NCBI RefSeq assembly: GCF_001983935.1
Contig: NZ_CP017641.1
Location: forward strand, 1,984,001-2,048,000
DNA from: Fuerstiella marisgermanici
GTDB taxonomy: Bacteria > Planctomycetota > Planctomycetia > Planctomycetales > Planctomycetaceae
Length of the DNA stretch: 64,000 nucleotides
Direction of reading: 5' to 3'
The notes below the pieces were generated by a model. That model saw only the letters and a program-made list of their open reading frames with translations, was not told the DNA's origin and made no database searches. Of this stretch, positions 1 to 64,000 are shown piece by piece. Position numbers and translations under genes: made by a program. The stretch's first letter is position 1, and each line of letters opens with the position of its first letter.

Positions 1-978
1 AAGCTCGCCAAAGCTCTGGTCGACAGCGGCCGTTCGTCGCTGGAACTGCGAGTTCGTCTGGGCGACGAAGCGGCCACGGCCGAAGCGATTGCAGCGCTAT
101 CCAACGACAAAGCACCGTCCGAGGAACGCTCAGCCGTCGCTCGCACGCTGGGAGAAGTGAAGGCGGCCGACAGCGTTGAACCGTTGCTGAACGTCGCTCT
201 TACAGCAACGGACTCCGCACTTCAGCGAGCTGCCCTGACAGCAGTCGCCGCCTTTGATGACGCAGAGATTGCCGAACGCGTACTCAATCACTTTGCGAAA
301 TTTCCAGCGGACGTGCAGCCAGCATTCTTCGACGTGATGTTTAGCCGGATCGCCTGGACTCGCCAATTGGTCAACGCGATCGCCAGTGGCACTATTCCTA
401 CGGACGGCATTCCCAACGACGTTGCTGTCCAACTAAGGATGCATTCTGATCCGTCTATCGCAAATCTTGCTACACAACATCTTGGCGAAGGGGAAGCTCT
501 GAAGCCGGAAGATATTCGGCAACGAGTTCAGCAAGTGCGAGCCATCCTTGACGGCGGAACGGGAAATCCGTACGCGGGCGAAGCGACGTTTATGACTCGC
601 TGTGCGGCGTGCCACAAACTCTTCCACAAAGGTGGCAAGGTCGGACCGGACCTGACTCCGTATCAGCGAGGCAATCTGGACACCCTGCTGACCAGCGTGG
701 TTGCTCCGAGCGCGGAAATCCGCGAGGGGTTTGAGTACATGTCGGTGGTGACGGTCGAAGGCCGCATTCTGTCCGGTTTTCTTGTCGATCAGGATAACCA
801 GATTATCACTCTACGCGTGAAGGCGGGTGAGGACGTTCGCATCGAAACCAAAGATGTGGACGAAATCGCTCCGGTCGGCCGCAGCCTGATGCCCAACGGT
901 TTGCTGAACGGTCTAAGCGATCAACAGCTAAGAGACTTCTTCGCTTACCTGAGGATCTCGCAACCAATTTCGCAGTGA
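1..978 (+). CDS. HEAT-repeat / heme-binding domain protein, 3' part
   Basis: The reading frame is open from the first base, so this is the C-terminal part of a longer protein whose start lies outside the window. The visible N-terminal half is Ala/Leu-rich helical sequence that looks like HEAT repeats. The C-terminal ~135 residues form the putative heme-binding domain typical of Planctomycetes and Verrucomicrobia: a CAACH heme c motif (bases ~601-615), GPDLT after it, and SLMPNGL near the end with a candidate axial Met. Such proteins are exported and often begin with a sugar-dehydrogenase-like propeller, which cannot be checked here. Redox partner and substrate are unknown. The gene converges on the next minus-strand gene across a hairpin. 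Confidence 0.85.
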   Translation, partial: KLAKALVDSGRSSLELRVRLGDEAATAEAIAALSNDKAPSEERSAVARTLGEVKAADSVEPLLNVALTATDSALQRAALTAVAAFDDAEIAERVLNHFAKFPADVQPAFFDVMFSRIAWTRQLVNAIASGTIPTDGIPNDVAVQLRMHSDPSIANLATQHLGEGEALKPEDIRQRVQQVRAILDGGTGNPYAGEATFMTRCAACHKLFHKGGKVGPDLTPYQRGNLDTLLTSVVAPSAEIREGFEYMSVVTVEGRILSGFLVDQDNQIITLRVKAGEDVRIETKDVDEIAPVGRSLMPNGLLNGLSDQQLRDFFAYLRISQPISQ

Positions 979-1064
979 TCGCAAACGCCTTAAGCGAAGG
1001 CACGCGGCTGATCGGACGAACGCCTTGCACTGTGTGCCATTAAGAATTTGGCCCAAAAGAAAAA

Positions 1065-1103
1065 ACGGCACACCGGCTCTGAAATTCAGAGCCGATGTGC
1101 CGT
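1065..1103 (-). terminator. Hairpin terminator between convergent genes
   Basis: Two 19-nt arms (1065-1083 and 1085-1103) are complementary with one mismatch around the centre GAAATTC. On the minus strand the hairpin is followed by a T-rich run (complement of the A-rich 1055-1065), so it suits the gene at 1150-1638. The stem is strong enough that it may also stop plus-strand transcripts. Confidence 0.75.
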
Positions 1104-1149
1104 CGCCCTACCCGATCTTCGTGGTCAGTCGCCTGACCGATATCGGCAT

Positions 1150-1638
1150 TCAGCCGGGGGTGTTCCCGCCTGAAGCTGTATGATGATTCTTAAGACCCGG
1201 TCCGACATAGCGTGGCGGTGTGCCGAGCACTTCCAGTTGTACGGTCTGTTCGCCTTCGACGGTGCCCACTACCGAAATCAGTGATCGTGTGGCATCGTTA
1301 AAGCGTTCATCGTGCTCATTGCTGAGCGAATACCATTCCAGCCGGTCGACTGATTTAAACAGATCAGTCATCCGGCACAGATCGATGCGATAGCTGACGT
1401 GATCGATCTGCCCGTCTCGCGGCCCGCCAATAATTTCGGTCGTGCCAAGGTACATCGTGACAATCCAGTTGCGGTCGCTTAACTGACAATCAAACCCAAC
1501 GCGACCGGCGTGTTCCAGAGGTTCGAACACCTCAGCTGCGTTTTGAATGAAGCTTCGCAGCCATTGTGGCCGGTGGTCTCGCCGTTCCCTGCGATTGCGA
1601 TAGTCCTCCATCTGCTGCAGCAGTTCTTCAATGGACAT
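1150..1638 (-). CDS. Hypothetical protein, 162 aa
   Basis: I do not recognise the family. The product is soluble-looking, with no signal peptide or membrane segment. It has a charged helical N-terminus (SIEELLQQMEDYRNRR) and then a mixed alpha/beta body. The ATG at 1638 is the first plausible start, with no clear ribosome binding site. The gene ends just before a hairpin terminator and is divergent from the aspartate kinase gene downstream. The composition is normal for the region, and the length and clean ends support a real gene. Confidence 0.6.
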   Translation of the reverse strand: MSIEELLQQMEDYRNRRERRDHRPQWLRSFIQNAAEVFEPLEHAGRVGFDCQLSDRNWIVTMYLGTTEIIGGPRDGQIDHVSYRIDLCRMTDLFKSVDRLEWYSLSNEHDERFNDATRSLISVVGTVEGEQTVQLEVLGTPPRYVGPGLKNHHTASGGNTPG

Positions 1639-2008
1639 TTATATGAGCCAACGGTTATAGGATGTGAAACAGTACATTCCCGCGGCAGCCTGAAGTTGTG
1701 CAGGTTGCAATTTCCAATCCGTCGGTCCCGGGATGAAAGCGTCCGATAGCTGCCATGGGGCAGGATCGCTGTCACGTAACAGGTGTATCGGGCTGACCGA
1801 ATCGGTCGGCCATAGGAATGTGCCCGCCGGTCGTCGGATCGCCCAACAGCGGGTGGATTGGTGCTGTCAGCACGCACCACAACCGTTGCGCGGCTAGTAC
1901 CGGTTGCACTCATTTTATTTCACGCCGAATTCTCTCTACACTTCCTAACCCTCGCTGACAGGGTGTTCCTGTCGCGGTTGATGTTTGAATTTTACACTCA
2001 GGTGTCCT
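1639..2008. other. Intergenic region between divergent genes
   Basis: About 370 bases between divergently transcribed genes, so it must hold promoters for both. No riboswitch-like structure (for example a lysine riboswitch ahead of the aspartate kinase) was recognised, and I could not assign -10/-35 boxes with confidence. Confidence 0.4.
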
Positions 2009-3799
2009 GTGTCGATTGTTGTACAGAAATTCGGTGGAACCAGCGTCGCGGACGCTGAAAGAATCAGTCGCGCTGCTTTGCGAGCCGTCGAGACGAAACG
2101 CGCGGGGCATCAGGTTGTGATGGTCGTGAGTGCTCGGGGCAAAAAGACGGACGAACTGGTCAGTCTGGCCTCAGAAATCACCAAAAAGCCGCGTCCTCGC
2201 GAAATGGACATGCTGCTGTCGACGGGTGAGCAGGAGTCCTGTGCTTTGATGGCAATGGCCGTCCACGAGCTGGGTGAGGAAGCCATCAGCCTGACGGGGG
2301 CTCAGATTGGCGTAAAAACAGACGGCAGCCACACCAAAGCTCGCATCATCAGTATTTCGACCCAACGTATGAAGGATGCTCTGGACGCCGGGCAGATCGT
2401 GATCGCGGCCGGGTTTCAGGGCGTGGACGAAAACTTCGACATCACAACGCTGGGGCGAGGTGGCAGCGACACGACTGCCGCCGCACTCGCCGCCGTGCTG
2501 GACGCGGAACTTTGCGAAATCTACACCGACGTCGAAGGCGTGTTTACGACAGACCCGCGAGTCGTCGCGGATGCTGCTAAAGTCGAGCAGGTTTCGTACG
2601 ACGAAATGCTGGAACTCGCAAGCCTGGGGGCTGGCGTGATGCATTCGCGTTCGATTGAATTTGCGAAGAAATACCACGTCAACCTAAAGGTGAAGCCGTC
2701 GTATTCCAACGGCCCCGGCACGTTAATTGGCCCCGTCCCGGTGGCCCCTGCGCCGATGGTGACGGGCGTCGCCTTTGTCCGGAATGAAGCCCGAGTCAGC
2801 CTGATTGACGTTCCGGATCAGCCGGGGGTGATGAGCGAAGTGTTTTCGCGGCTGTCCGAAAACAAAATTCCCGTCGACATGGTCGTGCAAAACGTGGGAG
2901 TCAACGGAACGGCCGATATCTCGTTCACGGTGGCAGAAGATGACCTCGAAAAAGCACTGCAAGTGGGCGATGCGGCCACCGCATCGTTGGGCGGAACCGT
3001 CGAATCACTGGGCAACATGTCGAAGGTGTCAGTCGTCGGCCACGGCATGCAGACTCACACAGGCGTCGCCGCGCAGATGTTCTCGATCCTTGCGGAGCAC
3101 GACGTGAACATCAACATGGTGACCACCAGTGAAATCAAGATCTCCGTCCTGATTGATCACGACCTGTGCGAAAAAGCGACGCGAGCCATCCATTCGGGGT
3201 TCCATCTCGATCGAAAGGAAACCGCGACACCAGAAATTGGCGTAGCATCGCCCAACATACCTCGAGCGCGAACCGACCGCGACGCTACCAAGCTGGAAGA
3301 AGACATTGTGTCTCGACTTAGCGGCATGGAAGACACCGTTGTCAGCGACATTTACGGCGACGATTCTCAGGCCCGCGTCACCATCACTCAACTGCCCGAC
3401 ACCCCGGGGATCGCAGCCCGCATTTTCGCAGCGGTGGCCAACGGCGGCATTCTGGTGGACATGATCATTCAGAACGCGGCTCAGGACGGCCGAGCCATCA
3501 TTTCGTTGACGGTACCTTCCGATGACGTGGGACAATGTATCGAACTGCTGCGAACTGCGGCTGGCGATAATCCCGATGTGCAGTTTTCCTTCGATCAACG
3601 GATCGGCAAGCTGTCAGTTGTCGGGATCGGCCTTCGTAGTCACACCGATGTGGGAGCTCGCATGTTTCGCACCCTGGCAGACAATTCCATCAACGTGCAA
3701 ATGGTCAACACCAGCGAAATCAAAGTCAGCGTCGTCGTGGCGGCGGAAGAGATCGATAAAGCACTGACGGCTCTACGTGGCACGTTTGGCGTTTCGTGA
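2009..3799 (+). CDS. lysC: Aspartate kinase with four ACT domains
   Basis: Catalyses ATP-dependent phosphorylation of L-aspartate, the first step to lysine, threonine, methionine and diaminopimelate. The N-terminal amino-acid kinase domain (about residues 1-250) starts [11 protein letters not shown] and contains [11 protein letters not shown] and the [12 protein letters not shown] segment. It is followed by four ACT-type modules in two tandem pairs (each pair has motifs such as [16 protein letters not shown] and [22 protein letters not shown]). This is the long ~600-residue form known from cyanobacteria, longer than the usual two-ACT enzyme. The GTG at 2009 is chosen because it sits right before the conserved N-terminus with AGG upstream. 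A TTG at 1985 would add eight residues. Feedback control by lysine and/or threonine is expected from the family. Confidence 0.93.
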
Positions 3800-3868
3800 A
3801 GGCGGATCGTTCGTTCGTGCGGCTGAGGCTTCCTGAGCCGCAGATTCCATCTTCGGCTGCGCGGCGTA

Positions 3869-5317
3869 TTAATCGTCCGGCGTCAGGATTTTCATACCCT
3901 GGTCGAACCCTGGATCGTTCCAACGATCGATGACGTGGCCGCCACTGTCCGTGCCATCGGGACCGACGCTCCAAACCACAGCCGTCGCGGACGCCGCTTC
4001 GTGGCGATAGCCCATTGGCGTTTGGTCCGGAGCAAACGGATCTGACGGCCACTCGCTGAGGTACTCATTCAGAATCTGCTCCAGTGTATCGGGCAGTCTG
4101 CCGGGCTCTCGAAAGGACAATTGCGCGGACAACACTACCACCAACTGCTTCTGCCTTGTCTGTTCACGCAGAATACCCTGGCCCAGAGGCATGCCTCGGC
4201 CGACGGCCCGCATTGCCACGGGCGATCGAGCACAAAAGCGTTCGATATCAGTGACTGGGACGGACTCACGGTCTTCTCCGGCGATTCTGGCCTCAAACAG
4301 GTAGGGAGGAACTATGCGTTGCGGCGATTGCATGTGCTTCGGCAGATCGCACTGCGACAGCCAGTTCTCATACGTCAGCCTGATCACCCGCTTTCCGACC
4401 TCCGGTTCGTTTCTTAAGAAGGACAACAGCGGTTGGCTCTCATCTTTAAACGCATCAAAACTGGATGCGGGCGAATACCTTTGCAGCGTGTCCATCTGTA
4501 GGAAATACTCACTGCGCAGGTTTGTCGACATCGGTTTGGTTAGCCCATAGTCTTCCACGATGTTCGACAGTGCAGTGAGTAGTAGTTCCGAATCCACGGC
4601 AGAGTCTGCCGCCCGTGCAGGGATGCTCGTACTCACTTCCGCGTGAAAGCTCGCCGCCATTAACCTATCGATCGCGCGACCGTGCATACCAACGTGGCGA
4701 CTGTGACGAAAAGCCACGCGCAACCACTCCCACGCTTCCGCCGGGCTTCCAGTGGCTCTTAGGCGCACCGCTTCCAGACGAGCCAGTTTCGACAGCGGCC
4801 AGTGCTGTCCAATGCTGACAAACGTTTCGTACGACTGTTCTTTCGGCTGTACAGTCCACGCCTCGTCCAGCTTCGCCCCCTGCTTCATCAGTTCGAGTGT
4901 GGGGCGACTGCTGTCCAGCCACGCTCTGATTCCAGGCGTCGCGTGCGTCCAGCCTTTATCAAGCGCCCGTTGCAGCTCGTCAACGGCGTTCCCTTCGGAA
5001 TCGACGGCATCCGAATCCGGTTGTTCCGGGGGGACCGCCGCTTGATAGTACAACACGGCGTTGGCGTCATCGCCGGAGACGACCGTGCCAAATTTTTCGA
5101 CGTCAAACGGGGCACCGATGTCCGGCAACCCAGCAAGTTGCGCACGTCGATAGAGAAACGGTGCCGCAGCAGCGATGGCTACAAAAACAAAGGCGATAAC
5201 TCCAAGCACGCGTTTAAGGCGACGAAGGCGCCGACAATGCTTGCAAAGCACATCCGGGCGGCCCTTCACTGGCAAGTCGAGTGCCTCGCCGCACAGCTCA
5301 CAGCGTTCTGATGCCAT
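3869..5317 (-). CDS. Hypothetical membrane-anchored protein with N-terminal zinc ribbon
   Basis: The product begins with a short zinc-ribbon-like segment (CELCGEAL ... LCKHCRR), followed by a basic stretch and one transmembrane helix (VLGVIAFVFVAIAAAAPFLY). A ~420-residue domain of unknown fold comes next. The C-terminal part ends in a WPSDPFAPDQ/GYRH-like segment and WSVGPDGTDSGG, resembling the tail of type II secretion pseudopilin-like proteins of Planctomycetes (inference). I chose ATG at 5317 because it places the Cys motif at the N-terminus. The frame is open to 5389. It is convergent with the aspartate kinase gene. Confidence 0.7.
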   Translation of the reverse strand: MASERCELCGEALDLPVKGRPDVLCKHCRRLRRLKRVLGVIAFVFVAIAAAAPFLYRRAQLAGLPDIGAPFDVEKFGTVVSGDDANAVLYYQAAVPPEQPDSDAVDSEGNAVDELQRALDKGWTHATPGIRAWLDSSRPTLELMKQGAKLDEAWTVQPKEQSYETFVSIGQHWPLSKLARLEAVRLRATGSPAEAWEWLRVAFRHSRHVGMHGRAIDRLMAASFHAEVSTSIPARAADSAVDSELLLTALSNIVEDYGLTKPMSTNLRSEYFLQMDTLQRYSPASSFDAFKDESQPLLSFLRNEPEVGKRVIRLTYENWLSQCDLPKHMQSPQRIVPPYLFEARIAGEDRESVPVTDIERFCARSPVAMRAVGRGMPLGQGILREQTRQKQLVVVLSAQLSFREPGRLPDTLEQILNEYLSEWPSDPFAPDQTPMGYRHEAASATAVVWSVGPDGTDSGGHVIDRWNDPGFDQGMKILTPDD

Positions 5318-5497
5318 TTGATCACTCTGGGGCCGAGATTCATTCGTTCCTACAGAGGGACGAACGAACGCAGGACCACTGCGGATCAACGTTCTCAGCG
5401 AAAACGGAGCAAACGGGACTCAGACGAAAGATCACACGGCTGAGCACTGCTGAACGAAGCAGCGGCGACCCGATCGGAACGGGACGCGGTCGTTCAA

Positions 5498-5734
5498 CTA
5501 AGACTCTTTCGACAGATACAACCGCTGGATGTCTTCCAAGGTGACCGTGATGACACGCGTGAAACCAGTGTGGCTGCGAGAGTAATCAATGTTCGCGGCC
5601 AGTTGCGGCTGGCGGTGAATTTCACTGGCAACCCACGCTCGATCTTCCGGCGACAAATCGCCGACGGAATCGTCCCACAACGTGCGAGTCTCCATCACCA
5701 GATCGTCAATGCGAGGATCAAATTTCTTGGCCAT
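5498..5734 (-). CDS. Small hypothetical protein, 78 aa
   Basis: A short acidic, soluble protein starting MAKKFDPRIDDLVMETR, with no membrane segment. It lies downstream of atpC on the same strand, 157 bases after its stop, so it might be read through from the ATP synthase operon. No known domain was recognised. The support is the ATG with a regular coding-like composition and a position that overlaps no other gene. Confidence 0.55.
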   Translation of the reverse strand: MAKKFDPRIDDLVMETRTLWDDSVGDLSPEDRAWVASEIHRQPQLAANIDYSRSHTGFTRVITVTLEDIQRLYLSKES

Positions 5735-5891
5735 GGTGCTTTCTCGTAGCCTAACTCGTAAGAGTCAAACAATTTACGCTTACGATCAATGGTCGACTGC
5801 AATTATGAAATTGGCGCCCAGCGTTTTCAGCTGCGCTATTTGCTAAGCCTCGCCGGACGGGATGGACTCTGATGAGTCGAATGACGGCAGG

Positions 5892-6290
5892 CTACTCAAC
5901 AGAGGCCAGGTTGACAAGTTTGCGAGCTCGATCCAGCTTGCGTCTCAGGACTTCCATTTCTTCGTCCGACGTCGCTTTTTCGGCATTGGCTTCAGCCAGT
6001 TCTTTGGCTGCCGCAGCTTTGCTGATCTTCGAAACCGGCTGCGCTGAATTGGTCAGCACTGAAACCTGCTCGCCTTTGATCTGAATGAATCCGCCTTCGA
6101 TGAAATACGATTCGCTCTGACCGTCGATGCCGCTTAGCTTCAGTTCCCCAACGCCAAGGCGCCCCACCAACGGGGCTCGCCCGGGATAGACTCCCGCACT
6201 ACCGTCGAACATGGGAACTCGGATCGACGCCACAGGGCGGTCGAACAAAGTTTTCTCCGGGGTGACTAATACTAAGCGAAGGTCTAACAC
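5892..6290 (-). CDS. atpC: ATP synthase F1 epsilon subunit
   Basis: Subunit epsilon of F1, part of the central rotor stalk, cytoplasmic face. The first ~85 residues are the beta-sandwich domain (LRLVLVTPEKTLFD, FDGSAGVYPGRAPLV, EGGFIQIKGEQVSVLTN). The last ~45 form the two-helix C-terminal domain that can inhibit ATP hydrolysis. The start is a GTG at 6290; no in-frame ATG is better placed. It is the last gene of the operon and is separated from atpD by a 155-base gap holding a TIR-bounded repeat. The 132-residue length is normal. Confidence 0.95.
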   Translation of the reverse strand: MLDLRLVLVTPEKTLFDRPVASIRVPMFDGSAGVYPGRAPLVGRLGVGELKLSGIDGQSESYFIEGGFIQIKGEQVSVLTNSAQPVSKISKAAAAKELAEANAEKATSDEEMEVLRRKLDRARKLVNLASVE

Positions 6291-6303
6291 GATGGATTCT
6301 TTC

Positions 6304-6445
6304 GTAGACCGACCTCTCCGAGTCGATCCATTCCGTTATCTTGTTTTCTAATCGGCCAACAACTCTTGCTGATTAGATTGCTCTGCTTCAGCAACACATT
6401 CCGAAAACCTTGCCACTCGCTCAACTCGGAGAGATCGAGCGGTGA

Positions 6446-6446
<1 letters not shown>
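6304..6446. repeat. TIR-bounded repeat between atpC and atpD
   Basis: The left end begins GTAGACCGACCTCTCCGAG. The right end read on the other strand gives CGCTCGATCTCTCCGAGTTG. These are imperfect terminal inverted repeats of ~25 bases. The same ends bound the repeat at 8913-9060. The internal sequence holds a CTAATC...GATTAG stem and differs from the other copy. It codes for nothing obvious and lies inside the operon transcript, so it should fold in mRNA. Confidence 0.6.
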
Positions 6447-8006
<1,560 letters not shown>

Positions 8007-8017
8007 GTTTGCTTTGC

Positions 8018-8902
8018 TTACTCCAACGCCGCGGCCCCGCCGATGATTTCGGCAAGCTCCGACGTGATGCCCGCCTGGCGAGCTCGGTTGTATTGCTGTT
8101 TCAGATCGCCCGCCATCTCGTCCGCGTTCTCGGTGGCTCCCTTCATCGCAACCATTCGAGCAATCTGCTCGCTGACCGCGGCGTCGAGGAAGCACTTGAA
8201 CAACTTGGCTCGAAAAGCGGCCGGAACGATCTCTTCCAAAATTTCCTGTGGAGAAGGCTGGAAGTCGTAGTCCACCGCACCAGCGCCCGCCGACTCACCT
8301 TCATCCGTGTCACCAGACAGGCTGGAGAGCGGCAGAATTGACTCCACAATGGCATGCTGCCGCGAAATCGATTCAAAAGAGGTGTACGAAACGTCCAGAC
8401 GATCGATGCGACCAGCGATGTAGTCTTCGACGTAGCGAGTTCCCAGTTCATCGACTTCAGCAAACGTAGGAGCGTCTTCGAAGTGCGTGTAACTTTGGTC
8501 CATCGCAATTTTCTGGAAGTTCAGGAACTTGATTCCTCGCTTACCGCTGACTTCCAGCGAGTAATCAATCCCGTCTTCCTTCAACTGCTTAATGTGCTTC
8601 AACGTGTTGCGAAGCACGGCTCCGTTGTAGCCGCCGCACAGACCTCGATTAGAAGTCAGCACGAGCAACACGGACTTCTTGGTTTCCGAACGTTTCTCAA
8701 GCAGCGGGTGTGAGAACTTCAGATCCGCCGAGCCAAGATCACCCACGATTTCGGAGATCTTTCGGGTATAAGCGGCCGCTTCGGTGGCGCGGTCCATGGC
8801 TTTCTTGAAACGGCTGGTCGCAATCAGTTCCATCGTCCGCGTAATCTTGCGGATGTTGCGAACGGATTTCAGCCGTTTGATAAGTAAGCGTGCGTTGGCC
8901 AT
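8018..8902 (-). CDS. atpG: ATP synthase F1 gamma subunit
   Basis: Central rotor shaft of F1. The N-terminal helix MANARLLIKRLKSVRNIRKITRTMELIA and the C-terminal helix (QYNRARQAGITSELAEIIGG) are the conserved coiled-coil ends. The TSNRGLCGGYN segment is the family signature. The length of 294 residues is normal. There is a Ser/Gly/Asp-rich insertion around residues 200-215 (GDTDEGESAGAGA). The ATG at 8902 lies just inside the left end of a TIR-bounded repeat upstream. Confidence 0.96.
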   Translation of the reverse strand: MANARLLIKRLKSVRNIRKITRTMELIATSRFKKAMDRATEAAAYTRKISEIVGDLGSADLKFSHPLLEKRSETKKSVLLVLTSNRGLCGGYNGAVLRNTLKHIKQLKEDGIDYSLEVSGKRGIKFLNFQKIAMDQSYTHFEDAPTFAEVDELGTRYVEDYIAGRIDRLDVSYTSFESISRQHAIVESILPLSSLSGDTDEGESAGAGAVDYDFQPSPQEILEEIVPAAFRAKLFKCFLDAAVSEQIARMVAMKGATENADEMAGDLKQQYNRARQAGITSELAEIIGGAAALE

Positions 8903-8912
8903 GAGATATTCC

Positions 8913-9056
8913 GTAGACCGACCACTCCGAGTCGGTCCCGTTCAGCTTTCAATTCTCTGAACGCGGACGAATCATCGTTCCGCGCGTTCTTTGTGTTCGT
9001 CACCGTTGACTGCGACTATCGTGCACACCGCGATTGCTCAGTTCGGAGAAACCGAG

Positions 9057-9060
<4 letters not shown>
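8913..9060. repeat. TIR-bounded repeat between atpG and atpA
   Basis: The left end is GTAGACCGACCACTCCGAG. The right end on the minus strand begins GTAGCTCGGTTTCTCCGAAC. The TAG in that right end is the stop codon of atpA. Inside is a strong stem around 8957-8987 (GAACGCG...CGCGTTC type). It shares its ends with 6304-6446. It looks like a MITE or REP derivative sitting exactly in the intergenic gap. Confidence 0.6.
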
Positions 9061-11166
<2,106 letters not shown>

Positions 11167-11172
11167 ATCAGG

Positions 11173-11844
11173 TTATGCTCCAACTTCTTCCAGAGCTTCG
11201 TTGATCAGGCGGTCCTGATCTTCATCACTTAGTGCTCGCCCCAGAACGCGTTCCGTGGCAGCGGCCACTTGAGCATTCACTGACGTAAACACTTCAGACA
11301 ACGCCGTGTTCTTGGCCTGAGCAATTTCCTCAGTGGCGCGAACTCGCATCGAATCCACATCCGCCTGAGCTTTCGCCACGATGTCGTGACTGGTACGTTC
11401 AGCATCTCGCCTGGCTTCGGCCACCATCTCGGCCACAGTGCCTTCGGCTTCACGAAGTTTGTCTTCGTATTCGGCCATTAGCGCCTGTGACTTTCGCTGA
11501 TTTTCTTCTGCCTGAGCGATCGCCGTACGAATGCCGGCTTCGCGTTTGTCCAGCCCTTCGATCATTGGCCCCCATGCCATCTTCTTCATCACGAAGAGGA
11601 AGACAAGAAAGGTGATCAGCGACCACAATGCCAGGTCACTCTGAAAATTCATCGGCAGACCCGTGTCATGGGCGTCGCCATGACCATCTGCTTCAGCTTC
11701 ATCGTGAACGTGCTCTGCAGCTTCCGCTTCAGCCGTCGGATGATCCTCGTCCGCCATGCCCGAAGCCGGAAACGCCAGCAACGAACAGCAAAGAACGACG
11801 GCCATCGGCCAACAGGAGCCGGGGATTAGATTGAGTCGCCTCAT
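11173..11844 (-). CDS. atpF: ATP synthase Fo b subunit with N-terminal extension
   Basis: Peripheral stalk b subunit. A cleavable-looking signal peptide (CWPMAVVLCCSLLAFPASGMA) is followed by an Asp/Glu/His-rich segment (about residues 35-60, HVHDEAEADGHGDAHD). The real b membrane helix (LALWSLITFLVFLFVM) comes next, then a long charged coiled coil. The signal peptide plus acidic-His spacer is longer than in E. coli AtpF. ATG at 11844 is preferred; the frame is open to 11880. It sits in operon order between atpE and atpH. Confidence 0.92.
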   Translation of the reverse strand: MRRLNLIPGSCWPMAVVLCCSLLAFPASGMADEDHPTAEAEAAEHVHDEAEADGHGDAHDTGLPMNFQSDLALWSLITFLVFLFVMKKMAWGPMIEGLDKREAGIRTAIAQAEENQRKSQALMAEYEDKLREAEGTVAEMVAEARRDAERTSHDIVAKAQADVDSMRVRATEEIAQAKNTALSEVFTSVNAQVAAATERVLGRALSDEDQDRLINEALEEVGA

Positions 11845-11900
11845 AACCACACCAAAACGCAAAACAGACAGTGATCGCAAACGGAAACCGAACGGTGCTG

Positions 11901-12191
11901 CTATTGAATAAGACAGACAACCAAGCCAATTACAGCCGCACCTTCCACCATCGCCGCAACGATGATCATTGCACCGCGGATGTCTCCAGCAACTTCCGGC
12001 TGACGAGCCATGTTTTCGAACGCAGCTGCAGCCAACTTGCTGATACCCAGGCCAGCACCCAGAACAACGATGCCGGCACCAATTGTTGTCAGCACCATTG
12101 GGGCACCGCTCTCATCCTGCGCCATTGCAGGAACGACCATTGCCAGAAATGCAGCACAAACCAGAATGGTCTTTTGAATAAACTGACTCAC
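11901..12191 (-). CDS. atpE: ATP synthase Fo c subunit with signal peptide
   Basis: Proteolipid ring subunit. GTG at 12191 is chosen because GAGGAG lies upstream and the product then begins with a signal-like helix (FIQKTILVCAAFLAMVVPAMA). Two transmembrane helices follow: the first is glycine-rich (GAGIVVLGAGLG), then the polar loop with ARQPE, then the second with the ion-binding Glu in VAAMVEGAAVIG. The Glu is not followed by Ser/Thr and helix 1 lacks the Gln of sodium-type rings, so proton coupling is the likelier reading (inference). The length is 96 residues before processing. Confidence 0.94.
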   Translation of the reverse strand: MSQFIQKTILVCAAFLAMVVPAMAQDESGAPMVLTTIGAGIVVLGAGLGISKLAAAAFENMARQPEVAGDIRGAMIIVAAMVEGAAVIGLVVCLIQ

Positions 12192-12275
12192 AAGAGTAAC
12201 TCCTCTTCTAATGTCCGGAACAGAGACGTAGATTTTCGACGCTCGCAGAAATCGCACGAGCACAAGTCCGAAAAC

Positions 12276-13178
12276 TTAATGTTTGTGAATCGCTCCTGCG
12301 ATGAAAATCGTCGCAAGAAACGAGAATACGTATGCCTGAAGAACCGCAACAAGCAGCTCCAGAATCCCAACACCCACCTGACCAAGAACACTGCCAACCG
12401 TGACAACGCCCCACAACGCCGCTCCTTCATGAGCGGCCGCCGCGATAAAGGCCAGCATTACACCAAGAGCAGTGTGGCCGCCCATGATGTTTCCAAAAAG
12501 TCGCAGAGCCAGAATCGAGTGCTTAATAAAGAACCCCATTAGCTCAATGAAGAACATTCCAATACCAAGAGCCGCACCACCTGCTCCGCTCATTCCCGTG
12601 TCCGGAACAAGATTCCCGAAGAATCCGCCCACACCCATCGCCTGGAAGCCAAACAGACAGGTCGCCCCGAAGGAACACAAAGCCAAAACTGCCGTCACGT
12701 TGATATTGCCTGTGGCCGACCCCATAAACGGAATCGCACCCAGCAGGTTGCAGATCAAAACGTAAAAGAAGCAGCTCCAGATAAACGGCAGGTACTGATC
12801 CGCTGGATGAGCCGTGTCAGCAGCCTTCACGGCTGCGTCGGTCATTCCGTGATCGTGAGTTCCAGGTCCATGAAAGTCGTGCTCGTCGCCGTGATCGTGG
12901 TGCTCGTCGCCAATTGTGGGACGCACCACTTCGTCACGAATGAACAAAGCCAGCATTTCCCAGAAATTCCAGAAACGACCAGCCACTGGCTGCCCGTTGC
13001 CGATCCGCTTTGACAGACCGCGAAAGATAACCAGTACCAGCAGTGCCGCAATCACCTGCAACACCATGAACTTCGTTATCTGAAACGAGCCGATCTGTGG
13101 AAGATCAATATGCATGCCGCGAGGAAGCTCGAAGTACGAGAAGTCGCGGACGTGATGAAAATTATCGTTGGCACTCAT
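12276..13178 (-). CDS. atpB: ATP synthase Fo a subunit
   Basis: Stator membrane subunit forming the proton half-channels. The essential Arg is in ALRLFGNIMGGH near residue 225, and several transmembrane helices are clear. Between the first helix (FMVLQVIAALLVLVIF) and the next is a long loop (about residues 85-120) with a His/Asp cluster (GDEHHDHGDEHDFHG). This insertion is unusual compared with E. coli. At 300 residues the protein is of plausible length. It lies between atpI and atpE. Confidence 0.95.
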   Translation of the reverse strand: MSANDNFHHVRDFSYFELPRGMHIDLPQIGSFQITKFMVLQVIAALLVLVIFRGLSKRIGNGQPVAGRFWNFWEMLALFIRDEVVRPTIGDEHHDHGDEHDFHGPGTHDHGMTDAAVKAADTAHPADQYLPFIWSCFFYVLICNLLGAIPFMGSATGNINVTAVLALCSFGATCLFGFQAMGVGGFFGNLVPDTGMSGAGGAALGIGMFFIELMGFFIKHSILALRLFGNIMGGHTALGVMLAFIAAAAHEGAALWGVVTVGSVLGQVGVGILELLVAVLQAYVFSFLATIFIAGAIHKH

Positions 13179-13215
13179 TGAAGTGCGACAGCTTTCCGTT
13201 TGACAGGTTGCTGAG

Positions 13216-13626
13216 TTATTTCAAAGGATCGTCGGCTGGCTGCGAAGGCGACTCAACCACAATCTTTTTACGAAGCAAAAAAACTTCTACTATCATGGAC
13301 AGCATGTAGAAACCAATGAGCCATCCATAAAACCCGACCAGTCCCAGATCCGGCCGAAAGACCTTCACTAAAACAGCAGCGACAGCGACCGAAGCAAACC
13401 GAATGCTCATCTGCCCCAGAATGAGTTTCATGTCATTCTGAAACGTGCTCAATTTTTCGAGCAGCACAATCAGCCAGCCAGGTACCAAACAACTTAACGC
13501 TGCAATGGTCATCCACAGAACACCATCATCCGGCCGCAACAATCGTGCGGGCCAGAACGCCAGCAGCCACCCCACGGCAATGACCACCGTAAGTATCGCA
13601 ACTGACGAACTAACTCTGGTTTCCAC
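13216..13626 (-). CDS. atpI: AtpI-like ATP synthase assembly membrane protein
   Basis: Small membrane protein with four predicted transmembrane helices (AILTVVIAVGWLLAFW, VLWMTIAALSCLVPGWLIVLL, FASVAVAAVLVKVF, LVGFYGWLIGFYMLSMIVEVFLL). The position between atpZ and atpB and the topology match AtpI, which helps assemble or stabilise the c-ring. Sequence similarity to AtpI is not obvious by eye, so the name rests on context. GTG at 13626 is preferred because it overlaps atpZ by only 17 bases; the frame is open to 13686. Confidence 0.7.
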   Translation of the reverse strand: METRVSSSVAILTVVIAVGWLLAFWPARLLRPDDGVLWMTIAALSCLVPGWLIVLLEKLSTFQNDMKLILGQMSIRFASVAVAAVLVKVFRPDLGLVGFYGWLIGFYMLSMIVEVFLLRKKIVVESPSQPADDPLK

Positions 13627-13936
13627 TCGAACCTGAACCTCTTGAATCCTGTCGCTCTTTCGAACGACGATCAAAACGCTGAACAAGTCGGCGAAGTGAA
13701 AAGCCAGCCGTCACCATGCCCAAAACAACTCCCGTCACTGTTAGCAGTGGCTTGAGTCCGAACTTTTGATCGAGCCAGTATCCGATGCCAACGCAGGCAC
13801 CCAGAGACAGGCAGATGGTCATCAGTTCGTTGTAGTCGCGGTAAGCCTGAGCAATGCTGCGAGTTCGTTGGCGACGACGTTGTGTCTCGCGGTGACGGTC
13901 AGTTTGGTCGTGATGCTCGACGCGGTCATCAACCAT
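13610..13936 (-). CDS. atpZ: AtpZ-like ATP synthase accessory protein
   Basis: First gene of the ATP synthase operon. Two transmembrane helices (LMTICLSLGACVGIGYWLDQKFG and LLTVTGVVLGMVTAGFSLRRLV) are flanked by basic tails, matching the AtpZ/putative F0F1-ATPase subunit family. ATG at 13936 is chosen for the GGAGG a few bases upstream. The frame is open to 14029. Role: AtpZ works with AtpI in c-ring assembly and magnesium or calcium handling in some bacteria (family knowledge, not shown here). Confidence 0.8.
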   Translation of the reverse strand: MVDDRVEHHDQTDRHRETQRRRQRTRSIAQAYRDYNELMTICLSLGACVGIGYWLDQKFGLKPLLTVTGVVLGMVTAGFSLRRLVQRFDRRSKERQDSRGSGSSGNQS

Positions 13937-14120
13937 CTTAACCTCCACCACTTGCCGTGCGAACCTGCAGAAAAATCGAACGCTTCCCGCCGGGCGTCGG
14001 GAGTCTACCCGCGCCTCGAACTCATTCAAACCGGCTGTCCAGCGTCGGGGCCATTTCTTGCAAACGAGATATTTGCATCCCGGTCATGGTACCTAACCGG
14101 AAGAGCCTTCCAGAAGGGAA

Positions 14121-14519
14121 CTACACCGGCTCTTTTGCGTTCAGCACTGCCAATACCTGAAGGACCTGGCGGTCAAAGCGTTCTCGCAAAACGGTACAAA
14201 CCGACTGCTTGCGGCTGGCGTCACCGTTTGCAAACGCAGCGGCATCAACCCGTTCTGTCGCGTCGTACAGACTTAGCGTCGCTTCCACTTCGTCGACCGT
14301 GTCAACCACTTCCACAAAACTGTCGGACAACTCGCTCTCAAAGGGCGAGCGAAAGTGGCACGAAACAATGTATTGGTGATCATCCGTCTCATACACCCGC
14401 AGTTCGTGGATGCGTCCCTGAGACTGGCTATTGGTATCTTCACCGATCGATTCTGCCAGCAGTTGGCCAGAAAATGTCAGTTCCGGCAGGGCCGTTCGTT
14501 CAATCGTAAACGTTTCCAT
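14121..14519 (-). CDS. Hypothetical protein, 132 aa
   Basis: I do not recognise the family. The product is a soluble protein with beta-rich N-terminal sequence (METFTIERTALPELTFSGQL) and a helical C-terminus ending NAKEPV. ATG at 14519 has GGAG upstream at a good distance; the longer open frame to 14786 has no such support. It lies upstream of the ATP synthase operon on the same strand, 184 bases before atpZ, so co-transcription is possible but not shown. Confidence 0.65.
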   Translation of the reverse strand: METFTIERTALPELTFSGQLLAESIGEDTNSQSQGRIHELRVYETDDHQYIVSCHFRSPFESELSDSFVEVVDTVDEVEATLSLYDATERVDAAAFANGDASRKQSVCTVLRERFDRQVLQVLAVLNAKEPV

Positions 14520-14907
14520 GGTTGTACTTCTCCGTCGAATGCCCCTGTGAGCGACCGCAGCGTGTCGCGAAAAAATCGGCTGGCATAATTGTAAATCAGT
14601 GCCACTCTGCGGAGAACTGAATAACCCGGAAATCCCGCAGGCATGCTGGATCACGCCGATAGAGAGGCACCCTATCCGGGGTATTCCGCCCGAATTGCCG
14701 CTGACTGTCAACAGAACGCCCGTCGCGACTGCCCGCGCGGTCGCGACGAGTGTTCGCCATGGTGATTCACGTCTGCGGATTCTCAATTACACCAACAGTC
14801 AAACGCACGGCAAACTCGGATTCTGTCAACCAGGTCGATGTGCGAAACTGTGAAAACTTCCAGCGCGGGAGATAACAGTCAATAGGGTTCTCACGGGCAC
14901 GCCTTTT
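14520..14907. other. Intergenic region between divergent genes
   Basis: 388 bases between divergently transcribed genes. I see no gene, repeat or RNA element in it. It should carry promoters for both sides, but no box could be assigned with confidence. Confidence 0.4.
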
Positions 14908-17900
14908 ATGGTTCCGGACGTCTTCAATCCTTCCGGCATGCGTCTGTCAACATTTCGATCTGCCATGTTTCAGAATTTGGCCCACCGCCGCCAGAGATGG
15001 GTTGCGGTGCTGTGGCCATGCGCGCTGCTGGTTCTGATTTCTTTGGCGTGCCCCGTTTTGAACGCTCAGACGACCGCCCAACCGCCAAACGCGACGGCAG
15101 AAAAGCAGGAGGAAGAAGTCGCGGCACCTCGGACCGAAACAGTCACCGCCGAACAGCTTGATCAGCTAAAGAAACAAATTGAGGGCGCAACGGACCTCGA
15201 CGAAGAAGCGAAGAAGAAGGTTCTGGATACGTGGCAGAAGGCGGCAGACGCTTTGGCGCGGGCCGTGAAAATGGAGGCTCAGGCTCCGCTTGATTTAGCA
15301 GCCATCGAAAAGACGGCAGCGACTGCCAAAGATATTCAAACCAAACTGGCCGCGGCTCCGGACCCCGCACTTGCTGACCTTCCGTCCGATCCATCGCTGG
15401 CGGATCTCACGTCCGCGCTGGCCGCTCGGCAGCCTCGCCTTCAGGACGCGAAGCAAAAGCTGATTTCGCTCGAAGCGGAACCGGCAAGACGAATCGAACG
15501 GCGAGCCGCAATTGTGGGTGATCAGTCCACGCTGGCGGGCCGAAAAGAAGCGATCGAAAAAGAACTTGCTGCGCCCGCGCCAGCTGACGAATCCGCCTTC
15601 GCCACGGCCGCACGCCGAGCACTGTTGCAGGCTCGCTTGCGAGAAGTGATCGCAGAAGGCCCGGCTCACGCGGCCGAACTTGCGAAGTACGACGCGTCAA
15701 AAGCCGTCGATCTGCCGACGCTGCGAATTCAGGAAGCCCGCAAAGAGGTCACTCGCCTTCAGCAGGAAATCGACACACTCAACAAACGCATCACCGCCAG
15801 GCGCAGCAACGACGCGCGATACATCGCCGAACAGCTTGAATTGTTCGCTCAGGGGGAGCCGGTTCCCACGCCATACGACGTCAATGGGACGGGCGGGCAG
15901 CTGTATTCTGAGGCCCTCACCGAACCCAATGCTCTTGCGACGGCCACAACGACGGCTGAGCTGGCTGATGAAAACGTGGATGTCACCAGCAATTTGGCTC
16001 AGGCCACAAACGACCTGACAACGGCCAACCGCACGCTGGAAGCCTTTCGTGCTCGCCGAATCAAAACCAAGGAAGGCATTGACCGAGTCGGCCTGACGGG
16101 TGCAATCGGGCTGGAACTGCGTCGGCAATTGCGAAGTCTGGCCGATCCCGGAGTGATTCGCCAACGGTGCCGCGATCGCCAGGAGAAAATGCGAGACGTG
16201 GAATTTCGGCGGCTGGATCTGGAAGACCAGGCCGAACAGGTTGAACAACAGATGGAGTTGCTGAAGCTTCGGGATAGTCGCAGTGCCGAAGACGAAAAAG
16301 AATTGCGCCTCGCCACGGACAGGTACACCACGCTGGTGACCCTCGAAAAAAGCCTTGGCGAGTACTTCAACCGCCTGGGTGAGCTGGATGCCACAGAACA
16401 GGAGTATTTCCGCGAGATCGAAGAATTCAGCACCTTCATTCGTGAACGCGTGCTGTGGATTCGCAGCAATCGCCTGCCAGGCCACGATGATGCCGGAGAA
16501 TTAATCGGCACGATTAAGTGGTTTGTGTCGCCAGTGAATTGGAATCGCGTCCGTGAAACCATCTGGAAGGACGCGAAGGAATACGTCGGCTTATACGGTT
16601 TGATCACACTGCTGATCACGCTGCTGTTTGTGATTCAGGGACGATTTCGCCACAGCCTGACTCGAATTGCAGAAGTCACCGCGCGGTCTACGTGCCGTGA
16701 ATTTATGCCGACAATCCGAGCAGCCGTCCTCACCGCGATTCTGGCCCTCGCATGGCCCGCGCTGCCGGCATTCTTTTGTTGGCGCCTTTTGTCGGATGCT
16801 GCAGCCTCGCCATTGGTACTCGCGGTGGGCGAAGGACTACTGGCCGTGACTGTTGGATCGTTGACACTGAACCTGCTGCGTCAGTTGTGCCGACCGTCCG
16901 GCCTGGGACTGGCTCACTTCGAATGGTCCGCCAATGCGGTGCGCCTGCTGCGGTCACGAATCTACTCACTGATGTTGCTGCTGCTGCCGCTGCTGTTTGT
17001 CGAAACCACGCTTAACGCTCACGAAAACCCTCAGGGCCGAGACAGCCTTGAGCGACTTGTGTTTGTCGTATCGCTAATCGTGCTGGCGTTGTTTCAGTAT
17101 CGAGTCCTGCATCCCAAGACAGGCGTGTTTCGCGATTACCTGGCCGCGAACACCAGCAGCTTTCCGTTTCGTCTGCGATGGCTCCTTTTCTGGGCGGCCG
17201 TCATGCTGCCGCTGACACTCGCCGCCCTCGCGATCATTGGCTACTACTATACAGCGTACGAACTTAGCTGGCGGTTGCATGTGACCACCTGGGTTTTGAT
17301 TTCACTGCTGGTCTTGCGCGCATTTTTGATCCGCTGGTTCGTCGTCAGTCACCGACGCTTGCGCATCGAACAGGCGCGGCAACGACGGCAATCGCTGGCG
17401 GAAGAAGCCAAGGCTGAAGCCAGCCAGTCTGGTCTTCCCAAGCCGGCCCCGCAGGAAGCTGCCGTCGACTTGCAGGAAGTCAGTCAGCAGACGCAGCGGT
17501 TTATCGATTCCGGCCTGGCTATCCTGGGACTGGTTGTCATCTGGTTTGTCTGGGTCAACGTGCTGCCAGCACTCGGGATTCTGGACCGTTGGGGCCTGTG
17601 GGAAACGTCAGCCGACGTCACCGTGGAATACACGGACCAGGAAGGACGGAAAGGGTTTCGTACAGAACCGAAAATCGAATGGGTCACAGTGGCGGACGTG
17701 CTGATCGCCATCGTTCTGACCGTGTTGACATTCACCGCGGCCAGCAATATTCCGGGGCTGTTGGAGATTACGATTCTGCAGCGGCTTCCGCTGGAACCGG
17801 CCAGCCGCTACGCGTGTCGCATGGTTGGCCGGTACCTGATCGTTGTCGTCGGACTTGTGCTGGCGACCAACGCGATCGGTATCGGGTGGTCACAGGTGCA

Positions 17901-18519
17901 ATGGCTGGCGGCTGCGCTGACCGTCGGTTTAGGGTTTGGTTTGCAGGAAATTTTCGCGAACTTCGTCTCCGGATTGATCATTCTGTTCGAACGTCCGGTT
18001 CGCATTGGTGACATTGTGACAATCGGCGAGGTGTCCGGATCGGTCAGCCGCATTCAGATCCGAGCCACCACAATTACTGACTGGGACCGCAAGGAATACA
18101 TCGTCCCCAATAAAGAATTCGTCACCGGCCGCCTGCTGAACTGGACTCTGTCAGACACGACTAACCGAGTGCTCATCAACGTCGGCGTCGCCTATGGTTC
18201 CAACACCGAAAAAGCGAGGCAGCTGTTGCTGGAAACAGCCAGCAGTCATCCCAATGTGCTCACGGATCCTGCTCCAGTCGCGACGTTTGAAGGTTTCGGG
18301 GACAGCACGCTGAATTTGTTCCTCCGTTGCTACCTGCCGAATCTCGACAACCGCCTGGCGACTATCACCGACCTGCACGAATCCATCGATCGAGCCTTCA
18401 AGGTCGCTGGAATCGAAATCGCCTTCCCTCAGCAGGACCTGCACATTCGCTCGGTACCACCAACACTTGGAAACAACTCCGGCCCTTCCAGCTCGGACAG
18501 TTACGGCGAATCTCCCTGA
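14908..18519 (+). CDS. Large MscS/MscK-type mechanosensitive channel
   Basis: Tension-gated channel of the cell membrane that releases solutes on osmotic downshock. After a signal peptide (VLWPCALLVLISLACPVLNA) come ~500 residues of charged coiled coil in the periplasm, then about ten hydrophobic segments. The MscS core is at the C-terminus: the glycine/alanine-rich pore helix (LTVGLGFGLQEIFANFVSGLI) near residue 1015, the FERPVRIGDIVTIG beta domain, and the IVPNKEFVTG motif. The overall plan resembles E. coli MscK/KefA. At 1203 residues it is at the large end of the family. The start is uncertain: ATGs at 14938 and 14965 are alternatives. Confidence 0.9.
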   Translation: MVPDVFNPSGMRLSTFRSAMFQNLAHRRQRWVAVLWPCALLVLISLACPVLNAQTTAQPPNATAEKQEEEVAAPRTETVTAEQLDQLKKQIEGATDLDEEAKKKVLDTWQKAADALARAVKMEAQAPLDLAAIEKTAATAKDIQTKLAAAPDPALADLPSDPSLADLTSALAARQPRLQDAKQKLISLEAEPARRIERRAAIVGDQSTLAGRKEAIEKELAAPAPADESAFATAARRALLQARLREVIAEGPAHAAELAKYDASKAVDLPTLRIQEARKEVTRLQQEIDTLNKRITARRSNDARYIAEQLELFAQGEPVPTPYDVNGTGGQLYSEALTEPNALATATTTAELADENVDVTSNLAQATNDLTTANRTLEAFRARRIKTKEGIDRVGLTGAIGLELRRQLRSLADPGVIRQRCRDRQEKMRDVEFRRLDLEDQAEQVEQQMELLKLRDSRSAEDEKELRLATDRYTTLVTLEKSLGEYFNRLGELDATEQEYFREIEEFSTFIRERVLWIRSNRLPGHDDAGELIGTIKWFVSPVNWNRVRETIWKDAKEYVGLYGLITLLITLLFVIQGRFRHSLTRIAEVTARSTCREFMPTIRAAVLTAILALAWPALPAFFCWRLLSDAAASPLVLAVGEGLLAVTVGSLTLNLLRQLCRPSGLGLAHFEWSANAVRLLRSRIYSLMLLLLPLLFVETTLNAHENPQGRDSLERLVFVVSLIVLALFQYRVLHPKTGVFRDYLAANTSSFPFRLRWLLFWAAVMLPLTLAALAIIGYYYTAYELSWRLHVTTWVLISLLVLRAFLIRWFVVSHRRLRIEQARQRRQSLAEEAKAEASQSGLPKPAPQEAAVDLQEVSQQTQRFIDSGLAILGLVVIWFVWVNVLPALGILDRWGLWETSADVTVEYTDQEGRKGFRTEPKIEWVTVADVLIAIVLTVLTFTAASNIPGLLEITILQRLPLEPASRYACRMVGRYLIVVVGLVLATNAIGIGWSQVQWLAAALTVGLGFGLQEIFANFVSGLIILFERPVRIGDIVTIGEVSGSVSRIQIRATTITDWDRKEYIVPNKEFVTGRLLNWTLSDTTNRVLINVGVAYGSNTEKARQLLLETASSHPNVLTDPAPVATFEGFGDSTLNLFLRCYLPNLDNRLATITDLHESIDRAFKVAGIEIAFPQQDLHIRSVPPTLGNNSGPSSSDSYGESP

Positions 18520-18620
18520 CCTGTGGCCGCAAACAGGCGTTTCGGACGATAAAGGTTGCTTCTCGCGGGCCCGAATCGTCCACAACAATAGGTACACGCT
18601 GTAGGCGGGTTTCAAACGGA

Positions 18621-18649
18621 CAGGGGCTCTGGCATCGCCAGAGCCCCTG
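18621..18649 (+). terminator. Hairpin after the MscS-type channel gene
   Basis: A perfect 13-bp stem (CAGGGGCTCTGGC and its complement) with a 3-base loop, about 100 bases after the channel stop codon. There is no long T run after it, so it may be a REP-like stem rather than a classical terminator. Confidence 0.55.
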
Positions 18650-18775
18650 CAGCCTCCGAATCTGCCGTCCGGGCCTCATAATCCGGACAACCGTTAAAGT
18701 TCCCCCAGTTTAACCGTCGATTTTTAAGACGTGCCGCGCTGTGCGATGCGCTTAATGACTGTGGGAATTTGGAAC

Positions 18776-19783
18776 ATGACTATTCGACGGTTCGCAGGAA
18801 TCGCTGCCATTTTGGTCCTTCCGATGGGCTGTTGCTGCCCGCCGATGATGATGTGTGGACCTCCGGGCCCGCCGGGCTATTACGCTCCGGTCAGTCCCAT
18901 CGGACGGTTTCCAGGGCCGTCGCGCCGAACCGCCAGCGTACCAATGACTGGCTACGATTCCGTTGGTAGCTACGCAGCGGCGGCCCCGCAGGCTCCTCCT
19001 GTCGCAGCCGGTCTGCCACGGCTACGACGTCGGTTGGCCGGCAGCTGGCCAATCACGGCAAGCTACCAAACAGACCGCGATGCTGATCGTAAACTCAAAC
19101 GACAAAACCGAGTTCAACAATGCAGTTGCGAAAAATGTCGTCGTAAACGGCAGCGATCCGGACAGAGCTACATACCGTCCGACACGTATTACAGCGACGG
19201 CGGAAGTTGCGAATGTGGAACCATGTGCGACGATGGCAGCATGTACGATGGGTTTGCAACTTCTGGTTGCAGTTCCTGTGGCTGTGACACTGGCGACTAT
19301 TCGAGCACCACCTACGCGGGCGACGCGTATATCAACGACGGCTACACAGCGGCCGCACACTCGTCCGGCTGCCCGTGCGAATCCGGCGCCAGCAACGTTC
19401 AGTACTATGACCAGAGCGTCGACGGTGGCATGTCAGCAAGCGAACACATCCTGATGCCGCAGCCAGTTCAGCAAAACGCTGTGCCTCGGCCAGTCCCACC
19501 TCCCGCACCACCGGAAACACCGCCAATGGATGACAGGGGCTCGCTGGATCCGCAGGCCAGATCTACCGTTCAACCAATGGGACTCAGCATCCCGACGATC
19601 GATTTCAATTCACTGTCGCAGCGTTCTTCCGACATCGAACTGGTCTCAGACCAGCGAATCGTGGAAGTAACTCGCCCGGTCGAACTAAGGACGCCAGCGT
19701 CAGATGCGGAACTCATTGATGAAACGTTTGAGCACGTGACGATTCCACCAACGGCCGTCACAAGAAAACGCATCGAAAGGTAA
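18776..19783 (+). CDS. Cys-, Pro- and Gly-rich exported protein
   Basis: Unrecognised envelope protein. A short hydrophobic N-terminus (FAGIAAILVLPMGCCCPPMMM) looks like a signal peptide, possibly with a lipobox-like Cys. A low-complexity region follows with many Cys pairs (CSCEKCRRKR, CECGTMC, CSSCGCDTG, CPCESG) and Ser/Tyr/Asp-rich linkers, then a Pro-rich stretch and a more ordered C-terminus. The Cys pairs suggest disulphide crosslinking or metal binding on the cell surface (inference). Start 18776 is chosen to begin at the hydrophobic segment; 18731 is possible. Confidence 0.65.
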   Translation: MTIRRFAGIAAILVLPMGCCCPPMMMCGPPGPPGYYAPVSPIGRFPGPSRRTASVPMTGYDSVGSYAAAAPQAPPVAAGLPRLRRRLAGSWPITASYQTDRDADRKLKRQNRVQQCSCEKCRRKRQRSGQSYIPSDTYYSDGGSCECGTMCDDGSMYDGFATSGCSSCGCDTGDYSSTTYAGDAYINDGYTAAAHSSGCPCESGASNVQYYDQSVDGGMSASEHILMPQPVQQNAVPRPVPPPAPPETPPMDDRGSLDPQARSTVQPMGLSIPTIDFNSLSQRSSDIELVSDQRIVEVTRPVELRTPASDAELIDETFEHVTIPPTAVTRKRIER

Positions 19784-20156
19784 TTGTGTATTTGTGTAAT
19801 CGTGGGTCGGGGAAAGCGGCAGGGCGACGTCGGTTCAGAGATCACAATCCGTATCTTTGACAGATTTCGTTGTGACTGAGTGGTGACGGCGGTCGACTAG
19901 CAGATTTTGCCTGATCGCGCACGTTGGCCTCGTCGATAAGCTTTCACAGAGTTACCAGGTTTGCGACGTCGAATTCCATTGGGCAATGCCACGTCGGTAT
20001 GCGACAGCACGCTGGCCGTCGGCGAATTGCGAGGAACCGACGGCCAACGTGATGCCGCACCGATCGTCAACAAACGGTGCTGAATTCGGTACTGTTAAGA
20101 ACGAACAGCCCGTCCGATTTATACAACGTGTACTTTGTCAACAAGAAGCCAAAGCG
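19784..20156. other. Intergenic region
   Basis: 373 bases between two plus-strand genes. The frame upstream of 20157 is open to 19986 but that extension is not protein-like. No repeat or RNA element was recognised. Confidence 0.35.
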
Positions 20157-20633
20157 ATGAATGCTCGAGTTGTACTGCTAGTGCTGGTCACAGCCCTGTT
20201 CATGACCGCGTGGGATGGCGACCAGGCAGCGATGCAGGTTGCATACGCAAAACGCAGCCAGAAACAGGCGACTCTGCTGGCTCAAAGGGCAGCCGCCCAA
20301 TCAACGCAGGACGCGACTGCCGCGGACTCAACCGACGGACAATCGTCGGAACATGCGTTGACGGCCATGGCCTACCCAGACAAGCAAACTGCGGATGACG
20401 CCAAGCCCTGCGGAGATAGTACGTGCAGTGCGAAGGCGAAACAGCCTGGCCCTGATGACGTTCCACTGCCAACCGGGATCGCGTCCGGCACTTACAAAGC
20501 TGTTAATCAGGCTGGGCAAATTGTGGAAGTGACCGTGGCGGATGGCGACGTCACGAACGCCGGAGCTCGGGAATTCTACACGGCGGACTCAAAAAGCGGC
20601 GACCGCTGGTATCTGATTCGAGTTGTCCGTTAA
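20157..20633 (+). CDS. Hypothetical exported protein, 158 aa
   Basis: The N-terminus (MNARVVLLVLVTALFMTAWDG) is signal-like. The middle is Ala/Gln/Ser-rich and disordered, with one Cys pair region (CGDSTCSAK). The last ~50 residues form a small ordered domain (GTYKAVNQAGQIVEVTVADGDV ... WYLIRVVR). No family was recognised. ATG at 20157 is chosen because it starts the hydrophobic segment. The gene is followed by a clear hairpin terminator at 20666-20697. Confidence 0.6.
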   Translation: MNARVVLLVLVTALFMTAWDGDQAAMQVAYAKRSQKQATLLAQRAAAQSTQDATAADSTDGQSSEHALTAMAYPDKQTADDAKPCGDSTCSAKAKQPGPDDVPLPTGIASGTYKAVNQAGQIVEVTVADGDVTNAGAREFYTADSKSGDRWYLIRVVR

Positions 20634-20665
20634 AGCGATCGACTTAAGCAATCTGCCAACGAACA

Positions 20666-20697
20666 AAGGGCGAGCCTTCAGTGGAAGACTCGCCCTT
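20666..20697 (+). terminator. Hairpin terminator after the 20157-20633 gene
   Basis: The stem AAGGGCGAGCCTTC pairs with GAAGACTCGCCCTT, 14 bp with one mismatch and a 4-base loop. A T/G-rich stretch (GTCTGTTGTTG) follows on the plus strand. Confidence 0.7.
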
Positions 20698-20807
20698 GTC
20701 TGTTGTTGCGTGGCTCAAACAAATCGTCTGAGCAACGGATCAAGCCGGGACATTGCCCGAGTTGCATCCGTCGAAGCACTTCGCTTCGTTAGTCCATGAT
20801 GGTCTAT

Positions 20808-21353
20808 CTAGTTCAGGATCTTTTTGGTGTCGCCGACGATTTTTGCAATCGCTTCGCTGTTCAGCTGGTCAGCCTTCAGAGCGTGATTAACTTTCACGTC
20901 AGACTCGACCCACATCAGTACGGTGATGTCGGCGTCTTTGCTGATCTTGTACTTTGCAGGGCCCACTGAATTTTCGAAGACAGTCAGTGGTACGTGAGTG
21001 ATGCCGGCATCTTTTGCGGCTTTCTTCAGGCCAGCTTCCTGAGCATCAGGGTCGTCAGTCAGTACAACAACAAAGCCTGACATTTCGCTGTCTTTGTTCT
21101 TGGCAACAACTGCATCCAGTTCTTTTACAAGCTTGGTCACATTGTCATCCATCTTGCGAGCGAAGATGTTAACAACCGGCTTTGCACCGTATCGACAGCG
21201 GTAGCACAGCTTGGTGCCAGCAGCCGGGCCGGTAATATCGGCCACGTAGAATGCGGCAGGATAATCGCCGACCTGCAGACCGGATTTGATGTCAGCTGCT
21301 GTTCCGACAGAAACGGCAGAGGCGACAATTGTGAGGGCAAGTAACGTACGCAT
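20808..21353 (-). CDS. Exported thioredoxin-like protein
   Basis: The signal peptide MRTLLALTIVASAVSVGTAA is followed by a thioredoxin-fold-like domain. It carries a CYRC motif (a CxxC) at the position of the redox pair, with KPVVNIFARKMDD after it and GITHVPLTVFE resembling the cis-Pro loop. The product probably acts in the periplasm. At 181 residues it is close to similar planctomycete proteins. Whether the CxxC is redox active is inference. It is followed on the same strand, 182 bases upstream, by a PrxQ-like gene. Confidence 0.75.
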   Translation of the reverse strand: MRTLLALTIVASAVSVGTAADIKSGLQVGDYPAAFYVADITGPAAGTKLCYRCRYGAKPVVNIFARKMDDNVTKLVKELDAVVAKNKDSEMSGFVVVLTDDPDAQEAGLKKAAKDAGITHVPLTVFENSVGPAKYKISKDADITVLMWVESDVKVNHALKADQLNSEAIAKIVGDTKKILN

Positions 21354-21535
21354 AGTGCGAGACTCCTTCGGGTGACTGAAAAGGGGATTGAGTTGAGGTC
21401 ATCTAATGACAGATAGAATCCGGAGATCAAACTGTCATTCATCTACGTAGTAAACAACCGCAGGCAGGGGTGCCTATGGCTTTGAGCGAAACCGACCGCC
21501 GGCCGCTCATTATCCTTTAGCCATCGACGGCCCAA

Positions 21536-22126
21536 TTATTGCGCAGAAGCCGTCAGATGTCTAACCAATTTCAAAACTGACTTCCCATCCGTCGCAGCCT
21601 GGACGTCTGTGTTGCGATTCATGATGGTGCCATCAAGCCCGATGACAAATGTCCAGCGTCTGGCGGTTACTCCTCGAACCAGCTTCTTCTGTTTGCCGTC
21701 GACCACGCGAGTGATTTCGCCGCCGTCGCGAACGGGCACTCCAAATGCTTTCGCAATGCTTCCGTCGACGTCCGCCAGCAATGGGAAGTTCAACGAATGA
21801 GCTTTCTTGAACAACTGATGATTCTTAACCGAATCGCCGCTGACGCCCACCACTTTTATTCCCGCCTGCCCAAGTTCTTCGCTTTGATCGCGAAAGCTGC
21901 AAGCCTGCCGAGTGCATACGCTGGTCATGTCGGCTGGGTAGAAATAGACAACGACAACGTTTCTGCCAATGTAATCAGAAGAATTCCATTCGTTGCCTTT
22001 GTCGTCCACCCCCGAGAAGACCGGGGCAGCGTCGCCTTCGCGCAACGAAACAGGCGGGTTCTTCGCCCACAAGGGGTTGGCGCACGCCAAAAGCAGCGCC
22101 GCCGTAATGATCGGACACCTGGTCAT
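21536..22126 (-). CDS. Exported peroxiredoxin, PrxQ/Bcp-like
   Basis: Thiol peroxidase of the AhpC/TSA superfamily. The signal peptide (CPIITAALLLACANPLWA) is followed by the peroxiredoxin fold with YFYPADMTSVCTRQACSFRD. The two Cys separated by four residues are the PrxQ peroxidatic and resolving pair. The usual TPGCT is TSVCT here. ATG at 22126 is chosen; the frame is open to a TTG at 22177 but the ATG begins the signal sequence. The product acts outside the cytoplasm, probably reduced by a thioredoxin-like partner such as the neighbour at 20808-21353 (inference). Confidence 0.88.
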   Translation of the reverse strand: MTRCPIITAALLLACANPLWAKNPPVSLREGDAAPVFSGVDDKGNEWNSSDYIGRNVVVVYFYPADMTSVCTRQACSFRDQSEELGQAGIKVVGVSGDSVKNHQLFKKAHSLNFPLLADVDGSIAKAFGVPVRDGGEITRVVDGKQKKLVRGVTARRWTFVIGLDGTIMNRNTDVQAATDGKSVLKLVRHLTASAQ

Positions 22127-22564
22127 AGGTAACGTGACAATGGGGTCACCATTGGCAGTTCGTTTCAGGCGCTCCAAGCGTCTTCTGACGACGAAACTGA
22201 CAACGATATCGAGGAAGGAGTTGGGGTAGGTTGCGGTGTGGGGTGGCCTTCAGCCCTCCGGTAGTGTCACCGCAATAGTGAAAGAATACCCTCACGCGCG
22301 ACGCGGGTCAAACGTTCGACAACGAATCTAACGATTCACAAGGAATGCGGCGCAGTGAGCGGTTTCTGAACGGAAGGGTAAGGTCGTCCCGATTTTTGCT
22401 TTTTGACGCACGCACCACCTTTAAGTTTATCAATTCCGAGACCTGCGCGGCAGCTTTGAAACGCTGCCCGGGCCTCCGCTACAATCCCGCCGCTTATAGA
22501 CGAGCCCAAGCGTGGGCGAACCTTCCTCAGCCAGTTTCCTATCCGTCGATTAAAGGACAAATCC
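22127..22564. other. Intergenic region between divergent genes
   Basis: 438 bases ahead of the malate dehydrogenase gene. Only the ribosome binding site (AAGGA before 22565) is clear. No repeat or RNA gene was recognised. Confidence 0.4.
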
Positions 22565-23554
22565 ATGACCGCCCCTATTCGTGTTGCTGTTACCGGAGCC
22601 GCTGGCCAGATTGGCTATTCTCTGCTTTTCCGCATCGCATCCGGACAGGTGTTCGGCCCGGACCAGCCCGTCATTCTGCATTTGGTTGAGATTCCGCCTG
22701 CCATGTCCGCTCTGGACGGCGTTGAAATGGAACTCGACGACTGCGCATTCCCAACACTCGCCGGCGTCGTCAAAGCCGATAGCGATCATCTGGAAGACGG
22801 ATTCGCCGACTGTAACTACGTCCTGTGTGTGGGCAGCGTACCTCGCGGAAAAGGCATGGAACGCAGCGACCTGATCCGCATTAACGGTCCAATCTTCACC
22901 AGCACCGGGCAGGCAATTTCTTCCGCCGCAGCGTCTGATGTTCGCGTTTTGGTAGTCGGCAACCCCTGCAATACCAACTGTCTAATTGCGATGAACAACG
23001 CTCCCAACGTACCTAACGATCGCTGGTACGCCATGACGATGCTCGATCAGAACCGAGCGATCTCGCAGTTGGCTCAGAAATCCGGCCAGCCGGTCAGCGA
23101 AGTCACCAACATGACGATCTGGGGCAATCACTCAGCAACTCAGTACCCCGACTTCTACAACGCCAAAATCGACGGCAAGCCTGCAACCGAAGTGATCACC
23201 GACGAAGCGTGGCTGCAGGGCGAGTTCATTTCGACCGTGCAAAAACGAGGTGCCGCGATTATCCAGGCTCGCGGAGCATCCAGCGCGGCATCAGCTGCGA
23301 ACGGAATTATCGACACCGTAAAAGCCATCGCAAATCCAACGGCCGCCGGAGCAACCTTCAGCGCTGCTGTTTGCAGCGACGGCAGCTACGGAGTCGACGA
23401 AGGACTGATCAGCAGCTTCCCGCTGACCAGCGACGGCAAGAACTGGTCAATCGTACAAGGCCAGTCTCACAACGAATTTGCTCAAGCCAAAATCGATGCC
23501 ACCGTGGCTGAACTGAAGGAAGAACGAGACACCGTGAAGGATCTTCTGAAGTAA
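22565..23554 (+). CDS. mdh: Malate dehydrogenase
   Basis: NAD(P)-dependent oxidation of malate to oxaloacetate in the TCA cycle, cytoplasmic. The Rossmann motif GAAGQIGY is at residues 10-17. The substrate-binding arginine loop is [11 protein letters not shown], the region VGNPCNTN follows, and the catalytic His is in [12 protein letters not shown]. The 329-residue length and [20 protein letters not shown] start fit the cytosolic/long-form family. AAGGA lies 8 bases before ATG 22565. Confidence 0.96.
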
Positions 23555-23704
23555 CGGAGTGCTCCGCTGGTTTGCAGCGGAAGCCCGGTAAAACGAAGCC
23601 GAAGACCATCAACGCCGCCTGCCGCAGAACATCGCGGGAGGCGGTTGTTGCATTTACAGGCCTGCAGAAATCCACTCTTGGTCAGTTATGCCGCGGAGCA
23701 TGGA

Positions 23705-24127
23705 ATGATCAGAATTCCGAACACCACGATCTGGCTGGGCAACAGTGCCGACCTCCGCGACAGTCGTCGAATGTTGGGCGAGGGGATCGACGCGATCATC
23801 GATCTGGCCATTGAAGAACCTTTCCCCCCATTGCCTCGACTGATCAACTACTGTCGATTCGTGGTTTCGGATGACGGCGAAAATGATCCCGCCATTCTTC
23901 AGGCGGCTATCGCCGCGACAGCCATGTTTGTCCAGGGCGGCCATCGCACGGGAATTTGCTGTAACGCCGGATTAAGTCGCTCACTATGCGTCGCGGCGGC
24001 CGTGATGTCTTACGTTTCCGCAATGTCGCCGAACGAGGCCCTGGAAGCGGTGTCCCGCATAAAGCCGACTGACGTCAATCCTGCACTGTGGCGTCAAATC
24101 GTTACGCTCCCGCCCCTAAAGAGGTGA
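23705..24127 (+). CDS. Dual-specificity/tyrosine phosphatase-like protein
   Basis: The protein has the phosphatase signature CNAGLSRS (CX5R), in the context GICCNAGLSRSLCVAAAVM, which forms the P-loop of cysteine phosphatases. An upstream Asp in FVVSDDGEND may be the general acid. The product is small and cytoplasmic, 140 residues from ATG 23705 (GGAG 6 bases upstream); a TTG at 23645 would add 20 residues. The His usually preceding the catalytic Cys is Cys here, a variant. It is 150 bases downstream of mdh. Substrate unknown. Confidence 0.8.
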   Translation: MIRIPNTTIWLGNSADLRDSRRMLGEGIDAIIDLAIEEPFPPLPRLINYCRFVVSDDGENDPAILQAAIAATAMFVQGGHRTGICCNAGLSRSLCVAAAVMSYVSAMSPNEALEAVSRIKPTDVNPALWRQIVTLPPLKR

Positions 24128-24173
24128 ACCGCAAGTTCTTCGGTCCACCCGCGGCTAACGCCTTGCGGCTCAC
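24124..24173. repeat. REP-like hairpin at the end of the phosphatase gene
   Basis: GTGAACCGCAAG pairs with CTTGCGGCTCAC (12 bp, one mismatch) around a 26-base loop that includes CCGCGGCTAACG. The stop codon of the phosphatase gene overlaps the start of the left arm. Similar GGCTAACGCC-containing palindromes are common in planctomycete genomes (general knowledge). Confidence 0.6.
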
Positions 24174-24248
24174 GAGTTCCCCTTGCAACCTGCGAATAAC
24201 GGGACAGCCCCTGCCGTGCTGCGACAAATGCCTCCGCGTTAAACGCAG

Positions 24249-26261
24249 TTACCTCAGTTTCCACTCGCTGTCAAAATTCGCCCCCCAGACGATCTCTTCG
24301 CTATAAGAGCCGTCTCCGTTGCGGGTCACTTTCTGCACGGCAATGTCGCCCATCCGAGGAAACAGCCAGGAATTGGACGCCTTAAAGTCCTTTTCGTGGA
24401 ACGTGTGGCCGGAGTTCAAAACCACGTAGCGAAGCGGTCCCGAGGTGCCGGTGCGACGCTGGTGCATTTGGTTCAACACATTTGGGTAGATCAAACTCAC
24501 GCGATGATCCGCCCGGCTAAAGGACTTGTCGCCGATTATGATTTCGTCTTCCGTCCACTTCACGGGAAGATGGGGCATCATTTTTTTGATGACAGAATTG
24601 GCATCCGCGTCGCCAAACAGGATCAGATTGCTGGCTTGCATCTGTTCATCCGTCAAATCGGCGTCAGCAACGACCGGCAGTTTGGCTCGCATCCATTTGT
24701 CGAACTCGTTTTCAAAACGCTTGAAGGTCCAGTCCACCCAACGATTGTCGGCGGCCTCGGTTGCCTTGCCACTGCCGACAACGCAAAGGAATGAGTCCAT
24801 AAACGCGTCATCGATCGGCCCCTGCAGGTTGTGGCGTTTGTGCAGATCCGGGTTGCCGCTAAAGCTGCGAGAATCTTCGTATCCCAGGACCTCCCAGCCA
24901 TCGGTGCTCATCCGATAGAAAACATCTGGCAGCAATCCATCCGCCGCCGTCCGGCAGGGAAGTTCATCGCCATCGATAACCACACTGGCGCCTACGTTAC
25001 GATCGACGCTCAATGCCGCAACGTTCTTGGTGAAGATCGTGATTGTGCCATCATCATGGATCTTCGCCTCGACCGTGGAAGGCGAATACACCTCGTCCAC
25101 TTCGCGAATTGTCACCCAGTCGCACTGGTTGTATTTCAGCGTGCGAGTCGTAAACCGTATTTCCGGCCGCCCCATTCCGCGGCGACGTCCGGCGGCGGAT
25201 TTTTCTTTATGAAACGCCATGAACTCTTTGAAGCTGTCGGGATGAAACTTGTGCCCCATTCCCGGCCCGACCAGCAGCTTAATGTCTACATCGGCCTCCC
25301 TGGCCGCTTCGACCATGCTGGTGCTGGCCACCAGTTGAGCGTCGTTCTCACCGCCGTATGTACACACCGGCACATTGGCGGCGTTCATCGCGTAGTCGAT
25401 CGCGTCGTAAATGCCCAGCGTCTCGTGCTGCCACGGCGGACGTTGTTCAGTCTGATTTTGATACTTGTAGAAATCAACAAAGCCGGCTCCCGGCCCCACT
25501 GACGACCACATCGCCGGATAGTGCAGCCCCAAATGCCACGCACCGGCGCCGCCCATCGAAAAACCATGCAGCGTGATGCGGTCGTCGTCAATTCGGAAGC
25601 GACGTCGGACATCAGCCAACGCCTCAAACACATCGACTTCGCCAGCCCAGCGATAAGCGTTGTTGCCGCGACCGTACACATCCAGTTGAATCCACGTTTG
25701 ATCCTTCGGCAGCGGCTTGCCTTCGTGCCGTGCGATAAAGTTCACCTCATTCATCTTGTCGGCTCGCCCGTGCAGCTTCAGATGCAGCGGCCAACGATCA
25801 CCCGACAGCGGATTGACACCTTCCGGCAGCGTCACCGCGTATGGCTGCACCGAACCGTCAATTCTTGAGAAGTAGCCTCGCACAGTAACACCCGGCCGGG
25901 TCTCCCACGACGCAGCTTTGGCCTGCAATTCTTTACCACGTTGCAGTCCGATTTCGATCGCCCTGGCAGCCTGATCCGCGTATCCCTTTTGAGGGAACTC
26001 ATTGTGCCGAAGCATCCATTCGACGGCCTTGGCGAACACCGCGACGTCGGCCAATTGAGCTCGCCCATCGCGTTTCTGGAGTTCGGGCCGCTGCGAAAGT
26101 TCGTCGACCTGCGTCTGTAGTTGCTGCAGACCGGTTTGAAGTTCCGCGACCTTTTGATCCGATGGGCGCTGAGCGAAGCACGCGGTGGTGGCCACAAAAA
26201 TTAACGCGCCCGTAGTGCAGGCAGATAAAGTCGAGAGCATAATATAACTTTCATTTGTCAT
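24249..26261 (-). CDS. Exported alpha/beta hydrolase, esterase/prolyl-oligopeptidase type
   Basis: Secreted serine hydrolase. A signal peptide (MLSTLSACTTGALIFVATTACFA) leads into a short coiled coil (KVAELQTGLQQLQTQVDEL). A beta-rich domain follows, then the catalytic alpha/beta hydrolase core with GFSMGGAGAWHL near residue 245, where the Ser is the nucleophile. Candidate Asp and His lie later (VCTYGGENDAQ; GPGMGHKFHP). The C-terminal third is a second domain that may bind substrate. ATG at 26261 starts just before the signal helix. Substrate is unknown; polysaccharide esters or peptides are both possible. Confidence 0.8.
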   Translation of the reverse strand: MTNESYIMLSTLSACTTGALIFVATTACFAQRPSDQKVAELQTGLQQLQTQVDELSQRPELQKRDGRAQLADVAVFAKAVEWMLRHNEFPQKGYADQAARAIEIGLQRGKELQAKAASWETRPGVTVRGYFSRIDGSVQPYAVTLPEGVNPLSGDRWPLHLKLHGRADKMNEVNFIARHEGKPLPKDQTWIQLDVYGRGNNAYRWAGEVDVFEALADVRRRFRIDDDRITLHGFSMGGAGAWHLGLHYPAMWSSVGPGAGFVDFYKYQNQTEQRPPWQHETLGIYDAIDYAMNAANVPVCTYGGENDAQLVASTSMVEAAREADVDIKLLVGPGMGHKFHPDSFKEFMAFHKEKSAAGRRRGMGRPEIRFTTRTLKYNQCDWVTIREVDEVYSPSTVEAKIHDDGTITIFTKNVAALSVDRNVGASVVIDGDELPCRTAADGLLPDVFYRMSTDGWEVLGYEDSRSFSGNPDLHKRHNLQGPIDDAFMDSFLCVVGSGKATEAADNRWVDWTFKRFENEFDKWMRAKLPVVADADLTDEQMQASNLILFGDADANSVIKKMMPHLPVKWTEDEIIIGDKSFSRADHRVSLIYPNVLNQMHQRRTGTSGPLRYVVLNSGHTFHEKDFKASNSWLFPRMGDIAVQKVTRNGDGSYSEEIVWGANFDSEWKLR

Positions 26262-26273
26262 CGCCACACCACC

Positions 26274-26352
26274 GTTTAACCCGCAGCCGGAGGCGCGGGC
26301 GCGCGGTGTGACGGCACGCCAAGTCGCCTGCGCCTCCGGCTGCGAGTTAAAC
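26274..26352. repeat. REP-like palindrome between the hydrolase gene and guaA
   Basis: The arms GTTTAACCCGCAGCCGGAGG (26274 onward) and their complement ending at 26352 form a 23-bp stem with one mismatch. The ~33-base interior is GC-rich. It lies directly downstream of guaA on the same strand, so it may also act as a terminator. Confidence 0.75.
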
Positions 26353-26357
26353 GACAA

Positions 26358-27953
26358 CTATTCCCATTCAATCGTTGACGGTGGCTTCGAACTGATATCG
26401 TAGACGACTCGATTAATGCCGCGAACCGAATTGATGATCCGCGTGGAAATTCGCTGCAACACATCATGAGGAAACGGAAACCAATCGGCCGTCATAAAGT
26501 CTTCTGACTCGATTGCTCGAATGGCTGCCACGTTTTCATAGGTGCGGGCGTCTCCCATCACTCCGACTGACTGCACGGGCAGCAGCACAACGAACGCCTG
26601 CTGGATGTCGCGGTACAAGCCAGCAGCGTAAAGTTCTTCGATCAAAATCGCGTCGGCTTCGCGAATGATGGACAACCGTTCCTCTGTCACTTCGCCAAGG
26701 CAACGCACCGCCAGACCGGGACCAGGAAACGGATGTCGCCACACCATTTCTTCCGGCAGGCCGAGTTCCAGGCCCATGCGTCGCACTTCGTCTTTAAACA
26801 GGTCTCGCAGCGGTTCGATCAATTCAAAGCCCAGCTCTTCGGGCAGACCGCCCACATTATGATGCGACTTGATGGTGGCAGCCGGGCCGTCCGGATTCGC
26901 TCCGCTTTCAATCACATCAGGATACAGCGTTCCCTGAGCCAGAAACTTCGCGTTCTCGATCGACTTCGCTTCGTCACGAAAGCAATCGATAAAGACCTTG
27001 CCGATGATCTTGCGCTTCTTTTGAGGATCATCGACGCCCGCAAGTTCGTTCATAAAACGATCGCGGGCGTCCACGACATGCAGGTCAGTTTTGAAGTGTT
27101 CCGTGAAGTTCTTTTCGACCTGGTCACGTTCACCTTTTCGCAGCAGACCGTTGTCGACAAAAATACACGACAACTGATCGCCAATCGTTTCTGCAATCAA
27201 CGCTGCGACCACCGAGCTATCAACGCCACCGGACAAACCACAGATCACGCGGTTATTGCCCACCTTGTCGCGGATAATTTGCTTCTCCTGTTCAATCAAC
27301 GAACTAATCCGCCACGCGCCCGAGCAACCGCAGATGTCTCGCACAAAGTTGCTTAGCAATTGAGCGCCAAATTCTGTGTGAGTGACTTCCGGGTGGAACT
27401 GAATACCGTAGATCGGCCGATCCTTGTGCTGGATCGCCGCGTTGGCACACGTCTTCGTCGATGCGATGACTTCGAACATTCCGTCCAATGAACCCACCTG
27501 GTCGCCGTGACTCATCCAGGCATTGAACGTCTCTGGCAGACCATTGAACAAGCGGTTTGAATTCTTGGACGAACAAGCCGCTCGGCCGAACTCACGCGAT
27601 TCTGCGGGCAGAATTTCTCCGCCCATCAGATGACACATCAATTGCATGCCATAACAGATGCCAAGTATGGGGATGCCGAGTTCGAAAACGCCCGGGTCAA
27701 CTCGCGGAGCACCTTCGCTGTAAACACTGGCCGGCCCGCCAGACAGAATCAGCCCCTTGGGATTCAGTTCTTTGATCCGATCCGCCGTCAGGTCGCAGCG
27801 AACGATTTGGCAGAAGACGTTCTGGTCGCGCACTCGGCGAGCAATCAGTTGAGCCGTCTGGCTGCCGAAATCCATCACCAAAACGCGTTCGTCCTGGCCT
27901 AGTGTGTCCAATCCGGCAGCGTCTGAACTGTTGGCCGAGGCGGATTCTGTCAT
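26358..27953 (-). CDS. guaA: GMP synthase, glutamine-hydrolysing
   Basis: Converts XMP to GMP using glutamine and ATP. The class I amidotransferase domain (residues ~20-210) has the nucleophile Cys in GICYGMQL and the His/Glu pair in FHPEVTHTE. The ATP-pyrophosphatase domain has the P-loop [10 protein letters not shown]. The C-terminal dimerisation domain ends with the invariant-type [11 protein letters not shown]. At 531 residues it is normal. The N-terminus has a short extension before [19 protein letters not shown]. Confidence 0.97.
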
Positions 27954-27982
27954 GTTTTGTGGCCTGTCTAAGAAATTAACAA

Positions 27983-28012
27983 AGACCAGACCTCAATTTA
28001 GAGACCTGGTCT
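27983..28012. terminator. Hairpin upstream of guaA
   Basis: AGACCAG...CTGGTCT forms a 7-bp outer stem, with two mismatches and three further pairs around loop AATTTA. A T-run follows on the plus strand (ATTTTTG) and a T-rich stretch on the minus strand. It lies 30 bases before the guaA start, so it could end upstream minus-strand transcripts or act as a leader structure for guaA. Confidence 0.5.
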
Positions 28013-28265
28013 ATTTTTGTTGGTTCGATGGCCTGCGGGCCAAGCGGTGAAGCTTAGCAGGCGGGCGAAATTTCTCAATCTTCCTACCGGCCGCTCTCTG
28101 CTGTTTCCAGCGATCGTCGTTGGAGCGTGCCAGCAGAACGCCGCAGCCTTCGTAAACCAGTGAAATTGCTGTTCTTCGCCCCGAAAAACCGCAATCGACG
28201 GGCAGTCTATGGCAGTTGACCGCCACCAAGGGCGCGACGACAAAATAGAACAGCAAAACACTCAA
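28011..28265 (-). CDS. Possible small membrane protein
   Basis: An 84-codon frame beginning at a TTG with a hydrophobic N-terminus (LLFYFVVAPLVAVNCHRL) and a more polar basic C-terminus (RPPAKLHRLARR). Its start is not backed by a good ribosome binding site. A second frame overlaps nearly the same bases but looks less protein-like. I include it only as a candidate because the amino acid pattern is more protein-like than a random shadow. Confidence 0.3.
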   Translation of the reverse strand: MSVLLFYFVVAPLVAVNCHRLPVDCGFSGRRTAISLVYEGCGVLLARSNDDRWKQQRAAGRKIEKFRPPAKLHRLARRPSNQQK

Positions 28266-28364
28266 CCAGAAACTTGCGTCCTCAATTCGGAATGGCGTTG
28301 TCCAGCTCCTGTCCCGGTCAGAGGCGATCTACATCGCGTCACAAACTGCGCTGTGGGAAGGACG

Positions 28365-29666
28365 TTACTTCTTCAGATGTTTGTCGAACCACGCCAGAGC
28401 TTCGGCCTGGATCTCAGCATCGTAACAGTGCGGCTTTTGAGGTGCATATTCGCGAAAGCGTTCTGGGCAGCCAGCCCAGGTGAAGGCGGCTTCGATTTGG
28501 CGAGCCGCGTCCCGCTGACCGCTGGGCGGAAAGAGTCGGTCTTGAGTGCCACTGACAACCATCACCGCCTTGGGAGCTGCCATGGCCATCAAGTCGGGAA
28601 TGTCCATGCGGTTCCACACGCCCGGAAGCAGGCAAAATGTCCCAACCGCACCGGACAAATTATAGACCTGCTGTGAATCACCCGTCGTCATCCAGCCGAC
28701 CGAAACGGCCGCTTTAATGCGAGGATCCAGAGCGGTCAAAATATTAGTGCGCCAGCCGCCGCCAGACAAACCGGTGCAGCCGATCCGTTCAGAGTCCACT
28801 TCCGGACGCGACAACAAATAATCGATGCAACGCTGGTCGTCACCGTAGTTGACTCCTGCCCAAGTCGTGCCCGCCCAATTCAATTCTCGGACTCCTGTAT
28901 ACAAATGGCCACGCACGATGTTGTCGTAGCGACTTAAGGTCTCCATGTCGAGCGTCGCCGGATCGTAGCGATCGGGCAGCCCACCGACACTGCGCGGCGC
29001 TCGACGTCCGAAATGGTAGGCGTCGATAACGATCACCGCATAACCTTTCGAGGCGTACCAGTCGGCAATGGCGCGTCCGCTGGTATTACGATCGCGATGC
29101 TTAACGATCGCCTCATGCACCGGTTCTCCTGAAACACGATCAGCACCGAACAGCATCGGCCCACCCCACTCATGGAACACGACCAATGCCGGCGCGGGAA
29201 GAGGAACGTTTTTGGGCGTGTAGAAATAGCCCGGCACGCGAAACCAGGGAGCCGTATTAAACTCGATCGTCTCCCGCACAAACTCATCAGTTTCCCACCG
29301 AGCCGTTGTGGTCGCGTTCAGGTCGAGCTTCCCCGGATCGTAGTGCAGTCCATGGTTCAACACGGCACGGGCCTGTTGAGCCCACGTTTCGTAGTTGCCG
29401 TCCGGATGCTTAGCACGCCACAGTTCCGAATTCAGGTCCAGCGGCCGATGCGCTCGCAATGCTTGAATGGTCGGCTCAAGCGATCCGTAGTTGGACAGCG
29501 GTTTCCTGCCGAGTTCCCCAATCACCTGCAGCGGTCTGGGATCATCCAACACCGCAGGCGCACTCAACGGAATCGATTCCTGAGCCATCGACATCGAGGA
29601 AATCATCAACAGTCCCGCAAACACCAAACGTGCGATTGAAGGATTCATCGAACTTGAAAGCGGCAT
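28365..29666 (-). CDS. Exported alpha/beta hydrolase, acetyl xylan esterase/dienelactone hydrolase type
   Basis: Secreted hydrolase. A signal peptide (IARLVFAGLLMISSMSMA) is followed by an alpha/beta hydrolase domain. The nucleophile Ser is in GCTGLSGGGWRTN, the acid is likely the Asp in SGTQDRLFPP, and the His in QKPHCYD. Upstream, PALVVFHEWGGPMLFG forms the oxyanion region. Two ATGs (29666, 29648) are plausible. Related planctomycete proteins are grouped with acetyl xylan esterases, but the substrate is unproven. Confidence 0.8.
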   Translation of the reverse strand: MPLSSSMNPSIARLVFAGLLMISSMSMAQESIPLSAPAVLDDPRPLQVIGELGRKPLSNYGSLEPTIQALRAHRPLDLNSELWRAKHPDGNYETWAQQARAVLNHGLHYDPGKLDLNATTTARWETDEFVRETIEFNTAPWFRVPGYFYTPKNVPLPAPALVVFHEWGGPMLFGADRVSGEPVHEAIVKHRDRNTSGRAIADWYASKGYAVIVIDAYHFGRRAPRSVGGLPDRYDPATLDMETLSRYDNIVRGHLYTGVRELNWAGTTWAGVNYGDDQRCIDYLLSRPEVDSERIGCTGLSGGGWRTNILTALDPRIKAAVSVGWMTTGDSQQVYNLSGAVGTFCLLPGVWNRMDIPDLMAMAAPKAVMVVSGTQDRLFPPSGQRDAARQIEAAFTWAGCPERFREYAPQKPHCYDAEIQAEALAWFDKHLKK

Positions 29667-30146
29667 AGGTGTCGTCCGTTTTTGCGGTGTGGAAATGACT
29701 GCGTGAGAACGCAACCAAAGCAATTTCAGTTTTGTAGTGGACGGTTCTGGCTCGTGGGAACCGGCCCACGTAAGAAAAACAAATTCCGCGGCCACAAGTC
29801 AGCGTGAAACGCTGTAGATGCAACTGTCCGCTTAAAGTAGCGTGGCGAACGGGAGACAGAAGGGGCATTGCACTTAGTTCACTACAGTAAAAAGCTTTTG
29901 TGTTCAATCTCCAGGTCAAGCCGACGAGGTGCCGCAAAAGTACGGGGCGCATGGTGGTTACCGTAACGTCAGTCGCTGCCAACCGGGCCGGAGATTCGCT
30001 GATGATAGTCTCAGTGTCAGCCTTTGCGACTGCTTCACCGACGAGAAACTGGTCCTCGGCATTCACCTGCGCGAAGGAAAGACTAAACAAACAGACGGCA
30101 CCAAAAATTCAATGAGCATCAAAGTGGGCCATAGCGGTACGACACT
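29667..30146. other. Intergenic region
   Basis: 480 bases with no convincing gene. A minus-strand frame at 29542-30090 is long but lacks protein-like composition and overlaps the hydrolase start. No repeat or RNA element was recognised. Confidence 0.4.
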
Positions 30147-30683
30147 TCACGATGGCCAATTCGAAATCTTAAGAATGGTTGGCAATGTGTGTTTTTGATT
30201 GTCGGCCACAGCTTGATGAGTGATGGCCTCAGCATTGTCCGCCACAAACGACACACCCGAAATTAGCGTTGGGACGTGCAGCCCGAAGAAGTCACCGTGA
30301 TGAGCGTTATCGAGGCCGTCAAGCAGTTCCAGGGCTCGCTTTGCATGGCGGGTGACTCCGACCACTCGATCCTCTCGCGCTTTCACACCGGCCGCCGCTA
30401 GTTTGATCAGTGCTTTCAAAAAATCCGCGATTGCTCCCTGACGACCGACGCTGATCCAGACCTGTTCCCACGCCTCATGAGCTTCCCAGTAGAAGCCTGC
30501 GTTGAACAAATCAATGCCCCACAGATAGCTTTCACAGTCTCGCCATTGCTCAGCGGTCGGCGGCGAAACGTCGTCCGGTTCCACCCCGAAGCTGTGACCC
30601 AAAGGATCTCGATGAGGATGTGGAAACCTTCCGGACACGTACGAATAGGCGGGAAATTTTCGATGCGGTAAATATCGTGGCAT
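30147..30683 (-). CDS. DUF309 family protein
   Basis: The family signature is clear: GIDLFNAGFYWEAHEAWEQVW around residues 55-75, followed by FLKALIKLAAAGVKAR. DUF309 proteins are small all-helical cytoplasmic proteins of unknown function. The length of 178 residues includes an N-terminal basic/aromatic tail (MPRYLPHRKFPAYSYVSGR) typical for planctomycete members. The product has no signal peptide. Confidence 0.85.
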   Translation of the reverse strand: MPRYLPHRKFPAYSYVSGRFPHPHRDPLGHSFGVEPDDVSPPTAEQWRDCESYLWGIDLFNAGFYWEAHEAWEQVWISVGRQGAIADFLKALIKLAAAGVKAREDRVVGVTRHAKRALELLDGLDNAHHGDFFGLHVPTLISGVSFVADNAEAITHQAVADNQKHTLPTILKISNWPS

Positions 30684-31039
30684 AGACGCAACTTACCAGA
30701 AACGGCGATGATCCGTAGACCGAAAGCCGCACGTGGGATCCCCTATGAATAGTGGCCGCTCAATTAAGCGTGCAATACTTCACGCAAAGAGCGTTAACGA
30801 TGAAGTCAGAGAAGCGATTGCGTGCGTAAGCACAGCGACGAGTTTCATCTCCGCTCGGTCATCGATTCGTGCAAAGTGTGAACGAACCGACGACCGCCTC
30901 CGACGAAGGCAAATCCTCACACACCATTTTCCTGAGACAGAATGACTGTCTCGAACAACCTCAACAGCCGCCCACTAAACTTACGGAAGTTCACTTCCCG
31001 TGCACCGTTGTGTTATGCATTCGCAGTATTGAGGAATGA
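30684..31039. other. Intergenic region with a dispersed repeat
   Basis: 356 bases without a gene. The right half (30848-30996) is one copy of a dispersed repeat whose reverse complement lies at 62766-62912. Confidence 0.5.
30848..30996 (-). repeat. Dispersed repeat, copy 1
   Basis: About 149 bases matching the reverse complement of 62766-62912 with roughly nine in ten bases identical by eye. It includes CGCTCGGTCATCGATTCGTG, a run CCGACGAAGGCAAATCCTCA, and a GAGACAG...CTGTCTC hairpin. No coding potential. Confidence 0.75.
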
Positions 31040-31612
31040 TCACAATTGCGGATTAGCGGCCTGCCATGACCTGAACCGCAACGCAGCGAAAACCAGTAGT
31101 GGTGCGAAGAACACGAAACGGTGCCACCAAAGTATGGAGAATGCGAATCCGTGAAACTTCGGCCCAAGGCTGACCATGCCCTCAGCAAATGGCGGAACCA
31201 GGTAATGGCATGTGAAATAATACGCAGGGTAGATTAACAGAGCATAAACAACGTGACGAAAGGACGGCTTGTGGACAGACTGACCGGTGGAAATGACGGC
31301 AAAAACAACGGCCGAGCACAGCAAGACGTTCAGTGTCAACTTAGTGAGTGATTGGTATTCGAGTTTCGACTCAGTATCGGAAAGCAGACGATAGCTGGAA
31401 TATGGGAACGGAAACCCGGTTGTGCGATGGAAATGGACTTTTGCGACGTCCTCCGGCTTCCCGGTCACGTCGATGTACTGCCTGGCCATACTTGCATACT
31501 CCGATGCAACATCACCCCTGACAGGCCAATTGGCAGGAACCGCCCAGTAAAGCCAGACCAGCACAGCGATCAAGGTCGCGAGGTGCCAGTGTTGCGGAAG
31601 GAGTTGTCGCAT
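31040..31612 (-). CDS. Hypothetical membrane protein, 190 aa
   Basis: ATG 31612 has an excellent AGGAGG five bases upstream. The product has about four hydrophobic helices (LATLIAVLVWLYWAVPANW, LNVLLCSAVVFAVIS, HVVYALLIYPAYYFTCHYLVPPF, WHRFVFFAPLLVFAAL) and a charged extracytoplasmic segment (about residues 35-75). No family was recognised. It stands alone between a DUF309 gene and a nitrilase-family gene. Confidence 0.7.
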   Translation of the reverse strand: MRQLLPQHWHLATLIAVLVWLYWAVPANWPVRGDVASEYASMARQYIDVTGKPEDVAKVHFHRTTGFPFPYSSYRLLSDTESKLEYQSLTKLTLNVLLCSAVVFAVISTGQSVHKPSFRHVVYALLIYPAYYFTCHYLVPPFAEGMVSLGPKFHGFAFSILWWHRFVFFAPLLVFAALRFRSWQAANPQL

Positions 31613-32119
31613 GGGGCCTCCTGGCTTGTGGTATAGAGACCTGCCTAACCCGGGCGTGGGGAGCAGCGTGGAAGGTTGAAAACGGCCTGACCACGACTCG
31701 GGTTGACTCGACGGCAAATTGGTTTTTCAGCGTCGCCGTCAATGGCGACGCATGGACGACTTCAAGTTTACATGGCGGCGATGTGAATGGAAGCCGTAGA
31801 GTTTGACTCCCGGGGACCTCGGGAAATTTGAAGAAACGTGAAGTCGAGGATCGCAGCAATTCTTCCAAGTACACCAGTGCCTCCGGACGAGCATACCCAC
31901 TCCGCTTTCCCGAGCCAACAAAACACCGCCGGCCATCCGCCGAGCAGCCACGCACAAACAAGTATGCGATGCACCGACAGCATGGAATGAACACCAACCT
32001 TTTAGCCAATTAAAGCTGCCGTTGACCGGGCTGCCGCCAGTCAACATTGACTACAGGAACAACAACACCGGGGTTCAGGGCCCGCCGCATTGTTATCTGC
32101 TGTTGGCCGTGATGCGACG
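31613..32119. other. Intergenic region
   Basis: 507 bases. Short frames on the minus strand (for example 31768-31983, with a hydrophobic start) have no ribosome binding site support. No repeat was recognised. It may hold a degraded gene. Confidence 0.35.
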
Positions 32120-32914
32120 TCAATTCTCAGACGTGGTCAACAGACGTTTGGCAAGAAAGCCTGTTGCCCTGGCGACATGGATATCCGCGTAAAGGATCCC
32201 TTCTTCGCCATGGGGTTGATGTGTCACAAGCCTGCCATCGGGGTCGATAACGGCCGAAGTTGTCGTAGCGCCTTTGAGTGCACAATTGACAGAAGCGAAG
32301 TAACAAGTGTTCTCTGCCGCGCGACAGAGCATGGCCTTTTCGTGGAATGAATTAACGGGATCCGCAAACATCCTCGGCACATAGGCGGCATCTTCGACGA
32401 TTTCAAAGTGTGGATGAAACACAAGAGTTGCACCATTTCGTACCGCCCATCGTGTTGCTTCTGGATATCGCCAGCCCTCATGGCAGATGACAACACCGAA
32501 CTTCAATTCACCGCACTGAAAGATGGACCGCGTGGAGCCCGCATGGTACGTGGATTCTTCCGAAGGATCGAGCTGCACTTTGTCCTGGAAGCCGGCGAGA
32601 CTTCCGTCTGAGTTTGTGACGCGCGCTGTTATCATCAGACCGTCGTTGTCGAGTCTTTCAGTACCAAGGACAACCGCAATTGAATGCGTGGCTGCCTGCG
32701 CGTCGATTTGTGACCATGCGTTGTGTAGCCAGTCCTGGTCCGTAGACTGAGGATTAGTTCCTACGCGATAGCCAGGAACGTAACACTCAGGAAAACAGAT
32801 GATGTTTGCTCCGGCAGTCCCCGCTTCGGAAATTGCGTCAAGCACAAGACTAAGTGATTCTTCCGCTGTCGCGGCAGATCGCAGGTTTGCCAGTGCTATT
32901 CGAGTGGTATTCAA
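32120..32914 (-). CDS. Carbon-nitrogen hydrolase (nitrilase superfamily)
   Basis: The catalytic Glu-Lys-Cys triad is visible: Glu in IICFPECYVPGY, Lys in FQDKVQLDPSEE, and Cys in GVVICHEGWRYPE. Such enzymes cleave amides or nitriles, and the exact substrate cannot be told. At 264 residues it is normal for the single-domain members. The product is cytoplasmic. It starts MNTTRIALANLRSAA. It is followed downstream by a long intergenic gap. Confidence 0.88.
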   Translation of the reverse strand: MNTTRIALANLRSAATAEESLSLVLDAISEAGTAGANIICFPECYVPGYRVGTNPQSTDQDWLHNAWSQIDAQAATHSIAVVLGTERLDNDGLMITARVTNSDGSLAGFQDKVQLDPSEESTYHAGSTRSIFQCGELKFGVVICHEGWRYPEATRWAVRNGATLVFHPHFEIVEDAAYVPRMFADPVNSFHEKAMLCRAAENTCYFASVNCALKGATTTSAVIDPDGRLVTHQPHGEEGILYADIHVARATGFLAKRLLTTSEN

Positions 32915-33011
32915 GGAAGCGATGTTTCTGTTGAATCTTGCAGAGAACCTCTGCCGTCACCGGGCCGTGACGTTTGGCTTTCGATTGAAAATTGCCGGTA
33001 AGCACGGACCG

Positions 33012-33167
33012 GTGCGCCGCCTTGGGACGCCTGGCATGGCGCGTGTTTTATGGGGTGCGAGTCCCTTGTACGAGAATGGAGGTCTTGCGGACTGATGGTA
33101 CATCCATTGAGCTGCAGGAATCAAGTAGGAGACGAGGGCAACTGCGGGGAGGTAACGAACCGTGGGG
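33012..33167 (+). ncRNA. Group II intron 5' fragment (domain I)
   Basis: Begins with the group II 5' consensus form GTGCG and matches the 5' end of intron A at 58671-58830: CGCCTGGCATGGCG, TTTTATGGGGTGC, ACGAGAATGGAGGTCTTG and GGGGAGGTAACGAACCGTGG. The match ends abruptly at 33167, where a TIR-bounded repeat begins. No intron ORF or 3' end is present, so this is a dead remnant. Confidence 0.8.
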
Positions 33168-33318
33168 TGGCCCGACCCACTTGTTCGGTTGGGTCGCGCA
33201 GCGACAGGATGCCTGCTTGTGGGCGTCCCATCGAGCATGGAGTCCCATTCTGATTGGACGCCGGATGATGCGACATCTTGTTCCTGCGGCACCCAGCCGG
33301 CCGGCCGGGCCACCCTGC
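33164..33318. repeat. TIR-bounded ~155-bp repeat, copy 1
   Basis: Ends are GGGGTGGCCCGACC and the complement of GCAGGGTGGCCCGGCC. The internal GACCCA...TGGGTC hairpin and the run GCAGCGACAGGATGCCTGCT are shared with copy 2 at 41408-41561. It is joined directly to a group II intron 5' fragment. It looks like a MITE (inference). Confidence 0.75.
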
Positions 33319-33395
33319 CTAAACCGTCCCCAACAAAACGTAAATTGCTTTAGCTGGAAACTGCTACACCGATTTCGTACCGCGGCACGTGCGTA

Positions 33396-34253
33396 TTACT
33401 CCGCGTGGATTTCGAACGTGCCCTGGGTCTGGAGATAAAGCACGCACGGTTCATCTCCATCCTGCGTAAGTTTGTGGGTTGCGGCGCCGCTGGACGTGAA
33501 ACACGCTCCAGGCTGTAACGACTTCGGTTTGTCGGTGGAGAACTGGTACCGTGCCTGCCCCTGAATAATCACGGCTCGAAACGCCGACGCGTCGCTTCGT
33601 ATCTTTCCCCTAAACTGTTTGGGGAGTCTCACGAGAACACCGCTGGGCTGCGGCGTTTGCGGTTCGCCCCATAGCAAGGCGACTTCGACACCGGCCGAAG
33701 AACCATCAGCTTGGGGATCGTTGATCCAGCGGATGTTCTGCGAACCGAGCCAAACAAGGTTGCCTGCATCAATGTTCACCGGCTTTTCACCATGATCGAC
33801 GGCTTCTTCGGTTGGGCGCACAAGATACGGGCCGTCTTCGATTTCAACATAGACGATTGAGCGTCCCTGAGCCGCCGTGATATGGACCTGACCAACGGGC
33901 TGAGTCCAGTACGACAGGGATTGCATCCACATCGGTTTGTTGTCTTGATGACCGTTGAACACTCGGCCCTGCAGCACGACGCCTCGGTAAGTGATGTTAT
34001 GAATGTGTGGCGGTGAGGAAAAACCGTCGACAAACTTAACAAGGAATCCCGACGGCCCGCGTCCGGTACGGTCGCCCCAGAGATTTGCAGCTTGAGGACC
34101 ATCAGCACCTCGTGCTGGGTTGAGCGGTGTCCATTTGAGATCTGACGAGAGCAGTACCGTGTGATCCTGCTTAACCACCGTTTGAGCACATGCGGTGTTA
34201 CCAAGGACAAATACTGCAGCAGATGCCACTACGAGAATCAAAACGTTCTTCAT
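33396..34253 (-). CDS. DUF4437-like exported cupin
   Basis: Signal peptide MKNVLILVVASAAVFVLGNTACA, then two cupin-like halves. The first contains GFLVKFVDGFSSPPHIHNITYRG with a His pair as in metal-binding cupins. The second (GVLVRLPKQFRGKIRSD) lacks the His cluster. This arrangement matches the DUF4437 family, of unknown function. ATG 34253 is chosen to start at the signal peptide; the frame is open to 34301. It stands just downstream of the intron/repeat remnant at 33.0-33.3 kb. Confidence 0.78.
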   Translation of the reverse strand: MKNVLILVVASAAVFVLGNTACAQTVVKQDHTVLLSSDLKWTPLNPARGADGPQAANLWGDRTGRGPSGFLVKFVDGFSSPPHIHNITYRGVVLQGRVFNGHQDNKPMWMQSLSYWTQPVGQVHITAAQGRSIVYVEIEDGPYLVRPTEEAVDHGEKPVNIDAGNLVWLGSQNIRWINDPQADGSSAGVEVALLWGEPQTPQPSGVLVRLPKQFRGKIRSDASAFRAVIIQGQARYQFSTDKPKSLQPGACFTSSGAATHKLTQDGDEPCVLYLQTQGTFEIHAE

Positions 34254-34390
34254 CGTGATTAAGATCTGTAATTGAGTATGGCATCGACAGGCAACACGCA
34301 TTGCCGAAGACGTTTAATGAATTCAAAAAATCAATGCGAACTACGGACTGCGTGGCAGCACCGAGTTGTCTCACATTGTGCGCCCTATGC

Positions 34391-34900
34391 CTAAAAAATA
34401 CATTCGTGAAGTACGAATGTGATATCGGACTCAATATCTCGAACCACGAGAAGCAGGTCGACACCTTCCTGATGTTCCGATCCGTATCCTCTGGTCGCAT
34501 AAAACGTTGAAGTAGAATTTTCGGGTGCAGCCCAGCTTTCCGGCACAAGATCGAGAAGAACCTGAACCTGCGGGTGCTTCTCAGTCACCGCCTCAAGTGA
34601 TTGACTGACGATAAAGTCGCGTATTGAATCGGCATGGCCGTTGATCCGCCAGACGGATTTCTGATTCACAAATGCGTCGTACTTGTACACTCGCACCGAC
34701 TGCTGGAGGGTCGGCACCGAAGCGATTAGCGTCTGAAGAGGTTCCGGCCACTGGTCGGATTCCGCAACAAAATGCGGTGGGGCAATCACCATAAAGTGGG
34801 TGATTAGGTAGTAGCCGTATCCAGCAGCACATGCGACGAGAAACAACGCCGTGGCTATCACTCGTTTTAACTTCGAAGTCTTACTCAAGGTGTTCTTCAC
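34391..34900 (-). CDS. Hypothetical membrane-anchored protein
   Basis: One N-terminal transmembrane helix (VIATALFLVACAAGYGYYLI) follows a basic start (KNTLSKTSKLKR). A ~130-residue extracytoplasmic domain comes next. No family was recognised. The ATG at 34900 is the natural start. The gene is divergent from the FAD oxidoreductase gene to its right. Confidence 0.6.
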   Translation of the reverse strand: MKNTLSKTSKLKRVIATALFLVACAAGYGYYLITHFMVIAPPHFVAESDQWPEPLQTLIASVPTLQQSVRVYKYDAFVNQKSVWRINGHADSIRDFIVSQSLEAVTEKHPQVQVLLDLVPESWAAPENSTSTFYATRGYGSEHQEGVDLLLVVRDIESDITFVLHECIF

Positions 34901-35122
34901 GATTCAGCAGTTCGCCGCACAGCGGGCGTGGTTGAGGCGAGGTTGGAGTGAAACCACGAAGCGTACCGAATGCGTTAACCTGTGCCACCGAGCCGTGGGC
35001 CTGTTCGTTGGGCAGGTTGTATGATTCGTGTGGACTCGCTGCTGAAGTTGCTATCACCTCGGATGCAGTTATATTAATCAATCTAGTCGCCTTGCCCCTT
35101 AATTCGTTTGTAAGGAAGCGTG

Positions 35123-36556
35123 ATGCCTGTGGACTCTAATATCAATCGACGTCGTTTTCACGGGGCCATGGCGGCGGGAGTTGGCATGGGCTTGGCGGGG
35201 CTCGGGATGGGGCGAAATGCCATCGCTGCGAACGACGCGCGTGCAGATTCAAACACCATCACGGAGCCTGAGCGACAGATCAAGGTCGTCGACGATGTTG
35301 ATGTCATTGTCTGTGGCGGTGGACCGGCCGGATTCAGTGCGGCAATCGCAGCAGCACGGAGCGGTGCAAGCGTGCGGTTGCTGGAGTTGAACGGATGCCT
35401 GGGTGGCGTTTGGACAGCCGGGCTACTTACGTATGTGTTCGACTTTGACAAACCGGGGCTGACGCGAGAGCTGACTCGGGAACTGAAACGTCGTGATGCT
35501 CGCGACGGCGAAAACGTGGATCGATTCACGTACCACGTTGAAGAAATGAAGTGCCTGTTGGAGGAGATGGTCGACGTTGCTGACGTGAAAGTCCGACTGC
35601 ATACCCGCGTCGTTGCTGTGCAAAAAAATCAGCAAAACAAGATGACGACCATTGTTACAGAATCGAAGTCTGGGCGAGAGGCGTGGCGGGCTAAGACCTT
35701 CATAGATGCGACAGGCGACGGTGACGTCGGAGCATTGGCAGGGTGTGACTGGCAGTTTGGCCGCGAGGAGAATTGTCCTTGTCAGCCAATGACGATGAAT
35801 GCACTGGTCAGTGTGCCGGACGTGGAAGCAATCAAAGACTTTGTGCTGTTCTACGGAGGTGCGGATACGTGGAACGGATCACAGCAGCGACTATTGGCGG
35901 AACTGAAACGGGCAGGCGTGAAGCCATCGTACGGTGCACCAACGCTTTTTCATCTCCGTGGGAACGTGTTCACCTTCATGGCTAACCATGAGTACGGAAT
36001 CAAACCCTTTGACGCGAATCAAGTCACCGATGCTACGATGCGATCGCGGAGCGAAATTTATCGGATGGTAAAGGCATTGCGTTCATTGGGCGCACCTTGG
36101 AAGGGCCTGGAACTTGTTGCAACAGCTGAACAGATTGGCATCCGCGATGGTCGACGCATCAGCGGACGCTATTTAGTAAACCGCAACGACTTGATCGTCG
36201 GACGCAAACACGAGGACGGAATTGCTCGCGTAACATTCAACGTGGACATCCACGCCGACACGCAGGACAAGAACGATTCCGGATCTGCGGTCAAGACACA
36301 GAAGGTTCAGCCGTATGACATTCCGGTCCGAGCTTTGATTGCTAAGGACGTTGATGGATTGATGACAGCCGGACGATGCATCAGCGGTGATTTTATCGCG
36401 CACGCGAGCTACCGTGTCACAGGAAATGCTGTGGCAATGGGGGAGGCCGCTGGTCTCGTATCAGCGATTGCCGCGAGAACCAACCGTCTTCCCCACGAAG
36501 TACCTTGGGCAAGTGTTGCACCTGAACTGGCAAAAATTCGGCAAACGTCGAAGTAG
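35123..36556 (+). CDS. Tat-exported FAD-dependent oxidoreductase
   Basis: Flavoprotein of the FAD-dependent oxidoreductase group. A Tat-like signal (NRRRFHGAMAAGVGMGLAG) precedes the dinucleotide-binding motif CGGGPAGFSAAIAAARSGA near residue 65. FIDATGDGDVGALAGC and the C-terminal GRCISGDFIAHASYRVTGNA flavin region follow. AAGGA lies before the GTG/ATG pair, and the ATG at 35123 is taken. The substrate is not predictable. Planctomycetes carry many such exported enzymes, probably acting on sugars or sulphated polymers (inference). Confidence 0.88.
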   Translation: MPVDSNINRRRFHGAMAAGVGMGLAGLGMGRNAIAANDARADSNTITEPERQIKVVDDVDVIVCGGGPAGFSAAIAAARSGASVRLLELNGCLGGVWTAGLLTYVFDFDKPGLTRELTRELKRRDARDGENVDRFTYHVEEMKCLLEEMVDVADVKVRLHTRVVAVQKNQQNKMTTIVTESKSGREAWRAKTFIDATGDGDVGALAGCDWQFGREENCPCQPMTMNALVSVPDVEAIKDFVLFYGGADTWNGSQQRLLAELKRAGVKPSYGAPTLFHLRGNVFTFMANHEYGIKPFDANQVTDATMRSRSEIYRMVKALRSLGAPWKGLELVATAEQIGIRDGRRISGRYLVNRNDLIVGRKHEDGIARVTFNVDIHADTQDKNDSGSAVKTQKVQPYDIPVRALIAKDVDGLMTAGRCISGDFIAHASYRVTGNAVAMGEAAGLVSAIAARTNRLPHEVPWASVAPELAKIRQTSK

Positions 36557-36704
36557 ACGCTCGGCGGGGTGGCCTGGCGGGGCGACAGAATGAGTGCCCC
36601 AGCCTTTGCCAGTGGCATTTATCCGACGCGCCAGCGTGTACCGCCCAGCGGTCAGATTTCGTACCTCTACGTTGCATCTCCCTTCTTTCCGGAAAGCCAG
36701 GTTC

Positions 36705-37214
36705 ATGGCACTGCTTAACGACTTCAAAAAATTTGCTCTACGTGGCAACATGATCGATCTTGCGATCGGGTTCACCGTGGGTGCCGCTTTTACCACGGTG
36801 GTCAAGTCTTTCGTCAACGATATCGTGATGCCGCCGGTCGGGATGCTGCTGGGAGATGTCGATTTTTCGGATCGATTCTGGGTGCTGGAGATGCCGGAAG
36901 GCAAGACGGCTCCGGAAGGCGGCTTTCGCACTCTGGAAGACGCCAGCCAGTTCGGTGCGGTGACTGTGAACTACGGGCAGTTCATCAACAGCTGCATTTC
37001 GCTGTTGTGTGTGGCACTCGTCATGTTTGCCATCATTCGCATCGTAAATCGAGTGGACACACAGCTTGACGAAGCCTTCGGAGAAGAGCCTCCAGCAGAC
37101 GACGAGCCCTCAGATAAGAAGTGTGAATTTTGTCGGACAACGATCCCGTTCCGAGCGACTCGATGCCCTCACTGCACCAGCGAACTGAGCGTGCAATCGG
37201 CGGGCGGTGAGTAG
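36705..37214 (+). CDS. mscL: MscL-type mechanosensitive channel with zinc-ribbon tail
   Basis: Large-conductance channel that opens under high membrane tension. The first helix (MALLNDFKKFALRGNMIDLAIGFTVGAAFTTVVKSFV) and second helix (INSCISLLCVALVMFAIIRIVN) are clear. An Asp/Pro/Glu-rich linker follows, then a C-terminal zinc-ribbon-like segment with two Cys pairs (CEFCRTT, CPHC) that E. coli MscL lacks. ATG 36705 begins the conserved N-terminus; the frame is open to 36594. It stands alone between an oxidoreductase and a repeat-rich gap. Confidence 0.92.
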   Translation: MALLNDFKKFALRGNMIDLAIGFTVGAAFTTVVKSFVNDIVMPPVGMLLGDVDFSDRFWVLEMPEGKTAPEGGFRTLEDASQFGAVTVNYGQFINSCISLLCVALVMFAIIRIVNRVDTQLDEAFGEEPPADDEPSDKKCEFCRTTIPFRATRCPHCTSELSVQSAGGE

Positions 37215-37587
37215 TCGTGCGGCAATCAGGAGCCTGCCCTACCAAGACTGCCAACAAGTGTAGGGGCCGCCGTGCAGACCAACGGCTCAAAGTCAGAGCA
37301 TTTGCCAACAACGGAAAATCAGATCACGCCCCGACAGCGTTTCGGTCCGCACAGCGGACTCTACCTGATACGTGCACACGGCATCCTTGAGTCTTAGTGC
37401 GAGGACACGTCATTCGCAAGAGCCGCCGATCCGACAGGCACGGTTCGCTTGCCCCAGCCTACGAACTCTAGTGTGCCACCCCGCCGTTGAGGAACAAGAG
37501 CCACTTAAACGAAATTTGACGTTGCGACGTCGGGCTAATTCCGTTCTTGTCATGCCAATTGGGAACCAGACCTACTCGTCTTCTGAC
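37215..37587. other. Intergenic region with direct repeat copy 1
   Basis: 373 bases without a gene. The right end (37488-37578) is one copy of a 91-bp direct repeat. Confidence 0.5.
37488..37578. repeat. 91-bp direct repeat, copy 1
   Basis: Matches 38102-38192 with no gap and six mismatches. The shared core includes AAGAGCCACTTAAACG and TTGACGTTGCGACGTCGG. The mismatches cluster at the right end. Confidence 0.85.
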
Positions 37588-37821
37588 CTACTGAGAAGAG
37601 ACAAGAAGAAATCCAAGGGCGATCATAGAAGCTCCAGCTACAAACTGAAACAGTCGATACCCTGGCGCGCCCAGAGCAGACCTGACGGCCCGTGGAGACT
37701 GACTACGGGGATTCATAAAAAACTCCCACTGGAAGATTGCACCACAAATGGCAAACACACCGAACAGGATAAGAATCCATCCGAAAGTGGTGTTGGGCAG
37801 ATTGTCTAACGGCCAGTCCAC
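37588..37821 (-). CDS. Small membrane protein, possibly Imm17-like
   Basis: Two hydrophobic segments (TFGWILILFGVFAICGAIF and YRLFQFVAGASMIALGFLLV) separated by a charged loop with NPRSQSPRAVR, 77 residues. The layout resembles small Imm17-type membrane proteins, but the similarity is weak by eye. It sits between the two copies of a 91-bp direct repeat. Confidence 0.45.
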   Translation of the reverse strand: MDWPLDNLPNTTFGWILILFGVFAICGAIFQWEFFMNPRSQSPRAVRSALGAPGYRLFQFVAGASMIALGFLLVSSQ

Positions 37822-38193
37822 TTGCCAATTCCTAATCCGTCGTGCGTCTCACCTGTCTCGCTTCAGCGCATCGAACTGACGGACGACGTCCACGCTACCG
37901 TCTTCACAAGTTCGACGCCAGTCGGGTACGACATCAAGCTTGAGGTTTAGGCGACCGCGTTCCCATATGCTCCCGTCGCGATTTAGATCAGTTAAGTAGG
38001 TCCGCTTCCTACCGAACGTCGCGGTGGGCCTCAGCGTCACTCAGCGTTGAATTGCGACCTTCTTGAACACAGTGGCGTGGAGATCGCGTTCGCTGGGGCG
38101 CTGAGGAACAAGAGCCACTTAAACGAAATTTGACGTTGCGACGTCGGACTAATTCCGTTCTTGTCATGTCCGGTGGGAACCGGACCTACTCGA
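37822..38193. other. Intergenic region with direct repeat copy 2
   Basis: 372 bases. A short minus-strand frame (37849-38040) may be a gene fragment but could not be assigned. The right end holds the second direct-repeat copy. Confidence 0.4.
38102..38192. repeat. 91-bp direct repeat, copy 2
   Basis: Same as copy 1 except for six mismatches. Those mismatches create a perfect hairpin GTCCGGT-GGGA-ACCGGAC here that copy 1 lacks. The truncated intron A begins two bases after the repeat. Confidence 0.85.
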
Positions 38194-38562
38194 CTGGGGA
38201 GTTTCGATGGAACGTCGTTTGAGCGAACTGCGAAGTTATCTTCGCGGCTGGGCGGGCTACTTCTGCCTGGCAATGGAGTTGAAACTGTTCGACAGACTCG
38301 ACCAGTGGATCCGTCGTCGGATACGCATGTGTTACTGGAAGCGTTGGCGACACGCTCGCACACGCAGCCGAGAACTCGTGCGTTTAGGGGTTCCCCGTCG
38401 ACAGGCGATTCGTCATGCGAAAAGTCGCAAGAGCTACTGGCACATGGCCAAGACCATCGCCAGCGGTGTGGGCTTTACGAACGCGCTGCTCGTGGAATTG
38501 GGTCTATTAAGCCTGAAACACCTCTGGAACGAACTGGCTCCACTTCGTCGAACCGCCTGATG
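38194..38562 (+). pseudogene. 5'-truncated group II intron A, RT/maturase 3' end
   Basis: Encodes the C-terminal 117 residues of the intron A reverse transcriptase (maturase-specific region, LRGWAGYFCLAMELKLFDRL, WKRWRHARTRSRELVRLGVPRRQ), and ends with the first part of domain V (GAACCGCCTGATG). It aligns with 60236-60604 at a constant offset of 2042. Nine mismatches fall in the first ~150 bases and none after. Domain V is then interrupted by intron B. All upstream intron sequence is missing. Confidence 0.88.
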
Positions 38563-38683
38563 GGCGAGTAGGATGGCGTCTTTCGGGTTTAGGATGCGGT
38601 TTGTGTTCCCTGTTGGCCACCCGTTTCCTCTGGTGGTGTCACAATATTTTATCCGTGTCCGATTGTACGCTCAACCCCTCTCA

Positions 38684-38716
38684 GAACCGGACGTGCGCCG
38701 TTAACGCATCCGGCTC
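38684..38716 (-). ncRNA. Group II intron B domain V, copy 1
   Basis: Read on the minus strand: GAGCCGGATGCG, then a TTAACG loop segment, then CGCACGTCCGGTTC. The AGC triad and the two-part stem fit a group II domain V. Confidence 0.85.
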
Positions 38717-38741
38717 CCGACCATCACTTGTCACCCGGTCA

Positions 38742-40427
38742 TCACTTTGGCTGTATCGCAATCAGGTCAGTCAGCTTCGAAGGAGATGCCAGGGGAAAGC
38801 GAGCTATGTACGCATCGAACTGAGGCCAGGTCTTTGACTTCCTCTGCGAACGACGATTGAGCCAGCGGAAGGCCAGCTGCTTTGCTGCCTGGCGGAATTT
38901 CATCAGTTGGGACCAATTGTCATTGATTCCATAGTACTGATAATGGCCACGCAGCTTCGCATTCAACTTCGCCCAGACTTCGGACAAAGGTGTCGTCAGA
39001 TTCCGTCGGAACCAATGCTTCAGATCGCCTACCTTAGCTCGGTATTTCTTACTGGCTGTCTTCCGTTTCGGCTTGAACTTTCCCGCACGACTCAGGCCGC
39101 AGTAATGAGTGAAGCCGAGGAAGTCGAACGTCGCGGGAGCCCCTTCGCCAAGACGCTGGCAATCGCGTCTCGCAAAGCGGCCGAACCGCAGCAGTTTAGT
39201 CTTCTCTTCGGCCAGCTCCAGCGAGTATCGGGCCAGTCGCTTCGGTAGCACATCCTGAAAGCGTCTCGCGTCAGACTCCAGTTCGAACGCACAAATGAAG
39301 TCGTCCGCGAAGCGGACAATGTACGATTCACCTCGCATACGCGGCTGCACATCCCGGTCGAACCATTGGTCCAGGACGTAATGCAAATACACGTTCGCTA
39401 ATAACGGTGAAAGAACCGAGCCTTGCGGAACACCTTCGTCAGTGTTACGGCGACGACCTTCGATCATCACACCGGACTTCAGAAAGCGCTGGATCAGGGC
39501 CAATAGCTTCGGATCGGAAATCCGCTTTTGTAGCAGTTCGAGCAAACGTTCATGACAAACGTTATCGAAGAAGCCACGGATATCCGCGTCCGAAATCCAG
39601 CTCACTTTCCGGGTCGCGATGGTTTGACCGTGCACACTTAAAGCCTGGTGGCATGACCGTCCCGGACGGAAACCATAGGAAGTCTCACAGAAGTCGACTT
39701 CGTAGATCCGTTCCAGAATCATCACGACCGCACGTTGTACGATCTTGTCTTCCACACTGGCGATACCCAGCGGTCTGGTCTTGCCATTCCCTTTCGGAAT
39801 GTCACGACGAAGACTGGGCTGAGGCCGATACGCACCACGGTGTAATCTGGTTAACAGGTCGTGCAGGTTGTCCCGCAGATTCGACTCGTATTGATCCACC
39901 GTGACACCGTCGACTCCGGGTGCCTTGCCTCGCTTGAGCTTGCGAAACGCATACCACAGCAACTCGTAATTGAGCAGCGAAAAGAGGTTGTTAAACGCCT
40001 CTTCAGAGTACGTTTCCGCGCGTTGGGTGATGCGATCCAGTCGATCAAGCACCGGTGATCCGCCACTGAGTGCGGTCGGTGTATCGCTGGAGTCGCGTGA
40101 TGGCCTGGCGGCCTTCCCTGCACCCGCATTACCGGGCTTCAATTCACGCGATTGGTCTTCGCGCTTCAACGGTACTATGCCGCCATCCGACTTCCCAGAG
40201 TCGTCTGCACTCCTTGCCTTTTCAGCTTGTACGTGCATACTCGTTTCGTCGTGATTGGACGTCACGTCGAACAAGAACAGCTGGGATCTCACTGGTTGCT
40301 TCATTGGCATCATGTGTAGCGCGATCGTGGCCTTCGACCCCGGGTCTCCGAGCTTCGCTCGCCAAAACGCGAAACTCAGTGTTGCCTTTAGCAGGTCCGA
40401 ATGCCTGGGCAGATACCGAGAAAACAT
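38742..40427 (-). CDS. Group II intron B reverse transcriptase/maturase, copy 1
   Basis: Multifunctional intron-encoded protein that helps splicing and makes cDNA at the target. RT motifs are clear: NYELLWYAFRKLKRGKAPGVDGV, GIASVEDKIVQRAVVMILE, VPQGSVLSPLLANVYL, and the catalytic FADD (RFADDFICAFE, residue ~375). The maturase part follows (LRGHYQYYGINDN). The C-terminal end is short, and no HNH endonuclease domain was seen. The first ATG is unclear: the frame opens at 40427, and 40313 or later ATGs are plausible. Identical to the protein at 60784-62469. Confidence 0.9.
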   Translation of the reverse strand: MFSRYLPRHSDLLKATLSFAFWRAKLGDPGSKATIALHMMPMKQPVRSQLFLFDVTSNHDETSMHVQAEKARSADDSGKSDGGIVPLKREDQSRELKPGNAGAGKAARPSRDSSDTPTALSGGSPVLDRLDRITQRAETYSEEAFNNLFSLLNYELLWYAFRKLKRGKAPGVDGVTVDQYESNLRDNLHDLLTRLHRGAYRPQPSLRRDIPKGNGKTRPLGIASVEDKIVQRAVVMILERIYEVDFCETSYGFRPGRSCHQALSVHGQTIATRKVSWISDADIRGFFDNVCHERLLELLQKRISDPKLLALIQRFLKSGVMIEGRRRNTDEGVPQGSVLSPLLANVYLHYVLDQWFDRDVQPRMRGESYIVRFADDFICAFELESDARRFQDVLPKRLARYSLELAEEKTKLLRFGRFARRDCQRLGEGAPATFDFLGFTHYCGLSRAGKFKPKRKTASKKYRAKVGDLKHWFRRNLTTPLSEVWAKLNAKLRGHYQYYGINDNWSQLMKFRQAAKQLAFRWLNRRSQRKSKTWPQFDAYIARFPLASPSKLTDLIAIQPK

Positions 40428-40617
40428 GCATTTCGGGGCTCAATACCATTCACGGTTTGGGCGGCCAGCCCAGTCCATTCGTCCTCACTACCTTTCTGTG
40501 TACGCTTCAACGCAACTGTTACCAGTGACGCTGCAACACTCGATACCGGGCCTCAGGCTAAGAGTTACCCGGACGGGATTCGCACCCGCTTGTCAATAAA
40601 CCATTTCCAGTTCGCTC

Positions 40618-40676
40618 CGGACCCGCATGTCAGGTGGTGTGGGGAGGGTCACCGGAAACGGTGGCTCTTACCCGAT
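40618..40676 (+). ncRNA. Intron A 3' end (second half of domain V plus domain VI), copy 1
   Basis: CGGACCCGCATGTCAGG completes the domain V that starts before intron B. GGGTCACCG-GAAA-CGGTGGCTC is the domain VI hairpin with a bulged A candidate, and the sequence ends TACCCGAT at 40676. Same as 62660-62718. Confidence 0.85.
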
Positions 40677-40691
40677 TTCGCCTCTTCGGAC

Positions 40692-41165
40692 CTAATTGAG
40701 CCGCTCGGAGAACTCATCCCACCCCACATGCTTGTTGGCGTCGATCATTTCCCTGAAGAACTGAATTACACTACGGCGGTCTTCAGGCTTGAGATGTCCC
40801 AGTTCTATAACCAAAGTGTCAAACGTTCCGGAAAGACGAACGCTTCCTTTTGGTTTAGGGAATTGACGCCACTTCACTTCGAGAACATCACAAAGTGGCA
40901 ACTTGCATCGTCGAAAAATACCGTGTTGACAGATTGCGGAATCTCCAAGATGAAGCCGATACCTTGCGTGAAAAATGAGGAGCCAAACACTCAAAAGAGT
41001 CCAGAAGCCCCAAAAGATTGCGAAGAACACAGCCGCCAACGTGGGTTCACTTCTGAATCCGAAGTATGCAAAGATTGTAGACGCGATGCCCACGGCGACG
41101 AAAAATACCAAACACCGGCGCGCAGTGTTTCGCATTTCTTCCTTCACTCGATATGTCGTATCCAT
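40692..41165 (-). CDS. Hypothetical membrane protein
   Basis: Two close transmembrane helices (CLVFFVAVGIASTIFAYFGF and LAAVFFAIFWGFWTLLSVWLLIF) are followed by a ~90-residue domain (HARYRLHLGDSAICQHGIFRR ... DVLEVKWRQF) that resembles a bacterial PH-like domain. ATG 41165 is chosen (frame open to 41192). Its stop lies only 16 bases from the 3' end of the intron A fragment. Confidence 0.6.
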   Translation of the reverse strand: MDTTYRVKEEMRNTARRCLVFFVAVGIASTIFAYFGFRSEPTLAAVFFAIFWGFWTLLSVWLLIFHARYRLHLGDSAICQHGIFRRCKLPLCDVLEVKWRQFPKPKGSVRLSGTFDTLVIELGHLKPEDRRSVIQFFREMIDANKHVGWDEFSERLN

Positions 41166-41407
41166 TGAGCAGTTTGCATTAGAGGCGAACAATCTAGTTA
41201 TTGGGTTAGCTCACCGGGATATCGTTCATATTGACGGGATTATTCCGGTGACGGTTGAATTTTATTCAGGTGGAGAGTTTGCTGCAAGGGTTCGCCTGCC
41301 TTCCCTGGCATAAGATGCAGAATGCCATTTAAGGGGCCGATGTCACATCGCGTGCGGGGGGTGACAAGTGAGTTCAGCATTCTTCCGGCAAATATTAGGC
41401 GATGCGT

Positions 41408-41561
41408 GGGGTGGCCCGACCGATTTGTTCGGTTGGGTCGCGCAGCGACAGGATGCCTGCTTGTCGGCTTCCGTCGAACATGGAGTTCCATACTGATTGG
41501 ACGCCGGATGATGAGACATCTTGTGCCTGCGGCACCCAGCCGATCGGCCGGGCCACCCTGC
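41408..41561. repeat. TIR-bounded ~155-bp repeat, copy 2
   Basis: Same family as 33164-33318: the ends GGGGTGGCCCGACC and CGGGCCACCCTGC, the internal GTTGGGTCGCGCAGCGACAG and TTGGACGCCGGATGATG segments match. It lies immediately upstream of an orphan group II domain V. Confidence 0.75.
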
Positions 41562-41564
41562 GAT

Positions 41565-41637
41565 GAACCGCCTGGTGCCGACCCGCATGCCAAGTGGTGT
41601 GGGAGGGGCCCGGTCAAAGCCGGCCCCCGATCCCGAT
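41565..41637 (+). ncRNA. Orphan group II intron domain V-VI
   Basis: GAACCGCCTGGTGC then CGACCCGCATGCCAAG then GTGGTGTGGG match the intact domain V of intron A with few changes. A domain VI hairpin (GGGGCCCGG-TCAA-CCGGCCCCC) and the end TCCCGAT follow, with a T-run after it. No ORF or 5' end is present. It shows the uninterrupted form of the sequence that intron B splits elsewhere. Confidence 0.82.
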
Positions 41638-41651
41638 TTTTGTTGGCCAGC

Positions 41652-42539
41652 CTATGGCGAGTAGGCGATCCAATACAGATTTGAAGGGTTACCCTTTTCG
41701 TAGGCAATTGCGAGCACGCCTGCGCCTGGGAACATTGCGTCGCCAACTTCAGTGTTGGGGTCACGAACTCGTGATTTTAGCCAAGCATCAGGCTCCTCTG
41801 CCTGAATGTCCGGGCTTACGTATCCGATTGAGCATAAAAATACGGGCTCTGGAATTGCTGAAGTAAGTTCAGTCCAGTTGGCACGAAAGAATGGGGAATG
41901 CCCACCAATTTTCATGCCATGAACGGTAAATGCCTGGGCATGCTCAGACCACTCGGTCTTGTAGTCTGTCTGCAAGACTGGCCGCGAGTAGAAAGGGCCC
42001 GGCGCCGCGTACCACTCGTTTGGCGGCGGAAGGTCGGTGCGCGACAACAAGTCAGTACAGCTTGAATCATGCCACGTTAAGGTTGCGGCCGCCCCGTGAG
42101 CGGCGCCGTTGAACCGGCCGTCACCATCCCAGTCATAATCAAAATGGACGGTGAGAACGTCGCCGGGAAGCGGCTCTGGCCACCGTACGCTGCGAAAATC
42201 GAATTGCCCGATGAACTGTTTTGCTGCCCCATTTTGAGCGGTTGGCCACTGTTGACTCGACGGCCAGAACGGGAGGCCCCCAAGTCGGGTCGCTGCTCGG
42301 TCTCCATCCTCGCCAACGCCGAACACGAAGCAGAGAGTTGGTCGTGGTTGACATTGAGTTAGTTGCGGGGCGTATTCTTCGAGTTGGCGGGACCGAGCTA
42401 GAATATCTCCGGGGCCCATCACGTGTTGGTAAGTGGGCCAATTAGTGCTGAGGGAATAAGAGGCGAGATCATCCCGTGACAGAACGGTCAGCTCGTCAGT
42501 GGGTGAAATGTCGCCGATGTGCAACGTGTCTTGCGTCAT
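41652..42539 (-). CDS. DUF1963 (YwqG-like) protein
   Basis: Cytoplasmic protein of unknown function, 295 residues. The family pattern RLGGLPFWPSSQQWP followed by KQFIGQFDF is present near residues 85-115, with a second LTVHFDYDWDGDG segment. The C-terminus ends with GDAMFPGAGVLAIAYEKGN. Members are often found next to polymorphic toxin or immunity genes (general knowledge); here the neighbours are intron remnants and small membrane proteins. Confidence 0.8.
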   Translation of the reverse strand: MTQDTLHIGDISPTDELTVLSRDDLASYSLSTNWPTYQHVMGPGDILARSRQLEEYAPQLTQCQPRPTLCFVFGVGEDGDRAATRLGGLPFWPSSQQWPTAQNGAAKQFIGQFDFRSVRWPEPLPGDVLTVHFDYDWDGDGRFNGAAHGAAATLTWHDSSCTDLLSRTDLPPPNEWYAAPGPFYSRPVLQTDYKTEWSEHAQAFTVHGMKIGGHSPFFRANWTELTSAIPEPVFLCSIGYVSPDIQAEEPDAWLKSRVRDPNTEVGDAMFPGAGVLAIAYEKGNPSNLYWIAYSP

Positions 42540-43212
42540 GTGCAGTATTGCTGGCTAACAATGTAACTAACCGAATATTTCACGGGGTATCCGCTCATAT
42601 CGCGTCCTTATCCCCAGCTATGGTAACTTTATCAATAGCTAAGATTCGCCGCAAGAATGCAGATTTAACTTGTGATAAAAAACACCTTGTCGGCGAAAGC
42701 CCGCGGCACCGTGACGCGGTGCTGCGAGATGACGTGTTATTGCGCTCGAGGTCTCATGCGGTTGCTGCGAGGCGGGCACGTTAAGGCGAGGGATGGTTTC
42801 GTAGAGATTTACCGAAACTTCAGTGTGGTGATCTTTCCGCAGTGGGCAAGCTTTGCAGATTACGTTCTCTCTGTCGGTCCGGAAGACTGGGCGTGCGAAG
42901 AATTCGTTCTCGGAATCGTTCCGCAGTGCTCGATGTGGGAAAATTAGTGGGGCGGAACTGTTCCGAGCCACTAATGATTCGTTCCGAGCCACAAATGGAT
43001 TCTTCCGACACACTCGACATGACGATTTTGTCACCGTAAATGCGGCGGACAATTCGTACAGCCGGTTCAGGCTGATCGATCCAGCCTTCGAAACGCTGCG
43101 GGGCGGCAGATTTTGCCGGAGTGGTTAATGGCTTCGTCCAGTAGGGGACGATTTTAGGCAGGTACCCAAATCTATCTGCCGCAATACTACTCCAGTTCAG
43201 GAAGCCTTCGCC
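42540..43212. other. Intergenic region
   Basis: 673 bases with no convincing gene. It includes a short tandem-like duplication GTTCCGAGCCACTAATG / GTTCCGAGCCACAAATG near 42959-42998. A minus-strand frame (42639-43052) is rejected as random. Confidence 0.45.
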
Positions 43213-43896
43213 ATGGCCGCGACTCGCACGAAAACATCTTTCATTCCTCAGGCGGAAGGTAACTTCGATGCCTTTGCTCGCCAGTTCGTCAACCAGGTGG
43301 CGTCCGATCCCGCAGAATATGAAATGTCTGCTGAGCGTGTGAAAGCACTTCAAACTCAATTGGCGGAATGGGACAAGAAATACGCCGCTGCCGTGAAGGC
43401 TCGCGACGCTGCCAAAGCCGCCACCGAAAGCAAAGACGAAGCTCGTCAGCAACTGGAAGAAACAGTTCGATCCGTTGCCAAGCTGATTCAGGCCAACGAC
43501 GAAATCTCCAACGCCGCTCGCGATGCCGCAGGTTTGCCGGTTCATAAAACGACACGAACCCCCGTTCCGGTCCCTCACACATTTCCGACAGGCACTGTCA
43601 TTGGAACCGATCGTCTGGAACTCACGCTCATGTATTCCGACGTTGCCACGCCAACTCGGAAAGCCAAACCCTACGGCGTTCGAGGCTGTGAAGTCTACGT
43701 CGCTGTCGCCGACACGCCACCGACAGATCCGGAAGACTACCGCTTCGTCGCGTTCAGCACGCGCACGCCGGAACTGATCAGGTTCAAAAGCGACGACGGA
43801 GGCAACACCGCCAACATTTTGCTCCGCTGGGTGAACACCAAGGGCGAAACAGGTCCCTGGAGCCAGGTCATCAGCGCCACGGTTCCGGCCGTCTGA
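43213..43896 (+). CDS. Hypothetical protein, 227 aa
   Basis: The first ~110 residues are helical with a coiled-coil stretch (ALQTQLAEWDKKYAAAVKARDAAKAATESK). The C-terminal half is beta-rich (GVRGCEVYVAVADTPPTDPEDYRFVAFSTRTPE ... GNTANILLRWVNTKGETGPWS) and reads like a fibronectin-type fold. No signal peptide. No exact family was recognised, although similar proteins occur widely in Planctomycetes. Confidence 0.7.
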   Translation: MAATRTKTSFIPQAEGNFDAFARQFVNQVASDPAEYEMSAERVKALQTQLAEWDKKYAAAVKARDAAKAATESKDEARQQLEETVRSVAKLIQANDEISNAARDAAGLPVHKTTRTPVPVPHTFPTGTVIGTDRLELTLMYSDVATPTRKAKPYGVRGCEVYVAVADTPPTDPEDYRFVAFSTRTPELIRFKSDDGGNTANILLRWVNTKGETGPWSQVISATVPAV

Positions 43897-43951
43897 GGCC
43901 GAGACGCCTCGGCGGGCGATGGCGTGGGATGTGGGTTGAGCTGGCAAGGAA

Positions 43952-44051
43952 GTAGGCCGGATCAAGGAGCAACGCGACGCTGCTCCGGCGTTGCGTTTCG
44001 CGACGCATCACACAAACGCGCCGGAACAGCGCTTCGCTTGGTCCGGCCTAC
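43952..44051. repeat. REP-like palindrome, second member
   Basis: Outer arms GTAGGCCGGA and TCCGGCCTAC, with internal ACGCGACGCTGCTCCGGCG / CGCCGGAACAGCGCTTCGCT. Same family as 7930-8006. It sits between convergent genes. Confidence 0.75.
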
Positions 44052-44161
44052 GGCACGAACCACGACAAAGTGTGGCAAGCTCAGATGGCAACGTGGCCGG
44101 GGTTTCCTTCGCTTCGCTCAGTCCAACCCCGGCCACTCCTGAAAAGGAACGGTTTGCGATT

Positions 44162-47100
44162 CTATTCCTGTCGCAGCACCTTCACCGCGTTCAATAATGG
44201 TTGACCATTCGCGGCGACCAGCGTGATTGTCAGGTTGTCTTTGACAGCTACATCTTTGACCTCCGACATCGTGCCCGCGGATTCACCTTCGCCGGCGGCT
44301 GGCAGAGTGACATCCTTCAGCACTGTTTCGCCGTTGAATTGGACGTCGAAGGTCGCGCCGGGATCTTTGCTGCGGACGTTGGCGAAGTGGAGTTGCACTT
44401 TGAACTTGGCTGGTTTGTCGTCTTTGCCGAGCAGTGGCAGAGTGAGCTTTTCCAGGCCCTGAGCCCATGACGTGTACAACCATTCTGGCTGTTCGCTATT
44501 GACGGTGAGTGCGTTTTCATTGACCGCTTCGTAGCCGCCTCCGCTGCCGAATTTCGGTTGCAGATCCAGCTTTACATCCAGTGACGTTTCCTGATACGCC
44601 TTGTAACGAGGGTACGACAGCCATACCGTGCCGTGAGCGTCTTTGCGGTCGCCGGGTGCTCCCAGGTTTAACGCCAGATGGCGGACGGGCGTCTTCGTTC
44701 CGACGGAACTGTAAATGGCCCACGGTGTCCGAGCTTCACGGGGTTCCATCACAATGGTTGACGCGATGGAAAACAGACAGACGCAACCAGCGCTGGCTTC
44801 GGGAATCATCACAAGGCCGTTGGCCGGAATCGCATTGATCCAGCAGCCGAGTCGATGACCGGCGAAGTGGCGGATGCCTGCGTCCTGTTCCAGATCCATA
44901 AAGCCGGTGGCCCCTGAACGGAACATAATCATGCCGCTGTCGGCACCTGTGAGCATGCCGCAGTGATGTCCGGTTCGCATCATGGACCATGGGACATCTT
45001 CGCCGGTGATGGGATGCTGTCGCATCTGCTGTTCGCCGCTGTGCAGGTCATAAATCCACGGTTCGGCGAGGACTCGATTGCCCACGATGATGGGACGGTG
45101 CCGGTAATTCGCATCTTTGGCCCACAGCTTGTACCCGTCTGCGGCCGAAAGAGCGACAAGTCGGCGGCGTGAAAATTCGCCCGCGACAAACTGCCTCCAA
45201 TAGTGGCCGTTAGCGTTGGCACCGCCAAGAATCAGCGTGTCGTTCTGGTACATCAGCGTCAGCATGCCGCCGCCGATTCCGATTTCGCTGCAATCGGTCA
45301 CATCAACGGGTTTCGCCCACACCTTTTCGCCGGTCCGCGAATCGAGTGCGACGGCTCGCCGCAGGTCAATCTTCTTCATGCGGTCTTCGGCGATCTCACG
45401 AGCTTTCCCTGTCAGATTCTGCAGTTCACTTTTGTCCTGCCGCAGAATTTCGGCTCGTTGATCACTGGTGATCGTGCTGTCGATAAAGAAGACTTTGTCA
45501 GGGCCGATGGCAATGGTGCGGTGTGAAATACTCTGGCCCTGATAGTCCCACAGGTGCTTACCCGTGGTCAGATCGATGGCGAAAATGCCGTCAGTCGCGT
45601 CCTTTGTCTTGCGGCCTCGACGGCGTTCGATGGCGTCGATCGATTCCATCACTGTGGCGGTACCGAACAGCAGATTGTCCTTCACGGCGATGTAGCCCCA
45701 CTGATGCTTGCCGTTGGCTCGCGATTCCGGCAGGTCGTGAACTCGCAATGTTTCGCCTGTAGCGGCGTCGAGTTCAAAACATTTCGGACCAATGAAGTGG
45801 AACAATCGGTCTTCGGTCGCCGCCAGGTTTCCGGGACTCACCCCTTTGTACACGCCCAGCCGAATGCCTTTAGGATTGTCGTAGTTCCAAAGAAACAAAC
45901 CGTTGTACGCGTCGTAGGCTCGAATTGTGGTCTGGCCCTGAACGATCAAACGTCCGCCGACCGCCAGTGGCCCGACGGCTCCATCGTGCCGATTGACCAT
46001 TTCACCGATGCCGGGGTCACCATACCACAACACGCCCAGTCCGCCGGTGACTCGCTTTTCGTCGCTGACAGCCGTGTTGGCGGCGTTGCCGTATTGGTGT
46101 GACCACGATCCTGCGCCCGGCAGGATGGCTCGCGTCAACGTTGCGAATCCACCTTCTGTTTTCGTCGCAGAATTCGCGACTGTTTTCGCTGCTTCGTCGT
46201 CGGCCTCAGCATCTGCGGCCACAGAATCCTTATCCTTCGCGAACTCCGCTTCGACAGTTTTCAAAGCGGCCGCTGCCGTTGCTGAGTCGCCGTCGGGTTG
46301 GCCGAGACACATCACGCCGCCGGCCGGTTTCAGGTGACGGGCAATCAGTGTCGGATCCGTTTTCAATTTGCCGGTCTTCACAAACTCGTCACTGACAATC
46401 AGGTTTGCGAAGTAGTTGGAATAGGGAATGTCGGCCACGTCGAAGTTATGCACGGTCACACGACTGCCATACACGCCAGCATCCGCCAAACGTTTGCGAG
46501 CCGTCGCGGCCTTTTTGGCGTCTGGTTCGATCATGTAAACTTCGAGATCACTTTGGCTGGCGATTTCGTAGGCCAGTTCGCCTTCGTTGCCGTCAATGAC
46601 AAGACAGAAGCCGCGGCGGATTCCCGTTTGTTTCAGTATCTGTTCGGCGGCCGTGTGGTATTCGCTCGCTACCGCGAACGCGGCCAGCGACGTATCCGGT
46701 TCGGAAATTTCATCGCCGCCGAAAACATGAATGCTGCCGCTGTCTGTGCTGACGATCAATCGTTCGTCCGCCACAGCCAGACCTCGCGCCTTGCCGTTCA
46801 CTTTGGCCGTCCAAACGATTTCGCCGTCGGCGGCAGAATAGGCGGTGACCTTATTTGTGCCGCCCACGAACACAGCTTCAGGAGTCGCCAGCAGCGCCGC
46901 GTCGGCCACGGTTTCTTTTTGCCAGGCAACACCGACATCGGCGATCTCTTTGATTGCATCGTTGGCATCGCTGATCTGCTTGCGGATGTCGGCCACTTTC
47001 TTCTTGTCTTTTTGACCGCGCAGACTGCGAGAAAGTCCGTAGAGTTTCATTTCCAGGTCGTGACGAATTCGACTGTTGACGGCGTATTCTCCGCGATTGA

Positions 47101-48118
47101 GTTTCGCGACAACGGTCCCCGTGGCCACGTATGCAGCGTCGTCCAAAACGACCATCTGCCGACCGGCAAACCAGCCGTAACCTGCATCGCCGTTTTTCTG
47201 ATTCATCGCCAGCAGGTGGTGAGGACCACCGGAATAGATTTGCCCGTCCGCCAGCAGCGCCTTGGTGCCGCCGATGATTCCGCCGGCCGTCGTGCGCCAA
47301 CTATGAGTTCGCTTGTGGACCAGCTTGCCGGTCTTTCGATCAAACGCAGCGGGCAAGGTTCGCCCTGAAGGCACAATCAACAGATCTTTGCTGGCCAGCA
47401 GGTAACCTTGCGGCGACAGATCGTTGCGGCCGGCGTCTTCAGAGCTGAGGTTATCCTGTTTCCAGATCACTGATCCGTCGTTTGCATCAACGGCATACAG
47501 ATAGACGTATTCATGAGGGAAGATGCCGGCTCCGAAGAACGCGACTCCGTCATCCACCAGCACGCCGGTACGCACAGGCCAGCGAGAAATCATTTCGCCG
47601 CGAGCCAGCAACCAGTCGTCTTCTGCACCGGCCCGAAACTGCCACAGTTGTTTTCCGGTGGCGGCGTCGACGCAATACACTCGCCCATCGTCAGAACCGA
47701 AGTACACTTTCCCGTTGGCGACCGATGGAGCCAATCGCACGGGAGCTCCGGTGAAGAACGTCCACTCTGTTTTTCCGGTTTTCAAATCCATGCAGTGCAG
47801 TTGGTCATCAGCCGTGGATCCAAAGTACAGCTTGCCATCGACGGCGACCGGATGGAACACGTCGTCGAACTTCACACGATGGCCCAGCACTTTTCCTTCG
47901 TAGACTTTGCCTTCGCCGCTTGACCAGGCCATTTCCGGCGGTGCCGGAGACGTATACGTCCATGAAGCGTTTAGCGGAAGGGGCAGTGATTCGTGGCTGC
48001 CGCCGGCACGAGCATTGTCGCCGCGATAAGTCGGCCAGTCGTCGGCGGAAGCTGTGTTCACAGAACAGACCAGCAGGCCAATGCCACTGACCACACGAAG
48101 AAGGAAGGAGGGATTCAT
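44162..48118 (-). CDS. Exported PQQ-propeller protein with methyltransferase-like insert and malectin-like end
   Basis: 1318-residue exported protein. After the signal peptide (FLLRVVSGIGLLVCSVNTASA) come PQQ-type beta-propeller repeats (TYRGDNARAG, CMDLKTGKTEWTF, CVDAATGKQLWQF). Around residues 480-640 is a Rossmann-like methyltransferase-type segment (GFCLVIDGNEGELAYEIA, LEVYMIEPD, VTVHNFDVADIPY), whose Gly-rich motif is degenerate. More PQQ repeats follow (FELDAATGETLRVH, DLTTGKHLWDYQG), then a malectin-like domain (about 1150-1318, FKVQLHFANV, FDVQFNGETVL). ATG 48118 is chosen for AAGGAAA before it. Function is not known. Confidence 0.85.
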   Translation of the reverse strand: MNPSFLLRVVSGIGLLVCSVNTASADDWPTYRGDNARAGGSHESLPLPLNASWTYTSPAPPEMAWSSGEGKVYEGKVLGHRVKFDDVFHPVAVDGKLYFGSTADDQLHCMDLKTGKTEWTFFTGAPVRLAPSVANGKVYFGSDDGRVYCVDAATGKQLWQFRAGAEDDWLLARGEMISRWPVRTGVLVDDGVAFFGAGIFPHEYVYLYAVDANDGSVIWKQDNLSSEDAGRNDLSPQGYLLASKDLLIVPSGRTLPAAFDRKTGKLVHKRTHSWRTTAGGIIGGTKALLADGQIYSGGPHHLLAMNQKNGDAGYGWFAGRQMVVLDDAAYVATGTVVAKLNRGEYAVNSRIRHDLEMKLYGLSRSLRGQKDKKKVADIRKQISDANDAIKEIADVGVAWQKETVADAALLATPEAVFVGGTNKVTAYSAADGEIVWTAKVNGKARGLAVADERLIVSTDSGSIHVFGGDEISEPDTSLAAFAVASEYHTAAEQILKQTGIRRGFCLVIDGNEGELAYEIASQSDLEVYMIEPDAKKAATARKRLADAGVYGSRVTVHNFDVADIPYSNYFANLIVSDEFVKTGKLKTDPTLIARHLKPAGGVMCLGQPDGDSATAAAALKTVEAEFAKDKDSVAADAEADDEAAKTVANSATKTEGGFATLTRAILPGAGSWSHQYGNAANTAVSDEKRVTGGLGVLWYGDPGIGEMVNRHDGAVGPLAVGGRLIVQGQTTIRAYDAYNGLFLWNYDNPKGIRLGVYKGVSPGNLAATEDRLFHFIGPKCFELDAATGETLRVHDLPESRANGKHQWGYIAVKDNLLFGTATVMESIDAIERRRGRKTKDATDGIFAIDLTTGKHLWDYQGQSISHRTIAIGPDKVFFIDSTITSDQRAEILRQDKSELQNLTGKAREIAEDRMKKIDLRRAVALDSRTGEKVWAKPVDVTDCSEIGIGGGMLTLMYQNDTLILGGANANGHYWRQFVAGEFSRRRLVALSAADGYKLWAKDANYRHRPIIVGNRVLAEPWIYDLHSGEQQMRQHPITGEDVPWSMMRTGHHCGMLTGADSGMIMFRSGATGFMDLEQDAGIRHFAGHRLGCWINAIPANGLVMIPEASAGCVCLFSIASTIVMEPREARTPWAIYSSVGTKTPVRHLALNLGAPGDRKDAHGTVWLSYPRYKAYQETSLDVKLDLQPKFGSGGGYEAVNENALTVNSEQPEWLYTSWAQGLEKLTLPLLGKDDKPAKFKVQLHFANVRSKDPGATFDVQFNGETVLKDVTLPAAGEGESAGTMSEVKDVAVKDNLTITLVAANGQPLLNAVKVLRQE

Positions 48119-48307
48119 GGAGTTTCCTTTTGGCGGGGACGAACGAGCCGAGAACTTTAGTCTTCTGGTTGCGAGGCTGGTTGGTTGCGTTTCCTGCATT
48201 CACCACAACACGCGTTACCCAGTTGAATGCACGGCTACGGCTCCGTACACTCTAACAAGCGATCATGCGTCCTCCCACCCACCTGCGCCCACCAAATCGG
48301 ACACGCC

Positions 48308-49549
48308 ATGTCACTTCGAAAATTTTCTACAGCGACGCTCATTGTGCTCGCATCGGCATCGCTGGCTGTCGCGTGCTCAGTCCCCGTGTTCCGCTACGCA
48401 CTGGAACACTGGCAGCCAGACAAGTACACGGCGTACGTCTTTCACACCGGGCCGCTCACAGAAGCACAGCAAGCTGTCGCTTCATCGCTGCAACCGAAAT
48501 CGAAAGACGGCACCGCAGCGGCCAACATGGTTGTGAAAACAATCGACCTGGACGGCGACGTCGAGCCAAACATCAAGGCTATCCGTGACGCTCATCCTTC
48601 GGATCAAACACCGTGGGTTGTGGTGCAGTCGCCGCCAAAGTGGGGACCGCCGCAAACGATCTGGCAGGGCGAACTGAACAGAGACAACGTTGCGACCGTC
48701 TTGAATTCGCCCGCCCGTTCAACTGTTTGCCAACGACTGATCGACGGCCAGTCTGTGGTGTGGGTCTTTTTGGACAGCGGTCAGACAGAAGAAGACGACG
48801 CCGCGTTCACGGTGTTGACGGATGAGCTAAAGTCGCTTGAAGACGAACTGAAGCTGCCTGAGATTGAAGAAGGAGATTTGAAGGATCTGGCTGTCGCCGC
48901 TGATTCGCTGAAGATCGCGTTCTCGGCCGTCCGCATCGATCGGGATGATAAGGCCGAACAGGCGTTCATCGAAATGCTGCTGCGGATCGAACCCGACCTC
49001 AAAGATCCGGACATCATCAACCAGCCCATGGCGATCCCAATCTTCGGACGTGGTCGAGCTCTCTACGCATTGATCGGCAAAGGAATCGCTCCGGACGTGA
49101 TTAAAGAAGCGTCGCAGTTTCTGACCGGTGCGTGTCAGTGCACGGTAAAGGCTCAAAACCCAGGCGTCGACCTGGTCATGAACGTCAACTGGGACAACGT
49201 CATCGTGACAACGGAGCCACTCGACGAAGGTCTGCCGCCACTAGCTGGCTTCTCAGGGTTCGGCGTTCCAGAAGATTCTGAAGTGGAAGCCATGGACGCT
49301 GCCGAAGAACCGGAGCCAGTGCTGACCACGGTTGCGGATGCGGGTGCCGTAAGCGACACGGTGGAAGCGTCAGGAGACAGCGTGGCATCGGATGTAGATT
49401 CTGCGGCATCCATTAACGCCATCACATCAGACGCCACTGAAGAGAACGATGCGATTTCGAGCGCCTTCGGACCGAACGTGATGATGGTGATTCTGTTTCT
49501 GGTGGTCGCCACGGTCGTCGCGACGATGGTCTTCCGGCCAAAGGTGTAA
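48308..49549 (+). CDS. Hypothetical exported/membrane protein, possible lipoprotein
   Basis: The N-terminal segment (LIVLASASLAVACSVPVF) suggests a lipoprotein or signal peptide. A ~330-residue extracytoplasmic domain follows (PWVVVQSPPKWGP, SVVWVFLDSG), then an acidic Ala/Ser/Asp-rich linker, then a C-terminal transmembrane helix (VMMVILFLVVATVVATMVF). No family was recognised. ATG 48308 starts the signal. The next gene begins three bases after the stop, so it is likely the first gene of a four-gene operon with DUF1501 and an ABC transporter. Confidence 0.68.
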   Translation: MSLRKFSTATLIVLASASLAVACSVPVFRYALEHWQPDKYTAYVFHTGPLTEAQQAVASSLQPKSKDGTAAANMVVKTIDLDGDVEPNIKAIRDAHPSDQTPWVVVQSPPKWGPPQTIWQGELNRDNVATVLNSPARSTVCQRLIDGQSVVWVFLDSGQTEEDDAAFTVLTDELKSLEDELKLPEIEEGDLKDLAVAADSLKIAFSAVRIDRDDKAEQAFIEMLLRIEPDLKDPDIINQPMAIPIFGRGRALYALIGKGIAPDVIKEASQFLTGACQCTVKAQNPGVDLVMNVNWDNVIVTTEPLDEGLPPLAGFSGFGVPEDSEVEAMDAAEEPEPVLTTVADAGAVSDTVEASGDSVASDVDSAASINAITSDATEENDAISSAFGPNVMMVILFLVVATVVATMVFRPKV

Positions 49550-49552
49550 TTC

Positions 49553-50989
49553 ATGATTCAGTCTTCGTTCGCCACCGAAATGCTTCGCCGCACGTTCCTG
49601 CGCCAGTCCGGCGTTGGGGTTGGTGCGGCCGCGTTTTCGTCGTTGCTGGCGAATGACGCGGCTGCAGCGAATTCGCGAACGAACGCTCATGGCGGGCTGC
49701 CAGGCTTTCCGGAATTACCACCGCGTGTGAAACGAGTCATCTTCCTGTGCATGGCTGGCGGGCCGTCGCATCTGGAAACATTCGACTACAAGCCGACGCT
49801 CGAAAAGATGGACGGCAAACCGATGCCGGCATCGTACACAGCCGGTCAACCAATCGCTCAATTGCAGGGGCAGGAACTAAAATGTCTGCGGCCGCTGACT
49901 AAGTTTGTGCCGTCCGGGAAAAGTGGCCTGCCGATCAGTGAATACCTGCCGTATCACCAGAAAATGGCCGACGACATTTGCGTCGTCAAGTCGATGGTGA
50001 CTGAACAGATCAACCACGATCCGGCTCACACCTTCATGAACACGGGCACGGCTTTAAGCGGTCGTCCGTCGATGGGAGCGTGGGTCAACTACGGTCTCGG
50101 CAGCAAATGTCAGGACCTGCCTGGCTTTGTCGTCATGACCAGCGTCGGCGGCCGAAACCCTCAACCGATTGCGTCGCGGCAATGGGCTTCAGGGTTTCTG
50201 CCGAGTCGTTATCAAGGCGTGGAATTCAACGCAACTGGTGCTCCGGTGCACTATCTGGATTCGCCGCCGGGGGTGCCGATGGATCAACAGAAGAAACTGA
50301 TCGACACCATTGGTGCTCTAAACCGGCACCGCAATCAAACACTGCAAAGTCCCGAACTGGATACACGGATCGCTGCTTACGAAATGGCGTTTCGAATGCA
50401 GATGTCAGTGCCCGAACTGGTCGACATGTCCAACGAACCAAAGCACGTTCTGGACATGTACGGCGCTACTCCCGGCGATGGTTCGTATGCGTCTAACTGC
50501 CTTCTGGCCAGAAAGCTGGCGGAGCGCGGAGTCCGGTTTATCCACTTGTATCATCGCGGTTGGGACCACCACGGCGGTTTGCAGAAGTACATGGACATCT
50601 GCTGCGGTTTGACTGACCGAGCCACATGGGCGCTGGTTCAGGACTTGAAACAGCGAGGCATGCTGGAAGACACAATGATTATCTGGGGCGGAGAATTTGG
50701 CCGCACGCCCATGTTTCAGGGCAAGGGCGGCGCGGGGCGTGATCATCACATTAAGGGCTTTTCGATGTGGCTGGCGGGTGGCGGAATCAACGGCGGCACC
50801 AGCTATGGCAACACCGACGAACTCGGCTACAACGCGGTGGAAGACGTGGTTAACGTGCGCGACCTTCACGCTACAATGCTGCACATGCTGGGCATCAACG
50901 CTCAACGATTCAGCGTACCGTTTCAGGGGTTGGACACACGACTTACAGGAGTCGAAGAAGCACATGTCGTCGACGGAATTCTGGGTTAG
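49553..50989 (+). CDS. DUF1501 protein, Tat-exported
   Basis: A twin-Arg signal (RRTFLRQSGVGVGAAAFSS) precedes a sulphatase-like alpha/beta fold: FLCMAGGPSHLETFDYKP, YHRGWDHHGG, IWGGEFGRTPMFQ, GRDHHIKGF. These are the metal-binding-type motifs of DUF1501, a family very common in Planctomycetes. It is usually next to a DUF1549/DUF1553 cytochrome gene, which is absent here. The gene starts 3 bases after the previous stop. Confidence 0.92.
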   Translation: MIQSSFATEMLRRTFLRQSGVGVGAAAFSSLLANDAAAANSRTNAHGGLPGFPELPPRVKRVIFLCMAGGPSHLETFDYKPTLEKMDGKPMPASYTAGQPIAQLQGQELKCLRPLTKFVPSGKSGLPISEYLPYHQKMADDICVVKSMVTEQINHDPAHTFMNTGTALSGRPSMGAWVNYGLGSKCQDLPGFVVMTSVGGRNPQPIASRQWASGFLPSRYQGVEFNATGAPVHYLDSPPGVPMDQQKKLIDTIGALNRHRNQTLQSPELDTRIAAYEMAFRMQMSVPELVDMSNEPKHVLDMYGATPGDGSYASNCLLARKLAERGVRFIHLYHRGWDHHGGLQKYMDICCGLTDRATWALVQDLKQRGMLEDTMIIWGGEFGRTPMFQGKGGAGRDHHIKGFSMWLAGGGINGGTSYGNTDELGYNAVEDVVNVRDLHATMLHMLGINAQRFSVPFQGLDTRLTGVEEAHVVDGILG

Positions 50990-50998
50990 CGGCTGCAA

Positions 50999-51949
50999 AT
51001 GACTGAATCTCCACCCGCGCTGCTGGCTCACGACATCTCGCATCGTTACGGCAATCACCAGGCACTGGACGGCGTCTCGTTTCAGGTCGAACGCGGCTGC
51101 CTGTTTGGTCTGCTGGGCCCAAACGGTTCCGGTAAGACCACGCTGTTTCGACTGCTGGCAACATTGTTGCCGCTGCAAAGCGGTTCTGTGCAAATCGCCG
51201 GTCGTGATCTCAAAACAGACTCGGCCGAAATTCGTCGGCTTCTGGGAGTCACTTTTCAATCGCCAGCCGTCGACCCTCGTTTAACCGTCGACGAAAACCT
51301 GAAGTGTCACGGACGGATTTACGGCATCCCGAAATCCGAACTGGCCAACCGCACCGACCGGCTTCTTAACCAGTTCGCATTGACGGATCGCAAGCGTTCA
51401 ATCGTCGGTGATCTGTCAGGAGGACTGCGGCGGCGAGTCGAATTGGCCAAGGGGTTGATGCATTCGCCCGAGTTACTTCTTCTGGACGAACCGAGCACGG
51501 GCTTGGACCCGTCTGCGAGGCGGCAGTTTTGGGATTTGATTCACGAACAGCGTGACCGGGACGGCACCACCGTGATCGTGACGACTCATTTGATGGAAGA
51601 AGCCGAAGGCTGCGAACAGCTGTTGTTGCTGGATCGAGGCCACGTGATTCGCAGCGGATCGCCGCAGGAACTGCAGTCGTCGCTGGACGGTCAGCGGTTA
51701 ACGGTTCGGACGCGAAATAATGCCGACTTTCGTCCTCGTTTGGAAACATTGCTAAGCGCGGAAGCTCGCCCCATTTGCGACCGGCTGTGCTTTCGCATCA
51801 GCGAAGCAGCGTCTGCGTTGCAAAAAGTCATGCAGGAATTTGGAGACAACATCGTGTCGGCGGAAGTGGCTCAACCAACGCTGGAAGACGTCTTTCTGGA
51901 AACAACCGGGCGTGATTTCACCGGCGAAGAATCGGAGACCGCCGCATGA
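50999..51949 (+). CDS. ABC transporter ATP-binding protein
   Basis: Exporter ATPase of the drug/lipid or polysaccharide type. Walker A is GPNGSGKTT, the signature is DLSGGLRRRVEL, Walker B is LLLLDEPSTGLDP, and the H-loop His is in VTTHLMEEAEG. The C-terminal ~90 residues are an accessory domain. It overlaps the permease gene by four bases (ATGA), so the two are translated together. The substrate is not predictable. Confidence 0.94.
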   Translation: MTESPPALLAHDISHRYGNHQALDGVSFQVERGCLFGLLGPNGSGKTTLFRLLATLLPLQSGSVQIAGRDLKTDSAEIRRLLGVTFQSPAVDPRLTVDENLKCHGRIYGIPKSELANRTDRLLNQFALTDRKRSIVGDLSGGLRRRVELAKGLMHSPELLLLDEPSTGLDPSARRQFWDLIHEQRDRDGTTVIVTTHLMEEAEGCEQLLLLDRGHVIRSGSPQELQSSLDGQRLTVRTRNNADFRPRLETLLSAEARPICDRLCFRISEAASALQKVMQEFGDNIVSAEVAQPTLEDVFLETTGRDFTGEESETAA

Positions 51950-52812
51950 CTTCGCAAGCAAACGCTATCCGCCCACAGGCCACGCCCGGAATCTGGTCAG
52001 GGACCTTCGCACTGGCGTCACGGGAATTGGTGAGGTTCTTTCGTCAGCGCACTCGTGTGATCGGTGCCATTGGGCAGCCCATTATTTTCTGGGTGCTGTT
52101 TGGGGCTGGTCTGCGAGGATCGTTTCAGTCTCCGGAATGGGCCAGCAATCTCGAACAGCCGCTCACGTATCAGGAATACTTCTTTCCGGGCATCGCCGTT
52201 TTGATCGTGATGTTCACCGCCATCTTTTCGACGATCTCCATTATCGAAGATCGCCGCGAAGGATTTCTGCAGGGTGTCCTCGCCGCCCCGGTGCCTCGAT
52301 CCGTGATTGTGCTCGGCAAGGTACTGGGCGGGACGGTGCTGGCCGTGATTCAGGCCGGGCTGTTTCTGATGGTTGGGCCGCTACTCAGCTACGTTGGCCT
52401 CAGCCCGGGACTACAAATCGAAGTCGGTTTACTTCAAGGCATTTTCGCCGTGATCTTTTTGACGCTGATCGCCGTGGAACTCACGTCACTCGGATTTCTC
52501 ATCGCGTGGCCGATGAATTCGACTCAGGGATTTCACGCCATCATGAGCATCTTTCTGATGCCGATGTGGCTGTTATCCGGAGCGTTCTTTCCTGGCGGCG
52601 GCAGCGGCTGGCTGTCGTGGATCATTCGCCTGAACCCGCTGACGTACGGCGTGGCTGGCCTGCGACGCCTGCTGTATTCTGGCGACCTGCCTGTGACCGA
52701 TTCACTGCCATCGCTACCCGTGTGCGTGCTGGTCACGGCCGTTTTCGGCCTTGCTTGTTTTGCGATCAGTGCCGCGCTGGTGTCGCGTCCCACGTCGCAC
52801 AACGTGACTTAA
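51946..52812 (+). CDS. ABC-2 type permease
   Basis: Membrane partner of the preceding ATPase, 288 residues with about six transmembrane helices (VIGAIGQPIIFWVLFGAGL, ITYQEYFFPGIAVLIVMFTAIFST-type segments, FFPGGGSGWLSWIIRLNPLTYGVAGLR). The pattern fits the ABC-2 family (DrrB/NodJ-like). It shares a 4-base overlap with the ATPase gene and is the end of the operon. Confidence 0.92.
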   Translation: MTSQANAIRPQATPGIWSGTFALASRELVRFFRQRTRVIGAIGQPIIFWVLFGAGLRGSFQSPEWASNLEQPLTYQEYFFPGIAVLIVMFTAIFSTISIIEDRREGFLQGVLAAPVPRSVIVLGKVLGGTVLAVIQAGLFLMVGPLLSYVGLSPGLQIEVGLLQGIFAVIFLTLIAVELTSLGFLIAWPMNSTQGFHAIMSIFLMPMWLLSGAFFPGGGSGWLSWIIRLNPLTYGVAGLRRLLYSGDLPVTDSLPSLPVCVLVTAVFGLACFAISAALVSRPTSHNVT

Positions 52813-53282
52813 AGAATGGCGTGGCGCAAACAGACCGAAGTCGGAAAAGTCGAATGGCGTTTCGGCCGGCTGCGGATCTCGATCGTCGTCGTTTCCGTCA
52901 ATTACCTTCATGATCATCTGAGCAGATCTCCGCCGTTTGTGTGTTGCGCGATTTGATTATCAGATCGGCGATTGTCGGCAGATGCGAACACACGTGGCCA
53001 CGAACCAGCGGTTTTTGCCACCACGCCGGGCGTTTTGTGTCGATTGCAGCGGTAGGGAAGGCCGGTCTGCTACGTAATCGAAGCCGCTCGGAAAGTGTTG
53101 TTGGATGACGAGATATGTCATCGCGAGCGACGGTCTGTGACGGCCATCGAAAACGAGCTTTAGAATGAGGAGGTCTCCGGGCGAAAACTGCTGTTTGAAA
53201 AAGTGTATTTCGGTGTACACCGAATGTGCAGCACCAGCGTTTTTAGCACGATTGACGATGCAGACTCTTCCATCCTTTTCTT
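52813..53282. other. Intergenic region
   Basis: 470 bases without a recognisable gene. Long minus-strand frames here are shadows. It leads into a degraded transposase fragment. Confidence 0.4.
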
Positions 53283-53593
53283 GCTCTAATTGCCTCATTC
53301 GCTGACCGGGAGCTGGCTCGGTATATCGAATACCTGAGGGTGGAGACCAAGATCCTTCGCGCACGCATTCTCGGTCAGGTTCATACGAAACCGGCGGAAC
53401 GCAAACAGCTGCTTAAACCGGGCAAGGAATTCGGCAAGGCGATTGAAGAACTGATCGGTATCGTTACTCCGTCGAGATTCTATCGGTGGGTGCGGGATGA
53501 ATCTGACGAGCCGAGAAAGAAATAAGCGAAGGGCGGGCGCCGCAAGCCCAGAGAACTAGAGCGTGTGGACATTTACAAGATGTCGGTAATTAG
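53283..53593 (+). pseudogene. Degraded integrase-type transposase, N-terminal fragment
   Basis: Reads as ADRELARYIEYLRVETKILRARI, then the helix-turn-helix-like KQLLKPGKEFGKAIEELIG and VTPSRFYRWVRDE, as at the start of IS3/IS481-like integrase-core transposases. A stop codon (TAA 53523-53525) interrupts it, but the same frame continues with AKGGRRKPRELERVDIYKM. It is cut at 53593 by the insertion of an IS1634-like element. Confidence 0.7.
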
Positions 53594-55642
53594 CCCAACT
53601 TCCCCAGCAGCGGCACAAAATGTGGTTGCAGAGAATTTATTCGGCGTGTTTTTGTTATCGAAGTTTCAAAAGTCCAGCGTTTGAAATCTGAAACACGATG
53701 TAGTGACGACCTCTGATCTGGCCGGTCAGAGATCGATCGGTAGCATTTGCGATCATGTTCATTCGCCAATGCCATCGAATCAAAAACGGTCGTCGCCACG
53801 CCTACTGGGCGCTGGTCGAATCGTATCGCTCGGCCAGTGGGCCGCGGCAGCGGGTGGTCGCGTGGCTGGGGAAGCTTGACGAAGCCGGTCGACTGGGCGT
53901 CCATCAGGCGGCGGAAGTTTTGGCCGGTAGCGATGAGGTTGCACCCGGTGTCACCGCTGATCAGTCACAACCGCTCAGTCGACAGATGCGATTCGAGTTC
54001 GATGATGATGCGTCTGCCGTGACTCCGCGATGGGTCGAAGTCAACGCCGCCGGAGTTCGTGTGGAAAACCTGCGACAGTTCGGCGGGCCGTGGATGGCTC
54101 TGCACCTGATTCGCACGCTGCAACTGGATACGTTCCTGAGCAACGCGATCCCTGAAGGTCGTGAACTGGTCGGCTGGGATGTGAGTTCGCTGATTCTGAT
54201 CATTGCGCGGCTGCTCGAACCTGCCAGCGAACTCTTCACCGCCGAACAATGGTATCCGAAAACGGCACTGCGGGATCTGCTCGGCGTGAGCGAAGAACGT
54301 GTGAACGATAATCGGCTGTACCGCACACTCGATCAGCTGCTGCCGCACAAGGACGCATTGGAAACGCATCTGAAGAATCGCCTTGGCCATCTGTTCGATC
54401 TCGAATACGACCTGCTGATGTATGACGTCACCAGCACTTACTTCGAAGGTCAGGCCGAACGCAATCCGCTGGCTCAGCGTGGCTATTCGCGCGATAACCG
54501 CAGCGACTGCAAGCAGGTCTGCATCGGGCTGGTGGTGTCTCGATGCGGAATGCCGCTGGGATACAAGGTGTTTGCCGGCAATACGGCCGACGTTACTACC
54601 GTGGAACACATCGTCGAAACGATGGAAGCACGCTACGGGAAAAGCGATCGCATCTGGGTCATGGATCGCGGCATGGTGTCGGAAGACAACATCGAATTCC
54701 TGCGCGAAGGCGGTCGACGCTACATCGTCGGCACTCCCAAATCGATGCTGAAGAAGTTTGAACACGAGCTGCTGAAGGAAGACTGGACCAGCATTCGCGA
54801 TGGCCTGGAAGTCAAGGTCGTGCCGTGGCCCGGCAGCGACGATCCGGATGAATCGGAAGACTGCAACACATCGCCGGAGACATTCATCCTGTGTCGCAGT
54901 CGCGATCGATCAAAGAAGGAAGAAGCGATCACACAGCGCTTCGAAAAGAAGATCGAAGAGTCGCTCATCCGCATGACGGCGCGGTGCGATAAACAGAAAC
55001 GCGACCCGATGAAGGTCGAACGTGAGATCGGCCGGCTGCTCGGAAAGAACACTCGAGCGGCAAAGCTCTTCGACGTGAAAGTCACGAAGACAGATGACGG
55101 GGCCGCACGCATCGAATGGTCAAAGATCGAAGCTACGCGTGACTGGGCGACTCTGAGTTCCGGATGCTATCTGCTGCGAACGAATGTCAGCGACTGGTCC
55201 GACGAAGAACTTTGGAAGGCGTACATCCAACTGACCGAAGCGGAAGCCGCGTTCCGAATCCACAAAAGCGATCTTTCGATCCGCCCGATCTGGCATCAGA
55301 AGGAGGACCGTGTTCTGGCACACATCTTCGTGTGTTTTCTGGCGTATGTGTTGTGGAAGACGCTCGGCCAGCTGTGCAGCAAAGCAGGGCTGGGCGACGA
55401 ACCGCGCCGTGTGCTTGCGGAGCTGTCGGAGATCCGTTCGATGGACGTCGTCCTGCCCACTCGCACCGGCCCGGAGATCCGCACCCGCTGCGTGTCAAAG
55501 CCCTCCGACCATCAGCAGATTCTTCTGGAAAAGCTGAGCCTCAAACTGCCCTCAAAAATAATCCAAAAGCAAATGTAGTGGAAACTTCTGGCCGCTCACC
55601 CCACAAAACACTGCCTTCGTGACTCGAGTTGGGGAAGTTGGG
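53594..55642. mobile_element. IS1634-like insertion sequence
   Basis: Ends are inverted repeats CCCAACTTCCCCA (53594 on) and its complement to 55642. The 4-bp sequence TTAG occurs on both outer sides (53590-53593 and 55643-55646), consistent with a target duplication. One transposase gene fills the element. It is intact. Confidence 0.88.
53755..55578 (+). CDS. IS1634-family DDE transposase
   Basis: 607 residues. The start [20 protein letters not shown] and [14 protein letters not shown] are typical of IS1634 transposases. DDE candidates are the Asp in [12 protein letters not shown], the Asp in [12 protein letters not shown] and the Glu in [18 protein letters not shown]. The gene is full-length and not interrupted. 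Confidence 0.92.
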
Positions 55643-55646
55643 TTAG

Positions 55647-56061
55647 CGTTCTAATCATTTTTTGTCCATTTAGTTCGAGCTCAAGCCATCGTGCCGCAAT
55701 TTGAGTCGGGTAACGAATTGCGATCTATGCGGCGGCAGGTAAGCCGACTCATAGATCGTGCGTTGAACTTTTCCGCTTCGTGTGCGGAGGACGAGGGCAG
55801 GCTACGCAGTCAGTCGCCCTCGCGAATTCAATGACGTCACTGAACTCTGTTCAGGAGTCAGCATAGCCCGAGGGTGACTCGTTGTCATTACCAAAGGGCC
55901 GCCGATCAGTGGACCGGTTTGTCCAATTGGCCGTGTCTGCGGAATCACACCGATTGTCATGTCGCGACACAACGCCACACATACGGCGATGCGCAGCAGC
56001 GACGAATTCGGCAGCGGGATACGAGCGAATGGAAGGCCGTTCACGTTGTCGAAGAAGTCGT
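55647..56061. other. Gap between the IS1634-like element and the IS91 transposase remnant
   Basis: 415 bases. It includes CGATCTATGCGG...GACTCATAGATCG as an imperfect stem near 55722-55762 and probably the end of the IS91-type element, whose exact terminus I could not fix. Confidence 0.4.
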
Positions 56062-57363
56062 TCATCCGGGACGCTCCCGAAACGTGTTCCACGCGGGACA
56101 GTCTGGTCCCGAGAAGATGTCTCGCCAGCTTGTCCGGTGCACTCGCTCAGTCAATTCCAACTCGCCGCCGCACGTTGAACAACGTCGTCCGGGAAACTCA
56201 TCGTTCGTTTCGACGAACACGTCTTCCGCTGTGGGAGTGTCGTTCGTTGTTGCGTCGTCAACAGCCTGTCGCAGGCGACGACACTCCGCCACGTAACGTT
56301 TGAGATGATGATTGCTCCACCCACCGTAGCCGCGCGTCTTCGTGAAGCCGCGCGGAAGAATGTGCAGGCACCAGCGACGAACGAACGCCTGCGCAGGAAG
56401 TTCGACGTCTTCAACCTCATCACTGCCGCCATGCCGGGAGCCCGTTCGCGCCGTGAAGGTCACCCTGCCGCGTTCGTAGTTCACCAGCCGAGCGTCCGAA
56501 ATCGGACCGCCTGTCAGATACCGAGCCAGATACTTCACGATATCCTGCGGCTGCGATGCTTCCGTCGGCGGAGGCTGGATGTAGGTCACCCACGACGTCT
56601 TCTCCAGTGGTGCCAGAAATGCTTCGAACTCCGCCTTATCCTGCAGGTGAGCCCAGTCGCCGGTCAACCGGAGTTCTCCTTTCGCGTGCAGTCAACGAAG
56701 ACCGGCCAGGAACTGTTCGCGAAATTCGAAGCGAAGATCATCGGCGTCGACCAGCCACCATCGCGTCGAACGTTCGTGTCGTGGAGGAACCGAATTCTTC
56801 CAGGTGCCGGGATTTGTCAGGGATGGTCCGCCGCCCGGCACGACCGCATGGACATGCACGTGAGCATCCAGGTGTTGGTTCCACGTGTGCAGCACCATCG
56901 CCGCGGCAGCTTCGTAAGCCTGTTCGTCTTCGAGCACTGTTTTGAGCGACTTCCACGCCGCGTGAAACAGCAGATTGAAGATCACTCGGCGGTTGCCCAG
57001 GGCCAGCGACGACAACTGCTCCGGGAGCGTGAAGACAACTTGATAGTAGTTCACTCCGTCGACGATCCTCTTCATCGCCGAATCCACCCATGCCGCGCGA
57101 GACGCGCCGCGACACTGAGGGCAGTGGCGGTCGCCGCACGAATTCGCAATACGAATGCCTGTATCGCATTGCGAACACCAGTGCCACGATGCGCCCAGCG
57201 CCGCCGTGCGACACACCGAAATCTTCGACAGCACACTCTGCACCTGACGCACCGCCTGTCCCGGGTTCCCACGAACGAATTCTGCCGCGTTGTCCTTCAG
57301 GATGTCGATGACGCCGGGACGCCCCGGCAGGCGATGGCGTGGATTGTCGCTTTTGTAAGTGAC
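56062..57363 (-). pseudogene. IS91-family transposase, interrupted by one stop
   Basis: The N-terminal zinc-binding region (CSQCDTGIRIANSCGDRHCPQC) and the HUH-type motif HVHVHAVVPGGG lie upstream of a TGA at 56692-56694. The same frame then continues unbroken with the tyrosine-domain part (YLARYLTGGPISDARLVNY, EDVELPAQAFVRRWCLHILPRG) to 56062. So a single in-frame stop splits an otherwise complete transposase. No good ATG exists at the N-terminus. It lies 20 bases downstream of the tyrosine recombinase gene stop. Confidence 0.85.
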
Positions 57364-57383
57364 ATCGCAACCGCCGACATCGG

Positions 57384-58319
57384 TTAATCTGTCGTCGGTT
57401 TCCTGCCGTCCGAGCGGACGCTCACATCCGCTGCGCCCGGTGCCGCCCATCCCGGAAGTTGTCTCACCGGCAGCCAGTCCGCCGGACTGGGCACGCTGTT
57501 CAGATGCAGGCGTCGCACATGCAGATACTTCATCGTCGTTGAAAAGCTTTTGTGACCCAGCAGGCGACTGATCGCCAGCAGATCGACTCCCGCTTCCAGC
57601 AGGTGAGTCGCAAAGCTGTGGCGCATCGTGTGTGGCGTGATGTTGCGTTCGATGCCCGCTCGTGCTGTCGAAGCTTTGATCACTTTTTGAATGGTGGTCG
57701 GAGCCAGAGGAACATCCCTGGTTCGTCCGGGAAACAGATATGTCACCGGACGATACTGCTTCCAGTACTCGCGAAGTTCTTTCAGCAGTCTCGGCGACAA
57801 CGGCACGCGTCGTTCCTTCGCTCCTTTGCCGCAGGTCACTCGCAGCTGCATTCGCTGGCTGTCGATGTCGGCAATCTTCAGGTGAGCCGCCTCGTTCAGC
57901 CGCAGCCCGGCCGAATAGAGAGTCAGTAGAAAAGTCCGATGTTTGATATTCGTCGTACATTCGATCAGCCGAGAAACTTCTTCCCCGCTGAGAACTTCCG
58001 GAAGGGTCTTCGGGCGCTTGTCGAACGGCACCATCTTCACCACCCACTCGCGAGGGTACGTGTGGCGGTACAGAAAACGTAGGCCACACACGGCCTGATT
58101 GAAGGAGCTCCAGCCAACTTTCCTCACTTCGATGAGGTGCAGTTGAAACGATCGCACGTCTTCGGCGGACGCCTGTTCCGGTGACTTGCCGAGAAACTCG
58201 GCGAAGCGGCCGACATGATACGTGTAGGCGTCAATGGTCGCCTGAGCAAAGTTGCGCAGCTTCATATCATCGGCCATGCGTTTCGTGAGCACAGTTGTGC
58301 GAGATTGCCAGGGCGTCAT
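57384..58319 (-). CDS. Tyrosine recombinase/integrase, IS91-associated
   Basis: Phage-integrase family. The N-terminal SAM-like DNA-binding domain (residues ~10-95) precedes the catalytic core with Arg in LYSAGLRLNEA, His-x-x-Arg in HTMRHSFATHLLEAG, the second His in LLGHKSFSTT, and the Tyr nucleophile in MKYLHV. ATG 58319 is chosen; the frame is open to 58460. Some IS91-type elements carry such a recombinase directly upstream of the transposase (family knowledge). The gene appears intact although its partner is broken. Confidence 0.88.
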   Translation of the reverse strand: MTPWQSRTTVLTKRMADDMKLRNFAQATIDAYTYHVGRFAEFLGKSPEQASAEDVRSFQLHLIEVRKVGWSSFNQAVCGLRFLYRHTYPREWVVKMVPFDKRPKTLPEVLSGEEVSRLIECTTNIKHRTFLLTLYSAGLRLNEAAHLKIADIDSQRMQLRVTCGKGAKERRVPLSPRLLKELREYWKQYRPVTYLFPGRTRDVPLAPTTIQKVIKASTARAGIERNITPHTMRHSFATHLLEAGVDLLAISRLLGHKSFSTTMKYLHVRRLHLNSVPSPADWLPVRQLPGWAAPGAADVSVRSDGRKPTTD

Positions 58320-58670
58320 GGTGGTCACTTTCTGAGTGAAGGAAGAGTTACCGCGTGATGGAAAATCACACGCGAGCTGTTCACACAGAATGCCACAGCA
58401 TCCAGACAACGCGACCTGTTTCGTTATGAACAATCGCTGAAGCCATGTGCGATCGCACACCCAACCTGGAAATTCCAGGCGACCTGGAACTTCGTCACGA
58501 CCTGGCCAGCGCGGAAGACCTGGAAATCCGTCAAAAGAGGACCATCAACAAGTCAGCACAGTCAACATGCTCAAGACGATCAGCACACGAAGCGGTTAAG
58601 TTCAACGTCACCGTTCACCGGGCCGCGGCGAACGACATTGATTTCAAAAACCCGCGCGACCCGCGGCTCC
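58320..58670. other. Gap with short palindromes and the intron A 5' exon
   Basis: TGTGCGATCGCACA (58446-58459) is a 14-base perfect palindrome. CCTGGAAATTCCAGG (58465-58479) is another, within a run of GACCTGGAA-like repeats. CCGCG-cgacC-CGCGG (58652-58665) is a small hairpin just before the intron A 5' end. Such a hairpin is the usual group IIC insertion context. Confidence 0.55.
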
Positions 58671-59174
58671 GTGTGCAACGGTTTGGTACGCCTGGCATGG
58701 CGTGTGTTTTATGGGGTGCAAGTCCCCTGTACGAGAATGGAGGTCTTGTGGATTAATGGTACATCCATTGAGCTGCTTGAATCAAGTACGAGACGAGGGC
58801 AACTGCGGGGAGGTAACGAACCGTGGGGAGGAAGCCTGCGAATGCGCCGTTAAGCTGACACTCAACAGTCGTCGTCAGTCGCATCTTCGTCAAAGCTGCG
58901 AGGTTACGAACAGAAATCGGATACAAGGCCGGTGCGGACAGGTGAGTGAGCCAATCATCACGAAACCGTCTCCGTTCATCCGCATTGGTAAATCCGGAGC
59001 TTGTGCAGCGAAAGTCACACGCCTTATCCAGGGAGATCCGTCGTTCGTATCTGTTAGAAGAGCTTGCTCAAAGGCAGAGCGATTCGTGGTCAACACGTTT
59101 CGTGATCGACGGAAGTCAGCAGAGGTCGTAGTACTGTTTCGTCACACACCACTGACGACAGGAAGGACCGAACG

Positions 59175-60602
59175 ATGAATTCCAGGGAGGAGTCTTCGAC
59201 CAACTCGACACGAGGTGGGTGGTCTGCTCGGCAGACAAATCCAGTTCCCCGAACGGGGATGACCGCGTCGGCGTCGGACAAGCAGCCAGCCCTGAACGAC
59301 CGTGGTTCCACGGTCGAACGTTTGTTTCCAGAGATGATGATGGAAGCCGTCGTTGATGAATCCAACATGGAACGCGCCTGGCAGAAAGTCCGGTCGAACC
59401 GCGGAGCCCCTGGCCCCGACGGCATCACGCTGGATGAATTTCTGACATGGTTCCGACCACGCTGGGAACTCATCCGACGACAGCTTCTCGACGGCACGTA
59501 TCGACCTTCACCGGTGCGACGCGTGACCATCGACAAGCCGGATGGCGGCACACGGCAGCTCGGTATTCCGAACGTGCTGGACCGCGTGATTCAACAGGCC
59601 ATCCTGCAGATTCTGACGCCCGTGTTCGATCCGCACTTCAGCGATTCGAGCCACGGGTTTCGCCCCAACCGATCCGCTCACGGAGCCATGCAACAGGTTC
59701 AGCGGACGATCAAGGCAGGCGGCAAGTTCGTGGTGGATATGGACCTTTCAAAATTCTTTGATCGAGTCAACCACGACGTGCTGATGAACCGAATCGCTCT
59801 TCGCGTTTCGGATTCACTGCTGCTGAAACTGATCGGCCGTTACCTGCGAGCGGGCGTGATCGTGGACGGCGAACTGCAACCGAGTACCGAAGGAACGCCA
59901 CAAGGTGGCCCGCTGTCTCCGCTACTTGCCAACATCCTGCTGGATGATCTGGACAAGGAACTGGAACAACGCGGTCTGCCGTTCGTGCGTTACGCTGACG
60001 ACTTCGTGATCTTCACGAAGTCTGAACGTGCCGCGCGTCGAGTGTTCCGATCGGTGCAGCGTTTTCTGACCGAACGTCTTCGTCTTGTTGTTAACGAAAC
60101 GAAGAGCAAAGTGGTGCCGTGGCAGGAACTTGAGTTTCTTGGGTTCTGTGTTCGCGGTCGCTACTTTCGGATCAGGCTGAGTGACAAATCGCTTCAGCGT
60201 TTCAAGCGTCGCATTCGAGAACTCACCGGTCGCAGCTGGGGAGTTTCGATGGAACGTCGCTTGAGTGAACTGCGAAGTTATCTTCGCGGCTGGGCGGGTT
60301 ACTTCTGCCTGGCGATGGAGTTGAAACTGTTCGATAGGCTCGACCAGTGGATCCGTCGTCGGATACGCATGTGCTTCTGGAAGCGGTGGCGACACGCTCG
60401 CACACGCAGCCGAGAACTCGTGCGTTTAGGGGTTCCCCGTCGACAGGCGATTCGTCATGCGAAAAGTCGCAAGAGCTACTGGCACATGGCCAAGACCATC
60501 GCCAGCGGTGTGGGCTTTACGAACGCGCTGCTCGTGGAATTGGGTCTATTAAGCCTGAAACACCTCTGGAACGAACTGGCTCCACTTCGTCGAACCGCCT
60601 GA
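59175..60602 (+). CDS. Group II intron A reverse transcriptase/maturase
   Basis: 475 residues. RT motifs: VRSNRGAPGPDGITLDEF, GIPNVLDRVIQQAILQIL, TPQGGPLSPLLANILL, and the catalytic YADD (VRYADDFVIF, residue ~273). The maturase region follows (LRGWAGYFCLAMELKLFDRL, RRRIRMCFWKRWRHA). There is no C-terminal endonuclease domain, as in group IIC. AGGA precedes the ATG. The stop codon TGA lies inside the domain V sequence GAACCGCCTGATG. Confidence 0.93.
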   Translation: MNSREESSTNSTRGGWSARQTNPVPRTGMTASASDKQPALNDRGSTVERLFPEMMMEAVVDESNMERAWQKVRSNRGAPGPDGITLDEFLTWFRPRWELIRRQLLDGTYRPSPVRRVTIDKPDGGTRQLGIPNVLDRVIQQAILQILTPVFDPHFSDSSHGFRPNRSAHGAMQQVQRTIKAGGKFVVDMDLSKFFDRVNHDVLMNRIALRVSDSLLLKLIGRYLRAGVIVDGELQPSTEGTPQGGPLSPLLANILLDDLDKELEQRGLPFVRYADDFVIFTKSERAARRVFRSVQRFLTERLRLVVNETKSKVVPWQELEFLGFCVRGRYFRIRLSDKSLQRFKRRIRELTGRSWGVSMERRLSELRSYLRGWAGYFCLAMELKLFDRLDQWIRRRIRMCFWKRWRHARTRSRELVRLGVPRRQAIRHAKSRKSYWHMAKTIASGVGFTNALLVELGLLSLKHLWNELAPLRRTA

Positions 60603-60725
60603 TGGGCGAGTAGGATGGCGTCTTTCGGGTTTAGGATGCGGTTTGTGTTCCCTGTTGGCCACCCGTTTCCTCTGGTGGTGTCACAATATTTTATCCGTGT
60701 CCGATTGTACGCTCAACCCCTCTCA

Positions 60726-60758
60726 GAACCGGACGTGCGCCGTTAACGCATCCGGCTC
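60726..60758 (-). ncRNA. Group II intron B domain V, copy 2
   Basis: Minus strand reads GAGCCGGATGCG ... CGCACGTCCGGTTC with the AGC triad and a short loop. It lies 26 bases after the RT stop codon, leaving almost no domain IV tail. Confidence 0.85.
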
Positions 60759-60783
60759 CCGACCATCACTTGTCACCCGGTCA

Positions 60784-62469
60784 TCACTTTGGCTGTATCG
60801 CAATCAGGTCAGTCAGCTTCGAAGGAGATGCCAGGGGAAAGCGAGCTATGTACGCATCGAACTGAGGCCAGGTCTTTGACTTCCTCTGCGAACGACGATT
60901 GAGCCAGCGGAAGGCCAGCTGCTTTGCTGCCTGGCGGAATTTCATCAGTTGGGACCAATTGTCATTGATTCCATAGTACTGATAATGGCCACGCAGCTTC
61001 GCATTCAACTTCGCCCAGACTTCGGACAAAGGTGTCGTCAGATTCCGTCGGAACCAATGCTTCAGATCGCCTACCTTAGCTCGGTATTTCTTACTGGCTG
61101 TCTTCCGTTTCGGCTTGAACTTTCCCGCACGACTCAGGCCGCAGTAATGAGTGAAGCCGAGGAAGTCGAACGTCGCGGGAGCCCCTTCGCCAAGACGCTG
61201 GCAATCGCGTCTCGCAAAGCGGCCGAACCGCAGCAGTTTAGTCTTCTCTTCGGCCAGCTCCAGCGAGTATCGGGCCAGTCGCTTCGGTAGCACATCCTGA
61301 AAGCGTCTCGCGTCAGACTCCAGTTCGAACGCACAAATGAAGTCGTCCGCGAAGCGGACAATGTACGATTCACCTCGCATACGCGGCTGCACATCCCGGT
61401 CGAACCATTGGTCCAGGACGTAATGCAAATACACGTTCGCTAATAACGGTGAAAGAACCGAGCCTTGCGGAACACCTTCGTCAGTGTTACGGCGACGACC
61501 TTCGATCATCACACCGGACTTCAGAAAGCGCTGGATCAGGGCCAATAGCTTCGGATCGGAAATCCGCTTTTGTAGCAGTTCGAGCAAACGTTCATGACAA
61601 ACGTTATCGAAGAAGCCACGGATATCCGCGTCCGAAATCCAGCTCACTTTCCGGGTCGCGATGGTTTGACCGTGCACACTTAAAGCCTGGTGGCATGACC
61701 GTCCCGGACGGAAACCATAGGAAGTCTCACAGAAGTCGACTTCGTAGATCCGTTCCAGAATCATCACGACCGCACGTTGTACGATCTTGTCTTCCACACT
61801 GGCGATACCCAGCGGTCTGGTCTTGCCATTCCCTTTCGGAATGTCACGACGAAGACTGGGCTGAGGCCGATACGCACCACGGTGTAATCTGGTTAACAGG
61901 TCGTGCAGGTTGTCCCGCAGATTCGACTCGTATTGATCCACCGTGACACCGTCGACTCCGGGTGCCTTGCCTCGCTTGAGCTTGCGAAACGCATACCACA
62001 GCAACTCGTAATTGAGCAGCGAAAAGAGGTTGTTAAACGCCTCTTCAGAGTACGTTTCCGCGCGTTGGGTGATGCGATCCAGTCGATCAAGCACCGGTGA
62101 TCCGCCACTGAGTGCGGTCGGTGTATCGCTGGAGTCGCGTGATGGCCTGGCGGCCTTCCCTGCACCCGCATTACCGGGCTTCAATTCACGCGATTGGTCT
62201 TCGCGCTTCAACGGTACTATGCCGCCATCCGACTTCCCAGAGTCGTCTGCACTCCTTGCCTTTTCAGCTTGTACGTGCATACTCGTTTCGTCGTGATTGG
62301 ACGTCACGTCGAACAAGAACAGCTGGGATCTCACTGGTTGCTTCATTGGCATCATGTGTAGCGCGATCGTGGCCTTCGACCCCGGGTCTCCGAGCTTCGC
62401 TCGCCAAAACGCGAAACTCAGTGTTGCCTTTAGCAGGTCCGAATGCCTGGGCAGATACCGAGAAAACAT
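60784..62469 (-). CDS. Group II intron B reverse transcriptase/maturase, copy 2
   Basis: Identical protein to the one at 38742-40427. It has RT motifs VPQGSVLSPLLANVYL and RFADDFICAFE, and a maturase domain (KLRGHYQYYGINDN). The start codon is uncertain, because the frame opens within 190 bases of the inferred intron 5' end. The 561-residue reading assumes the earliest ATG. The N-terminal ~100 residues look poorly conserved (KSDGGIVPLKREDQSR), so a later start is plausible. Confidence 0.9.
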   Translation of the reverse strand: MFSRYLPRHSDLLKATLSFAFWRAKLGDPGSKATIALHMMPMKQPVRSQLFLFDVTSNHDETSMHVQAEKARSADDSGKSDGGIVPLKREDQSRELKPGNAGAGKAARPSRDSSDTPTALSGGSPVLDRLDRITQRAETYSEEAFNNLFSLLNYELLWYAFRKLKRGKAPGVDGVTVDQYESNLRDNLHDLLTRLHRGAYRPQPSLRRDIPKGNGKTRPLGIASVEDKIVQRAVVMILERIYEVDFCETSYGFRPGRSCHQALSVHGQTIATRKVSWISDADIRGFFDNVCHERLLELLQKRISDPKLLALIQRFLKSGVMIEGRRRNTDEGVPQGSVLSPLLANVYLHYVLDQWFDRDVQPRMRGESYIVRFADDFICAFELESDARRFQDVLPKRLARYSLELAEEKTKLLRFGRFARRDCQRLGEGAPATFDFLGFTHYCGLSRAGKFKPKRKTASKKYRAKVGDLKHWFRRNLTTPLSEVWAKLNAKLRGHYQYYGINDNWSQLMKFRQAAKQLAFRWLNRRSQRKSKTWPQFDAYIARFPLASPSKLTDLIAIQPK

Positions 62470-62659
62470 GCATTTCGGGGCTCAATACCATTCACGGTTT
62501 GGGCGGCCAGCCCAGTCCATTCGTCCTCACTACCTTTCTGTGTACGCTTCAACGCAACTGTTACCAGTGACGCTGCAACACTCGATACCGGGCCTCAGGC
62601 TAAGAGTTACCCGGACGGGATTCGCACCCGCTTGTCAATAAACCATTTCCAGTTCGCTC

Positions 62660-62718
62660 CGGACCCGCATGTCAGGTGGTGTGGGGAGGGTCACCGGAAA
62701 CGGTGGCTCTTACCCGAT
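62660..62718 (+). ncRNA. Intron A 3' end: domain V second half and domain VI, copy 2
   Basis: CGGACCCGCATGTCAGG continues the domain V begun at 60592. The GTGGTGTGGGGAGGG segment and the CACCG-GAAA-CGGTG hairpin lead to the TACCCGAT end. It is the same sequence as 40618-40676. Confidence 0.85.
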
Positions 62719-62765
62719 TTCTGCCGTGTCCTTGTTAGCTGACTTCAAATCGAAACTGCGCGTTT

Positions 62766-62912
62766 GAACTTCCGTAAGTTTAGTGGGCGCTTGTTAAGGT
62801 TGTTTGAGACAGGCATTCTGTCTCGGGAAAATGGTGTGTGAGGATTTGCCTTCGTCGGAGCCGGTCGTCGGTTCGTTCATACTTGCCACGAATCGATGAC
62901 CGAGCGGAGAGG
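62766..62912 (+). repeat. Dispersed repeat, copy 2
   Basis: Reverse complement of 30848-30996 with roughly nine in ten bases identical. It carries the same GAGACAG...CTGTCTC stem and the GAGGATTTGCCTTCGTCGG segment. Confidence 0.75.
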
Positions 62913-62976
62913 AAGGCAAATCCGGCTCCTTGCTTTTGTTGGTGAGGTTCGAGGGAACTTCACCAACTTAAAACGG

Positions 62977-63050
62977 CTATCCCTGCTGCTCGAACTGTTC
63001 CGGATTCATTCCATCAAGAGCTGAATGGCGTCGCACTCGGTTATACAACC
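62977..63050 (-). pseudogene. IS3-type transposase C-terminal fragment
   Basis: Minus strand encodes LYNRVRRHSALDGMNPEQFEQQ followed by a stop, the typical end of IS3-family integrase-core transposases (RRHSALDG-type motif). Nothing upstream matches the rest of the gene. It abuts the truncated start of the DUF5372-like gene. Confidence 0.75.
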
Positions 63051-63059
63051 TCACGTACC

Positions 63060-63419
63060 GATAGCCATGTTACCGAGGCAGTAGTTCGGTATCGATGGCA
63101 CCCTTGGTTTGATCAGCCCGTCACGATTGATCGAGCGATCGTACGTCGTGATCGCGGAGCTGTCTATTTGTGTCGTCCTGCCGACGTGACGGACGGAAAG
63201 TTTCGTGAAGTTCCGCAGTGGATGTTGAATCAGTCTGTATGCTGCGTCATGCAGCTACGCGACGAACCCTGCGTTTCAATATCAGCACTATTGAATCTTT
63301 CAGCACTGCTGCGGGACGCCACAGCGGGCGATGAGTTTCTGATAGATGTTCAGCATTTCCAATCTTCTCAGGGAGATGCTGATGCCACAACCCAGAACGA
63401 AACCGACAACACAGCTTGA
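63060..63419 (+). CDS. DUF5372-like protein, 5'-truncated
   Basis: The frame reads DSHVTEAVVRYRWHPWFDQPV, then RRDRGAVYLCRPADVTDGKFREVPQWMLNQSVCC. This resembles a small planctomycete protein found beside site-specific serine recombinases. No start codon is present in the expected place; the sequence joins the IS3-type fragment about five codons before the conserved start, so the gene probably lost its beginning. The two downstream genes complete a three-gene module. Confidence 0.55.
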   Translation, partial: DSHVTEAVVRYRWHPWFDQPVTIDRAIVRRDRGAVYLCRPADVTDGKFREVPQWMLNQSVCCVMQLRDEPCVSISALLNLSALLRDATAGDEFLIDVQHFQSSQGDADATTQNETDNTA

Positions 63420-63561
63420 TCTGTTTGAAGTGAGTCCGCCCCGGCCGCGATGGAGTGATCTGCCCAGCGAGACTCGGGAAGAAGCGACCCGATATCTGGC
63501 GGAACTCGTTCGTCATCATGCTGAAAATCTCAACAGCGGAAAGGAGTCCGAAGATGAGTGA
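63382..63561 (+). CDS. Small protein of the recombinase module
   Basis: 59 residues from ATG 63382 (AGGGAG six bases upstream). The protein is hydrophilic (KPTTQLDLFEVSPPRPRW, then a helical EEATRYLAELVRHHAENL). It overlaps the end of the DUF5372-like gene by 38 bases and the recombinase start by 8, so the three are probably co-translated. No known family; its position and size repeat in similar modules (general impression). Confidence 0.65.
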   Translation: MPQPRTKPTTQLDLFEVSPPRPRWSDLPSETREEATRYLAELVRHHAENLNSGKESEDE

Positions 63562-64000
63562 AAAGATTGAAGCCATCCATCTTCAGCGGAAAGCCGTTCT
63601 TTACATTCGTCAGTCGTCGCCGTTTCAGGTGCTTCACAACGAAGAAAGCCGCAGGCTGCAGTATGCCATGCAGCAACGGATGCGTTCACTGGGATGGAAA
63701 GACATTGAAGTCATCGATGAAGATCTGGGGCGCAGCGCGTCCGGCAGCGTTGTTCGATCGGGATTTGAACGCATGGTCGCCGATGTGTGCCTCGGGAAGA
63801 TCGGGGCCGTTGCTGCACGAGAGGTGTCGCGGTTTGCTCGCAACAGTCGTGAATGGCAGCAACTGGTTGAAGTGTGTCGAGTCGTGGACACGTTATTGAT
63901 CGATCAGGAAACGGTCTACGCTCCTCGCCGGAGCAATGACCGACTGTTGCTGGGACTGAAAGGAAGTTTGAACGAATACGAGCTGGACCTCCTTCGTCAG
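63554..64000 (+). CDS. Serine site-specific recombinase, 5' part
   Basis: The N-terminal resolvase catalytic domain is visible: LYIRQSSPFQVLHN with the nucleophile Ser, then DEDLGRSASG, and EVSRFARNSREWQQL, a conserved helix. About 149 codons are present and the gene runs off the right edge, so it is probably of the large serine recombinase type (inference). Such enzymes integrate or excise mobile elements at attachment sites. It overlaps the small upstream gene (ATGAGTGA). Confidence 0.9.
   Translation, partial: MSEKIEAIHLQRKAVLYIRQSSPFQVLHNEESRRLQYAMQQRMRSLGWKDIEVIDEDLGRSASGSVVRSGFERMVADVCLGKIGAVAAREVSRFARNSREWQQLVEVCRVVDTLLIDQETVYAPRRSNDRLLLGLKGSLNEYELDLLRQ

Follow-up and report, generated by a model that had tools for sequence, protein, structure and literature searches.

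The window analysed here, a 64,000-nt stretch of the 8.92 Mb single-contig genome of Fuerstiella marisgermanici, carries on its plus strand a group IIC intron (intron A, 58686-62718 including its insert) whose catalytic domain V (DV) is split by a second group II intron (intron B) on the opposite strand (Table 1). Rfam and HMM matches on both strands confirm this antisense nesting, which an earlier note on the sequence had proposed. The RT of intron A is of class C, its best solved relative being the GsI-IIC RT (452.9 bits; 374.4 for 7uim, another group II RT/maturase, versus 161.7 for LtrA). Comparison of nine copies and fragments gives GTACGCC as the conserved 5' end of A, and in another genome of the class (G219) two related IIC introns are joined head to tail (CCCGAT/GTACGCC) in a way that fits both this start at 58686 and the 3' end at 62718. 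The earlier note had placed the 3' end at the same base; its 5' end at 58671, not conserved among the copies compared, was 15 nt off and is rejected. Intron A resembles the group IIC-attC introns as presented in the accessible part of PMC7923331, and the 5' flanks of its copies resemble attC arms, as judged by eye.

Table 1. Features of the nested introns (window positions unless marked as genome positions)
Feature	Position	Strand	Remarks
Intron A, 5' part (domains I-IV, RT gene, 5' half of DV)	58686..60604	+	group IIC; 5' end from copies compared and tandem junction in G219; Rfam D1D4-3 and D1D4-1 matches
Intron A RT/maturase	59175..60602	+	475 aa, open, stop codon within DV; TIGR04416 413.7 bits; RVT_1 and GIIM
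Intron A DV, 5' half	60592..60604	+
Intron A DV, 3' half, and DVI to 3' end	62660..62718	+	ends CCCGAT
Intron B	60605..62659	-	2055 nt; GAGCG...CTCGCC; exact ends from empty paralogues
Intron B RT/maturase	60784..62469	-	561 aa as listed; TIGR04416 359.1 bits; RVT_1 and GIIM
Intron B domain I region	62370..62624	-	Rfam group-II-D1D4-6 (RF02005), 138.1 bits
Intron B domains V-VI	60605..60760	-	RF00029, 42.6 bits
Intron B EBS1 (CGGACC)	62436..62441	-	picked from alignment; pairing scored; register control run
Intron B EBS2 (GCATGT)	62466..62471	-	picked from alignment; pairing scored in fixed register
IBS1 for B	62660..62665	-	antisense strand of A's DV loop; 6/6 pairs with EBS1
IBS2 for B	62667..62672	-	antisense strand of A's DV; 6/6 pairs with EBS2
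Second composite in the window	38194..40676	+	5'-truncated A 38194-38562; B 38563-40617 (minus); A 3' end 40618-40676
Copies of intron B	60605 and 38563; genome 1186401, 1862495, 2171905, 4903070

Intron B splits the DV of A at exactly 60604/62660. In two paralogues of the A family that lack B (841751/841752 and 7141592/7141593) the sequence is continuous across precisely these bases, which defines B as 60605-62659 to the base and bears out the split and the ends that had been claimed. The RT gene and DV of B's own are likewise as described, its domains being recovered by the Rfam covariance check. When joined, the two halves of the DV pair as had been predicted, folding into a DV hairpin of -19.9 kcal/mol; in this fold removal of B restores the domain, and the orphan DV at 41565 said to match it is similar to it, not identical. 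The 32-nt joined sequence is also found uninterrupted in G219 (six places) and G272 (one place), two further genomes of this class; an empty DV in related genomes is what the earlier note had proposed to look for.

Domain I, DV-DVI and an intron-encoded RT/maturase are all present in B and identify it as a group II intron, and no endonuclease domain was found among the Pfam matches of its RT. This RT probably starts further downstream than the listed ATG, which overlaps EBS2 in domain I. With its GAGCG...CC ends B departs from the group II consensus GUGYG...AY; attC-type relatives whose ends could be read start with GTGCG and end in CTACTC(G/A/T)CC, which makes this 3' end a feature of the whole lineage; the GAGCG start was seen only in B and its relative L076. 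The RT motif is FADD rather than YADD, as in four relatives read (L079, L087, L095, L096), and scores against solved structures do not separate classes for this RT, which is of a group II type other than that of A. Since B lies on the opposite strand, the pair is not a twintron, in which the inner intron shares the orientation of the outer and can be spliced from its transcript.

Relatives and exon-binding sequences of intron B

Eighteen loci related to B were found in genome contigs, and viral contigs encoded no relative, two stretches there matching a pattern only. The closest relative found (L076, 77%), present in one copy in a planctomycete MAG, shares with B both the insertion site in the DV of a IIC intron and the antisense orientation, and A-like RT sequence resumes immediately beyond it on the opposite strand. 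The relatives at 53-74% occupy attC-like sites instead, and their exon-binding sequences are different; by resemblance, attC-like flanks were recognised on at least one side of 13 other loci, the flanks of four short matches (L089, L091, L092, L093) being left out of this reading. Flanks could be joined at 10 of 11 relative sites, and in folds judged by resemblance a hairpin of putative attC type was clear by eye in about six (L079, L081, L082, L085, L087, L095), L078 and L086 giving a weak one. No clear insertion site was seen for relatives at less than about 50% (L060-L075 left out), and no further DV-inserted relative was seen in overlapping samples of 98, 397, 170 and 392 genomes searched at cut-offs of 1e-3, 1e-110, 1e-150 and 1e-150, respectively. 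An integron integrase match above the cut-off occurs in three of four genomes (one match in the B-carrying genome, and in CA13 and the genome of L076, not in that of L077), and the matches in 14 of 14 control genomes fell below it.

In an RT tree the attC-type introns group with B and L076 in a single clade of high support (100/99), inside which the branching of B, L076 and L077 is not resolved. The tree itself does not establish a single origin of DV targeting, which the GAGCG end and the EBS1 common to B and L076 nevertheless make likely. As attC-type members surround these two introns and the GAGCG start is shared, a change from attC to DV would be the simplest order of retargeting.

Letters for the EBSs were picked by eye from an alignment of 11 introns of the B family, in which changes in EBS1 and EBS2 follow those in the 5' exon. 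B and L076 carry the CGGACC and GCATGT that match the DV, and the other members carry an EBS1 of GTGCAT, TTGCAT, GTTCAT or GTTCAC matching their own attC-like exons. Counting wobbles, EBS1 pairs 6/6 with its own exon in 10 of the 11, the exception being L079 with 5/6 (its scored sister copies reach 6/6 in L080 and 5/6 in L081 and L086). EBS2 pairing is complete in B, complete with one wobble in L076 and 4-6/6 in the attC types. Because these were by-eye picks, a control was run in which the EBS1 register was left free: all 11 introns then reach 6/6, as do 3-9% of random hexamers (2.8% for the EBS1 of B), the loops of B and L076 pair 3-5/6 with the exons of other introns, and the other nine loops pair 4-5/6 with the DV exon. 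Pairing thus tells the DV group from the attC group, and within the latter it does not reliably distinguish own from other exons.

Hosts of the six copies and the route of insertion

The six copies of B in the genome show no difference over their 2055 nt (100% identity), and every one is inserted antisense at this DV position. The earlier note described a single nested pair; the nesting is real and proves to be recurrent, with a second composite in the window, six copies in the genome and one more elsewhere. The hosts are less uniform. Copy 38563 sits in an A truncated at its 5' end (97.6% identity over 369 nt), copy 1186401 in a truncated A relative (L037; 91% over 183 nt) and copy 2171905 in a relative that lacks the ORF (L039) and has an empty sister at 7142889; the 3' tails of the hosts are 93-100% identical. 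As these hosts differ while B does not, at least three distinguishable hosts were probably entered by B separately. Three further composites are identical in both A and B (genome 2042686, in the window, and near 1860574 and 4901147), and need not represent separate insertions of B. For a bias towards the leading or lagging strand of replication, GC skew was examined in 20 stretches, each of 20 kb, and proved unusable.

The site, orientation, recurrence and pairing of B and the different EBS letters of its sisters, established at the level of sequence, are in our judgement very probably explained by site-specific retrohoming of an attC-type intron retargeted to the DV of IIC introns. B, apparently without an endonuclease domain, would recognise the antisense strand of this DV by EBS1/EBS2 RNA-DNA pairing and enter it by reverse splicing, and may still be active. 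Among the members examined, the lineage of B is otherwise seen at integron attC-like sites, and changes in both EBS1 and EBS2 would have redirected B to the DV. Every such insertion, being antisense to its host, precludes splicing of B from the A transcript and leaves the RT gene of A whole; by breaking the DV helix it should disable the A ribozyme. Against this reading stand the non-consensus ends of B, its FADD motif, the imperfect IBS2 at the sixth site and the two fully matching sites outside DV that are empty.

A different account would have the A+B composite move as a unit, A retrohoming despite its split DV (as a long-loop DV or with help in trans) with B as its passenger, so that identical composites are copies of one nested element. 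Indeed, the three identical composites agree across the whole of B and 1921 nt of A, their flanks differ right from the ends of A, and the matches listed include none of this subtype of A that lacks B. The identity is equally well accounted for, however, by a recent spread of A followed by invasion by B, and DV pairing is predicted to be lost with any long insert at this position. Movement as a unit also leaves unexplained the DV insertion of L076 and the presence of B in L037 and L039, two distinct hosts whose differences begin 3 nt from the junction, and we regard it as unlikely. Still less probable is that homologous recombination or gene conversion carried B from one A copy to another. This could explain copy 38563, whose host agrees with the other one in the window at every base over 218 nt to the left and 59 nt to the right of B, but conversion tracts would have to stop 3 nt to the left and 11 nt to the right of B in L039, and 3 nt and 49 nt away in L037, and these near-junction differences argue against conversion for both hosts; the EBS/IBS match and L076 would likewise go unexplained. 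That an ordinary insertion landed in DV by coincidence can be practically dismissed given six of six copies at one site and a second genome with the same arrangement.

Consequences for intron A and comparison with known nested introns

In a thermodynamic fold that takes no account of tertiary contacts or protein, the seven DV pairs have probabilities of 0.997-1.0 in empty A, and none reaches 0.02 in the presence of antisense B. Two unrelated 2055-nt inserts also abolish the pairing (0.002-0.006), so that the loss comes with the length of the insert and is not specific to B. The ribozyme of an A carrying B should accordingly be inactive; the claim that the insertion switches A off holds to this extent, as a prediction, and with no special role for B. 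Being antisense, B cannot splice out of the sense RNA of A, as the earlier note had stated. Its further claim that A depends on other copies agrees with the predicted inactivity of the RNA and does not extend to the protein: the A RT ORF is intact, with its stop codon 2 nt before B, so that its product is unaffected and could act in trans.

Site-specific nesting of introns within introns is already known. According to the accessible text of PMC2882425, F3 introns of Thermosynechococcus elongatus occupy F1 introns (TeI3 in TeI4). The inner introns there are identical, though their outer introns have diverged, and lie in DIV at a single conserved position flanked by two start codons of the outer RT ORF; they were read as recent independent insertions, and the outer and inner intron of one pair are each spliceable and mobilisable. 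Identical inner introns, a single site and diverged hosts are likewise found for B, which differs in lying in DV and antisense, in an outer intron that splicing cannot restore, and in having its own RT and a host of another class. For Methanosarcina acetivorans, introns that have homed repeatedly and site-specifically into other group II introns are described in review PMC4424553, whose account, as far as accessible, states neither a DV target nor an antisense orientation, although the original description may. The Trichodesmium twintron Tr.e.I7/I8 has its inner intron in domain I and its two introns splice in sequence (PMC4649490, accessible part), in contrast to the antisense, DV-inserted B, and nested introns are mentioned for T. 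elongatus and a Wolbachia in the portion of PMC8919778 available. Both IIC and IIB introns have been described at attC, including the IIB intron UHB.I2 immediately after an attC site (PMC7923331, accessible part); the relatives of B sit similarly at attC-like sites, whereas B and L076 lie in an intron DV instead. We recognised no report of antisense or DV-targeted intron nesting in the openly licensed literature searched, as far as its text was accessible. The outer introns of T. elongatus and Trichodesmium, as described in those sources, can be rescued by splicing, a rescue that the orientation of B in the conserved catalytic part of A precludes.

Filled and unfilled target sites

The 14-mer target GACATGCGGGTCCG occurs five times in the 8.92 Mb genome and is filled by B in all five instances; the sixth site of B has a full IBS1 and an IBS2 with 5/6 pairs, one of them a wobble. 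The five unfilled A-like DVs examined (L041, L042, L042b, window 41580, L044) each have one IBS1 mismatch, a contrast with the filled targets that gives a Fisher p of 0.002 by copy and 0.018 by distinct host. Two sites outside DV with full IBS1 and IBS2 (7630004, 8228025) are empty, so that either pairing alone is insufficient or saturation is incomplete. Together, filled sites, mismatched empty sites and attC-type sisters form a natural set that makes retargeting and possible escape directly testable, and they suggest that sequence-guided inactivation is a means by which group II introns can limit each other.

A strict DV pattern applied to 397 genomes of the class recovered 26 intact DVs in 15 genomes. 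The loop base is T in both intact DVs of the B-carrying genome and A in 23 of 24 elsewhere, and the T breaks the IBS1 of B. As the contrast has p = 0.009 by copy and p = 0.13, not significant, by genome, the loop T is suggestive of escape from B. A more tentative possibility, which we would place well below even chances, is that B is a specialised predator of a competitor, its lineage having shared attC sites with IIC introns and re-aimed its guides at the conserved catalytic domain of the rival, whose copies would escape disruption only where the base in the DV loop has changed. If so, this would be an arms race of guide versus target between two ribozymes in one chromosome. Three genomes (CA13, G243, G377) contain an attC-type relative of B together with a DV that has the target letters and is unoccupied.

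Fragments and partial introns of the A family

Between the pieces of group IIC introns in the window, positions 33156-33318 and 41400-41561 show 91-92% identity, and the latter stretch extends to the intact, A-like orphan domain V (DV) at window 41565. The three clusters of incomplete A-family introns lie far apart in the genome, yet all share the plus strand; a more distant DV, at genome 2353666, has the minus orientation.

Coordinates of intron-related features and of the recombinase ORF
Feature	Position	Strand	Remark
Partial A-family intron clusters	genome 841520-843096, 7141410-7142957, 8392777-8393989	+	
IIC intron pieces	window 33012-33318, 41400-41642		
Tyrosine recombinase ORF	window 57384-58460	-	adjoins transposase-like ORF (by eye)
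Intact DVs, G219 contig C20	30, 2059, 4088		spacing exactly 2029 nt

Recombinase frames

Two further open frames equal the recombinase ORF in length (386 aa stop to stop), one at genome 1867412 and the other at 3461509. Related frames of 358 aa exist elsewhere, and the one at 4906378 adjoins a composite.

Related introns in other genomes

On contig C20 of G219, a genome of the same class, IIC introns (loci L161/L176/L180) apparently form a head-to-tail tandem; the single junction inspected reads CCCGAT/GTACGCC. The genome CA13 holds six copies of a B relative (loci L079-L082, L085, L086), each with one TAG within the matched RT stretch.
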